NCBI RefSeq assembly: GCF_036711975.1 | Contig: NC_091975.1 | Span: 10,790,501-10,854,500, forward strand | Direction: 5' to 3' | DNA: 64,000 nucleotides | DNA from: Onthophagus taurus | Lineage: Eukaryota; Arthropoda; Insecta; Coleoptera; Scarabaeidae | Shown here: positions 1-64,000 of the stretch, piece after piece | How positions within the stretch are numbered: position 1 is the stretch's first letter | Layout: every line of letters starts with the position of its first letter | Notes under the pieces: model-generated | Told to the model about the DNA's origin: nothing | What the model saw: the letters and a program-made list of their open reading frames with translations, nothing else | Database searches by the model: none | Made by a program: the position numbers and the translations under genes

Positions 1-1371
1 AATTTGAGGAATTCGTTGTTTTTCAAATTATTGATGGTAACACTGGGGAATCTGAGCATGTTACAACGAAACTTTTAGAACAAAAGTTGTACAAAATTTT
101 ATGGTTAACAATATTGCTCTCTTGCACTTTTGCTCCCAGACACATGGATATTGGGAAAAATACGAAAATATGAAAATTTCACGAATTCGTTTTTTCAAGT
201 TCTTGATGGTAACACTGGGGAATCTGAGCATGTTACAAAGAAACTTTTAGAACAAAAGTTGTACGAAATTTTATGGTTAACAATATTGCTCTCTTGCACT
301 TTTGCTCCCAGATACATGGATATTGAGAAAAATACGAAAATATGAAAATTTGAGGAATTCGTTGTTTTTTCAATTTATTGATGATAACACTGGGGAATCT
401 GAGCATGTTACAAAGATACTTTTAGAACAAAAGTTGTACGAAATTTTATGGTTAACAATATTGCTCTCTTGCACTTTTGCTCCCAGACGCAGGGATATTG
501 AGAAAAATACGAAAATATGAAAATTTCACGAATTCGTTTTTTCAAGTTCTTGATGGTAACACTGGAGAATCTGAGCATGTTACAAAGATACTTTTAGAAC
601 AAAAGTTGTACGAAATTTTATGGTTAACAATATTGCTCTCTTGCACTTTTGCTCCCAGACGCAGGAATATTGAGAAAAATACGAAAATATGAAAATTTCA
701 CGAATTCGTTTTTTCAAGTTCTTGATGGTAACACTGGGGAATCTGAGCATGTTACAAACAAACTTTTACAACAAAAGTTGTACGAAATTTTATGGTTAAC
801 AATATTGCTTTCTTGCACTTTTGCTCCCAGATACATGGATATTGAGAAAAGTACGAAAATATGAAAATTTGAGGAATTCGTTGTTTTTTCAAGTTAACAC
901 TGGGGAATCTGAGCTTGTTACAAAAATACTTTTAGAACAAAAGTTGTACGAAATTTTATGGTTAACAATATTGCTCTCTTGCCCTTTTGCTCCCAGATAC
1001 ATGTATATTGAGAAAAGTACGAAAATATGAAAATTTGAGGAATTCGTTGTTTTTTCAAGTTAACACTGGGGAATCTGAGCATGTTACAAAAATACTTTTA
1101 GAACAAAAGTTGTACGAAATTTTATGGTTAACAATATTGCTCTCTTGCCCTTTTGCTCCCAGATACATGTATATTGAGAAAAGTACGAAAATATGAAAAT
1201 TTGAGGAATTCGTTGTTTTTTCAAGTTAACACTGGTGAATCTGAGCATGTTACAAAGAAACTTTTAGAACAAAAGTTGTACAAAATTTTATGGTTAACAG
1301 TATTGCTCTCTTGCACGTTTGCTTTCAAACGCATGGATATCGAGAAAAATACGAAAATATGAAAATTTGAA
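1..1371. repeat. Satellite A, first block (~172-bp tandem unit)
   Basis: At least seven head-to-tail units of about 172 bp (spacings 172, 175, 172, 172, 166, 166) run from the window edge. Each unit carries the landmarks GAATTCGTT, a CTGAGCATGTTAC stretch, AACAAAAGTTGTAC and TTTTGCTCCCAGA. The 166-bp units lack a few bases after TTTTTTCAAGTTA. Units differ by a few substitutions, so the array is fairly young. Short open frames of ~70 codons recur only because the repeat is stop-poor in one frame. The unit length is not a multiple of three, so no long protein is encoded. The array continues at 2484. Confidence 0.95.
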
Positions 1372-1493
1372 TAATATTAGGATTAAATAAAAAAGTATTT
1401 ACAAAATAATAAAGAAAATTTAATTTTCCTTTATACAACCTAAAAGAAATTCATTAATTATTAACTGAAATAAAAAGAACATTTATATTTATA

Positions 1494-2339
1494 CAGGGTG
1501 ATTTATTAGCTCACCATCAAACTTTGACATATAATAGCTAATCCAATTACAAAAAAAAAATGATAATGAACATATCTCCTATGTCAATTATTTACGTAAT
1601 TATAACACTTTAAAGTTTTCTGCAGCGAATTTATTAATAGTCAGTAAAATCAAACATTCAACAAAAACAAAGTTGTCAAAAATGTACGCTTTAATTTGCC
1701 ATAATATTCAGTTTTTAGTGATTCTTTCAGAAGACTTTGAGAAACAGATAATCCTGCTAGCTATTCGACCGCATGTAGTTAATGTAGAGGACGAAGAAGC
1801 TGTAATAACAGCATTCGAAGGATGGCACACAACATACATGTAAGTCAAAATTGTTCATGGTGCGTATTGAACCGCGAAGTCCTTCATCCGTATCGTAAAC
1901 AGAATGTGCAAGTTCTACAGCCAGGAGATAATCAGCAACGGTTCTCATTTCGTGAATGGTTATTGCAACAACATGTCCAAAATAATGACTTCATTTTAAA
2001 TGTTGTCTGGATAGATGAATCATGTTTTACACGAGATGGTATAAATAATTATCATAATGAACATATCTGGGCATTACAAAATCCGCATGCGGTTGGACCA
2101 AGCAAAATTTCAACAACGTTTCAGCATCAACGTTTGAGGTGGAATATTTAACAACAATTTACTAATATTTATGTATTTTAAAAAAAATTTAGCAGTTAAT
2201 TATGATATAAAAATTAAAACTTTAAAGTGTTATAATTTTGTAAATAATTGAAATAGGACATATGTTCATTAACTTTTTTTTTGTAATTAGATTAGCTATC
2301 ATATGTCAAAGTTTGATGGTGAGCTAATGAATCACCCAG
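1494..2339 (+). mobile_element. Internally deleted Tc1/mariner-type transposon, TA target site
   Basis: The termini are CAGGGTGATTTATTAGC and, reverse-complemented, CTGGGTGATTCATTAGC. Inverted similarity extends about 125 bp inward. TA flanks both ends (1492-1493 and 2340-2341). The homologous sequence near 10620 has a single TA with nothing inserted, which directly shows the empty site. At 846 bp it is shorter than an autonomous element (usually 1.3 kb or more). It contains only a fragment of an IS630/Tc1-type transposase. Confidence 0.9.
1822..2151 (+). pseudogene. DDE (IS630/Tc1-like) transposase fragment
   Basis: The open frame contains FREWLLQQH and then VVWIDESCFTRDGINNYHN followed by HIWALQNPHAV. 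This resembles the region around the second catalytic Asp of Tc1/mariner DDE transposases common in insect genomes (known pattern: a D-E-x-x-F-x-R-D-G motif followed by H-x-W-x-x-x-N-P-H). The N-terminal helix-turn-helix and the third acidic residue are not visible in this frame. The preceding ~140 bp has related codons in other frames. It is a remnant that cannot encode an active enzyme. Confidence 0.75.
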
Positions 2340-2483
2340 TATAAATCTAAACAAATTCGCTTAAACAAGAAAATTAATTTTAAGGAATTTTTGGAACAAC
2401 ACCACTCTTCATCGCATCTTTATAAGGCTGTAAAAACACGCTACAATAAGAAATAACAATATTTTGGTACCAAAATTTTATGA

Positions 2484-4130
2484 TTATTGAGAAAAATATG
2501 AAAATTTGAGGAATTCGTTGTTTTTCAAGTTATTGATGGTAACACTGGGGAATCTGAGCATGTTACAAAGAAACTTTTAGAACAAAAGTTGTACAAAATT
2601 TTATGGTTAACAATATTGCTCTCTTGCACGTTTGCTCTCAAATGCATGGATATCGAGAAAAATATGAAATTTTGATGAATTCGTTGTTGTTTCAAGTATT
2701 TGATTGTAACACAGAAGAATTTGAGCATGTTACAAAGAAACTTTTAGAACAAAAGTTGTACGAAATTTTATGGTTAACAATATTGCTCTCTTGCACGTTT
2801 GCTCCCAGATACATGGATATTGAGAAAAGTACGAAAATATGAAAATTTGAGGAATTCGTTGTTGTTTCAAGATGTTGATGGTAACACTGGGGAATCTGAG
2901 CATGTTACAAAGATACTTTTAGAACAAAAGTTGTACGAAATTTTATGGTTAACAATATTGCTCTCTTGCACTTTTGCTCCCAGACGCATGAATATTGAGA
3001 AAAATACGAATATATAAAAATTTCACGAATTCGTTTTTTCAAGTTCTTGATGGTAACACTGGGGGATCCGAGCATGTTACAAAGAAACTTTTAGAACAAA
3101 AGTTGTACAAAATTTTATGGTTAACAATATTGCTCTTTTGCACTTTTGCTCCCAGATACATGGATATTGAGAAAAGTACGAAAATATGAAAATTTGAGGA
3201 ATTCGTTGTTTTTTAAGTTGTTGATGGTAACACTGGGGAATCTGAGCATGTTACAAAGATACTTTTAGAACAAAAGTTGTACGAAATTTTATGGTTAACA
3301 ATATTGCTCTCTTGCAGGTTTGCTCTCACACGCATGGATATCGAGAAAAATATGAAATTTTGATGAATTCGTTGTTGTTTCAAGTAGTTGATTGTAACAC
3401 AGGAGAATCTGAGCATGTTACAAAGAAACTTTTAGAACAAAAGTTGTACGAAATTGTATGATTAACAATATTGCTGTCTTGCATTTTTGGTCCTAGACGC
3501 ATGGATATTGAGAAAAATACGAAAATATGAAAATTTGAGGAATTCGTTGTTTTTTCAAGTTATTGATGGTAACATTGGGGAATCTGAGCATGTTACAAAG
3601 AAACTTTTCGAACAAAAGTTGTACAAAATTTTATGGTTAACAATATTGCTCTCTTGCACTTTTGCTCCCAGACGCATGGATATTGAGAAAAATACGAAAA
3701 TATGAAAATTTGAGGAATTCGTTGTTTTTCAAGTTATTGATGGTAACACTGGGGAATATAAGCATGTTACAAAGAAACTTTTCGAACAAAAGTTGTACGA
3801 AATTTTATGATTAACAATATTTCTCTCTGGCACTTTTGCTCCCAGACGCATGGATATTGAGAAAAATACGAAAATATAAAAATTTCACGAATTCGTTTTT
3901 TCAAGTTCTTGATGGTAACACTGGGGAATCTCAGCATGTTACAAAAAAACTTTTAGAACAAAAGTTGTACAAAACTTTATGGTTAACAATATTGCTCTCT
4001 TGCACTTTTGCTCACAGACGCATAGATATTGAGAAAAATACGAAAATATGAAAGTTTGAGGAATTCGTTGTTTTTTCAATAGTGAAACTGAGCATGTTAC
4101 AAAATTGCTTTTAGAATAAAAGTTGTTCTT
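2484..4130. repeat. Satellite A, second block
   Basis: The ~172-bp unit of the first block resumes after the gene fragment and runs for about nine and a half copies. The last one (4060-4130) is truncated and degenerate. Some units have shared private changes (GATGAATTCGTTGTTGTTTCAA at 2672 and 3361), which suggests block duplications inside the array. Confidence 0.93.
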
Positions 4131-4226
4131 TTTGTTTAGTTTGATATCAAACTAAATCAAATTGAAAACGTCTCCTCCTTCTCCATAACCCCACTTACAC
4201 TATCTTTTAATTCTCAATATTTTAGA

Positions 4227-5063
4227 CTGATTGTTCTCAAGCATCAAGTGAAGGAAGAGATGGCGAACTCCACTTCGTCGTTTTACCATCAATTCGCCAA
4301 AGAAAATTGGTTCCAACCCCAGCCGCAGTTTATCGTTCAGGATTTTTAGCCGGTTATGACCCCCAATTAGACGCAACAGCAGCAGCAATCGGAGGTCCCG
4401 ACCCAACAATTAGTACAATCTTCGTAATCCCCGGTCAACAAGGAATAGCAGCCCCAGGCGATGGTCTTTTACGCTTAGAAAAGCAACTCTCAGAAATGGG
4501 AGGGAGGAGTTTAAAGGAATTTAATTCCACGACCTGGATTAGAACTACAAATCCCTAGGTTTATGCATAAAAGTATTATTAATTCAACGGTGGCGTTTCA
4601 AAGAATGGGGTTAAAAGATTTGTTTAGTTTTGATAAAGCCGACTTAAGGGGGTTGAATGGGCAAGCTCACGAGTTACATCTTTCTGATGTTTTGCAATTG
4701 AATACGTTTGCGACTTGAGGGGAAAATTTGATTGGGGATGATCATCACACTGAGATTTATCCCGCAACTTCGCGTCGGCCTTCGAGGAGATCGAGAAAAC
4801 TCGGGTATTATTTATCCGAATCTGTGTTTACGATGGAAGAGAAAAGTTTTGGTGATGAACCACGCGATTATCAAAGATCTTTTGACGACCCCCTACACGA
4901 TCCTGATTTGTTAACTTTACCTTTACCTTTAAGACCACGACAAGCTCGTCTCCCGGACGCCCCAAGACTGAGATTTGATCGACCATTTTTGTTCTTCGTC
5001 CGACACAACCCGACGGGGATTATTCTTCATATGGGAAGATTCAATCCGAGACTGTTACCTTAA
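4227..5063 (+). pseudogene. Serpin C-terminal exon, broken
   Basis: An acceptor-like TATTTTAG precedes 4227. The frame then reads through VLPSIRQRK, AAVYRSGFLAGYDPQ and TISTIFVIPGQQG, ending in LLRLEKQLSEMGG. The frame shifts by one base near 4515-4530 and continues with GLELQIPRFMHKS, AFQRMGLKDLF, an in-frame TGA near 4716, then GENLIGDDHHTEIYPA. It ends with FDRPFLFFVRHNPTGIILHMGRFNPRLLP, whose PFLFFVRHNPTG and GRFNP segments are the conserved serpin C-terminus. Between the hinge and this C-terminus lie ~80 residues rich in Arg/Pro, much longer than a normal reactive-centre loop. Earlier exons are absent; upstream is satellite. One frameshift and one stop make it a pseudogene unless they are assembly errors. 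Confidence 0.8.
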
Positions 5064-5773
5064 GACATGATTTATTTAGCGAATAAGAATTAGAAAATAG
5101 ATTTGTATATAAACATTTTTTTTTTGTTAAGAATTAGTTTAGAAGTGCCATTTTCGCACTGAAATGAGGAAGTGATTGAATTGAAATTGTTAACAAATTA
5201 TGAGTATTTTTTTTGTGTAACATTTAAATCTTTTAATTTATTTAATTAATTTCGCTTTATTAATACTCGTTTATAAATTAAATTAATTTTAATATAATAA
5301 ATCAATTTATTATTGCGTTTTATTCCTTGAAGTTATGCAACACACGTTACATAAAATAAAATAATCCTTTGAGGTATGCAACTAATTAAACACCCCCATT
5401 CTGTGTGAGAAGATAATTTTTGGCAGTTAGACTGCTTTATTATCCTAAAAACAAAAAGCTCATTAAATTGAGTTCATGAAACTGCAATTCTTCCCCTATT
5501 TAATCGTCTCTCTATCTCCGCTAGTTTTCGAGACAACCTGTATAATCAAAGGATTCAGGGTTTATAGCCCGCGAGATGAGGATCACCCAAATACTTAATT
5601 AATTAATAACAAACATAAAGCTGTGTATGTGTATTATAATTTCTTGTTTTTATTATAAATTTAAGTAAATAAATAAGAATTAATATTTTTACAATTTATC
5701 ACTAACCTTAGTCCATTGGAAAAGAGATGGCGCCACATCGCTTTATGTCAAATTAGTTTTTAACCTAAAAATG
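5064..5773. other. Intergenic, no gene seen
   Basis: AT-rich sequence downstream of the serpin remnant. AATAAA-like signals occur near 5300. I see no coding frame or clear repeat. Confidence 0.6.
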
Positions 5774-5783
5774 GCTTAATCTC

Positions 5784-6461
5784 ATATATATACTATCTCC
5801 TATATCGCTGACTCCCTATCTAAGCAATGAGTGGCGAGCGTTTCCATCAAAAGCAGACGGAATGATATATGTTTTGTCTTTGTCGTGCCCCCATATCGCG
5901 AAGGCGCTTGCGCGAATCGTAAATTTTTAAGAGTTTGAAGTGTTTCGCGCGTATTTTATGCAGCTTTGAAATGCAATTATTGTAGATAGTTGACTTTAAT
6001 TATAAATTATCGTAGATGCATCAAATAAATTAGAATATATGTACTTTTGTGTGAAATTGACGTTGAATATTGCTTTAAATATCAACTTTATGTAGGTTGT
6101 TCATTAAACATTATATTCTTTACTTTTGTTTAGGCAACCCAAATAACAAACCAAATTTTATGTAACCATGACAATTTTGTCGATTTCAAATGTTATAAAT
6201 AAAACAAGAAGCCATTATTGTATTAGACTTTAGGTTATGTTTATGTCAAACATTTATTTGGTGTTTTATAAACATCAAGGTCATCAGCTGCTATTAATTT
6301 TTAATTCACCGTCCAATAAGATAAAAGCGTACTCACCACGTGTTCACGCATGTCTCTTGTGTAGACGGGGGCACGACAGAGACAGATATATATATATCTG
6401 CACTCTAGTGTTTACACTCTTTTGCTGCCTTAGTCAGCGATATAGGAGATAGTATATATAT
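5784..6461. mobile_element. MITE with 30-bp terminal inverted repeats and 10-bp target duplication
   Basis: The first 30 bases (ATATATATACTATCTCCTAT...) are perfectly inverted at the other end. Weaker inverted similarity continues inside (TGTCGTGCCCCC on the left against GGGGGCACGACAG on the right). The direct repeat GCTTAATCTC flanks the element exactly (5774-5783 and 6462-6471). A 9-11-bp duplication is typical of Mutator-like elements. The internal frame of 71 codons has no recognisable content, so the element is non-autonomous. Confidence 0.85.
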
Positions 6462-6511
6462 GCTTAATCTCAACAATCATAATAATAATCCTAATTAAAT
6501 CAATAAAAAGC

Positions 6512-6849
6512 GAAAATTGGGATATTTATTGGCGTAATTATAAAGGAAAAGTCCCAGAAAATGCGCCGAAGCGAACTCCGTTTACATTGGACAAGTTATT
6601 TAAGAAGGATTTTTATTCCCCGGATCAATTTACGCAAAAACCAAGAAATTCGTCTCGGAATATTACGGAAAATTCGAAGTAACTAAAGATATAAAAATCC
6701 TTTGTTCTGGAAACTTAGATAAAGTGAAATGGAAACAGATTCATTTCGATAATCTTGAAAACCTCCTAAATACAACCATCGAAGGAAATGATTTTAATTG
6801 GTATATTGGCAAAGCGTTCCATGAGAATCAATGGAGGGTTAATTTCTGA
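6512..6849 (+). pseudogene. DM9/DUF3421-like exon remnant
   Basis: One frame reads WDIYWRNYKGKVPENAP. After a frame change near 6645 another reads VSEYYGKFEVTKDIKILCSG, then VKWKQIHFDNLENLL and DFNWYIGKAFHENQWRV before TGA. The pattern of YWRxYxGxxP, then KxIKILCxxD/N, KxxW and YIGKA/RxxxxxxxxG is what I associate with insect DM9-repeat secreted proteins. No start codon is evident, and the MITE at 5784-6461 ends just upstream. Assignment is from memory of the family pattern, so it is tentative. Confidence 0.45.
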
Positions 6850-7082
6850 GTCGAATTTGAAATAAAATTGAGTAAGAAATGGGGAATATGATTAAAGGTT
6901 AACAAGTTTATTGAAATGATTTGAAATAACCTTGATGTCCTTGGGTGAATAATTTAATCCATTTAATTTGTTATGGTAAGTTAATTATACATACAAATAT
7001 TTATTACTAATTTTTAAATTTAAAAATTTTTTAAATTGAAACTTTAAATTCAGTGATTTTTAATTTTAAATTAAATTTAAGT

Positions 7083-8790
7083 TGGTTGCATTGACAAATG
7101 AAGTTCAAAGTTGATTTGGTTTTAATTTCCGTTATGAATTAAAGTTTTAATAATGTATGATTTATTCGGTACATAAACATTAATTTATTATATTTAAAAA
7201 AAAGTAAGAAAAACCCAAAAATAAAGTTTTTTTGTAATTTTTACATATTTGTAAGTTGGGTTGCATACACAATTCTTTTAAATTTTCAATACAAACAAAA
7301 AACATAACCTTAAAAATTTGACTTGAACAATTTTTTTTAATATTAAACTTTTTCTTTATTATTAAAATAGTTTAAAGTGTTAGTGTTAACACTATTTAAG
7401 AGATAACATGTATATCAAAGTAAAAATGTGATTTCTTTTAGGGAAACTGTATGAAGGATGAACAATTAGTCATCACTAATTGTGAGGTTATCTAGAAAGA
7501 GCCAAAAGTTATTGGTAGAGGAAAAGCAACAAGAAATGTGGTGAAGAGGAGCTTGCTCTAGAAACGTTGAAACTGGGCATATTGAGTTCTAAATAGTGCC
7601 AAAAATTGTCTTGGAAATTATTTAATGTAAGTTGATTTCGTTTTAATTTCCGTTATGAATTAAAGTTTTAATAATGTATGATTTATTCGGTACATATAAA
7701 ATAATTTATTATATTTAAGAAAAGTAAGAAAAACCCAAAAATAAGTTTTTTTGTAATTTTTAAATATGTGTAACTTGGGTTGCATACACAATTCTTTTAA
7801 ATTTTCAATACAAACATAAAACATAACCTTAAAAATTTGACTTAATAGTTTAAAGTTGTTTTCATTATTAAAATCGTTTAACATGTAATAATGTTAATAT
7901 TAATAACATTATTTAAGAGATAACACATATTTCATAGTAAAAATATGATTTCTTCTAGTGAAACTGTAGGAAAGATCTACAATTATCTAGATTCATCATT
8001 AATTATGAGAAAAGTAACAAGAAACATGGTGAAAAGGAACTCGCTCTAGAAACGTTGAAGCTGTGCATTGAATTCTAAATAATACCCAAAAACTATCTCG
8101 GAAACTACTTAACGTAAGTATTTTTTATGTAAAGTATACAATTTATTTAAATTTTAACTAATTCTAATACAAATTAAAATTAATGTAGTGTTAATTATGT
8201 AGTGTATAGACAACAAGAAAATACAATCAAATAAGTTTAGTTGGTTTCATTAAAAATGATTGATTTTAATTTCCATTATGAACTTAACCTGTAAAATTTA
8301 AATTATTAATAATATATGATTTATTCGGTACATAAAAATTAATTTGTTATATTAAAAAACCGTAAGAAAAACCCAAAATTAAAGTTTTTTGTAATTTTTA
8401 AATATTTGTAATTTGGGTTGCATACACAATAGTTTTAAATTTTCATACAAACAAAAAACATAACCTTAAAAATTTGACTTAATTGTTTAAAGTTGCCTTC
8501 ATTATTAAAATGTTAGTTTTAATACTATTTAAGAGATAACACGTATTTCTTAATAAAAATTTAATTTCTTCTAGGGAAACAGTACACAGGATGGACAATT
8601 ATTTAGATTCAGCACTAATTGTGAGGTTATCTAGGAGGAGCCAAAGCCAAAGGATTTTAATAGAGGAAAAGTAATAAGAAACGTCATGAAGAGGAGCTAG
8701 CTCTAGAAACGTTGAAGCTGTACATATTGAATTCTAAATAATACCCAAAAACTATCCAGGAAACTACTTAATGTAGTTAGTAATATAAAT
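7083..8790. repeat. Three tandem copies of a ~500-600-bp segment
   Basis: Copies begin near 7105, 7630 and 8250. All share TGATTTATTCGGTACAT, GTAAGAAAAACCCAAAA, GGGTTGCATACACAAT and ACATAACCTTAAAAATTTGAC. Each is followed by an exon-like tract after TTCTTxTAG (7441, 7961, 8573) in which codons for EELALETLKL-like peptides recur (near 7545, 8037, 8694). The tracts contain frameshifts and stops in every copy. They look like duplicated, decayed exons of an unidentified gene or element. Confidence 0.8.
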
Positions 8791-9074
8791 ACTATTTTTA
8801 TTGATAAGGCCCCAATAGCTTTAGTCAGTTAATAAGATAATTCTTCATGAATATATCGTCATTTCCTCTAAAGAAATGGGTTACTTTTCGTTTTTGTGTC
8901 CAAATTTATGCATGCATATCATTATATAAAAATAAACTTGTAATTATTATATTTTGACTATAAAAATAAATAAAAAAAGAAAATACAAGTTTGTTGGTGT
9001 TTTAATATAAAATAATTAAAATTTTTGAATCGTCCTGTACACGTTTTCATTCAGTAAAGTTTCAATCCAACAAA

Positions 9075-10425
9075 TTTAAGATATAGCGCCATCTATCTTT
9101 CAATTCCCGAACTATATTTTGAAATTTAATTGGTTCGAAACTCCGCTAAGGAAAATATTATACCGGGTGATCCTAATAAAAATTGTAGTTCGGATAGAAA
9201 TTTTCTCGAAATTAATTTATTTTTGAATCACCCGGTATAATTTTTCCTTAGCCGAGTTTCGAACCATCAGTAATTTAAATAAAATCGCCATCTATCGTTC
9301 AATTACCGAACAAATCGGAATTATTTTGAAATTGAGGTTGGTTCGAAACTCGGCTAAGGAAAAAACTATACCGGGTGATTCAAATAAAAATTGAAATTAA
9401 AATAAAATGTTCGTAAAATTAAATGTTTTTTTGAATCACCCGGTATAATTTTTTCCTTAGCCGAGTTTCGAACCATCAGTAATTTAAATAAAATCGCCAT
9501 CTATCGTTCAATTACCGAACAAATCGGAATTATTTTGAAATTGAGGTTGGTTCGAAACTCGGCTAAGGAAAAAATTATACCGGGTGATTCAAATAAAAAT
9601 TGTATTTGAAATAAAATGTTCGCAAAATGAAATATTTTTTTGAATCACCCGGTATAAGTTTTCCTTAGCCGAGTTTTGAACCATCAGTAATTTAAATAAA
9701 ATCGCCATCTATCGTTTAATTACCGAACTAATCGGAATTATTTTAAAATTGAGGTTGGTTCGAAACTCGGCTAAGGAAAAAACTATACCGGGTGATTCAA
9801 ATAAAAATTGAAATTAAAATAAAATGTTCGTAAAATTAAATGTTTTTTTGAATCACCCGGTATAATTTTTTCCTTAGCCGAGTTTCGAACCGTCAGTAAT
9901 TTAAATAATATCGCCATCTATCGTTTAATTACCGAACTAATCGGAATTATTTTGAAATTGAGGTTGGTTCGAAACTCGGCTAAGGAAAAAACTATACCGG
10001 GTGATTCAAATAAAAATTGAAATTAAAATAAAATGTTCGTAAAATTAAATGTTTTTTTGAATCACCCGGTATAATTTTTTCCTTAGCCGAGTTTCGAACC
10101 GTCAGTAATTTAAATGATATCGCCATCTATCGTTCAATTACCGAACTAATCGGAATTATTTTGAAATTGAGGTTGGTTCGAAACTCGGCTAGGGAAAAAA
10201 ATATACCGGGTGATTCAAATAAAAATTGTATTTGAAATAAAATGTTCGCAAAATGAAATATTTTTTTGAATCACCCGGTATAATTTTTCCTTAGCCGAGT
10301 TTTGAACCATCAGTAATTTAAATAATATCGCCATCTATCGTTCAATTACCGAACTAATCGGAATTATTTTGAAATTGAGGTTGGTTCGAAACTCGGCTAA
10401 GGAAAAAATTATACCGGGTGATTCA
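9075..10425. repeat. Palindromic satellite, ~209-bp unit
   Basis: Six to seven units, with TTCGAAACTC at ~9132, 9340, 9550, 9758, 9967, 10176 and 10385. Each unit contains a ~45-bp inverted repeat whose arms run from GGTTCGAAACTCGGCTAAGG to ATACCGGGTGATTCAAA, around a ~45-bp loop. A unique ~95-bp spacer with CGCCATCTATCG follows. The palindrome looks like a small foldback element or MITE that was amplified together with its flank. It lies just beyond the 3' end of the TOPAZ1-like gene. Confidence 0.93.
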
Positions 10426-10663
10426 ACTAATGTTTAATGAAACTTTGCAACCTAATACAGGTTATTAAACAGGATGCTTATCATGTTAGGATTAAATCAA
10501 CATTAGGATTAAATAAGAAAAATTTACAAAATAATAAAGAAAATTTAATAAAAAGTGTTTCCTTTATACAACCTAAAAGAAATTCATTAATTATTAACTG
10601 AAATAAAAAGAACATTTATATTTATATAAATCTAAACAAATTCACTTAAACAAAAAAATAGAT

Positions 10664-11310
10664 TTAAGGAATTTTTGGAACAACACCACTCTTCATCGCA
10701 TCTTTATAAGGCTGTAAAAACGCGCTACAATAAGGAATAACAATATATTGATTTTGAACATCTAAAGTTTCTTTCGCCGGGAAATTTGGGATGTTTTCCA
10801 ACACCATTAACACCCTATTAATCATATCAGAAGTGGTTAAAGCGTTGCTTTTCAGTATGATATGAAGCCGAGTGTACTCGTCCCCATCCAAAGGTTCCGT
10901 CACGTTTATCACGATGTTGGATATCGGGAAAAGCGAGCTACAAATTTGCAGAAATTGGTGATGCACCAATAAAGAGATTTCTTCTTTGAGGAGATTCGAA
11001 GGGATCGATATTGAATTGTCTCTACCCTAAATTACAAAAAGATTAGTAAAAATTAAAAAAATTATGAATACATTTTTTACTTTATGATCGGGATAAACCC
11101 CCATTTCGATACAGAGGTTAAATAATTTTAATATGGTCTTTGTGGGAACATCCGGGCGGGTGCTTATTAACAATGAGCGTAAAACGCTTGGTTTTAAGTA
11201 TTGGTACCATCCGTTTAAAATTACGTCGAACATGCTATTTACTTCATCTTTGACCATCGTGTAGTTATGCAAGAATTGGGTTAATAAGATGTTGAGGTAC
11301 ATTTTTAAAT
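10664..11310 (-). CDS. TOPAZ1-like gene, last two exons (C-terminus)
   Basis: Exon 11081-11310 begins after TTTTATAG (phase 1 entry, completing GAT) and ends at GTAAAA, phase 0. Exon 10664-11026 begins after AATTTAG and ends at TAA. The encoded part has helices such as MYLNILLTQFLHNY and VLRSLLISTRPDVPTKTILK, then GRDNSISIPSNLLKEE and the terminal PYCSAFLQPYKDAMKSGVV. It is joined to the exon at 22394 across an intron of 11.08 kb that is almost entirely satellite. The final ~85 coding bases are duplicated at 2380-2467. Confidence 0.85.
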
Positions 11311-14300
11311 CTATAAAATAAAAAAAATTAAAATACTCTTCGCTAGGAATTCTATTTAATTGTGATTTTGATTTTTTCTTTTATTTGGTAAAAATTTCAT
11401 ATTTCTATCTTTTTTTAACACCGCTGATACGACTTTTAACTCAACTCCTTTGAGGTTAACTTGGTGAAAATGGCATTTCAAAAAATCGTATCTCAAAAAC
11501 GAATTGAGATATGAAATTGGTTTAAAAAGCATTTTGTAGCAAATTTAGTCCAGTTTTAGCACACCAAAAATGTTTTCTTCGATTCTATAAATCGCGGTGA
11601 TACGATTTTTAATTCAACTCCTTGTAATTGTTGAGATTAGTTTGGTGAAAATGAAATTTAAAAAAATCGTATCTCAAGAACGAATTGAGATATGAAATTG
11701 GTTTAAAAAGCATTTTGTAGCAAATTTAATCTAGTTTTAGCACACAAAGAATGTTTTCTTCGATTCTATAAATCGCGGTGATACGATTTTTAATTCAACT
11801 CCTTGTAATTGTTGAGATTAGTTTGGTGAAAATGGAATTTCAAAAAATCGTATCTCAAGAACGAATTGAGATATGAAATTGGTTTAAAAAGCATTTTGTA
11901 GCAAATTTAATCTAGTTTTAGCACACAAAAAATGTTTTCTTCGATTCTATAAATCCCGGTGATACGATTTTTAATTCAACTCCTTGTAATTGATGAGGTT
12001 AATTTGGTGAAAATGGAATTTTAAAAAATCGTATCTCAAGAACGAATTGAGATATGAAATTGGTTTAAAAAGCATTTTGTAGCAAATTTAATCTAGTTTT
12101 AGCACACCAAAAATATTTTCTTCGATTCTATAAATCGCGGTGATATAATTTTTAATTCAACTCTATAATTGTTGAGGTTAACTTGGTGAAAATGGAATTT
12201 CCAAAAATCGTATCTCAAGAACGAATTGAGATATGAAATTGGTTTAAAAAGCATTTTGTAGCAAATTTAATCTAGTTTTAGCACACCAAAAATGTTTTCT
12301 TCGATTCTATAAATCGTGGTGATACGATTTTTAATTCAACTCCTTGTAATTGCTGAGGTTAACTTGGTGAAAATGGAATTTCAAAAAATCGTATCTCAAG
12401 AACGAATTGAGATATGAAATTGGTTTAAAAAGCATTTTGTAGCAAATTTAATCTAGTTTTAGCACACCAAAAATGTTTTCTTCGATTCTATAAATCGCGG
12501 TGATACGATTTTTAATTCAACTCCTTGTAATTGTTGAGATTAGTTTGGTGAAAATGGAATTTCAAAAAATCGTATCTCAAGAACGAATTGAGATATGAAA
12601 TTGGTTTAAAAAGCATTTTGTAGCAAATTTAATGTAGTTTTAGCACACCAAAAATGTTTTCTTCGATTCTATAAATCCCGGTGATACGATTTTTAATTCA
12701 ACTCCTTGTAATTGTTGAGGTTAACTTGGTGAAAATGGAATTTCAAAAAATCGTATCTCAAGAACGAATTGAGATATGAAATTGGTTTAAAAAGCATTTT
12801 GTAGCAAATTTAATCTAGTTTTAGCACACCAAAAATGTTTCCTTCGATTCTATAAATCGTGGTGATACGATTTTTAATTCAACTCCTTGTAATTGTTGAG
12901 GTTAACTTGGTGAAAATGGAATTTCAAAAAATCGTATCTCAAGAACGAATTGAGATATGAAATTGGTTTAAAAAGCATTTTGTAGCAAATTTAATCTAGT
13001 TTTAGCACACCAAAAATGTTTTCTTCGATTCTATAAATCGCGGTGATACGATTTTTAATTCAACTCCTTGTAATTGTTGAGATTAGTTTGGTGAAAATGG
13101 AATTTCAAAAAATCGTATCTCAAGAACGAATTGAGATATGAAATTGGTTTAAAAAGCATTTTGTAGCAAATTTAATGTAGTTTTAGCACACCAAAAATGT
13201 TTTCTTCGATTCTATAAATCCCGGTGATACGATTTTTAATTCAACTCCTTGTAATTGTTGAGGTTAACTTGGTGAAAATGGAATTTCAAAAAATCGTATC
13301 TCAAGAACGAATTGAGATATGAAATTGGTTTAAAAAGCATTTTGTAGCAAATTTAATCTAGTTTTAGCACACCAAAAATGTTTCCTTCGATTCTATAAAT
13401 CGTGGTGATACGATTTTTAATTCAACTCCTTGTAATTGTTGAGGTTAACTTGGTGAAAATGGAATTTCAAAAAATCGTATCTCAAGAACGAATTGAGATA
13501 TGAAATTGGTTTAAAAAGCATTTTGTAGCAAATTTAATCTAGTTTTAGCACACCAAAAATGTTTTCTTCGATTCTATAAATCGCGGTGATACGATTTTTA
13601 ATTCAACTCCTTGTAATTGTTGAGATTAGTTTGGTGAAAATGGAATTTCAAAAAATCGTATCTCAAGAACGAATTGAGATATGAAATTGGTTTAAAAAGC
13701 ATTTTGTAGCAAATTTAATCTAGTTTTAGCACACCAAAAATGTTTTCTTCGATTCTATAAATCGCGGTGATACGATTTTTAATTCAACTCCTTGTAATTG
13801 TTGAGGTTAACTTGGTGAAAATGGAATTTCAAAAAATCGTATCTCAAGAACGAATTGAGATATGAAATTGGTTTAAAAAGCATTTTGTAGCAAATTTAAT
13901 CTAGTTTTAGCACACCAAAAATGTTTCCTTCGATTCTATAAATCGTGGTGATACGATTTTTAATTCAACTCCTTGTAATTGTTGAGGTTAACTTGGTGAA
14001 AATGGAATTTCAAAAAATCGTATCTCAAGAACGAATTGAGATATGAAATTGGTTTAAAAAGCATTTTGTAGCAAATTTAATCTAGTTTTAGCACACCAAA
14101 AATGTTTCCTTCGATTCTATAAATCGTGGTGATACGATTTTTAATTCAACTCCTTGTAATTGTTGAGGTTAACTTGGTGAAAATGGAATTTCAAAAAATC
14201 GTATCTCAAGAACGAATTGAGATATGAAATTGGTTTAAAAAGCATTTTGTAGCAAATTTAATCTAGTTTTAGCACACCAAAAATGTTTCCTTCGATTCTA

Positions 14301-17300
14301 TAAATCGTGGTGATACGATTTTTAATTCAACTCCTTGTAATTGTTGAGGTTAACTTGGTGAAAATGGAATTTCAAAAAATCGTATCTCAAGAACGAATTG
14401 AGATATGAAATTGGTTTAAAAAGCATTTTGTAGCAAATTTAATCTAGTTTTAGCACACCAAAAATGTTTTCTTCGATTCTATAAATCGCGGTGATACGAT
14501 TTTTAATTCAACTCCTTGTAATTGTTGAGATTAGTTTGGTGAAAATGGAATTTCAAAAAATCGTATCTCAAGAACGAATTGAGATATGAAATTGGTTTAA
14601 AAAGCATTTTGTAGCAAATTTAATCTAGTTTTAGCACACCAAAAATGTTTTCTTCGATTCTATAAATCGCGGTGATACGATTTTTAATTCAACTCCTTGT
14701 AATTGTTGAGGTTAACTTGGTGAAAATGGAATTTCAAAAAATCGTATCTCAAGAACGAATTGAGATATGAAATTGGTTTAAAAAGCATTTTGTAGCAAAT
14801 TTAATCTAGTTTTAGCACACCAAAAATGTTTCCTTCGATTCTATAAATCGTGGTGATACGATTTTTAATTCAACTCCTTGTAATTGTTGAGGTTAACTTG
14901 GTGAAAATGGAATTTCAAAAAATCGTATCTCAAGAACGAATTGAGATATGAAATTGGTTTAAAAAGCATTTTGTAGCAAATTTAATCTAGTTTTAGCACA
15001 CCAAAAATGTTTTCTTCGATTCTATAAATCGCGGTGATACGATTTTTAATTCAACTCCTTGTAATTATTGAGGTTAGTTTGGTGAAAATGGAATTTCAAA
15101 AAATCGTATCTCAAGAACGAATTGAGATATGAAATTGGTTTAAAAAGCATTTTGTAGCAAATTTAATCTAGTTTTAGCACACCAAAAATGTTTCCTTCGA
15201 TTCTATAAATCGCGGTGATACGATTTTTAATTCAACTCCTTGTAATTGTTGAGGTTAACTTGATGAAAATGGAATTTCAAAAATCGTATCTCAAGAACGA
15301 ATTGAGATATGAGATTCGTTTAAAAAGCATTTTGTAGCAAATGTAATCTAGTTTTAGCACACCAAAAATGTTTTCTTCGATTCTATAATTTGCGGTGATA
15401 TAATTTTTAATTCAACTCTATAATTGTTGAAGTTAACTTGGTGAAAATGGAATTTCAAAAAATCGTATCTCAAGAACGAATTGAGATATGAAATTGGTTT
15501 AAAAAGCATTTTGTAGCAAATTTAATCTAGTTTTAGCACACAAAGAATGTTTTCTTCGATTCTATAAATCGCGGTGATACGATTTTTAATTCAACTCCTT
15601 GTAATTGTTGAGATTAGTTTGGTGAAAATGGAATTTCAAAAAATCGTATCTCGAGAACGAATTGAGATATGAAATTCGTTTAAAAAGCATTTTGTAGCAA
15701 ATTTAATCTAGTTTTAGCACACCAAAACTGTTTTCTTCGATTCTATAAATCGCGGTGATACGATTTTGAATTCAACTCCTTGTAATTGTTGAGATTAGTT
15801 TGGTGAAAATGGAATTTCAAAAAATCGTATCTCAAGAACGAATTGAGATATGAAATTGGTTTAAAAAGCATTTTGTAGCAAATTTAATCTAGTTTTAGCA
15901 CACAAAGAATGTTTTCTTCGATTCTATAAATCGCGGTGATACGATTTTTAATTCAACTCCTTGTAATTGTTGAGATTAGTTTGGTGAAAATGGAATTTCA
16001 AAAAATCGTATCTCAAGAACGAATTGAGATATGAAATTGGTTTAAAAAGCATTTTGTAGCAAATTTAATCTAGTTTTAGCACACAAAGAATGTTTTCTTC
16101 GACTCTATAAATCGCGGTGATACGATTTTTAATTCAACTCCTTGTAATTGTTGAGGTTAACTTGATGAAAATGGAATTTCAAAAATCGTATCTCAAGAAC
16201 GAATTGAGATATGAGATTCGTTTAAAAAGCATTTTGTAGCAAATGTAATCTAGTTTTAGCACACCAAAAATGTTTTCTTCGATTCTATAATTTGCGGTGA
16301 TATAATTTTTAATTCAACTCTATAATTGTTGAAGTTAACTTGGTGAAAATGGAATTTCAAAAAATCGTATCTCAAGAACGAATTGAGATATGAAATTGGT
16401 TTAAAAAGCATTTTGTAGCAAATTTAATCTAGTTTTAGCACACAAAGAATGTTTTCTTCGATTCTATAAATCGCGGTGATACGATTTTTAATTCAACTCC
16501 TTGTAATTGTTGAGATTAGTTTGGTGAAAATGGAATTTCAAAAAATCGTATCTCAAGAACGAATTGAGATATGAAATTGGTTTAAAAAGCATTTTGTAGC
16601 AAATTTAATCTAGTTTTAGCACACAAAGAATGTTTTCTTCGATTCTATAAATCGCGGTGATACGATTTTTAATTCAACTCCTTGTAATTGTTGAGATTAG
16701 TTTGGTGAAAATGGAATTTCAAAAAATCGTATCTCAAGAACGAATTGAGATATGAAATTGGTTTAAAAAGCATTTTGTAGCAAATTTAATCTAGTTTTAG
16801 CACACAAAGAATGTTTTCTTCGACTCTATAAATCGCGGTGATACGATTTTTAATTCAACTCCTTGTAATTGTTGAGGTTAACTTGATGAAAATGGAATTT
16901 CAAAAATCGTATCTCAAGAACGAATTGAGATATGAGATTCGTTTAAAAAGCATTTTGTAGCAAATGTAATCTAGTTTTAGCACACCAAAAATGTTTTCTT
17001 CGATTCTATAATTTGCGGTGATATAATTTTTAATTCAACTCTATAATTGTTGAAGTTAACTTGGTGAAAATGGAATTTCAAAAAATCGTATCTCAAGAAC
17101 GAATTGAGATATGAAATTGGTTTAAAAAGCATTTTGTAGCAAATTTAATCTAGTTTTAGCACACAAAGAATGTTTTCTTCGATTCTATAAATCGCGGTGA
17201 TACGATTTTTAATTCAACTCCTTGTAATTGTTGAGATTAGTTTGGTGAAAATGGAATTTCAAAAAATCGTATCTCAAGAACGAATTGAGATATGAAATTG

Positions 17301-20300
17301 GTTTAAAAAGCATTTTGTAGCAAATTTAATCTAGTTTTAGCACACAAAGAATGTTTTCTTCGACTCTATAAATCGCGGTGATACGATTTTTAATTCAACT
17401 CCTTGTAATTGTTGAGGTTAACTTGATGAAAATGGAATTTCAAAAATCGTATCTCAAGAACGAATTGAGATATGAGATTCGTTTAAAAAGCATTTTGTAG
17501 CAAATGTAATCTAGTTTTAGCACACCAAAAATGTTTTCTTCGATTCTATAATTTGCGGTGATATAATTTTTAATTCAACTCTATAATTGTTGAAGTTAAC
17601 TTGGTGAAAATGGAATTTCAAAAAATCGTATCTCAAGAACGAATTGAGATATGAAATTGGTTTAAAAAGCATTTTGTAGCAAATTTAATCTAGTTTTAGC
17701 ACACAAAGAATGTTTTCTTCGACTCTATAAATCGCGGTGATACGATTTTTAATTCAACTCCTTGTAATTGTTGAGGTTAACTTGATGAAAATGGAATTTC
17801 AAAAATCGTATCTCAAGAACGAATTGAGATATGAGATTCGTTTAAAAAGCATTTTGTAGCAAATGTAATCTAGTTTTAGCACACCAAAAATGTTTTCTTC
17901 GATTCTATAATTTGCGGTGATATAATTTTTAATTCAACTCTATAATTGTTGAAGTTAACTTGGTGAAAATGGAATTTCAAAAAATCGTATCTCAAGAACG
18001 AATTGAGATATGAAATTGGTTTAAAAAGCATTTTGTAGCAAATTTAATCTAGTTTTAGCACACAAAGAATGTTTTCTTCGATTCTATAAATCGCGGTGAT
18101 ACGATTTTTAATTCAACTCCTTGTAATTGTTGAGATTAGTTTGGTGAAAATGGAATTTCAAAAAATCGTATCTCGAGAACGAATTGAGATATGAAATTCG
18201 TTTAAAAAGCATTTTGTAGCAAATTTAATCTAGTTTTAGCACACCAAAAATGTTTTCTTCGATTCTATAAATCCCGGTGATACGATTTTTAATTCAACTC
18301 CTTGTAATTGTTGAGGTTAACTTGGTGAAGATGGAATTTCAAAAAATCGTATCTCAAGAACGAATTGAGATATGAAATTGGTTTAAAAAGCATTTTGTAG
18401 CAAATTTAATCTAGTTTTAGCACACCAAAAATGTTTCCTTCGATTCTATAAATCGCGGTGATACGATTTTTAATTCAACTCCTTGTAATTGTTGAGATTA
18501 GTTTGGTGAAAATGGAATTTCAAAAAATCGTATCTCAAGAACGAATTGAGATATGAAATTGGTTTAAAAAGCATTTTGTAGCAAATTTAATCTAGTTTTA
18601 GCACACCAAAAATGTTTTCTTCGATTCTATAAATCCCGGTGATACGATTTTAATTCAACTCCTTGTAATTGTTGAGGTTAACTTGGTGAAGATGGAATTT
18701 CAAAAAATCGTATCTCAAGAATGAAGTGAGATATGAAATTGGTTTAAAAAGCATTTTGTAGCAAATTTAATCTAGTTTTAGCACACCAAAAATGTTTCCT
18801 TCGATTCTATAAATCCCGGTGATACGATTTTAATTCAACTCCTTGTAATTGTTGAGGTTAACTTGGTGAAGATGGAATTTCAAAAAATCGTATCTCAAGA
18901 ATGAAGTGAGATATGAAATTGGTTTAAAAAGCATTTTGTAGCAAATTTAATCTAGTTTTAGCACACAAAGAATGTTTTCTTCGATTCTATAAATCGCGGT
19001 GATACGATTTTTAATTCAACTCCTTGTAATTGTTGAGATTAGTTTGGTGAAAATGGAATTTCAAAAAATCGTGTCTCAAGAACGAATTGAGATATGAAAT
19101 TGGTTTAAAAAGCATTTTGTAGCAAATTTAATCTAGTTTTAGCACACCAAAAATGTTTTCTTCGATTCTATAAATTTCGGTGATACGATTTTTAATTCAA
19201 CTCCTTGTAATTATTGAGGTTAACTTGGTGAAGATGAAATTTCAAAAAATTGTATCTCAAGAACGAATTGAGATATGAAATTGGTTTAAAAAGCATTTTG
19301 TAGCAAATTTAATCTAGTTTTAGCACACCAAAAGTGTTTCCTTCGATTCTATAAATCGCGGTGATACGATTTTTAATTCAACTCCTTGTAATTGTTGAGA
19401 TTAGTTTGGTGAAAATGGAATTTCAAAAAATCGTATCTCAAGAACGAATTGAGATATGAAATTGGTTTAAAAAGCATTTTGTAGCAAATTTAATCTAGTT
19501 TTAGCACACCAAAAATGTTTTCTTCGATTCTATAAATCCCGGTGATACGATTTTTAATTCAACTCCTTGTAATTGTTGAGGTTAACTTGGTGAAGATGGA
19601 ATTTCAAAAAATCGTATCTCAAGAACGAATTGAGATATGAAATTGGTTTAAAAAGCATTTTGTAGCAAATTTAATCTAGTTTTAGCACACCAAAAATGTT
19701 TCCTTCGATTCTATAAATCGCGATGATACGATTTTTAATTCAACTCCTTGTAATTGTTGAGATTAGTTTGGTGAAAATGGAATTTCAAAAAATCGTATCT
19801 CAAGAACGAATTGAGATATGAAATTGGTTTAAAAAGCATTTTGTAGCAAATTTAATCTAGTTTTAGCACACCAAAAATGTTTTCTTCGATTCTATAAATC
19901 CCGGTGATACGATTTTTAATTCAACTCCTTGTAATTGTTGAGGTTAACTTGGTGAAGATGGAATTTCAAAAAATCGTATCTCAAGAACGAATTGAGATAT
20001 GAAATTGGTTTAAAAAGCATTTTGTAGCAAATTTAATCTAGTTTTAGCACACCAAAAATGTTTCCTTCGATTCTATAAATCGCGATGATACGATTTTTAA
20101 TTCAACTCCTTGTAATTGTTGAGATTAGTTTGGTGAAAATGGAATTTCAAAAAATCGTATCTCAAGAACGAATTGAGATATGAAATTGGTTTAAAAAGCA
20201 TTTTGTAGCAAATTTAATCTAGTTTTAGCACACCAAAAATGTTTTCTTCGATTCTATAAATCCCGGTGATACGATTTTAATTCAACTCCTTGTAATTGTT

Positions 20301-23300
20301 GAGGTTAACTTGGTGAAGATGGAATTTCAAAAAATCGTATCTCAAGAATGAAGTGAGATATGAAATTGGTTTAAAAAGCATTTTGTAGCAAATTTAATCT
20401 AGTTTTAGCACACCAAAAATGTTTTCTTCGATTCTATAAATCCCGGTGATACGATTTTAATTCAACTCCTTGTAATTGTTGAGGTTAACTTGGTGAAGAT
20501 GGAATTTCAAAAAATCGTATCTCAAGAATGAAGTGAGATATGAAATTGGTTTAAAAAGCATTTTGTAGCAAATTTAATCTAGTTTTAGCACACCAAAAAT
20601 GTTTCCTTCGATTCTATAAATCCCGGTGATACGATTTTAATTCAACTCCTTGTAATTGTTGAGGTTAACTTGGTGAAGATGGAATTTCAAAAAATCGTAT
20701 CTCAAGAATGAAGTGAGATATGAAATTGGTTTAAAAAGCATTTTGTAGCAAATTTAATCTAGTTTTAGCACACAAAGAATGTTTTCTTCGATTCTATAAA
20801 TCGCGGTGATACGATTTTTAATTCAACTCCTTGTAATTGTTGAGATTAGTTTGGTGAAAATGGAATTTCAAAAAATCGTGTCTCAAGAACGAATTGAGAT
20901 ATGAAATTGGTTTAAAAAGCATTTTGTAGCAAATTTAATCTAGTTTTAGCACACCAAAAATGTTTTCTTCGATTCTATAAATTTCGGTGATACGATTTTT
21001 AATTCAACTCCTTGTAATTATTGAGGTTAACTTGGTGAAGATGAAATTTCAAAAAATTGTATCTCAAGAACGAATTGAGATATGAAATTGGTTTAAAAAG
21101 CATTTTGTAGCAAATTTAATCTAGTTTTAGCACACCAAAAGTGTTTCCTTCGATTCTATAAATCGCGGTGATACGATTTTTAATTCAACTCCTTGTAATT
21201 GTTGAGATTAGTTTGGTGAAAATGGAATTTCAAAAAATCGTATCTCAAGAACGAATTGAGATATGAAATTGGTTTAAAAAGCATTTTGTAGCAAATTTAA
21301 TCTAGTTTTAGCACACCAAAAATGTTTTCTTCGATTCTATAAATCCCGGTGATACGATTTTTAATTCAACTCCTTGTAATTGTTGAGGTTAACTTGGTGA
21401 AGATGGAATTTCAAAAAATCGTATCTCAAGAACGAATTGAGATATGAAATTGGTTTAAAAAGCATTTTGTAGCAAATTTAATCTAGTTTTAGCACACCAA
21501 AAATGTTTCCTTCGATTCTATAAATCGCGATGATACGATTTTTAATTCAACTCCTTGTAATTGTTGAGATTAGTTTGGTGAAAATGGAATTTCAAAAAAT
21601 CGTATCTCAAGAACGAATTGAGATATGAAATTGGTTTAAAAAGCATTTTGTAGCAAATTTAATCTAGTTTTAGCACACCAAAAATGTTTCCTTCGATTTT
21701 ATAAATCGCGGTGATACGATTTTTAATTCAACTCCTTGTAATTGTTGAGGTTAACTTGGTGAAAATGGAATTTCAAAAAATCGTATCTCAAGAACGAATT
21801 GAGATATGAAATTGGTTTAAAAAGCATTTTGTAGCAAATTTAATCTAGTTTTAGCACACCAAAAATGTTTTCTTCGATTCTATAAATTGCGGTGATACGA
21901 TTTTTAATTCAACTCCTTGTAATTGTTGAGATTAGTTTGGTGAAAATGGAATTTCAAAAAATCGTATCTCAAGAACGAATTGAGATATGAAATTGGTTTA
22001 AAAAGCATTTTGTAGCACATTTAATCTAGTTTTAGCACACAAAAAATGTTTTCTTCGATTCTATAAATCGCGGTGATACGATTTTTAATTCAACTCCTTG
22101 TAATTGTTGAGATTAGTTTGGTGAAAATGGAATTTCAAAAAATCGTATCTCAAGAACGAATTGAGATATGAAATTGGTTTAAAAAGCATTTTGTAGCAAA
22201 TTTAATCTAGTTTTAGCACACAAAAAATGTTTCCTTCGATTCTATAAATCGCGGTGATACGATTTTTAATTCAACTCTTTGTAATTGTTGAGGTTAAATT
22301 GATGAAAATGTATCTCACAACGAATGCAAAGTTAATTTAATTTTATGTTTCCTTCCTCAGATAAGAACTTACTTAGAGCTATTTAGAACTTACCTGGCCA
22401 TAATTCGACGTTAGCGTTTAACATTAAATAAACGATCATATCTTTCGCCTCAACAGGATCTTTAACAATTATATGTTCCAAACATTTGTTAAGTACGCTT
22501 ATTTTATACTCATTAATAACTTCGGTTTCGGGTAAAAATACTTCAAGTAATTGGGATTCTAAAAAATTATTGCTTTAACAAATAATAATAAAATTTAAAA
22601 AAATATTTACCATGATTTTTTAAAAGTTCGTACGCATCATTATACTTGTCACACCTACAAAGAATTTTAAACAATAACACGTATTTCATCTCGTTTGAAT
22701 GATATTTTCGATCATTACTAAAATACTAAAAATAAGAATTAATTAAAATAAATTTGTTTTAAAATAACATTCTTACGTTGTATTTTACGAAAGAATTATA
22801 ATCGTTAGCAAAAAAAGTAAGTATATCGCTTATAGTTTTGTATTGTTTCTCTTTATCCAACCTCGGGATCAAATTGAACCCCAACGTTTTCAAAACATTC
22901 ATTGTTTGATAATCCGTTTTGCAATGATTCCCAAAAACATTAAACATCTGACTCAACAAATTACACAAAGTGTTTAAATCCATCTCTTTCGCAACGGCCA
23001 TAAAGTGCAAAACAACATTTTTTATTTTAACCTCAGTGTCTGAGTATCTATTCATCACGCTAAACATACTCCCCAAATTATGACTCCGCACGCTTATCAC
23101 CAAATCTTTTATATCTTGATCGGTTAAATCACCATCATCAATCACAACTTCCGGTAAAATCATCAGGGTGTCTGATGATGAAGGAGAAGTTTCGATTTTG
23201 GATCGTTTTCGTGGGATGTAAGGTCGATATTGGTTCTCTATATCGCAATAATATCTTGGGTTTGAGTGAGTTTCTTTTAAATGCTGATTGGATTTTAATT

Positions 23301-26300
23301 GGTTACAATTTCCTGAATCATTCTCATCTTGAGAAGAAAGAATTAAATTATTATTCCCCAAATTTGATTCTTCTAAATCAGTATCGCTTAAATCGATTTC
23401 ATCTTTAATTTCATTAATTTCCTCGTTTAATTGATCATCTTGGCAACTTAATTTTTGGTTTTTAAGTTCGAATTCGTTTATGTTATAATTAGTAATGATG
23501 TATTCAGCTCCTTCTTTGTGGTGATCTTGTAACAGCAAAATGTAATTAATTAAAATTGATCTGTCGATTTGGTTCAAATTAAAATTGTTTTTAACGATGA
23601 CATCTTTGTATATGTTTTCGGCTAAAATTTGATCGTAATCGTTTAAGCATTTTGTAAAAATATCTTGGGTTACGCCAAAATCTAATCCGGTGCGGCGAAA
23701 ATTAATTAAATTTGCAATAACGTTCCAAGATGTTTTAACGCAATCTTCGTCCTCAACGGCAAACGCCAATAAGATGTCTAATAAGCCTTCGTTACTTCGG
23801 CCGCATGTAAATAAAATTTCGTTGATCGCTTCAACGAAGGTAAATCCGATGTTTTTTAATGTGGTGATTATTTTTTTGACAAAAGGCATTTTTTCGTCTT
23901 TAACCCGCTTCATTACGTGTAATACTAGACTTAGGATTAAATCTTTTCGTTCCTTTTCCATTAAATAGTTTAGAAGAGAATCGAAAAATGTTTTGAATAA
24001 ATACGTAAATTTAACGCAACCGTTGAAGATTATTTCGAAATTTTCTGGTGAAATCGCATTAAAATCAACCTCTAACATTGTATGTTTAAAAGGGCATTTA
24101 AATTTGACACATTTTCCCGTCTCTAAATATGGGTAACACCACCTTTTTGGGAAATTACCGTAATCCATCGATTGATTTTTATTGACTGTTGATGATTTTG
24201 AAATCCATTCGGTAATTTTTGGATTTATAATCACATCGGGTTCGGCGCTTGATGTAATTAGGGGAGACTTATTTTCAATTTTAGCGGTGTTATCCTGTAA
24301 ACTTTTAGAAAAATCGATTGTGTTTTTAGAAAAATCTTCGTTGATATCCACATCTTTAGTAAAATCTTCAGCTAAAGTTGATGATTTTTTTGTAACGGTC
24401 ACGTCAAATGTTGATCCGATTGATCTGGATATGATAAAAAAGGAGATTAAAAAAATATGAAAAAGAATTTGATTTTAAGATTTATAATGCCTCTGGAGAG
24501 ATTATTAAGTAAACAAATTAGTTATGTTATTAGCAGAGCACGGAACTTTTGTAACAAAACGATACGATTTCTCCCCTCCACTCGTTCTCAGAAAATCTTG
24601 ATTAAAAGAACAGCATACTGTTTAGTGGGAAATTAAAATTTCAAGTTAGATAAAAATTGTGTTAACAAAAATTGTTCCTGAAACAATTCTAAACAAACTT
24701 TGTCAACATTTTTTTTTTATTTAATCAATAATTAAGGAGATAACCTCAAAATAATAATATTTAGTCTTCAGAAAGCAGTATTTAGTCTCCACAAAGCAAT
24801 TTTAGTCTTTAGAAAGCAGTATTTAGTATTGCAGACGCTGTATTTAGACCTGTCGGCAGTATCTAGTCTTCAGAAAGCAGTATTTAGTCTTCTAGAAGCA
24901 GTATCTAATCTTCTGCCAAAATTATGTATGTTTTTTCCAAAATATTTTATCTTTCTTTTGCTGTATTTAGACCTGTTAACAGCATCTAGTCTTCAGAAAG
25001 CAGTATCTAGTCTTCTGCTAACGTTATGTATGTTTTCTCCAACAATATCTTATCTTTTTTTTGCAGTACTTAAACCTGTCAGCAGTATATAGTCTTCAGC
25101 AAGCAATATTTAGTCTCCACAAAGCAATTTTAGTCTTTAGAAAGCAATTTTAGTCTTTAGAAAGCAGTATTTAGTGTTCCAGACGCTGTATTTAAACCTG
25201 TCGGCAGTATCTAGTCTTCAGAAAGCAGTATTTAGTCTTCTAGAAGCAGTATCTAGTCTTCTGCCAAAATTATGTATGTTTTCTCAAAAAATATTTTATC
25301 TTTCTTTTGCAGTATTTAGACCTGTTAGCAGTATCTAGTCTTCAGAAAGCAGTATCTAGTCTTCAAAAAGCAATTTTAGTCTTTAGAAGGCAGTATTTAG
25401 TGTTCCAGACGCTGTATTTAGACCTGTCGGAAGTATCTAGTTTTCAGAAAGCAGTATTTAGTCTTCTACAAGCAATATCTAGTCTTCTGCTAACGTTATG
25501 TATGTTTTTTCCAACAATATCTTATCTTTCTTTTGCAGTACTTAAACCTGTCAGGAATATATAGTCTTCAGAAAGCAGTATTTAGTCTCCACAAAGCAAT
25601 TTTAGTCTTTAGAAAGCAATTTTAGTCTTTAGAAAGCAATTTTAGTCTTTAGAAAGCAATTTTAGTCTTTAGAAAGCAATTTTACTCTTTAGAAAGCAGT
25701 ATTTAGTGTTCCAGACGCTGTATTTAGACCTGTCGGCAGTATCTAGTCTTCACAAAGCAGTATTTAGTCTTCACAAAGCAGTATCTAGTCTTCAGAAAGC
25801 AGTATCTAGTCTTCAGAAAGCAATTTTAGTCTTTAGAAGGCAGTATTTAGTGTTCCAGACGCTGTATTTAGACCTGTCGGATGTATCAAGTCTTCAGAAA
25901 GCAGTATTTAGTCTTCTACAAGCAATATCTAGTCTTCTGCTAACGTTATGTATGTTTTTTCCAACAATATCTTATCTTTCTTTTGCAGTACTTAAACCTG
26001 TCAGCAATATATAGTCTTCAGAAAGCAGTATTTAGTCTCCACAAAGCAATTTTAGTCTTTAGAAAGCAATTTTAGTCTTTAGAAAGCAATTTTAGTCTTT
26101 AGAAAGCAATTTTACTCTTTAGAAAGCACTATTTAGTGTTCCAGACGCTGTATTTAGACCTGTCGGCAGTATCTAGTCTTCACAAAGCAGTATTTAGTCT
26201 TCACAAAGCAGTATTTAGTCTTCTAGAAGCAGTATCTAGTCTTCTGCCAAACTTATGTATGTTTTCTCCAAAATATTTTATCTTTCTTTTGCAGTATTTA

Positions 26301-29300
26301 GACCTGTTAGCAGTATCTAGTCTTCAGAAAGCAGTATTTAGTCTCCACAAAACAATTTTAGTCTTTAGAAGGCAGTACTTAGTGTTCCAGACGCTGTATT
26401 TAGACCTGTCGAAAGTATCTAGTCTTCAGAAAGCTGTATTTAGTCTTCTACAAGCAGTATCTAGTCTTCTGCCAACGTTATGTATGTTTTCTCCAACAAT
26501 ATCTTTTCTTTCTTTTGCAGTACTTAGACCTGTCAGCAGTATATAGTCTTTAGAAAGCAGTATTTAGTCTCCACAAAGCAATTTTAGTCTTTAGAAAGCA
26601 ATTTTAGTCTTTAGAAAGCAGTATTTAGGGTTCCAGACGCTGTATTTAGACCTGTCGGCAGTACCTAGTCTTCAGAAAGCAGTATTTAGTCTTCTAGAAG
26701 CAGTATCTAGTCTTCTGCCAAAGTTATGTATGTTCTCTCCAAAATATTTTATCTTTCTTTTGCAGTATTTAGACCTGTTAGCAGTATCTAGTCTTCAGGA
26801 AGCAGTATTTAGTCTCCACAAAACAATTTTAGGCTTTAGAAGGCAGTATTTAGTGTTCCAGACGCTGTATTTAGACCTATCGGAAGTATCTAGTCTTCAC
26901 AAAGCAGTATTTAGTCTTCACAAAGCAGTATTTAGTCTTCTAGAAGCAGTATCTAGTCTTCTGCCAAACTTATGTATGTTTTCTCCAAAATATTTTATCT
27001 TTCTTTTGCAGTATTTAGACCTGTTAGCAGTATATAGTCTTCAGAAAGCAGTATTTAGTCTCCACAAAGCAATTTTAGTCTTTAGAAAGCAATTTTAGTC
27101 TTTAGCAGTATTTAGTCTCCACAAAGCAATTTTAGTCTTTAGAAAGCAATTTTAGTCTTTAGAAAGCAGTATTTAGTGTTCCAGACGCTGTATTTAAACC
27201 TGTCGGCAGTATCTAGTCTTCAGAAAGCAGTATTTAGTCTTCTAGAAGCAGTATCTAGTCTTCTGCCAAAGTTATATATGTTTTCTCCAAAATATTTTAT
27301 CTTTCTTTTGCAGTATTTATACCTGTTAGCAGTATCTAGTCTTCAGAAAGCAGTATTTAGTCTCCACAAAACAATTTTAGTCTTTAGAAGGCAGTATTTA
27401 GTGTTCCAGACGCTGTATTTAGACCTATCGGAAGTATCAAGTCTTCAGAAAGCAGTATTTAGTCTTCTACAAGCAATATCTAGTCTTCTGCCAACGATAT
27501 GTATGTTTTCTCCAACAATATCTTATCTTTCTTTTGCAGTACTTAGACCTGTCAGCAGTATATAGTCTTCAGAAAGCAATATTTAGTCTCCACAAAGCAA
27601 TTTTAGTCTTTAGAAAGCAATTTTAGTCTTTAAAAAGCAATTTTAGTCTTTAGAAAGCAGTATTTAGTGTTGCAGACGCTGTATTTAGACCTGTCGGCAG
27701 TATCTAGTCTTCAGAAAGCAGTATTTAGTCTTCTAGAAGCAGTATCTAGTCTTCTGCCAAAGTTATGTATGTTTTCTCCAAAATATTTTATCTTTCTTTT
27801 GCAGTATTTAGACCTGTTAGCAGTATCTAGTCTTCAGAAAGCAGTATTTAGTCTCCACAAAGCAATTTTAGTCTTTAGAAGGCAGTATTTAGTGTTCCAG
27901 ACGCTGTATTTAGACCTGTCGGAAGTATCTAGTCTTCAGAAAGCAGTATTTAGTCTTCTTCAAGCAATATCTAGTCTTCTGCCAACGATATGTATGTTTT
28001 CTCCAACAATATCTTATCTTTCTTTTGCAGTACTTAGACCTGTCAGCAGTATATAGTCTTCAGAAAGCAATATTTAGTCTCCACAAAGCAATTTTAGTCT
28101 TTAGAAAGCAATTTTAGTCTTTAAAAAGCAATTTTAGTCTTTAGAAAGCAGTATTTAGTGTTCCAGACGCTGTATTTAGCCCTGTCGGCAGTATCTAGTC
28201 TTCAGAAAGCAGTATTTAGTCTTCTAGAAGCAGTATCTAGTCTTCTGCCAAAGTTATGTATGCTTTCTCCAAAATATTTTATCTTTCTTTTGCAGTATTT
28301 AGACCTGTTAGCAGTATCTAGTCTTCAAAAAGCAGTATTTAGTCTCTACAAAGCAATTTTAGTCTTTAGAAAGCAGTATTTAGTGTTCCAGACGCTGTAT
28401 TTAGACCTGTCGGTAGTATCTAGTCTTCAGAGAGCAGTATTTAGTCTTCTACAAGCAGTATCTAGTCTTCTGCCAACGTTATGTATGTTTTCTCCAACAA
28501 TATCTTATCTTTCTTTTGCAGTACTTAGACCTGTCAGCAGTATATAGTCTTCAGAAAGCAGTATTTAGTCTCCACAAAGCAATTTTAGTCTTTAGAAGGG
28601 AGTATTTAGTGTTCCAGACGCTGTATTTAGACCTGTCGGAAGTATCTAGTCTTCAGAAAGCAGTATCTAGTCTTCTGCCAACGTTATGTATGTTTTCTCC
28701 AACAATATCTTATCTCTCTTTTGCAGTACTTAGACCTGTCAGCAGTATATAGTCTTCAGAAAGCAGTATTTAGTCTCCACAAAGCAATTTTAGTCTTTAG
28801 AAAGCAATTTTAGTCTTTAGAAAGCAGTATTTAGTGTTCCAGGTGCTGTATTTAGACCTGTCGGCAGTATCTAGTCTTCAGAAAGCAGTATTTAATCTTC
28901 CAGAGCAGTATCTAGTCTTCAGAAAGCAGTATTTAGTTTTTTAAAAGCAGTATCTAGTCTTCTGCCAACGTTATGTATGTTTTGTTCTTGATACTGACAG
29001 CTACTTCTTTCTGCGTGCCTATCATCATCTTTTTGGGAGCCTCTTATTATCTATACGGATCTTGTAGCACCCGGTAACTCATTTCTGCAGCTATTACTTT
29101 GCTTTTGTGCTTATCCTGCATTGGCAAAGTTTCCGTATTGGTGATTTCCTGTCCTGTACAATAACAAGACAAGTCCATTGGTTTCTTGTTCATATTCTTC
29201 GCATTCTTTTATTGAACACATAAGTATTGCCATGAAAAATCATGTTTGGTTTATAATCAATTTTTTGTTTTCTCTGAACAGTAATTTCAGACTTCATGTG

Positions 29301-31241
29301 GACTTTGGACGATGTAATTCCTGTTTTTTGCTGAAGTCTCGTTTATAACTATTGCAATTTCAAACTTTTTCTTGCAAATTAATCTTCTGACCCGAGTATT
29401 CCCGACTATTCCCTTAAGTTTGGTTTTGCACCAGTATAATTCTTAAATTTTTGCTGAAGTATGGATTATGATTATTCCTTATTGTGTATTTTAAGTTTGT
29501 TTTAATTTTTGTTGCGCTTATTATCAATTCAATTTTTGTCTTATTATTTTGCTGAGGGTCATTGAAAAACAGTGCAACAAAGGAGCTCTTTCTTGTATAG
29601 TAAAAAGTAAAAAAATAAATGACTACAGTTTAAAATGAATGTATTAAAGTACCGTCGGAGCATAAAGGGTTAAATTATAAATGACAGCTTCGATTTCTGG
29701 CCTTCGAATATGTATCCAGCCTTACTTGTAGTATAGCTGTTTATGACAGACCATTTATAAGCGAGTTAATTAGAACATATACCCTTAAAAATTATGTAGC
29801 TTTGTATCAATATGGCAACAATATACAGCCTCGCCCACAAGCGACCTTTATTAGGAATTAATATAACCTTGAAATTCAATTAAATAATATAATCACTCCA
29901 GAAATATTATTAAATCTTACACAAAAATAATTTTCATATACTTACTCTGCATATAACGACAAAACATCATCATCATCATCATTAAGATTAGTATTAGTAG
30001 GTGGAAATTGATCAATGTGTCTTTGTTGAAGAACATCTCTCAAATCATTAACATATTTTAACCTTGTAGGCGGTCTTTTTGGAGCCAAGGGAACTTTAAA
30101 ACCAGATATAACTTTCGGAGGTACCACACTTTTAGTAATCATTTTAGACTCTACAAAAACCGGTTGTTCCAAAGTTTCCTTCGAAACACATTCTTCAACA
30201 GACTTATCTACTTTAAAACTACTCATACTTTGCGTTTCATTTGATGAAAACGAAATTGGACTTAAAGATGGAGTAGAAATATTTGAAACGCTAAATAGTG
30301 GTGGAGAAGGACTTATATTTTTTGATGGGGACTTTAATATTGGGCTTTTTTCTCTTGGAGATTTTTCTGTTTGAGTTTGAGCAATCGGGATGGTGATTAT
30401 TAAAGGAGGAATTTGTTTGGGGATTATTGTAACTTTAGATTGAGATTCTGAGGGTAAAAAAATTTTTGATGTCGATGGGTGACTTTCTATGTGATTCTCT
30501 AAATTAGAAATACACCGTTTGATTTGAACCAAACGTTCCGAATCGATTAATTCAGGATTTTGGGGACCTAAAGCTGCATCAGAAAAGATTTCATTTTTAG
30601 ATGTTATCCTGACGTTTTCAAAAATTTCATTATTTTTCTTACGCATCCACGATTTTCTTTTAACAACGACTTTATCTATTTTAGTATTATCCTTAATTAT
30701 TCTCGTAGTTTCCTCACCACTAGATTTAAATGTTACTTGGATTTTTGGCAAATTTGCCGGCAAAACAAAGGTTTTTCTTTCTTTCATTTCGGTTTTCTCA
30801 CTATCCATGTTTATTGTTGCTAATTTAAAAAATAAAAAAAACAAAAACTTTAATAATAAGGTTAAAATATTTTTTTGATAATAACTTCCGTCAAAATTGC
30901 ATAACAAGTGGCTTATTATCAAGGACAAGTACAATGAGGAATCTTACCTGTTACATTCTTCTTTGTTTTCATCTCATTTGCTTTATCAGCTTGATTTTCT
31001 AAAATTATGATTATAAAGAACTCGTTATGCGAACTTAAAAGCACACAAACTTACCATGACGATTAATATCTATTGAATCCACTTTATACGATTGGGCTAA
31101 TATTAATTCCTCAACGCTCCGAGATTTCTCAATAACCACTTTGCAATTTAAGCTCCTTAAAAGTTCCTTTTTATCATACTTTTGCCCCTTAAAACGAATT
31201 GAGTTAGCATTTCTTTTCTTTTGTTTACATTCAATATGGAA
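10664..31241 (-). CDS. TOPAZ1-like CCCH zinc-finger protein, eight exons
   Basis: Exons on the minus strand, read 5' to 3': 31055-31241, 30948-30998, 29946-30819, 22777-24424, 22611-22725, 22394-22558, 11081-11310, 10664-11026. Every junction is GT-AG and every phase agrees. A conservative start at the ATG at 30972 gives 1139 aa. The first listed exon stays open for 62 codons but has no in-frame ATG, so it is either 5' UTR or is reached from an unseen start. A donor-like site at 31401-31406 suggests a further UTR exon. The order is a disordered Ser/Pro/Lys-rich N-terminus, one CCCH finger (CX8CX4CX3H in WCYPYLETGKC...CPFKH), a helical region, and a C-terminus with IPSNLLKEE and PYCSAFLQPYKDAMK. 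The last part resembles the end of vertebrate TOPAZ1, a germline protein of meiosis. That identity is inference from recalled family sequence. Confidence 0.65.
11411..22322. repeat. Satellite B: ~60 copies of a ~180-bp monomer inside an intron
   Basis: The monomer contains GATTCTATAAATCGCGGTGA, AATTCAACTCCTTGTAATTG, GGTGAAAATGGAATTTC, a dyad TATCTCAA-N7-TTGAGATA, GCATTTTGTAGCAAATTTAA and TTTTAGCACACC. The spacing is close to 180 bp throughout. The first unit (11411-11590) and the last (22220-22322) are the most diverged, as expected for array edges. Variant monomers are organised in higher-order blocks: 3-monomer repeats at 12480-13560, a 5-4-3-2 series at 15260-17781, and a 10-monomer-spaced duplication (18960 against 20768). 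The array lies between coding exons at 11310 and 22394. Confidence 0.97.
22394..24424 (-). CDS. TOPAZ1-like gene, central exons with CCCH finger
   Basis: Three exons: 22777-24424 (549 codons plus one base), 22611-22725 and 22394-22558. The large exon carries the CCCH zinc finger at about its 80th-100th codon, then long amphipathic helices (for example FFDSLLNYLMEKERKDLIL), an acidic Ser-rich linker (ECNxxLGNNNLILSS-like region near 23330) and more helices. The codon GAA is split between 29946-29947 and 24424, which links this exon to the N-terminal exon. The small exons continue the helical repeat-like region (KILCRCDKYNDAYELLK). Confidence 0.85.
24757..28985. repeat. Satellite C: ~21-bp units in a ~491-bp higher-order repeat, inside an intron
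   Basis: The basic unit is ~21 bp, of the form AGTATxTAGTCTTCAGAAAGC, with variants ending in CTCCACAAAGC or CTTTAGAAAGC. Units are grouped with a unique tract (TTATGTATGTTTTCTCC, then ATCTTTCTTTTGCAGTA) into blocks. The three most regular blocks start at 27176, 27667 and 28158, exactly 491 bp apart and nearly identical. Because 21 is a multiple of three, a heptad-like frame (SSLQKAV) stays open on the plus strand. It has no gene context and is antisense to the host gene. The array fills the intron between 24424 and 29946. Confidence 0.95.
28986..29165 (-). pseudogene. Possible non-LTR retrotransposon relic
   Basis: Read on the minus strand, this stretch gives peptides such as KHKSKVIAAEMSYRVLQD. 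This resembles the C-terminal region of RTE-type reverse transcriptases (known pattern: K-x-x-x-x-AxEMxxLR). It is short, has stops soon after, and no catalytic region is present. The call is weak. Confidence 0.3.
29166..29945. other. Intron sequence, nothing recognised
   Basis: T-rich sequence between satellite C and the N-terminal exon of the TOPAZ1-like gene. I see no repeat or coding frame here. Confidence 0.5.
29946..30998 (-). CDS. TOPAZ1-like gene, N-terminal exons
   Basis: Exon 30948-30998 (51 bp, containing the conservative ATG at 30972) joins exon 29946-30819 with phase 1 (A of TATIN). The encoded N-terminus is low in hydrophobic residues. It has basic stretches (VVVKRKSWMRKKN), Ser/Pro-rich linker (SPREKSPILKSPSKNIS) and an acidic end (NDDDDDVLSLYAE), and is probably disordered. 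The exon ends in GCAGA|GTAAGT, phase 2. Its true downstream partner is at 24424, across an intron of 5.5 kb that is filled by the second satellite. Confidence 0.8.
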
Positions 31242-31406
31242 CTACAAAAGAAGAGGGGTAAAAACACAAAGTTAATAATTTAATTAATACTAACGTTCAT
31301 TTAAATTCTTTTTAATAAAATTAGTGTAAAAAGTTTATAAAAATCCGCAAGTTTATTTGTTTACAGGTTATACTTAATACGTCAAATTTAAAGGAATCTA
31401 ACTTAC

Positions 31407-31667
31407 CCACGAACGTGTTAGGTTATTAATTTTCCTATAAAATTAAATTCTAAATCTATTTTAGAATAAAGTTAATTAATCGATTTTCATGTAAACCAAA
31501 TAAAAGCGTATTAAATCTCACTTATTTTTACATTAAATCAATTTTTTTTATAACGAACGCGTTTCTTCACACTTTTAGGTTAGATTAAACAGCAACAATT
31601 CATTGACAGATAACCTAACCTCAATATGGTTTAAATATATTTAATTTTTTAATTAATTTATTTTTTA
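31407..31667. promoter_or_regulatory. Divergent promoter region of the TOPAZ1-like and PPIL3 genes
   Basis: The interval between the divergent first exons is only ~250-400 bp, so the two genes probably share a bidirectional promoter. It contains AGGTTAGATTAAACAGCAAC and AACCTAACCTCAATATGG. The latter includes the PPIL3 ATG followed at once by a GT donor. On the minus strand a donor-like GTAAGT lies at 31401-31406, consistent with a TOPAZ1-like 5' UTR exon. No TATA box was identified. The region recurs five times in the junction repeat. Confidence 0.5.
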
Positions 31668-34434
31668 GGCTGTAACATTACACACCGATTTAGGAACGAT
31701 AAAGTTAGAATTGTTTTGCGAAGCTTGCTCGAAAGCATGCGAAAATTTCCTAGCTTTGTGTGCGAGTGATTATTACAACGGATCCGTATTTCCACTTTAT
31801 ACAATTGGGCTAAAATTAATTTCTCAACGCACCGAGATTTCTCAATAACCACTTTGCAATTTAAGCTCCTTAAAAGTTCCTTTTTATCATACTTTTGCCC
31901 CTTAAAACGAATTGAGTTAGCATTTCTTTTCTTTACATTCACTACGGAACTACAAAAGAAAAGGGGTAAAAACATAAAATTAATAATTTAATTAATACTA
32001 ACGTTCATTTAAATTCTTTTTAATAAAATTTGTGTAAAAAGTTTATAAAAGTCCTCAAGTTTATTTGTTTACAGGTTATGCTTAATACGTCAAATTTAAA
32101 GGAATCTAACTTACCCACGAACGTGTTAGGTTATTAATTTTCCTATAAAATTAAATTCTAAATCTATTTTAGAATAAAGTTAATTAATCGATTTTCATAT
32201 AAACCAAATAAATGCGTATTAAATCTCACTTATTTTTACATTAAATCAATTTTTTTTATAACGAACGCGTTTCTTCACACTTTTAGGTTAGATTAAACAG
32301 CAACAATTCATTGATAGATAACCTAACCTCAATATGGTTTAAATATATTTAATTTTTTAATTAATTTATTTTTTAGGCTGTAACATTACACACCGATTTA
32401 GGAACGATAAAGTTAGAATTGTTTTGCGAAATTTGCTAGAAAGCATGCGAAAATTTCCTAACTTTGTGTGCGAGTGATTAATACAACGGATCCGTATTTC
32501 CACTTTATACAATTGAGCTAAAATTAATTTCTCAACGCACCGAGATTTCTCAATAACCACTTTGCAATTTAAGCTCCTTAAAAGTTCCTTTTTATAATAC
32601 TTTTGCCCCTTAAAACGAATTGAGTTAGCATTTCTTTTCTTTTGTTTACATTCACTAAGGAGCTACAAAAGAAAATGGGTAAAAACATAAAATTAATAAT
32701 TTAATACAATTACTAACGTTCATTTAAATTCTTTTTAATAAAATTTGTTTAAAAAGTTTATAAAAGTCCTCAAGTTTATTTGTTTACAGGTTATGCTTAG
32801 TACGTCAAATTTAAAGGAATCTAACTTACCCACGAACGTGTTAGGTTATTAATTTTCCTATAAAATTAAAATAAATTCTAAATCTGTTTTAGAATAAAGT
32901 TAATTAATCGATTTTCATATAAACCAAATGAAACCGTATTAAATCTCACTTATTTTTACATTAAATCAATTTTTTTTATAACGAACGCGTTTCTTCACAC
33001 TTTTAGGTTAGATTAAACAGCAACAATTCATTGACAGATAACCTAACCTCAATATGGTTTAAATATATTTAATTTTTTAATTAATTTATTTTTTAGGCTG
33101 TAACATTACACACCGATTTAGGAACGATAAAGTTAGAATTGTTTTGCGAAGCTTGCTCGAAAGCATGCGAAAATTTCCTAGCTTTGTGTGCGAGTGATTA
33201 TTACAACGGATCCGTATTTCCACTTTATACAATTGGGCTAAAATTAATTTCTCAACGCACCGAGATTTCTCAATAACCACTTTGCAATTTAAGCTCCTTA
33301 AAAGTTCCTTTTTATCATACTTTTGCCCCTTAAAACGAATTGAGTTAGCATTTCTTTTCTTTACATTCACTACGGAACTACAAAAGAAAAGGGGTAAAAA
33401 CATAAAATTAATAATTTAATTAATACTAACGTTCATTTAAATTCTTTTTAATAAAATTTGTGTAAAAAGTTTATAAAAGTCCTCAAGTTTATTTGTTTAC
33501 AGGTTATGCTTAATACGTCAAATTTAAAGGAATCTAACTTACCCACGAACGTGTTAGGTTATTAATTTTCCTATAAAATTAAATTCTAAATCTATTTTAG
33601 AATAAAGTTAATTAATCGATTTTCATATAAACCAAATAAATGCGTATTAAATCTCACTTATTTTTACATTAAATCAATTTTTTTTATAACGAACGCGTTT
33701 CTTCACACTTTTAGGTTAGATTAAACAGCAACAATTCATTGATAGATAACCTAACCTCAATATGGTTTAAATATATTTAATTTTTTAATTAATTTATTTT
33801 TTAGGCTGTAACATTACACACCGATTTAGGAACGATAAAGTTAGAATTGTTTTGCGAAATTTGCTAGAAAGCATGCGAAAATTTCCTAACTTTGTGTGCG
33901 AGTGATTAATACAACGGATCCGTATTTCCACTTTATACAATTGAGCTAAAATTAATTTCTCAACGCACCGAGATTTCTCAATAACCACTTTGCAATTTAA
34001 GCTCCTTAAAAGTTCCTTTTTATCATACTTTTGCCCCTTAAAACGAATTGAGTTAGCATTTCTTTTCTTTTGTTTACATTCACTAAGGAGCTACAAAAGA
34101 AAATGGGTAAAAACATAAAATTAATAATTTAATTAATACTAACGTTCATTTAAATTCTTTTTAATAAAGTTTGTTTAAAAAGTTTATAAAAATCCTCAAG
34201 TTTATTTGTTTACAGGTTATGCTTAATACGTCAAATTTAAAGGAATCTAACTTACCCACGAAAGTGTTAGGTTATTAATTTTCCTATAAAATTAAATTCT
34301 AAATCCGTTTTAGAATAAAGTTAATTAATCGATTTTCATATAAACCAAATAAAAGCGTATTAAATCTCACTTATTTTTACATTAAATCAATTTTTTTGTA
34401 ACGAACACATTTCTTCACACTTTTAGGTTAGATT

Positions 34435-35960
34435 CATACCCCTGGCACTTAATAGGAGCTAGGTTAACCATTGTGAACATAGTCACGAATGTTATTGTTA
34501 GTATAGAACCGACGCATTGATGGCGCTAGTGTTCATTATATCGTTACCAACTTCAGGGGCGACTTAGGAAAGCTTTGTTTTGTTGACAATGACAGTTTGT
34601 TGGTGTAAGTTGATGTTTAAAAATTTTGTAAGTTTTCGGTGTTTTTTAAGTAATTTGTTACTATGTATTTTATTAAGGATGTTATTTTCCGAAGTTTTAC
34701 TTATGGTAAGTACATTTAATTTAAGAGTTTTCTTTTTTTATAAATGTAACTTAAAAATGACAAATGTGTAGGTACATCTTTTTTAATAGAAAATTAGTGG
34801 AAGGAATTACGCTACGGATGAATGCAGAGAACGGTGTGGAACTTTTTACCGATTTCCAAACCCAAAACTATCCGCAAATATTTTAACTATGTGGATGGGA
34901 AGAATTATGGCAATATGAAGATATGAGAATTTACAGAAATGTTCATGGTGGAAAGCATTTCTCTAAGGAACATGTTGGATGGAATAGTAATAAGGAATAA
35001 TAGTATGTTCTAGTTTTGCCGATGGTATGACAAGAGATTATGAGTTTATATATATATTTTATATATTATAAACATTATACATAGGTCTGTACCTACAGGC
35101 TTATACATGCATGTTATATATTATATATAATTAAATAAATGTTATAATATAATAATATACCATAATTATAATACTTATTATACTTATAACTTTTTATTTA
35201 TTTAATTTCTCTGTTAGATAAAATACCATTGTAACATATTGTAAGCAATTTTGTTGGATCTTTATATATACAGCAATTAACCTTTGTGTACCATCAAATC
35301 AATGTTAAAATTTTAATATGACTGTTGTAACAATTGTACTTATACATTAAATTTTTATTTTATGAACGTTTTAGGATGAACCGATAGTCAGAATGTGATA
35401 AAGGTTTCAAATTGGAAACGAATTAGGAAAAATAACAAAAAAATAAAATAAGAGTATTGAATACTGTTAATACTAATAATAAACGTCTTTATTCAACATA
35501 AATTATAATGCAAAATAGAACATAAAGTGTCTATTCCAAATTACAGTGCACATATCTGAATTAATGTGAATTTTTCTGATATTGTTAACATTTCCAACTA
35601 TTGTAATTGTAAATTTCAATTATTTTATTTATTATTATTTCTGTTTAAAACTTTATAACTAGAAAACTTTTTCTTTATTATCTAAGATTGATTTATTGTC
35701 TAAGTTTTAAGTTTTTTACTGTTTAAAACTGTACTTTTGTTTAACAACATTCAATATTTAAATAAAATTTTTAAGTATACAACATACACTTCTTAATTGT
35801 CCCAAAATCAAAAAATTATCTGAAAAGTTTTTTTAGAATAAAAAATATGTCACATTTGAGATTGGCGGTATTTGATATTAGTATGGAATCAAGCATTTGG
35901 TGGCGCTAGTGCTGAGCGACAAAAATTCAACGCTAATGTCACATCTATACATTATCTATG
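34435..35960 (+). mobile_element. P-superfamily-like DNA transposon remnant
   Basis: The insertion interrupts GTTAGATT in the fifth junction copy. The 8-bp direct duplication GTTAGATT lies at 34427-34434 and 35961-35968. The four other junction copies show the empty site. The ends are CATA and TATG, a short inverted terminus. A subterminal motif with GGCGCTAGTG recurs at both ends (34525 and 35902), in direct orientation. It encloses a decayed THAP-domain coding tract. An 8-bp duplication plus a THAP domain points to the P superfamily, which is inference. Internal sequence is otherwise AT-rich, and no transposase catalytic region is visible. Confidence 0.6.
34804..34985 (+). pseudogene. THAP-type zinc-finger remnant
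   Basis: One frame reads NYATDECRERCGTFYRFPNP then KLSANILTMW. A neighbouring frame continues WEELWQYEDMRIYRNV and GGKHFSKEHVGW. The RFPxx, W and CxxHF-like (here GGKHF) series is the THAP domain pattern. The third Cys appears replaced by Gly, and a frame change lies in the middle. It is probably the N-terminal DNA-binding domain of the P-like element's lost transposase. Confidence 0.5.
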
Positions 35961-36007
35961 GTTAGATTAAACAGCAACAATTCATTGACAGATAACCTAA
36001 CCTCAAA

Positions 36008-36663
36008 ATGGTTTAAATTTGTTTATTTCTTTAATTTTTTTTTAATTAATTTATTTTTTAGGCTGTAACATTACACACCGATTTAGGAACGATAAAGTTA
36101 GAATTGTTTTGCGAAGCTTGCCCGAAAGCATGCGAAAATTTCCTAGCTTTGTGTGCGAGTGATTATTACAACGGATCCGTATTTCATAGAAACATTAAAG
36201 GGTTTATTGTACAAACGGGGGATCCTACAGGTACGGGGAAAGGTGGAAGTTCAATTTGGGGTGGAAAATTTGAGGATGAATTTAAAGAAGAAGTCAAAGT
36301 AAATTAAAAAATAAAATTATTCCTTTTATTTCGATTCGTAATTTTTAGCATAATGCGAGAGGGATGGTTTCGATGGCTAATAATGGCCCAAATACAAATG
36401 GGAGTCAATTTTTTTTCACATACGGGCCTCACCCACATTTAGATTTAAAGTATACTTTATTTGGAAAGTAAATGATTTTTAATTGATCTAAATTATTTAT
36501 AATTTTTTGTTTTTTTTAAAGAGTTATTGATGGTTTTGATACTTTGGATGAGTTAGAAAAGTTGCAAGTAAACCCAAAAAACTATAAACCGTTAAAAGAT
36601 GTTAAAATAAATAGTATTACGATCCATGCTAATCCAATTGCTGAAACGGATAAATCAAGATAG
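36008..36663 (+). CDS. PPIL3: Peptidyl-prolyl cis-trans isomerase-like 3 (cyclophilin)
   Basis: Exons 36008-36010 (ATG), 36062-36298, 36349-36467 and 36522-36663 give 166 aa, close to the ~161 aa of the family. The protein starts [19 protein letters not shown] and continues with [48 protein letters not shown] and TIHANPIAE, all diagnostic of the PPIL3 cyclophilin domain. PPIL3 is a spliceosome-associated prolyl isomerase in the nucleus. The catalytic core residues FHR and QFFxT are present. The first intron is only 51 bp with a weak GTTTAA donor, but the same ATG-GTTTAA arrangement is conserved in all five junction copies. The gene is divergent from the TOPAZ1-like gene. Confidence 0.93.
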
Positions 36664-36716
36664 AAATAATTAAAAGATGTGTTATTTATATAAATTTATT
36701 TTGTAAAAAGAACAGT

Positions 36717-38142
36717 TCATGTATCAGCATCGACTTCCTTAAAATCCATAACTAAAGCTGAGATATCATCCCTAGCCTCAGTAAATTCACCCTCTTCCAT
36801 TCCCTCACCTACATAATGGTGTATAAAAGCCCTTTTTTTAAACATCAGATCATATTTGTGACATATTCGTTGCCAAGTTTCTTTTATTGCTGTGCTATTT
36901 GATAACATTGTAACAGCTCTTTGGGTTCTTGCTAAATCACCACCAGGTACGCACGTTGGGGGTTGATAATTTATGCCGACCTAAACGAAAATTAAACAAT
37001 TTTGTTACAAATTAATAAAAATTAGCATTAATTTAATAACCTTAAACCCAGTTGGACACCAATCAACAAATTGAATCGTGCGTTTACTCTTTATATTCGC
37101 AATGGCGTTATTAACATCCGTTGGGGCGACGTCCCCCCGATACAAAAGACAACAAGACATGTAACGTCCGTTTCTCGGGTCGCATTTAACCATTTGATTA
37201 GCAGGTTCAAAACAAGAATTTGTTAATTGAGCAGTTGATAAAGCTTCGTGGTAAGCTTTTGAGGCAGGTACAAAAGGAGCAAAGGTAATTAAAGGGAAAT
37301 GAATTCTTGGATAAGGCACTAAATTCGTTTGAAATTCGACTAGATCCACGTTAACCTGGCCTTCAAACCGTAAAGATGCGGTCACCGATGACACGACTTG
37401 TCCTAATAAACGGTTTAAATTGGTGTAAGTTGGACGGGAGACATCTAAACTTCTTGCTAAGATGTCGTACATCGCCTCGTTATCCATAACGAAGCAAACA
37501 TCTTCGAAATCCATGCAACCATGAGTTGTTAAAACGGCGTTGTAAGGTTCAACAATAACCGGGGATATCTAAATTAATTTTTTATTAAATAACAATTAAT
37601 TAAAGCAATGTTTAGGTTACATGTGGAGCTGGGTAAACAGCAAATTCTAATTTACTCGTCCTTCCATAATCAGAACACAAATTATCCATCATTAAAGTAG
37701 TAAATCCCGACCCAGTTCCTCCTCCAAAAGCGCGAAATAAAATAAATCCTTGCACTTTATGACACCCTTCCGCAATCTTTCGAGTCCTATCTAAAGCTAA
37801 ATCAATCATTTCTTTTCCAACGCTATAACAACCCCTCGCATAATTATTAGCGGCATCTTCTTTACCAGTTAATAGAGTTTCGGGGTGAAATAATTGCCGG
37901 TAAGTTCCCGTTCTAATCTCATCTATCACCGTTGGTTCTAAATCAACCATCACAACTCTTGGCACACATTTCCCAGCCATTGAAACTGAGAAAAATGCGT
38001 TATAACTATCATCTACGTTTCGTCCACCACCTTGATAAAGACAACCATCGGGTTGTATGCCATGTTCTAAGCAGTAAAGTTCCCAACATGCGTTTGCTAT
38101 TTGTACTCCGGCTTGTCCGATATGGATTTGAATGACTTCTCC
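36717..38142 (-). CDS. Divergent alpha-tubulin, 5' exon not found
   Basis: Exons on the minus strand: 37621-38142 (or 38138), 37041-37568 and 36717-36980, all with coherent phases, give ~438 aa. The initial ATG exon was not identified. Conserved parts include [20 protein letters not shown], the GTP-binding [49 protein letters not shown] and [15 protein letters not shown]. The loop that normally holds the acetylated Lys40 reads [18 protein letters not shown] and has no equivalent Lys. The protein ends [10 protein letters not shown], lacking the acidic EEGEEY-type tail and terminal Tyr. It is probably a specialised (for example germline) isotype, not the ubiquitous one. The donor of the middle exon is an unusual GTTATT. 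Confidence 0.93.
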
Positions 38143-38412
38143 CTTAAAAAGAAGTTAATGTGCTGAGGAAGATTTTGTTTAAATGCTAGGAATTTAGTAA
38201 TACCGACGACGGCATATTATTTTTCCGTTAAATTGTTCATTATTCTATTTTTTTATACTAAAAATTTTGATCCTGAAATGAAAAAAAATTTGATTTTGAA
38301 ATGGTTAAGATTTTTTTGACATTTTTTTTTGAGTGACAAAAAGAAATTGTTTCAATAAAAATTTATTTCATTAAATTAGTTTTTAATACAATTAGAAAAT
38401 TTATTTTTAAAT

Positions 38413-38922
38413 TTAAGGATTAACAATAGGAGGTCGAACTGGTCCCATAGGCCCCATAGGCCCCATCGGCATCATTCCCATCATCGGCGGTCTCATTCCC
38501 ATCATAGGAGGCATCGGACCGTGGGGACCCATCATCATCGGGGGCATTGGTCCACCAGGAGTCATTCCTACAATAAATTGTAATGAGATTAATTAAAATT
38601 TTATTATTTTGAGTAATATCAAACCTGGTGGCATCATTCCGGGCGCTCCAGGCCCACTTGGTCTTTGTCCCATCGTTAATTGAGCCGGGGGTGGAATAGC
38701 AACCCCCTTTCCAGGGGGCGCAAACGGATTATTAGCGATTTTCCCAGCTTTAAAAGCAGCTGTTGTAGCATCGATTAAGTGCTGAGCTTGCTCCTCCATC
38801 CATTTTTGGTAATAAAATTTAACATTATCTTTATGTTTCCTACCAGTACAATGAGTTTTTCGTACGCTTGGGGAGTCATGAGTGAGATATGTATCGCAAT
38901 AATCACAATAATATTTTGGCAT
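38413..38922 (-). CDS. U1 small nuclear ribonucleoprotein C
   Basis: Exons 38625-38922 and 38413-38567 (GTTTGA donor, TTGTAG acceptor, phase 1) give 150 aa. The N-terminus [20 protein letters not shown] followed by [14 protein letters not shown] is the U1-C C2H2-type zinc finger (CX2C...HX5H). It contacts the U1-70K/Sm core and stabilises pairing of U1 snRNA with 5' splice sites. The second exon encodes the usual Pro/Met/Gly-rich tail ([12 protein letters not shown]). It starts 271 bp from the tubulin coding end and lies on the same strand. It appears intact. Confidence 0.95.
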
Positions 38923-40265
38923 TGTAGGTTATGTTTAGACAAGATTGAGGTTATGTCTCCTTTCTAAGTTAATTTTTAATTAAATTAATTTATTGGCTTA
39001 CTTAAATAATATAAGTTAAGTTAATAAAACGTCACAAAGTTGATTTGAGGTTGAGTATAAACAATAATTAAGCGAAATTGATTTTTTTATCAATAAATAA
39101 TCTTAGTGACACAATCAATACCAACTTAAGAAATTAAGTTAAAAACCCTAAAATTATTAAAGAAATTTGAAATAAATTTAGGTATTTTCAATATTATTAT
39201 TACTAAATAATAATAATACAATAAAATATTGAAAAACATTAACAAAAAATAATTTTATTTAAGTTATCCATCAAATTTGAAATGCCATCTAGTGGATAAT
39301 AATTACACTAAGTTTTACAGAAAACTTTAAACTTGCTATCTACATTAAAACTTTAATTATTTATTATAAACAATTATTGCAAAAAAAGGAAGGCCACAGT
39401 CGCTACCATAGGATTTCAAATCAATTATTTAGTTACAGTTGCGAAAGGCAATATAGCGTTGTATATCGTCGGTGTGTCTGGGTTCCCCAGGCAACTTCGG
39501 ACCTTCCCTATCCTTTGATTCCCTTCACCACGTTTATATCCCAGAAAATCCCACATCTTTACAACGAGAACTTCTCAAATGAAATAAATAAATGTTATAA
39601 AATCCTCAAAGAATTCCCACAAAGTATTTCTACAAACTTTAAGGCACAATTCTAATCCTAATTTCGATCATTTTGGTACAAAATCTCTTTGTGTTGTTTC
39701 AACAAGAAAATGCGAATTACGTTGTAACACGTGCTTTTTCATCGATCGATTCTGCTTAATTATTTCGTTTAATAATTCGTTTTATTATTTCGTTTAATCA
39801 TCATGGAATTTTTCGTTGAATATTCTAGAAGATAATGATAATGTAACGGATATCAGTATTTCATTACAATTTTACGACGAATTTCACCACGTGGTTCGAT
39901 AATCGATATCGGACTTTACCCGATAAAAATATTGAATTAATCTTAATCATATCTTAAGATAAAACATAAAATTTTTGTAATTCGTTGAAAGATTTTTGAA
40001 TTTCCCGCTTTTAAATTGACGGTTTTATACTGCGACCACGCGGATTAAAAGAATTTATTCCGGGTAACTTTTAATATTAATTTTGGGTTTAATGAGTAAA
40101 AAAAATGTTTTTAAATCGATTGGTGGTGATTGTTTTTGATTTTAAATAATAATTATTTGTTAAATTGTGTTTTTAATTATTGGGGTTCGAGGCTATAAAA
40201 TGTCGGCCAATAAGAACCGATTTGGTACTAAAATTGGTGCGTTTTGATTGGCTGACAGGGCGATG
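38923..40265. other. Intergenic between U1-C and Hsc70
   Basis: Non-coding, AT-rich sequence. A 92-codon frame at 39377-39655 has no recognisable content. Scattered TTCTAGAAG (near 39826) could be an isolated heat-shock half-site pair. No repeat was seen. Confidence 0.5.
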
Positions 40266-40304
40266 CTTCCAGGACGTTCTAGAAAATCCATCGTTTGCTA
40301 TAAG
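40266..40304 (+). promoter_or_regulatory. Heat-shock elements and TATA box of the Hsc70 gene
   Basis: From 40267, 5-bp modules alternate: TTC, GGA, TTC, GAA, TCC at positions 40267, 40272, 40277, 40282 and 40287. Three are perfect nTTCn/nGAAn units and two have one mismatch. This is the known binding layout for trimeric heat-shock factor. TATAAG follows at 40299, with a transcription start expected ~30 bp later. A spliced 5' UTR exon ends at 40429 (CAAG|GTACG), and the UTR intron runs to the start codon. Another TATA-like element is at 40194. Confidence 0.75.
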
Positions 40305-40510
40305 GTTCGAAGCAGCGGTTAAGAGCCGGCCATTCGTGTAAAAACCTTCGTACAGTGAGCGTCATTACGTCGCATTTTCACAACTTTTAGAACCTTTTAA
40401 GAATTAGCACATAAAGAAATTAAAACAAGGTACGATCTTATTCTTTAATTTATTTAATTTTTGACTTGTGAAGTTTATTTTTTGCTAATAATCGTTTCAT
40501 TAACGTTTAG

Positions 40511-43500
40511 ATGGCAAAAGCACCAGCAGTCGGTATCGATTTGGGCACGACGTATTCTTGCGTCGGTGTTTTCCAACATGGAAAGGTCGAAATTATCGCC
40601 AACGATCAGGGTAACAGGACGACGCCCTCGTACGTTGCATTCACAGACACCGAACGTCTTATTGGAGATGCCGCTAAAAACCAAGTCGCTATGAATCCCA
40701 ACAACACAATTTTCGGTAAGGAAAAAAAAGATATAACCTTGAATTTTTAGATAAGGAAAAAATTCTTGGCCGCCATTTTGGTACCAACCTAAAAAAATTA
40801 TTTAAATTTGCTAAATAAATATGCTTAATTGCTTTATAAAAATAGTTTCGACCTCAAAATTTAATTTAGATCTGTTATACAACATTGAACTCGACCTTGA
40901 ATTGACTGTTTTATAATTATGTCTTCTTGATTTGGAAAAGTAGGTTTATTCCTCCGTAAAACTCTTGAACCATCCTGATTTTGTGTTTAGTCGAAGGTCG
41001 TATGACTCAGCTCCTTTTATCAATGTAGAAAATTGCTTTAAAGAAGCTGAGTCATCATAATTTACCTTGAATTATGCTTATTTCAACCAAAAGGTGTCTT
41101 TAAAAGGATGTTTTAATAGAAATAAAATAAAATTATTTAATTATAAAATAATTGTAGATTTAAAAATGTATTTAAAAAGTTTAAGAACACTTCTCATTTA
41201 CAAATTGAATCTCCAAAATCTCAATTTACTTCTGCAACAACTTTAATTCATTTAAAAATGTGTTTCAAGGTATATCGGGCATTCAAGAGAGACCTAGCTG
41301 GTTGGAATTGAGATTGATTCATAGCCTAGAAGAACCCAAATTCTTCTTATTAAAAGAGTTACATAATTGTTGGGTTGAATGTTACTCAGATTTGTTTTGT
41401 AATAAATACTCTGTAGTTACAGATAACAAGACACCTATTGCTTCTATTTCCTATATGTGCTGAATACTTTTGTTATTACTCTGGCTACAGTGATTTCTTA
41501 ATCACCTTTTATCTTCATGTTCTCAAGTTCCTACTTGGTTAAGCAAATGATGTTAAGCTTTTAACAACTGTAATCTGACTCCAAAAATCAATCACCAACC
41601 TCAAAATAACGTTTCTTACAACCAAAATGACTTTCAACTTCAAAATGATATTGTATCATCTTTAACATTGTACTTTAAAATGACATTTATCACTTAAAAA
41701 ATGTCATTATGGAATTGTAAACGTCATTTCTCAAGGTGAAGTAGACTTTTATAACTTCAAAATGGAATTTCTCACTTTTTAAAATGTCTTTGTGAACTTC
41801 AAAGCGACATTTCTTATAGCAAAGTTGACTTTTTGAACTTTGAAATGAAATTTCTAACTTTTGAAATGATTTTGCGAACTTCAAAATGACATTTCTTAGC
41901 CTCAAAAAGACATCATCAACTTCAAAATAGCGTTTTTTATAGTTAAGATGACTTTCACTTCAAAATGATATTGTATATCTTTGACATTGTACTTTAAAAT
42001 GACATTTATCACTTAAAGAATGTCATTATGGAATTCTAAACGTCATTTCTCAAGGTGAAGTAGACTTTTATAACTTCAAAATGAAATTTCTCACTTTTAA
42101 AATGTCTTTGTGAACTTCAAAGCGACATTTCTTATAGCAATGTTGACTTTTTGAGCTTTGAAATGAAATTTCTAACTTTTGAAATGACTTTGCGAACTTC
42201 AAAATAACGTTTCTTGCCTCAAAAAGACATCTTATTGTTTTAGAATAAAGCTAAGAATAAACTTTTTTTTTTTTAGTGTTGTCAAAGAAATTAAATTTAC
42301 AGTTTCCTGTAAATTACCCTACTATAACCAAAAATTGTTCTACTAAAAATTTATGTAAAATTTACTTTATTTTCTAATATGTAACATTCTAACATGTTAA
42401 ACTTTTTATAATTTTCGTAATCCATCTTAAAAAACAGGATTATTAATTTGAACGTTTATTTGAATTTAATTAAAAAAATGTATGAGCGCCATCTATCAAT
42501 AATTTATTAAGTCATTTATTAATAATATTAAATATTAATAAAAATTGTGAAATAATGCAATCTATTCCAACTTTTGTGTGAAACAAATATAAATTAAATA
42601 GTTCAACAAATCTATTTGTTTCAAATATCAGAAATATGTTTTTTTTTTTAATTTTTAGTTATAATTTACAGGAAACTGTAAATTTAATTTTTTTGATGAC
42701 ACAAAAAAGTTTATTTAAACCTTATATTTTTGTAATCAGAAAAAAATAACGAATTTAATAAGCGAATAATTAGTGGTTGTTTCCATTTAAAAAAACAAAA
42801 ATTGTCATGATATCTAAAACCGAAAAATTTTTTTTGATTACGTCATGAAATTCTCTGTAAAAAAAGTGTCCATATAATGTCTTGGTCCATTAATTGCACT
42901 TGTTGGTTTTACGATATTTGCAATTTTGGCGCTTTGAGGTTTTCGGCATTAGCAGTTTCTTGAAAAACGAGATCATGTTTCCTAGTTAGCCTATTTGGAC
43001 ATTGAATTTGAACCACCCTGTAGTTTAAAATGACATTTGTCACTTAAAAAATGTCATTATGACATTCTAAACGTCATTTCTTAAGGCAAAGTAGACTTTT
43101 TCAACTTCAAAATGATATTTCTCAAACCTAAGCGTTTCAAATGATTATGAATTAGGTAAATTTAATCACGAGTTGTTATTCGCTGGTTTGCATCAATTAA
43201 TGCCTTAATTGTGTCTTCATCAGCTTCAAGTGGCCTTTCAGAAAGATGGTGCATCTTCAACATCAATATTATTATATTACAGTTAGAAAATATATCTTCT
43301 CTGCCTTAAAAGATTGCGTTTTATTTTAATGGGTCTCAACTGTAGCGCTTTCCCTGCAAGCAATTTCATTTCATGATATTCAAAAAAATTAAGAACCCCC
43401 CCAATTTTATATTCTATGTAAGATTTGAACAGAAAATGATTTAAATTTTGATAATGTAAAATCATTCATGATAGAAATATGTATATTTAATAAAAATGAT

Positions 43501-45424
43501 ATTAACCCTAATAAGTTTTATTTTTAAGTTTGTAAATGATGAGATTAAAAGTCATGCCAGACTGGAGTTTATGAATAAACTATGTTTACCATAAATTACT
43601 GAAGATTTAAAATGTTATAAATTATTTTTAAAGTGTAAAAACCCCATATTAATTTTTTTTTTGTTTAAAACAGATGCTAAAAGATTGATTGGACGTAGAT
43701 TCGATGATACTACAGTCCAAGCTGATATGAAACATTGGCCATTCGATGTAATTAACGACAACACCAAGCCAAAGATCAAAGTAGAATACAAAGGAGAAGT
43801 AAAATCATTCTATCCAGAAGAAGTGAGCTCCATGGTTTTAACCAAAATGAAGGAAACCGCCGAAGCGTACCTGGGAAAATCAGTTGTTAACGCTGTAATC
43901 ACCGTCCCCGCCTATTTCAACGACTCCCAGCGTCAAGCAACTAAAGATGCTGGAACAATCGCAGGGTTACATGTTTTGCGTATCATCAACGAGCCAACAG
44001 CAGCCGCCATTGCTTATGGTTTAGATAAAAAGGGAGTTGGAGAAAGAAACGTTTTAATTTTTGATTTGGGCGGTGGAACTTTTGATGTCTCCATTTTAAC
44101 GATTGAGGATGGTATTTTCGAGGTTAAATCAACAGCTGGAGATACTCACTTGGGTGGGGAAGATTTCGATAATAGAATGGTAAATCACTTTGTTCAGGAA
44201 TTTAAGAGGAAATACAAGAAAGATTTGACCTCCAATAAGAGGGCGTTACGTCGTTTGAGAACATCTTGCGAAAGAGCGAAGAGAACTTTATCATCGTCGA
44301 CACAAGCCAGCATCGAAATTGATTCACTGTACGAAGGAATCGACTTTTACACATCCATAACTCGCGCTCGATTTGAAGAACTTAACGCCGATTTGTTCCG
44401 CTCGACCATGGAACCAGTTGAGAAGTCCCTTCGGGATGCTAAAATGGATAAAGCTCAAATCCACGACATCGTCCTTGTTGGTGGATCCACGCGTATCCCA
44501 AAAGTTCAAAAACTCCTTCAAGATTTCTTCAATGGTAAAGAATTGAATAAATCTATTAACCCAGATGAAGCCGTCGCTTACGGTGCCGCCGTTCAAGCCG
44601 CAATCTTGCACGGCGACAAATCGGAAGAGGTACAGGATTTGTTGCTTTTGGACGTTACTCCTTTGTCGTTGGGTATCGAGACCGCTGGAGGCGTAATGAC
44701 CGCCCTCATTAAGCGTAACACTACGATCCCTACGAAACAGACGCAGACGTTCACAACTTATTCTGATAACCAACCAGGCGTGCTGATTCAGGTTTACGAA
44801 GGAGAAAGAGCCATGACTAAAGATAACAACCTTTTGGGTAAATTCGAACTTACCGGGATTCCACCAGCACCTAGAGGAGTTCCACAAATCGAAGTAACCT
44901 TCGATATCGACGCTAACGGTATCTTAAACGTAACCGCCATCGAAAAATCCACCAATAAAGAAAATAAGATTACTATCACCAACGATAAGGGACGTTTGAG
45001 TAAAGAGGAAATTGAACGTATGGTTAATGATGCGGAGAAATATCGTAGCGAAGATGAAAAACAAAGAAACACCATTTCCGCTAAAAACGCTTTGGAGTCT
45101 TACTGCTTCAATATTAAGGCGACCATGGAAGATGAGAAGGTTAAAGATAAAATCAGCGAGTCCGACAAGAACACCGTCATGGAGAAGTGTAACGAAGTTA
45201 TTGCTTGGTTAGATGCGAATCAATTGGCCGACAAAGAAGAATACGAACACAAACAAAAGGAATTGGAAGGAGTCTGCAATCCAATCATTACCAAATTCTA
45301 TCAAGCTGCCGGTGGTGCTCCTGGTGGTATGCCTGGATTCCCCGGTGGAGCCGGAGCTGCACCAGGAGGACCAGCACCTGGAGCTGGTGGAAACACTGGA
45401 CCAACTATCGAAGAAGTTGATTAA
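40511..45424 (+). CDS. Cytosolic heat shock cognate 70 kDa protein (Hsp70 family)
   Basis: Exons 40511-40715 and 43674-45424 (phase 1 split of the Asp codon in [13 protein letters not shown]) give 651 aa, the usual length. Signatures are [12 protein letters not shown], the ATP-binding [12 protein letters not shown], and [15 protein letters not shown] in the nucleotide-binding domain. The substrate-binding domain follows, then a GGxPG-rich tail ending EEVD, the cytosolic co-chaperone (TPR) docking motif. It folds nascent and stressed proteins with J-proteins. Introns in the 5' UTR and at Asp69, with an EEVD end, favour the constitutive Hsc70-4 type over intronless inducible Hsp70. The upstream heat-shock elements suggest it may still respond to stress. 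The reading frame is intact. Confidence 0.97.
41620..42240. repeat. Tandem duplication in the Hsc70 intron
   Basis: Two copies of a ~318-bp segment (landmarks GTACTTTAAAATGACATTTA, GTCATTTCTCAAGGTGAAG, TTGACTTTTTGA) start near 41650 and 41965. A third partial copy lies at 43018-43125, beyond a MITE-like element. The segment itself is made of degenerate short repeats of ACTTCAAAATGACATTTCT type. It lies within intron 1. Confidence 0.85.
42256..42715. mobile_element. MITE-like inverted-repeat element in the Hsc70 intron
   Basis: The left end (AATAAACTTTTTT, then GTTGTCAAAGAAATT and AAATTTACAGTTTCCTGTAA) is inverted at the right end (TTACAGGAAACTGTAAATTT, then GATGACAC and AAAAAAGTTTATT). Arms are about 60 bp with a few mismatches. 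The interior is AT-rich without a coding frame. The target duplication could not be fixed because the flanks are T-rich. It separates copies of the intron repeat unit. Confidence 0.7.
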
Positions 45425-45674
45425 ACAATTTAATTTTTCTTAAATATCATTCCATTTATTTTATTTTTTTTGAAGAGAAGAAACAGTATTATTTGTTTTT
45501 GTTTAAAAGATTTTTTTTTTGTTTCAACAAATTTTTTTCCCGTTTTTATTTAGTTATAAAAGGGTCCTTTATGAACTTTTGAAACTTGTGGCTCGACTTT
45601 TAATTCTACTCTGATGTAATAGTTCAAGTTTGTCGGTTTTTTTATTTGGAAGCATTTTTTTTTTTTGTGAAACT

Positions 45675-45680
45675 AATAAA
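45675..45680 (+). terminator. Likely polyadenylation signal of Hsc70
   Basis: AATAAA lies 251 bp after the Hsc70 stop codon, within a T-rich 3' UTR. Confidence 0.5.
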
Positions 45681-46383
45681 ACATTTCAATTAATGTTTTT
45701 CTTGGTACTTTTTTAACCTCTAATTGTTTCCTTTCATTTTGTTGTTTCTAAGGATTTTATCAACAATATGAATTTATGTGATAGAGATACAACTTTATTT
45801 ATTATTCATAATTTTTAAGAGTTTAAAAAACTGAAAAAAATTTCAGTTGGATTTTATTCTTATCTTTTTAAGTGATAATGAAGAACAAAAGAATTTGTTT
45901 ATAAGTAATTAAGAAGAGTCTTAAAAGATTAATAGTCAAAATCGTTTCTACATATTATATACAACAGTTTGTAATCAACTGGATTAAAATCAGGATCCTT
46001 AGTAGCTATAAAATCCATGATCGTTATCCTGCATATCCTTAAATTTATATTTTTAATTCTTTCAATATCAGTTTTAGACACCGCCTCCTAATCCCTAATT
46101 CCTGGATAGATATGGATCAACGATGAAATTAGCTGTAAAATCACTCAAAATGGCAAATTTCCTTTCACCAAAACTCGAGGTCCGTTGAGTAACCATCTGT
46201 ATAAGATTATCCAACTCCATATGAACGTATCCCCCCGCAAAGGCCTTGCTATGACGTCATTGGAAGAATTGACATTTCTATGTTTTTATTTATACAGGTA
46301 TTTCATTAAAGAAGCAATATACAAAAAAATAAAATAAATATTAAAATTAAAGCGAAATATTAACGGTTATAATTTTATTATTG

Positions 46384-46610
46384 TTAGGTTATCCAACTTG
46401 ACTCGGTTACCATGGTGATTAAGATCCAAACATTGCAGGTGCTTGTCAAAATTGAAATTGAATTTGTTTTCTTAAGAAGAAAGTCTTATTTAATTGGTTT
46501 AAAAGGCTGTATTTAACTCAAAATTGGTTAATCTAGGGTATTATAAACAAGGTAAGTGGATTAAATCAAAAAAAGATATTTTTAATTTATTTCTCTTAAT
46601 TACAACCGAT
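46384..46610. repeat. Host segment duplicated on both sides of the piggyBac element (copy 1)
   Basis: It contains GGTTATCCAACTTGACTCGG, TTACCATGGTGATTAAGATCC, CTTGTCAAAATTG and GTAAGTGGATTAAATCAAAAA. It is ~85-90% identical by eye to 49033-49230. Without the piggyBac insertion the two copies would be ~353 bp apart, so this was an old tandem duplication and the transposon landed just after copy 1. Confidence 0.85.
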
Positions 46611-46614
46611 TTAA

Positions 46615-48906
46615 CCCAGATATGCCTAATGTACTACATTTAGGACCGTCAATACCTGTTGAAACTTGCAAGGTCATGAGCGCCTGGAAATGCGCACGTT
46701 ACATCAAGTCGTGCATTTTAGATGTAGCAGTGATAGTGATAACTTGCAGTTTAGGTGTTTTCTTTAGATTTTGTTTTAAGTGCATCCGAAAGTCAAGATA
46801 AGTTGGAAATGGATTATTGCCCGGTTCGCTTTGAAAGGTAAGGTAATTTTCAATTATAGAAATTAGAATAATATTATGATTCTTTGATTACAGTAACAAT
46901 AAATAGTTGTATAATTAGTATTATTTAAAAGTTTTGCATTATTCAGTAAATTAGAGTATAAATTAGGACATTAGGATAATAAACGACTATCACGTTCATC
47001 TAATTACAGGGGGTTTTCGCTTCATGAAGCCCTTGCTATGCTTGAAGACAATGACGACATTGTCAGCCAGGTTGATGAAATAACTATATTTCCTCCTGTA
47101 AACGCTGCAGCCGACCTGACAGATGAAGATTCTGGAGCAGAAAATGATCTTACAGTGAATAACCTACCGGCATCACAGTTACAAGCGCCGGTGGAAATCG
47201 TAATTGAAAGTAACTACGACAGTGATTTTTCATCAGATGACAATATACCTCTATCAGAGTTACAATCACAAAACACGGCAGCAAGAAACAAACAAAAAGT
47301 AAAAACTAAAAAGAGACAGATGCACTACAGTTGGATAAAAGAAGATTTGAAATTACCGTCCAGCGACTTTGATAGTCAGCTTTTCTCAAAATTTTTTGAC
47401 GAAGAAGTAATAGAATTGATTTTGAATCAGAGTAATAAGTACGCACAACAAAAAAATAGAAAAGCAGGAAGTAAACGCTTTTATAGGCGTTTTGATACTT
47501 AGTGGATATATGCAAGTACCGAGACGGAGGATGTTCTGGGAACGTGAAAAGATTGCCATAACGTCATGATTACAGAAGCAATTACAAGGGACCGGTTTGA
47601 GTATTTGTTTTCTAATCTTCACGTCTGTGATAATCAGCAGTTGGACCAGGGTGACAAATTCGCTAAACTAAGGCCGCTTTTCACACTGTTGAATAAAAAA
47701 TTCATGGAGAATTCCTCGCTTGAAGAAATGCACTCAGTTGATGAAGCTATGGTTCCGTATTATGGACGTCATAGCTGTAAGCAGTATATTCGAGGAAAAC
47801 CCATGCGCTATGGATATCAGTTATGGGTAGGAAGTACCAGGTTAGGTTACTTGAATTGGTTCGAACCTTATCAAGGAGCCTCTACAAATATAAGTGAAAA
47901 CTTTTCAGAATTGGGAGTTGGTGCTGGAGTAGGCTTAGAATATGCGCAAACTTTACGTAAGGAATATCCAGATAAAAAATTTCATCTCTTTTTTGATAAC
48001 TTTTTTACGTCAATTCCGTTGATCGAAAAACTAACTGACTGGAATTTTTATGCTACTAGTACGGTTAGAGAAAACAGGCTAAAAGACATTTCTCTTATAG
48101 ATTCAAAACTCATAAAGAAGCAGCGCAGAGGAAGTTATGATTATGCAAAAATTGTAGAACAGAATATAATTGTAGTAAAGTGGCACGATAATAGTGTAGT
48201 TTCTGTTTGTGCCAATTTTTCTGGAGTTGCCCCAATTCACTCGGTCACACGTTATTCGCAAAAAGAAAAGAAGAATATTCAGGTACAGCAGCCGCATCTT
48301 ATACAGATGTACAATACAAATATGGGAGGTGTCGACCGCTCTGACCAAAATATCAGCTTATATCGAATTTCGATCAGAGGAAAAAAATGGTATTTTCCTT
48401 TGATATCTCACTGTATTGACATGGCAATTCAAAACGCATGGCATTTGCATCGCAAGAATGGAGGAGAATTAGATCAACTTAGTTTTAGAAGGAGAATTGC
48501 TGTAATGCTGTTGGTTCAGAATAAAAAAACATCGTCATATCAAAAAGGACATACCAGTAGGTCCCACGAAATAGATATACGGTTCGACCGAATAGATCAT
48601 TTAGTTATGCCCCAAGAAAAACGAAGTAGGTGTGCTCATTGCCATTAAAAAACTACAACGAGATGCGCAAAATGTGACATTGGTGTACTCACGAAGTGTT
48701 TTGTTCAGTATCACAGTAATAAATAATTTTACGTTTATAGATATTCATGTGCCGAATGTCCTACATGTACGACGGTCCGAATTTCCAATTTAAAAAAAAA
48801 ACAAATTGTCATGGTTTGTTTGTAAGACTTTGTTTTGCTTCTTTAAATAAGTTTTCAATAAAGTTGTTATGATTTGTAAAGTGGTTTTAATATAGGCATA
48901 TCTGGG
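46615..48906 (+). mobile_element. piggyBac-family transposon, full length, degraded
   Basis: TTAA flanks both ends (46611-46614 and 48907-48910). The terminal inverted repeats are CCCAGATATGCCTA (14 bp, identical). Subterminal motifs with ATGTxCTACAT and the GGACCGTC/GACGGTCC pair occur near both ends. The element is 2292 bp and encloses a transposase gene with one small intron and several inactivating changes. Termini look intact, so it could still be moved by an active transposase supplied elsewhere. Confidence 0.95.
46809..48726 (+). pseudogene. piggyBac transposase, spliced, frameshifted
   Basis: Exon 46809-46837 encodes MDYCPVRFER. A 172-bp GT-AG intron (46838-47009) follows, then GFSLHEALAMLEDNDD. 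The acidic N-terminus is open to ~47475. The frame then shifts to encode the VLILSGYMQVPRRRMFW tract and shifts back in an A-run near 47553 to MITEAITRDRFEYLF. The three catalytic aspartates of the family fit SVDEAMVPYYG, FFDNFFTSIP and GGVDRSDQNISLY. A TAA at 48646 interrupts the C-terminal Cys-rich domain, but codons for TRCAKCDIGVLTKCFVQYHS follow in frame. Two frameshifts and a stop make it inactive. Confidence 0.9.
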
Positions 48907-49032
48907 TTAAACTAACTGCAATTAACGAATTTGTTATGAATGCGAGATAATCGTAAAGAATTCGAATTGTTTTAAAATTAATAACAATTAGGTTAGAATT
49001 GATTAAAAAAATCGGAATAAAATTTTATTATT

Positions 49033-49230
49033 TTAAGGTTATCCAACTTGACTCGGTTACCATGGTGATTAAGATCCAAATATTGCAGTTGCTTGTCAAA
49101 ATTGGCGTTGAATTTAAGTTTTTTTTAATGAAAAACACAATTAATTGGATTTAAAGGTTGTATTTAATTTAAAATGGGTAAATAGATGAAATTATAAGCA
49201 AAGTAAGTGGATTAAATCAAAAAAAAATAT
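49033..49230. repeat. Host segment duplicated on both sides of the piggyBac element (copy 2)
   Basis: This is the second copy of the 46384-46610 segment. It begins GGTTATCCAACTTGACTCGG and ends in GTAAGTGGATTAAATCAAAAA. Divergence is concentrated in the middle, near TTTAAGTTTTTTTTAATG. Confidence 0.85.
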
Positions 49231-49239
49231 TTTTAGATC

Positions 49240-50110
49240 AATTAAAATGTACAAGAAATTAGGGTTAAATAACAATTAAAACTAGAACTAACACTAGAAC
49301 TAGAAAGTTTTAGGTTTACCCGAATATTTCTAGTGTTAGTTCTAGTTTTACACAACCACTATCACTAGAACTAACACAAGATCTGGAACTAGAAACAGTC
49401 GGGTTTAGTCGTGAAAAAAACTTTTAGTTGTCAATGTCAACTTTAATTTTATTATTATATTCGTGATCTTCGTAAAATAACCTTTAAAGTGAGTCCAAAC
49501 TCGACATATTTAACTTTAATATTAATGGAAATACAATCACTTCCGGTTTGAAACGTCAACGTCAATTTTGACATATTTGTCATCTTCATTAAAAAACATT
49601 ATTAATTTTTAATTTTTTTAAATGTATTTTTGTTTTTGTGATACATTTTAAGACATTTCATAAAAATTAAGAATTTGTCAAAATGGCATTGACATTTCAA
49701 ACCGGATGTTGCTTATATTTCGACTAATATTGAAATTAAACGTATCATGTTTGGGTTCATTTTAAAAAATTCTTCACGACAATTACAAATATGTCAAAAT
49801 TGACGTTTCTAACCGGAAGTTGACCATAACTTCATTAATATTGAAGATAAATATGTCGTGTTTGTACTCATTTTAAAGGATTTTTAATGAAGATTACAAA
49901 TATGTCAAAATTGAAGTTAACATTTTAAATTTGAAGTTAGTTAGTATATAATAGACAAATGGACAACTTCATCACTATGTTGTATATTTTTATTGCACTA
50001 AAACTAACACTAGACCTATATAGAACAAGAAAGTTTCGGGTTTAGCCGCATGTCTCTAAAGACGGCTAAACCCGAATGTTTCTAGTTCTATATCTAGTGT
50101 TCGGAATTGG
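49240..50110. repeat. Nested inverted repeats (foldback-like)
   Basis: Two local hairpins built from ACTAGAACTAACACTAG-type units lie at ~49273-49385 and ~49995-50105. The second has arms of TTTCGGGTTTAGCCG against CGGCTAAACCCGAA. Between them, 49480-49610 and 49790-49910 are partly inverted copies (AATATGTCAAAATTGACGTT, CCGGTTTGAAACGTC, ACTTTAATATTAATG). No coding frame is present. It may be a foldback transposon remnant; ends and target duplication are not clear. Confidence 0.6.
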
Positions 50111-50624
50111 AGGTACTTGACGATCTCAGATATCTAGATTCATGTTATTAGTTAAATTTTCTTAATAAACAATTCTTATATTTTTTTTTTCAAAAATTTT
50201 ACCTCGTCATAAAGAGAAAACAAATCTTTATCAAAAGAGCCTAACGAAAGTATACATTGCGATTTAAAAAACTTCAAGTGTTATTCGTTGCTCATTTGTT
50301 TTCTGAAATAAAAACAATTGAATGCCTTATTATGGCAAACAAAATATTAAACAACTTTTGTATAAATTGTTTTTTTATAAAGTTGATACAAAAGATATAT
50401 ACTATATTCCATACATAATAGGCATCCTGTATATTATATTATAGTTTTCCTCCAATGACGTCACGTTTCCTACCTCACCCCGTTAACTTGACCGAAACCT
50501 TCCTGAACTTTCCTAAAAATTGCAGGTAAATTTTCTGTTAATTATTTTCATAAAATAAAAATGATATGGTTTGAATTCCAGCTGAGAAAATATTCTAAAA
50601 AAACTACATACTCCTAAGACTAGT

Positions 50625-51090
50625 AAGTGGTAATGGAAGACTAGACCTGTTTATAGATAGCTGGATTGCTTGCAGGCGAGTAGTTATTGTTGGTGGAAGA
50701 CTAGATACTGCTCGCAGAAGATTATGTGCGATTGGAAAAGTAACTGTTGATAGAACACTACTTCCTACTTGCAGATGATTAGATCTTACTTGTAGATGAG
50801 TAGATATTCTTGGTAGAAGATTAGGTACTGCTTGTAGGCTAACAGATACTGCTCACAGAAGATTATGTACTATTGGAAAAGCACTAGATACTGCCAGGGA
50901 TACTACTAGGAAATCTTATAACTACTATTAGAAGACTATTTCCTGCTTGCAGATGATTACATATTGCGTATAGATGAGTAGATATTGTTGGTGGAAGGTT
51001 GGATACTGTTTATAATGCTTGCAGAAGATTGGATATTGTTTGCAGATTATCACATGCTTCTCGCAGAAGATTATGTATTGTTATTGTATC
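50625..51090. repeat. Degenerate relative of satellite C
   Basis: Irregular repeats of GGAAGACTAGATACTGCT, GCAGAAGATTATGTxxxATTGGAAAA and CTTGCAGATGATTAG. On the opposite strand the satellite C unit reads GAAGACTAGATACTGC, so the two are related families, although they are ~22 kb apart and much decayed here. Confidence 0.65.
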
Positions 51091-51838
51091 CTGGTTGTAG
51101 ATGACTAACAACTTAACAAGTTTTAAGAATGATTCCATAATAAAATAAATTAAATTCCATAATAAATTGTTTACGAATGGAATTATTCTAGAATAGCATA
51201 ACAAGATAAATGAACACTCAAGGATTTCAATTAGTTAATGGAAGAATTTTAAGAAAAACATTCATACAATAAAAGAAATGATTATAGGTACCAAACAATG
51301 GATATTTCTTTGAATATTTCTTATACATTTTATCGTTTTTTTTTAGTTTTATTGTGGTGACTACTTGAATTAAGTAGTTGATAGAAAATCGTATTTTTCG
51401 TTGTAAATATGTGGTTTTGGGTTTGGAAAGAAAGACAATTATGATTTTTCTGAATCACTATAATCAAAACATTTCTCGAACCACAAAGCATAATTAAAAA
51501 TTAATTCCTAAAAATCTTATTTAAAATAAACGAAAAATGGGACACCTGTGTATACAATAATCTTGAATTTCAAAAGTATTTTAAGAGATAAATGGAAACA
51601 TCTTCTACACAAAATTAACACTTAGATAACCTCAACCTTCAATACCTCGAAACCCAACGTTAAATCGCATGTTATTTATTTTGATAAGAAAAGTACAATC
51701 TGCGATTAAAATTGAAGACTGTAAACATACCAATCGAAATAGTTGGTTTTCCCAAAGAACTCTGGTAATCGCTTCTGATACCATCGCGAATAACCAATAG
51801 AATTTATTTATTTACACCGTCATCAACTTTGTAAATAG
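51091..51838. other. Intergenic upstream of transferrin
   Basis: AT-rich sequence without a coding frame or repeat that I recognise. It presumably contains transferrin regulatory sequence. Confidence 0.4.
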
Positions 51839-51846
51839 TATTTAAA
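51839..51846 (+). promoter_or_regulatory. TATA-like element of the transferrin gene
   Basis: TATTTAAA lies 73 bp before the start codon, at a fitting distance for a short 5' UTR (ACTCCGCAGAAGTAGCAACAAG just before the ATG). Confidence 0.55.
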
Positions 51847-51911
51847 GGCCGATGCTTGACGACCGCTGAAGTTAGTTCGAGTTCAAACTCCGCAGAAGTA
51901 GCAACAAGAAA

Positions 51912-54900
51912 ATGAAAGTACTCCTTTTGGTTTGCTGCTCTTTAGCGGCCGCCGGTTTCACCGAAGCCAGATTGTTCCGAAATCGAAGAAGTGCTAAAAA
52001 TGAATGTAAATTTAATTTTCTCTTTTCAAAACGTTATTCAATTTATATTAATTATTTTTTATTTTAGATCGAATGTGTGTTCCCGAAGAGATTTTTGATT
52101 ATTGCACCCAAATGGCGCAGCAAAAAACGAAAAGTACGGCGAAAATCGTTTGTATCTCTGCGAGGGATCGTTTTGAATGTATTGAGAAAATTAAGAGAAG
52201 AGAAGCCGATTTCTTAACGGTTGATCCTGAAGATATGTACATAGCGGCGAAAACTCCAGAACAAGATTTTGCCGTTTTCGAAGAGATTCGCACTAAAGAA
52301 GAACCTGAAGGTTAGCGATTTTTTTTGTTTTTGTTTGTGTATGAACGGGTTTTTAACAAGTTTATTTTTAATAATTCCTTTTTTTGTCTTCACCTCGTTC
52401 TTAGAAAAAACGTGCATGTTATATTAACAAAGTCATAAAATATTCAGTCTATATTTACATGTAACTCTCAGGAACAAGGTCGCCCGATTCATAAAGAGAA
52501 CTACAATCGTCTCTTTTGTAATACGTTTTATAGTTTTGTTATTGAAATTATTATTAAATTAATGGACGTTTAAATAAGAAAAACTTTTCTTTTAGCCGAG
52601 TTTCGTTACGAAGGAGTCGCAGTAATTCATAAAAATTTAAAACTTAACTCAATATCCGATTTGAAAGGATTAAAATCGTGTCATACCGGCGTTGGAAGAA
52701 ACGTCGGTTATAAAATACCAATTACTAAATTAAAAAATATGCAAATTATCGGCAAGTTGAACGAACCCGGTTTATCAGCCAGAGAAAACGAATTAAAGGC
52801 GTTATCTGAACTATTTTCGAAAGCTTGTATTGTTGGGAAATGGTCCCCCGACTCTGTTATCGACTCCAAATTAAGTATAAAACATATCTTTAACAACAAA
52901 ATGATTTTATTAATTCTTTTTTTATTTAGAAAAAAGATATAGTAATTTATGCCAACTTTGCGAACATCCTGAAAAATGCGATTATCCGGATAACTTCTCT
53001 GGTTATGAAGGTGCTTTAAGATGTTTAGCTCATAATAATGGAGATATTGCTTGGACTAAAGTTATTTTTGTTAAGAAATTCTTTGGGGTAAGTTTTTAAT
53101 ATTGTTGATATTAAAGTAACGAAGTTTTATCTGTGCTATTGTTTATTTTGAGTACATACAGGATATATGACTGCATACAAACTACGTTGGGATGACAAAT
53201 TGTATAAATCATGTTCAAACATAGCTTATACAGCATATTTTGATTTTAAGGTTTTTTAGCAAATTTCACCATGCTCTTTAATCCCAGCCAACGTTAATTC
53301 AAAAAAGCTCTAAATTGGCACGATTACACTTCAGATTTATCCCCATAATAGTATCCACTAAAAGAATTCATACAAACAACAAAACAAAAACAAAAAAGAA
53401 ATCAACATGTAACAAAATCGAAAACAAAATAGCAAAATAAATAACTAATTCTAGATATAACAACAAAAACAAAAAATAGTGTTCCTAATTAATAATACAA
53501 GCCAGATTGAACTCGAATTACACAGATATTCAATGGCAGATATTCAAACTTAATATACTCCTGCGGAAAGACCCCAACGAGGAATAAAACATATCACACA
53601 TCGAACAATGACGATTGTAAGAGTGCATCAATCGCAGTAAAGGTGAGTTGTAATGGCAATTGGTAGTAGAAGCGGGCAATCGGAAAAGACATTGATCTCG
53701 AGTGGGATAGCTAGGAATTAAGAGAGAAATGTGTCTCACAAGTTCTGGCGAGTCAACAAAACCGTTCATTAGTTTAAACAAAAATAGCAAATCCGTAGCA
53801 GCTCGACGGCCGCGCAGTGTACGCAAACCGAATACAGTGCATCTTTGCTCGTAGGAGCAATAAGGCAATGCGAATTTGTGAGCCAAATAACGCACAAATC
53901 TGACCTGTAAGGCCTCAATGCGGTCAATGTACAGGGTGGGCAAATTTGGGTGTTACTATAGGCTATCTCAGAAACTATAAGAGATACGAAAAAAGTAGGT
54001 GCCATGTCCCGGTCTCTTTTTCCGAGACTAATCCAATCCCGCAAAGACCAAACCTCTACCTTCTTTTGTTTTTAAGTTATAGCCAAAAAGTCAAATTTTC
54101 GCGATTTCAAAAAATGCTCATATTTCATTTATTTTTGAAATTGGAGAAATGGGGTTGATACGTTCTTAAGACACTTTTTTGAGTAGAATACACTGCCGTT
54201 AAAAGATTTTAAATATACTTGTTGGTTTTTGAGATACAACACAAAGTTGTATTTTTTTAAATACAAACTATACTTGATTATGATGTTACTGAAAAGAGGA
54301 TATTTTTAGCTTTCCAATGATGTATCGCATGCATGGTGTATGTGCGGAAAATAAGCGTTATTTTTCGATTCCAAAATAATAAAGGCTAATATTCAAAATT
54401 TTGATTATAGTAGGCGGGTTCGAACAGTAAATACTACCTAGTTGCTATAGTAACGTGTGTTTATTTGTCATCTAGTTAAAAAACTTAAGTCAGAAATTGT
54501 GATAGGTAGTCTTAGCATTTTCAGGTTTTTTTTAAAACTAATAACATTCAATTCGAAAATGGAATTCAGTAACTATGAAAAGTATGATATGTTGGAATGT
54601 TTTATTCACAATAATGACAACGCTGATGCTGCGTGTGAAACATATCTAAATCGCTACCCTGAACGGAAACAACCACATAAGTCAATTTTTAACCGCCTGA
54701 AAGAAAATTTAATCAACTATGGATGTTTTAAAAAATCAAGACCACAAAAGTATAAAATTCAAGGTGCTGAAAATGTCGCAATTGATGTAATTGGAGCCGT
54801 CATTGCAGATCCATCCATCTCCAGTCGACAAATTGAAGCGGATTCAGGAATTTCTAGACGCCGTGCTCTAACTGTTTTGAAAAACAATAAATTTAAGCCA

Positions 54901-57900
54901 TATTTAATACGGAAACGTCAACAGCTTGTAGAAGGGGATTTTCAAAGAGGTGCAATTTATGTATCCAAAATAACGGGGGACAATTTGAAAATTTGATGTG
55001 ATTTACTTTGATGGTTAAATTTTTGTTTAATGTTTGAAGAGCTCCATCACATAACTAGCTTTATCCGTTAAATTTTACAGTATTAAAGAAAAACCATTAA
55101 CTTATTAAAAAAATTATAGTATACCGAGAGTATACCATTATTATTTTTGACAACTAAAAAGCGTTAAAATTTCTTCCCTATTTTTAAATTATCTCTTACT
55201 AAACCATTTTGAACAATAAAAAACATTATAAAAGTCTAAAGACTTTTATTAATTTTATTGTTCTATTTAAAGGTAATGTGGAACTTTTTTATCGGGAAAC
55301 TCGTTTCGAACAATTTATGAATGAAATGACAAGTAAACTGACGTTACCATAGTAACTAAGTGGCATTTAACGTTTTCCTCGCCTACTACAATTAAAATTT
55401 TGAACCATAATCTTTCAATTTTAGAATTGAAAAATAACGCTTATTTTCTGCAAATACACCATACATGCGATACATCATTGGAAAGCTAAAAGTATGCTCT
55501 TTTCAGTAACATCATAATCAAGTATAGTTTGTATTTAAAAAAACACAACTTTGTGTTGTATCTCAAAAACCAACAAGTATATTTAAAATTTTTCAACGGC
55601 AGTATATTCTACTCAAAAAAGTGTGTCTTAAGAACGTATCAACTCTATTTCTCCAATTTCAAAAATAAATGAAATATAAGCATTTTTTGAAATCGCGAAA
55701 ATTTGACTTTTTGGCTATAACTTAAAAACAAAAGAAGATAGAGGTTTGGTCTTTGCGGGATTCGATTAGTCTCGGAAAAAGAGACCGGGACATGGCACCT
55801 ACTTTTTTCGTATCTCTTATAGTTTCTGAGATAGCCTATAATAACACCCAAATTTGCCCACCCTGTACACAGCATACGCAGGATTCCATACAACTGAAGC
55901 AAAACTAAGAATGCTGTTTACGTAAGCCATGTACAAAGATTTGATGCACTGTAGATTGGTAAATGAATTTGACATTCTAATAATGAAACCTAAGCTCCTA
56001 TTCGCCTTACTGATAAGTTCCTCTACGTGGTATAAGAACAACAGTTTAGAATCGAGCACTAAGCCAAGATCCTTTATCTTAGACAACACACTTAAGGATC
56101 CGGGTCCAAGCTTATAGTTTTGATTTATAGTGTATCTTTTTCTGGTGAACGTTATTTGACTGCATTTACCATAGTTTAGAAAGAGATAATTATTAGTACA
56201 ATAGGTTTGCAAACGATTAAGATCCATTTGAAGTTTTTCGCAATCAGAAGAAGATTCAACTTTGGAAAATATTTTACAATCATCGGCATAGAGCAAAAAG
56301 TTACTATGGTGAAAGCACTCGTAGATATCGTTTATATAAGCCACAAACAGAACCGGACCCAAGTGACTGCCCTGAGGCGCTCCTGAAGTTACCGGAATAA
56401 AGTTAGATATGTAATTATTAATTTTTACAGCCTGGCATCTATCAGAGACATAAGACGCCAACCACACTAATAACCCATCAGTCAGGTCAAATTTTTGCAA
56501 TTTGGTGAGGAGTACCCCATGATGCAATTTGTCAAAGGCTTTACTGAAATCAGTGTAAACTGCGTCGACCTGGTGATTTTCATTCAGACAAGTTTGAATG
56601 TAATTAATATAAGATACGAGATTGGATTCTACAGATCGACCACGAAGAAAACCATGTTGCTGCTGCATAATAAACGGTTTTCAAAAACCTTAGATAAAAT
56701 AGGAAGAATAGAAATAGGGCGGTAATTTGAAACAGCATTTCTACTTCCACTCTTATAGATGGGAAGTATACACGCTTTTTTCCACTCCAATGGAAATACT
56801 GATTGAGCCAATGAGCGACTGAAGATAATGAAGAGCGGTTTAGCAAGTTCGGAGGCGCATGTCGCTAGAAAATACCTGGCAACCCGTCAGGACCTGAACT
56901 CATCTTATTATCAATTCGAGTGAGGGACTGCGCCACATCCTCGATTGAGAACCAAGGTTGGAAACAGGAATTTACAGTAGAACGTGGTTGTTCCTGAAGT
57001 CCACCATCAATAAAAACCGAACTAAAGAAAGACGCGAATAGTTCGGATATTTGGTGACCACCGTCTGCCAAATTGCCATCGTGTTCCATACGAGCCGGAA
57101 AACTGTTGCCACAACATTTTTTATGTTTTGCATAGGACCACAGTTGCGATGGAAAATCAATCAAACTAGATCGTATGTTCTACGTACTATTTTGAAAGAA
57201 AGAAAATCCGCATGATTACCCCATCTTTTCCATTTCTTATGAAATTTAATTTTTCTTTAATTACTTTAATTGTAGAATTGGAATACCAACTAGGGTAGCG
57301 GTGTTTACTAAAAGTGAGACACGGGACAAAATCATTAATAATTCGGTTCAGCTGGCTGTAAAATTTAGTTACGCATAGATTTACTTCGATACCATTAAAT
57401 AACTCTATGCTCTCAAATAGATTGTCATATATTGTATCAGAGTATCTTATACGGGATGGTCAAAAATTACCATTTCTCATACAAAATAAATTTCAAATAT
57501 GGAATAATTTACTATGATGTTTAATGACTTACTCCCATCGTCAAATGTGGTCAAATGTAACTAATGACAACAATAATACAAACATGGACCAAAAACTGTC
57601 AAAATTCCATAGCTTTCTAATAAAAAAAACCTGCATTTCGTGCATGTTTTAATAAATTTCACAATATGAGGCTTAATTAGAAAATAGAGAATTAAATTCT
57701 CTTTCTGATAGGCTAAAAAATATGGGACGTTCCATTTAAAATTTTCGACTTTCTCGCCATTGAATATGGAAAAACAGTAATTCAATTTTTGACCGACCTG
57801 TATAAGATACTTCGATACAACAAATGACAATCTATTTGACAACATCTTAAGAGTAATCATCTTTTATCAAAGTCAACCTATTTTTTTTACGTACAATTAA

Positions 57901-60900
57901 ACGGTGTAATAAAAACTTCAACCTTCCATTTAAAATAGCGATGTTATGGTCTACTTCCGGTAGACAAGTGGCGGCCATCTTGAAAATATTTTAGATCGAA
58001 AGTTCCGAATGAACAACCAATGATACCAAAATTTCAAATCTCTACGAATAGTGGAACCTGAAAAAATTCTAACGAACCATTTACGTGAGACACCTGTATA
58101 AGTATACAGGGTGTTCCGGTGACTCGGGGCATAAAATTAACCTCATATACTAGAGCAAAAATGATGACGATTCGTGAAAAAAAATTATTATAAAAGTCTT
58201 CAAATGGCTAAGATATGGGCCATTAAAGTTCAGAAATTTTAACACATTTTTCTAAATATTTTCAATACCATTTTCGCGTATAACTCGAAAACGGTCAATG
58301 TTATCAAAATTTTCAAAGAGTGATTAAAGTCTCTAAAATAAATTTTCTATTAAAAAGTACAAAAATAAATGTAGGGTTACGAGCGAACAAAAAAGTTCTG
58401 AGCAAACAAATTTTAGGGACAGCCTGTATAGCATGGTTGCCGCCGCCCGATCAAAGTCAAAATTGGTTCAATGATTTTGCTTGATATTTGTTTACCCTAT
58501 ACCAAATTTCAACGCTCTACCATAAATGGTATTGAAAATATTTAGAAAAATGTGTTAAAACTTCTGAACTTTGATGGCCCATATCTTGACCATTTGAAGA
58601 CTTTTATAGCTCTAGTATATGAGGTTAATTTTATGCCCCGAGTCACCGGAACACCCTGTATAAGGGTAAATGAAACGTTGCATGCTATGTAGGGAAGGAT
58701 CATAAGTTATGATACCGATCTGGTAGAAGCAATTCTACAAGATAAATTCACTACCAATATTAAGTTGGGGTAGATATTAAATAGAGATAGGAAAAGAGAA
58801 TCTCTATCGCAAATTATATGAGAATGTTTGATTTGAGAAAGCTAGGAGCTTAAGAAAAAAAGGGAAATGTGAAATTGGCATTGATGGCTCAACATACTGG
58901 ATTTAACTTAAACTGGTCGTCTTACAATATGTAGTCTGATTTAGAAAATACGTCGAGTATAGACAATCAAAGTTGTCAATGACAAAAATTAAAATTCTTG
59001 ATCCGATTTGGACCTACTATGCTTTGTTGGATTGCCAAAAATTTAATGGCGGCTTACTTTGATCAGTGTAAGCCCTTTAGCCTCCTTACCTTCCAAAATC
59101 AATTTTTTTTAAATTTTTTGAAGCAGTTTAAATTTGGCAATGGAAAAAATAGTTAAACTTTTTTGTAGTTGAAATCACGTCCGCTGTTAATGACTCACAA
59201 TCTTCAGCGTCTCTTTACATAGATGCTCTTTCTATATGATTATTTCTACGCGCATCCATTTAATAGTCGTCCTATAAGTATAGGCTGTGGTGGTACACGA
59301 ATCACATTAATGATTTTATTAGTATTAATATTCATTTTTGTTTTCTTTTCACCTGGGTAAATTTTGCACTTAAAGGTGAAATGTGTTTATTATCACTCTA
59401 CCGGTTTCGCTCCTTTCGGAGCATCTTCGGGAGTTCCTAAAGTTATTAATTTTACAACACTTTCTATTATTATATAATTTTACATTTTAACTTACGTCAA
59501 TTTTTTGAACAACTAAACATGTATGTGATACTTTATTGAATTAATTCACTATTAAAATGTTAATCTCATCACTTTTTATTATATTTTAGGTTATGTTGAA
59601 ACTGTCAATGGTATATTTTCTATTTTAATGTTGGTAATCTGTCAAATGTGATTGCCGTGTATTGAATTTAAACTTTCTTGTTTTGAATAGGTTGATTTTC
59701 AACAGGTTGAAATGAGGTATTACAACATAAACATATTAACTCCCTACATCAAACACACTGAAAATTATAATGGTACAGAGAGAGCAGCTATTTTTAGAGT
59801 TCGGGAGGTTTTCGTGGAGGTGTGTATGGTTGTTTGAGATAGGTTATATAGTGGTCTTCTTGTAGGTATAATTTGTTCGTTTAGGCATGTTACATCAGGG
59901 CAGTTGTTGAGGAATTTATTAATTTCATAGTTTTCCATTATTTCTAAATAGTAACTTTTATTGATATGATGAAGGATTCTGGAATTTTTATCTTCGTTAA
60001 ATTCATGTTTTGAGTTAAATATTAAGTGATTTCCGAAGTTGGAGTTATTTTTGTGTTTATGTTCTCTTATTCTTTTTCTAAGGCTTCTGCCTGTTTCTCC
60101 AATGTACGCTGCTTTACAAGTGTCGCACTCTAGTATGTACACACCATTGTCGTCCAGTTTATTTATTTTGTCCTTATTGTTTATAAGCATTCTTTCTAAT
60201 GTTTTATTTGGTTTGAAATTAAGATTTATATTATATTGTTTTAAACTCTGTTTTATTTTATTGGATATGTTGCCTTGGAATGTTATAGCTCTATAATAAA
60301 TACTTTGATCTTCATTGTGTTGATTCTTTAGAGTGGTACAATTAATCATTTTTTGTTTTTTCTGTTGTTTGTTTATAATATTATTTATTATGTAAGTTGG
60401 GAAGTTATTATTTTTCGCAACTTGGTAGATTGTATTTATTTCGGTGGTAAGGTTTTCTGTGTTCATTTTTGAATTGTATGCTCTATGTATGTGTGATCTA
60501 AAAGCAGCTAGTTTATGTGCGTTACAGTGATATGCATCTGTCTGTGTTGGTTTTCTGTATGTGTTAAATATAAAACCGTTATCCTGTGTTCTTTTTATGT
60601 TTATGTCTAGGTAGTTTATTTCGTTATTTTTCTCTTGTTCTATCGTAAATTGTATCTTGCTGTGTATTGAGTTAATATATTTATGAATCTTGTTTATAGT
60701 ATTGTTGTCTTTAGTATTAACAATGACTAGTATGTCATCTACATACCTTTTCCAAAATTTTATGTTTTCAAAATATGGATTATTACCTTTATTAATTATA
60801 AGTTTAGTTTCCATCTCATTTAGAAATATGTCAGAGATCAAACTGCTCAAAGGAGACCCCATTGGTAAACCCTCTTCGTATGAATATATATTATTATTGA

Positions 60901-63900
60901 ATTGTTGTAAACTGATCTCGAATAGGTTGAAAATGTTATTACGATCATTTAGGTCTGTTATGCTATGTGATAGAATGTCTTTAATAATGTTCAATGTTTG
61001 TCTGGTGGGGATGTTGGTATACAGGTTGACGATGTCGAAGGATAGAATAGTAAAATCTTTTGGCAGTGACATTATGCTCAGTTCTGTTATTATTATTTAT
61101 TTATCTATTCCGAATAGTGTGTGTTGGTTGGAAGTTAATATTTGTTTTGAAAATGTCTATTAGAAATTTTGATATTTTGTAAGTACTTGAGTCGATGCTG
61201 GTTATTATTGGTCTTATGGGCATGTTCTGTTTATGCAGCTTAGGCAATGCATACAATCTAGGTATTTTCGGGTTCATTGGGATGATTGATCTTACATTTC
61301 TGCCATATTTCGTTAAAGTAGTTTTACTATTGTTTATTATTTTCTTGACTTTTTCATGGAAGAAGTTAGTAGGATTTTTTAGGGTTTTTATGAAATTGTT
61401 ATCGTTAAGGAATTTTTCGGTTTTTTTATATAATTTATCTTATCCAAAATGACTAAACCTGCACTTTTATCGCCCTTAGTAAAGATTAAATCATTTTTTT
61501 CTATTTTCTCTTTGATGGTTTTCAATGTCTTTTCTTCATTTTTCCTTTTCTTTTCTGTTTTTTCGTTGTTCTTTTTCGTCCTTTTTGTTATTTTAGTTTC
61601 TTCTTTCATTAGTATTTGTTGTAAGGTTTTGTGTATTTCTTCTTCTTTTGGCAGTCCTCTCGTAATTGCTTCTAGTTCTAATGCTGTTTTTCTGAGGTTG
61701 GTTGTTTTATATATGGAATATTTCAGTCCTTTTTCTAGTAAATTCATTTCGTTTTGATTAAAAGGCGTCTTTGACATATTTGTAACTCTTTTATGAAATT
61801 TATGTGTTGTTAAATTCTCTCTTGTTGATGTCGTATTCCTATTCTTCTCCATTCTTTGTTCTTCTCGAAGTTGTTTCAATTTTTTGTCTTTCTTTTCCCA
61901 TTCTCGGAACAACTTCTCCTTCTGTGTTTGTTCCATGTTTACCATTATTTCTTCTATTTCTTCGAAGTGTAAAGTGATAGTTAATTCTTGGTATTTATAG
62001 TATAGTTGGATGTTGATGTCGTTAATTATAGAATAATGTTTTTTTACTTCTGTTTTTATATCTTTTGTCATGATTTTCTGAATCAAATCTGTTTTTAGAT
62101 GTTTTGGAAATTTATGTCTAGCAAATTTTGGTTTCAGTTCTTCTTCTAAACATGTTCGTAGGAATAGTATGTGTTGGAGTTGTTGTTTTAATTTTAGTTT
62201 AGTTCTTCGGTACTCTATGATGTTGTTGGTCGTACTAACCATTGTATTAATATTCATTTTTGGTTTCTTTTCACCTGGGTAATACAATTAAACAAATTTT
62301 GCACTTAAAGGTGAAATGTGTTTATTATCACTCTACCGGTTTCGCTCCTTTCGGAGCATCTTCAGGAGTTCCTAAAGTTATTAATTTTACAACATTTTCC
62401 ATTATTATATAATTTTACATTTTAACTTACATCAATTTTTTGAACAACTAAACATGTATGTGATACTTTATTGAATTAATTCACTATTAAAATGTTAATC
62501 TCATCACTTTTTATTATATTTTAGGTTATGTGTTTTGCAGTCCAAAATGTAGGGAATAAATTCGGCACTTAGACATAACTTGATAACCAATATTAGTCTT
62601 TGTCAAAAGCCGTAATTTTTAAGATGTGATATATTCAAATTTATTATTCAGAACTATTTTTTGTGACTTTGTTATTCTATTACAAAAAAAATAGTTTAGT
62701 ATTGTTTATAAAAAATTACACTAAAGAAAAAATTTTATATTCAAACAAAATTTTGTTTTAGCTTCCTGTAGGGAACTCCCCAGCAGTTCCAACAAACGAA
62801 CACCCCGAAGATTACGCTTATTTATGTCCCGATGGTACCAGAGTTCCAATTGATAAAACTCCTTGCAGATGGGCAGCAAGACCATGGCAAGGATACATGG
62901 GAAACGCAGATGTTGTAAAAACCGTTGAAGAACTTCGAAGAAAAATCGAAAATTTAGACACTGAGGGTCATAAAGCGCACGCCGGTTGGTTAGAAAAAGT
63001 TTTAGAAATTTCAGATAAAAACGTTGCAAAACCCAACAAAGTCATTACACCCGGTGATTATTTAGACAAAGGAAATTACACCGATGTTGTTGAAAGAGAT
63101 TACGGCCCACCCTATAAAACCGCAAGATTTTGCGTAACAAACGACGATGAATTAGCAAAGTGCCAAGCGTTAACTGAATCGGCGTTTACAAGAAATATTC
63201 GCCCAAGATTTGATTGTGTCCAAGAAAGATCGATTGAGGGTTGCATGAAGGCTATAAGAGATGGGGCGGCTGATATTATAACTTTAGATGCGGGATTAGC
63301 GAATCGAGCTGAAAAAGAATTCAATTTAAGACCGATTGTTTCGGAGACTTATGGAAAATCTGGGGGGATTTATTACACGGTGGCTGTTGTTAAAAAAAAT
63401 TCGCTTTATAAATCGTTCGCCGATTTAAAAGGAGCTAAATCGTGTCATACTGGGTATGCAAGAACCGCGGGGTACAACGCTCCTTTATACACTTTAATTA
63501 AACTTGATTTGATTAAGAAAACTTCGTGTCCTTATCCCAAAGCTTTGGCGGACTATTTTTCGGGAAGTTGTCTCCCGGGGGCTAAAAACCCATCTCTTAA
63601 ATTAAACGGAGAAATTGCTGATAAATTATGTAGCTTATGCATAGGAAATAATGGAGATAAGAGTACAAAATGCAATTTTGATCAATCTGAAAGTTATTCC
63701 GGGTATTCCGGGGCTTTTAGATGTCTCGTTGAGGGCGATGGGGATGTTGCTTTTGTGAAGCACGTCACTGTACCGGGAAATACCGATGGAAAGAATAAAG
63801 AAGATTGGGCCATTAATTTGAAATCATCAGATTATGAGTTGTTGTGTCCTAACGGGGGAAGAGCGCCTATTGGGGATTATGAAAAATGTTTCTTATCCCA

Positions 63901-64000
63901 AGCACCACCTCATATGGTCGTTACAAGCAATACAAAGAGTCCTGGGGATATTGAGGAGCTCCAAAACGTTTTGGTCGATCTTGGGGAACAATACACTGAG
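51912..64000 (+). CDS. Tsf1: Transferrin 1, 3' end beyond the window
   Basis: Exons 51912-52005, 52068-52310, 52596-52874, 52930-53087 and 62762 to the window end have coherent phases and 671 codons so far. A signal peptide (MKVLLLVCCSLAAAGFTEA) is followed by MCVPEEIFDYC, ADFLTVDPEDMYIAAK, SCHTGVGRNVGYKIP, ACIVGKWSPD, LCQLCEHPEKCDYP and WAARPWQGYMG. After the linker comes the second lobe with RFCVTNDDELAKCQA, DLKGAKSCHTGYARTAGY and DGDVAFVKHVTVPG. The protein is a secreted haemolymph iron carrier that also withholds iron from microbes. The Asp in VDPED fits the N-lobe iron ligand. All transposons here lie in the 9.67-kb fourth intron, and no coding damage was seen. Confidence 0.96.
53088..53454. 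other. Start of transferrin intron 4
   Basis: The donor GGG|GTAAGTTTTT is at 53088. The rest is AT-rich without recognisable content, up to the A-rich tail region of the minus-strand retrotransposon (AAAACAAAAACAAAAAAG near 53385). Confidence 0.5.
53932..55865 (+). mobile_element. TA-flanked DNA transposon with ~490-bp inverted repeats, nested in the LINE
   Basis: The ends are CAGGGTGGGCAAATTTGGGT and its inverse, flanked by TA (53930-53931 and 55866-55867). The arms stay similar for ~490 bp (left to ~54425, right from ~55378), very long for a 1934-bp element. The middle holds one ORF with a DNA-binding domain but no catalytic domain. The TA duplication and CAGGG end suggest the Tc1/mariner superclass. 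The host LINE gives the empty-site sequence. Confidence 0.9.
54559..54996 (+). CDS. Helix-turn-helix DNA-binding protein of the nested transposon
   Basis: The start MEFSNYEKYDMLECFIHN is chosen over an upstream frame-open ATG at 54457 because similarity begins here. The 145-residue product has DAACETYLNRYPERKQPHKS then IFNRLKENLINYGCFKK, the DUF4817-type helix-turn-helix often found at the N-terminus of insect mariner-like transposases. A second helical region (SSRQIEADSGISRRRALTVL) resembles the second HTH. It stops before any DDE catalytic motif. It could be a truncated transposase, or a stand-alone DNA-binding protein able to act on the long inverted repeats. Confidence 0.7.
   Translation: MEFSNYEKYDMLECFIHNNDNADAACETYLNRYPERKQPHKSIFNRLKENLINYGCFKKSRPQKYKIQGAENVAIDVIGAVIADPSISSRQIEADSGISRRRALTVLKNNKFKPYLIRKRQQLVEGDFQRGAIYVSKITGDNLKI
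57416..57845. repeat. Inverted-repeat element of ~430 bp
   Basis: The left arm (AATAGATTGTCATATATTGT, then AGTATCTTATAC and GGTCAAAAATT) is inverted on the right (AATTTTTGACC, then GTATAAGATACTTCG and AATGACAATCTATTTG). The arms are ~60 bp with ~15% mismatch. The left arm overlaps the 5' edge of LINE-like coding sequence, so either a MITE captured it or the right arm is an inverted LINE piece. Confidence 0.6.
58107..58658. mobile_element. TA-flanked MITE in transferrin intron 4
   Basis: The ends CAGGGTGTTCCGGTGACTCG and its inverse are flanked by TA (58105-58106 and 58659-58660). Inverted similarity runs ~150 bp inward (ATGCCCCGAGTCACC, ATATCTTGACCATTTGAAG, TTTAGAAAAATGTG). At 552 bp and with no coding frame it is non-autonomous, of Tc1/mariner type by its target site. 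Confidence 0.88.
58659..59322. other. Intron sequence, nothing recognised
   Basis: Between the MITE and the Penelope-like element. No repeat or coding frame was seen. Confidence 0.4.
59323..59596 (-). repeat. Penelope pseudo-LTR, element 3' copy
   Basis: It lies downstream of the coding region in the element's sense. It matches 62245-62531 from TATTAATATTCATTTTTG through ATTTTAGGTTATGT, but lacks the AATACAATTAAAC stretch present in the other copy. Confidence 0.9.
59395..59434 (-). ncRNA. Hammerhead-like motif with core substitution
   Basis: It has the same layout as the copy at 62330-62369, but the core reads CCGAAGA, replacing the conserved U4 with C. Stems I, II and III are unchanged. 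U4 is part of the catalytic uridine turn, so this copy is expected to be inactive. Confidence 0.6.
59765..61072 (-). pseudogene. Penelope reverse transcriptase core and GIY-YIG endonuclease
   Basis: The open frame of 435 codons has RT motif A (ILSFDIVNLYTNIP), motif B (GLPMGSPLSSLISDIFLNE) and motif C (FWKRYVDDILVIV, catalytic YVDD). Motif D/E-like (NYLDINIKR) and the family's YRKPTQTDAYHC-like stretch follow. The C-terminal GIY-YIG domain reads GVYILECDTCKAAYIGETG then SLRKRIREHK. The part itself is intact, but it lacks the fingers region, which lies in other frames upstream. Confidence 0.93.
61073..62287 (-). pseudogene. Penelope ORF, N-terminal and fingers region
   Basis: The frame 62287-61388 encodes a Lys/Glu-rich coiled N-terminus (KEKLFREWEKKDKKLKQLRE) and reaches DLIFTKGDKSAGLVILDK, the conserved start of the Penelope RT domain. 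A base is missing in an A-run near 61427. The next frame then gives FFHEKVKKIINNSK and PRLYALPKLHKQNMPIRPI, the known P-K-x-HK-x-x-x-x-x-RPI motif. Stops and another shift lie at 61080-61110, before the core ORF. It is inactive unless these are assembly errors. Confidence 0.85.
62245..62531 (-). repeat. Penelope pseudo-LTR, element 5' copy
   Basis: It lies upstream of the coding region in the element's sense and overlaps the first codons of the N-terminal ORF (62287). It carries the hammerhead-like fold with a consensus core. Confidence 0.9.
62330..62369 (-). ncRNA. Hammerhead ribozyme candidate, consensus core
   Basis: The minus strand reads, in order: ACUC (stem I), CUGAAGA (core), U, GCUCC-GAAA-GGAGC (stem II with tetraloop), GAA, ACCGGU (A15.1 to U16.1, a self-complementary stem III), A (position 17, cleavage site), GAGU (stem I partner). 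This fits a minimal type I hammerhead. Such minimal motifs with a tiny stem III are known in Penelope-like elements, where they are thought to act as dimers. The extra U between core and stem II is a departure from the usual G-C pair. Activity is inference. Confidence 0.65.

Follow-up and report, generated by a model that had tools for sequence, protein, structure and literature searches.

A 64,000-nucleotide stretch of the Onthophagus taurus genome (NC_091975.1, positions 10,790,501 to 10,854,500), here called ‘the window’, carries on its minus strand, at 62330-62369, a minimal type I hammerhead ribozyme motif. It lies in the 5' pseudo-LTR of a Penelope-like element and, with a probability of roughly 85% as judged from sequence and from folding models, would be of a dimer type, that is, one in which two copies cut each other after residue H17. 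Dimer-cutting hammerheads from Penelope-like elements have already been published, and the window ribozyme therefore is of a known kind. Minimal type I hammerheads were reported from these elements in 2014 (Cervera & de la Pena, as cited in passages of PMC6155905, PMC7761336, PMC6466107, and PMC8490949), a later paper states in its title that they ‘cleave RNA as dimers’ (Lunse, Weinberg & Breaker 2017), and a passage from a 2020 review describes their role as a mystery (PMC7761336). As compared by way of such citing passages and titles, the window motif is not different in kind. What is added here is one genome's copies, their covariation, alternative palindromes, and the depletion of G at H17.

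Read from 62369 to 62330, the motif consists in succession of ACUC, CUGAAGA, U, GCUCC, GAAA, GGAGC, GAA, ACCGGU, A, and GAGU. The first and last of these make up a stem I of 4 bp, with CUGAAGA an instance of the CUGANGA core. One extra U (62358; position 10, between A9 and G10.1) then precedes a 5-bp stem II with its GAAA loop. Following GAA is the self-complementary ACCGGU (62335-62340) and then an A, at 62334, in the cleavage position (H17 = A). The core sequence CUGANGA is present, that is, as are GAA and a non-G residue 17. Cleavage is predicted, based on hammerhead anatomy, 3' of A17 and before GAGU (62333-62334). An earlier note on this DNA had described all parts of a minimal type I hammerhead on the element's sense strand, including A at the expected cleavage position, and the sequence is as described. 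If the motif is defined strictly, as core plus palindromic stem III plus a stem I of at least 4 bp, then it occurs once in the window versus not at all in 200 whole-window dinucleotide shuffles. The genome has 47 exact instances of a 27-base segment extending from stem II through stem I, with both window copies included.

The second of those window copies, in the 3' pseudo-LTR (59395-59434, minus strand), is the same as the 5' copy except for a single core base, U4 having become C at 59429. The resulting CCGAAGA is not a hammerhead core, with the cut site nevertheless intact. According to the mutational literature a U4C change is inactivating, and the 3' copy's own core probably is dead as a consequence. 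Genome-wide, U4C is seen at 24 places, the window 3' copy among them (3 in the control), and in 1 of 18 examined copies of the exact 27-base segment. The earlier note thus was right to place a second copy in the other pseudo-LTR but missed its core mutation, due to which the two window copies are not equivalent.

The two pseudo-LTRs (5', 62244-62531, in element sense; 3', 59322-59596; both minus strand) were delimited by direct repeats (D1 and D3 for the 5' one) and by alignment. These repeats, each with one hammerhead copy, are 98% identical over 238 bp, with the 3' one displaying a 13-bp deletion relative to the 5' one and extending over the initial 14 nt of the ORF. The element's ORF, located between them and on the strand of the hammerheads, is split over three frames: an N-terminal piece (61388-62287), with its first ATG at 62257 and its frame broken downstream; a second piece (61101-61439); and a C-terminal piece (59765-61096), which matches reverse transcriptase (RVT_1, E 5.8e-11). 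That first ATG is 76 nt 3' of the predicted cut. By eye the C-terminal piece also contains what I take to be a GIY-YIG-like motif; a Pfam search up to E 1 recovered no GIY-YIG domain. In the same genome the element has relatives with open frames of 823-865 aa, 834 and 839 aa among them, unlike the window element's own, broken ORF. RVT_1 matches both in the window and in one such relative (L040), and a long reverse transcriptase ORF is found among these relatives; a search of the PDB returned no solved relative of the L040 ORF. Pseudo-LTRs which include the ORF start, an optional tail, and head-to-head inverted copies are all present, a layout which matches that described for Penelope-like elements of a rotifer (PMC3846280).

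Flanking the element, on the opposite strand, are exons of a transferrin gene: downstream of the element-bearing intron at 62762-64000 (plus strand; PF00405, E 2.6e-74) and upstream within 52604-53063 (plus strand; matches at 52604-52837 and 52932-53063 in a PF00405 search of the window's own genome). The element therefore is located inside an intron, antisense to the gene, and as such adds no ribozyme to the transferrin transcript. The earlier note's placement of the ribozyme in a Penelope-like element, and of that element in a transferrin intron, is borne out by these exons, by the same-strand RVT_1 match, and by the direct pseudo-LTR repeats. Among PDB entries, the downstream exon best matches melanotransferrin (6xr0, E 2.4e-124), such that the gene presumably may be of the insect transferrin-2 type. 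Elsewhere in the window, at 58108-58660, there are by eye inverted stretches, with the left end CAGGGTGTTCCGGTGACTCGGGGCATAAAATTAACC recurring reverse-complemented at the right end; this resembles a further inverted-repeat element, located next to the Penelope copy.

The window copy is a relic, its ORF being broken. A stronger version of this statement would be that the insertion has decayed, that no cleavable form of its ribozyme is ever produced, and that nothing happens at this locus, which I consider to be somewhat probable. The spread of the ORF over three frames, the U4C core of the 3' copy, and the antisense orientation relative to transferrin all point that way. The 5' copy, however, is intact, and the near identity of the pseudo-LTRs implies an insertion which is not very old. 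This is, in any case, a perspective on the fate of one copy rather than on the identity of the motif.

Further copies of the motif were sought in the window's own genome (290.8 Mb, 33 contigs) using a core pattern, i.e., CTGANGA, 8-34 bases, GAAACCGGT, and a non-G base, with the reversed pattern serving as control. There are 1,827 matches versus 2 in the control, counts which, as the pattern fixes the core, are no measure of core conservation. From 99 sequences, window included, came 95 distinct copies, or 94 with a nested false start in L095 dropped, and these 94 form 52 groups by flanking sequence. That number overcounts families, with L003, for example, separated from the window's family despite having the same ribozyme. 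For alignment there were 85 distinct ribozyme sequences, their core fixed by the pattern but their stems left free, and copies within one family are not independent.

Covariation in other genomic copies, the lack of which would have counted as refuting in the earlier note, is strong. Over stems I and II of the 85 copies, 85.0% of cells are paired versus 54.4% upon shuffling, 280 cells are changed on both sides versus 102, and the covariation score is 0.745 versus 0.231, with 0 of 500 shuffles as high in each of these three cases. Slid controls of the 85 copies are 31-45% paired, or 28-46% versus 84-85% when the alignments with and without the window's family are taken together, and the covariation result is unchanged without that family. 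Two other, cruder measures on the same 85 copies display no excess over shuffles: pairs with both-side change (9 versus 9.0 in shuffles) and further pair types (39 versus 36.5, with 67 of 500 shuffles as high). As three of five measures stand above all 500 shuffles, stems I and II are strongly supported by this comparison of sequences.

A covariance model, R2, was built from 78 sequences, the six of the window's family and one with a long loop having been removed from the 85. Although E-values of such models are rough, R2 matches the 5' copy with 45.0 bits (E 2e-10) and the 3' copy with 35.2 bits (E 1.4e-7), whereas nothing else in the window scores above 14.0 bits. Rfam, by contrast, gives no matches in the window at gathering thresholds and, up to E 10, none of its hammerhead families does better than HH9, with 15.1 bits (E 7; threshold 52). 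This is probably because Rfam models expect a longer stem III. The covariance-model check suggested by the earlier note consequently comes out both ways, with Rfam falling short of its gathering threshold but a model from other families of the same genome matching well. The motif, that is, is not a canonical, Rfam-type type I hammerhead, the gathering score not being reached and an intramolecular stem III being absent.

Twenty reverse transcriptase-bearing loci were also considered, chosen from 98 listed reverse transcriptase matches for their diversity and long frames and not for ribozymes. Sixteen have at least one model match at E < 0.01, though six of those sixteen (L039, L041, L044-L047) had contributed sequences to the model, while L042, L049, L057, and L058 have no match at that threshold; some of these no-match stretches may stop short of the pseudo-LTR. 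Within the window's family, conservation of the core does not clearly exceed that of its flanks (2/192 versus 100/2,771 compared sites), in a sample of 12 copies, query included, which is small and partly chosen by motif. In IMG/VR, the pattern scan yielded 6 places, about chance level by a rough estimate, and no relative of the element's reverse transcriptase was found. A search for the telomere repeat TCAGG gave no match.

As its ACCGGU lacks a loop, a single copy is unable to form stem III. The minimum fold of one copy (-13.2 kcal/mol) has core bases paired and contains no hammerhead. With two intact 5' copies, RNAcofold instead predicts, unconstrained, a complete double hammerhead at -30.3 kcal/mol, with stem III of 6 bp between the two ACCGGU halves and with stem I also intermolecular. 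The dimeric active form that the earlier note derived from the self-complementary stem III is in this manner predicted as well by folding. Given instead the 5' copy along with the U4C 3' copy, another fold is preferred over the double hammerhead. Across copies, the unconstrained dimer minimum contains the full ACCGGU stem in 44 of 85 distinct copies, but equals the double hammerhead in only 21 of the 85 and in 10 of 52 group representatives. When stem I strands were exchanged between copies as a control, the double hammerhead was seen in 6 of 255. The energy model is blind to the core, so dimer folding is supportive only.

By an established rule, hammerheads cannot cut after G. With the rest of the pattern the same, G at position 17 is found 45 times (1 in the control) versus the 1,827 non-G matches, i.e., 2.4%, where the GC content of the window is 31%. 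Residue 17 in the 95 copies is A in 69, U in 22, and C in 4. Six of the 45 G17 motifs are clustered within 4 kb on one contig (C1, 25847809-25851435). They are spaced by 635-637 bp four times and by 1,051 bp once, and by its sequence this array should not self-cleave. Relaxing the stem III segment to ACNNGT gives 4,170 matches (control 75). The first 100 of these as listed, which all come from the beginning of contig C1, divide by their middle bases into 51 with CG, 19 with TA, and 11 with AT, such that 81 are palindromic, with 19 non-palindromic. The palindromes found, ACCGGU, ACUAGU, ACAUGU, and AUCGAU (the last in the reverse transcriptase-bearing loci L052 and L053), are all self-complementary. 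Stem III sequence varies, that is, while its self-complementarity mostly stays, just as expected if this stem forms between two copies. Depletion of G at H17 along with retention of self-complementarity is, at the sequence level, what a cleaving, dimer-forming ribozyme would predict.

A different perspective is that hairpin and palindrome are kept as a structured binding site for the element's protein, serving in recognition or priming, with catalysis incidental. Consistent with this are observations on PAc, the Poseidon element of Anolis carolinensis, ribozyme mutants of which insert normally in vitro and the ribozyme of which cuts only with protein (PMC11167929). A binding site, however, needs no non-G residue at 17, and yet G is present there in just 45 of 1,872 cases. 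Stem sequences also turn over while the catalytic core stays, though with the core fixed by the search pattern. Use solely as a binding site consequently seems unlikely.

How ribozyme copies are arranged relative to each other was surveyed for the 47 exact 27-base places plus the first 100 core-pattern matches listed. All 17 cases of opposite-strand neighbours within 1 kb are head-to-head, with two further neighbours on the same strand, and within 6 kb there are two convergent pairs, both of them between different families. Of 14 pairs in L007-L102, 11 have common outer arms ending 79-94 nt past the start of the ribozyme, and a longer tail continues from one side of the head-to-head pair in L099-L102. 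Head-to-head pseudo-LTRs are described for a rotifer as well (PMC3846280), and reverse transcription begun on both sides of a break would fit such pairs. A different arrangement is seen in L103 (995-3803; contig C6, about 1655494-1658302), which consists of six tandem 468-bp units, 99% alike, all of them containing a hammerhead that has C10 and C17, and with an inverted copy preceding the array. This looks like a retrozyme-type array. In one flank cluster (CL1; L009, L029, L030, L076, L077, and others), flanks are similar but stem-loops II are wholly different, most of them self-complementary, stem II in that cluster seemingly turning over more rapidly than the sequence around it.

The extra U, which was new to the author of the earlier note, is not peculiar to the window copy. 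Of the 1,827 matches about 1,695 have it (that is, all but some 132 which lack U after A9, these including a few nested or long-spacer matches). In 90 of 95 copies the extra residue is followed by G, with C or U immediately before GAA, which makes the U an insert located outside of stem II. Nor is an extra residue at this position unprecedented, the plus-strand hammerhead of chrysanthemum chlorotic mottle viroid possessing an extra A at position 10, between A9 and G10.1, where the window has U; that ribozyme also has loop-loop contacts, which the minimal ribozyme of the window does not (PMC3705267). According to the same paper, citing De la Pena & Flores 2001, changing the viroid's A10 to U raises trans-cleavage 3- to 4-fold, whereas changes to C or G are harmful. 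By analogy, the copies here which have C at position 10, giving ACG (108 genome-wide), sit uneasily with that harmful viroid C10 change.

With this U, A9-U10-G10.1 reads as AUG. In the window this AUG opens, by eye, an 8-codon frame (62333-62359, minus strand), the stop of which, UAG, spans the cleavage site, and the identical 8-residue frame is present in relatives L039 and L040. PAc shares with the window element a hammerhead at the junction of pseudo-LTR and ORF as well as an AUG at the start of stem II; in PAc, however, that AUG starts the main ORF (PMC11167929). An Anolis-like start of the main ORF was rejected for the loci examined, their frames being short. That the U is kept for translation, with this AUG opening a short upstream frame or, as in Anolis, the main one, would be in keeping with the U's prevalence, but is quite improbable given a median frame of 7 codons and a maximum of 65 among group representatives with AUG (45 of 52), frames ending within 20 codons in 31 of 31 model matches of the reverse transcriptase-bearing loci, the C10 copies, among them L052 and L053 with their open frames of 865 and 838 aa, and the effect on cleavage rate published for U10 in the viroid. 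A literature search found no paper which links Penelope-like hammerheads with upstream open reading frames.

Returning to dimeric cleavage as the preferred reading, two ACCGGU palindromes would pair to form the 6-bp stem III, stem I would form between the copies, and each copy's core would be placed to cut the other copy 3' of H17. Partner copies might be the two pseudo-LTRs of one transcript, tandem elements, or two RNAs. Cutting would presumably take place just ahead of the ORF and reduce tandem transcripts to single units, and the element's protein may assist. In a dimer, one core faces the other's cut site, from which one-sided cutting is predicted at the window locus: The intact 5' core is able to attack the site of the 3' copy (59399/59398), with no cutting of the 5' site expected in return from the U4C core. 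Counting against this reading are the need of PAc for protein, the normal insertion of its mutants, and the failure to find RNA ends at its cut site (PMC11167929).

Hammerheads of newt satellite DNA and of metazoan retrozymes are of type I, as in the window, and those of amphibians have a weak stem III and perform better as dimers, a further likeness. They differ in belonging to short, non-autonomous tandem repeats and in mostly having canonical loops, versus the window's location in an element with a reverse transcriptase ORF (PMC6155905 and PMC7229834). For Penelope-like element hammerheads in a beetle, a literature search found no paper.

The value of these observations is comparative evidence, a corrected second copy, and a testable prediction. 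The beetle's genome supplies natural variants for tests of function, i.e., U10 versus C10, A17, U17, and C17, and four palindromes, while the window pair, in direct orientation and with only one of its two cores unmutated, lends itself to asking which partner in a dimer does the cutting. A tentative and rather doubtful extension is that an obligatory dimer serves as a ‘sensor’ of tandem or full-length RNA, able to cut solely where two pseudo-LTRs come together, with stem I, which is family-specific and forms between copies (stem III being common to most), acting as a ‘kin code’ for processing of an element's own transcripts. If true, then each of many families within one genome would be processing only its own transcripts. 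Independent of that possibility, 1,827 matches in many families, stems that covary, palindromes that stand in for one another, and a shortage of G at the cut position are together good evidence that cleavage itself is selected.
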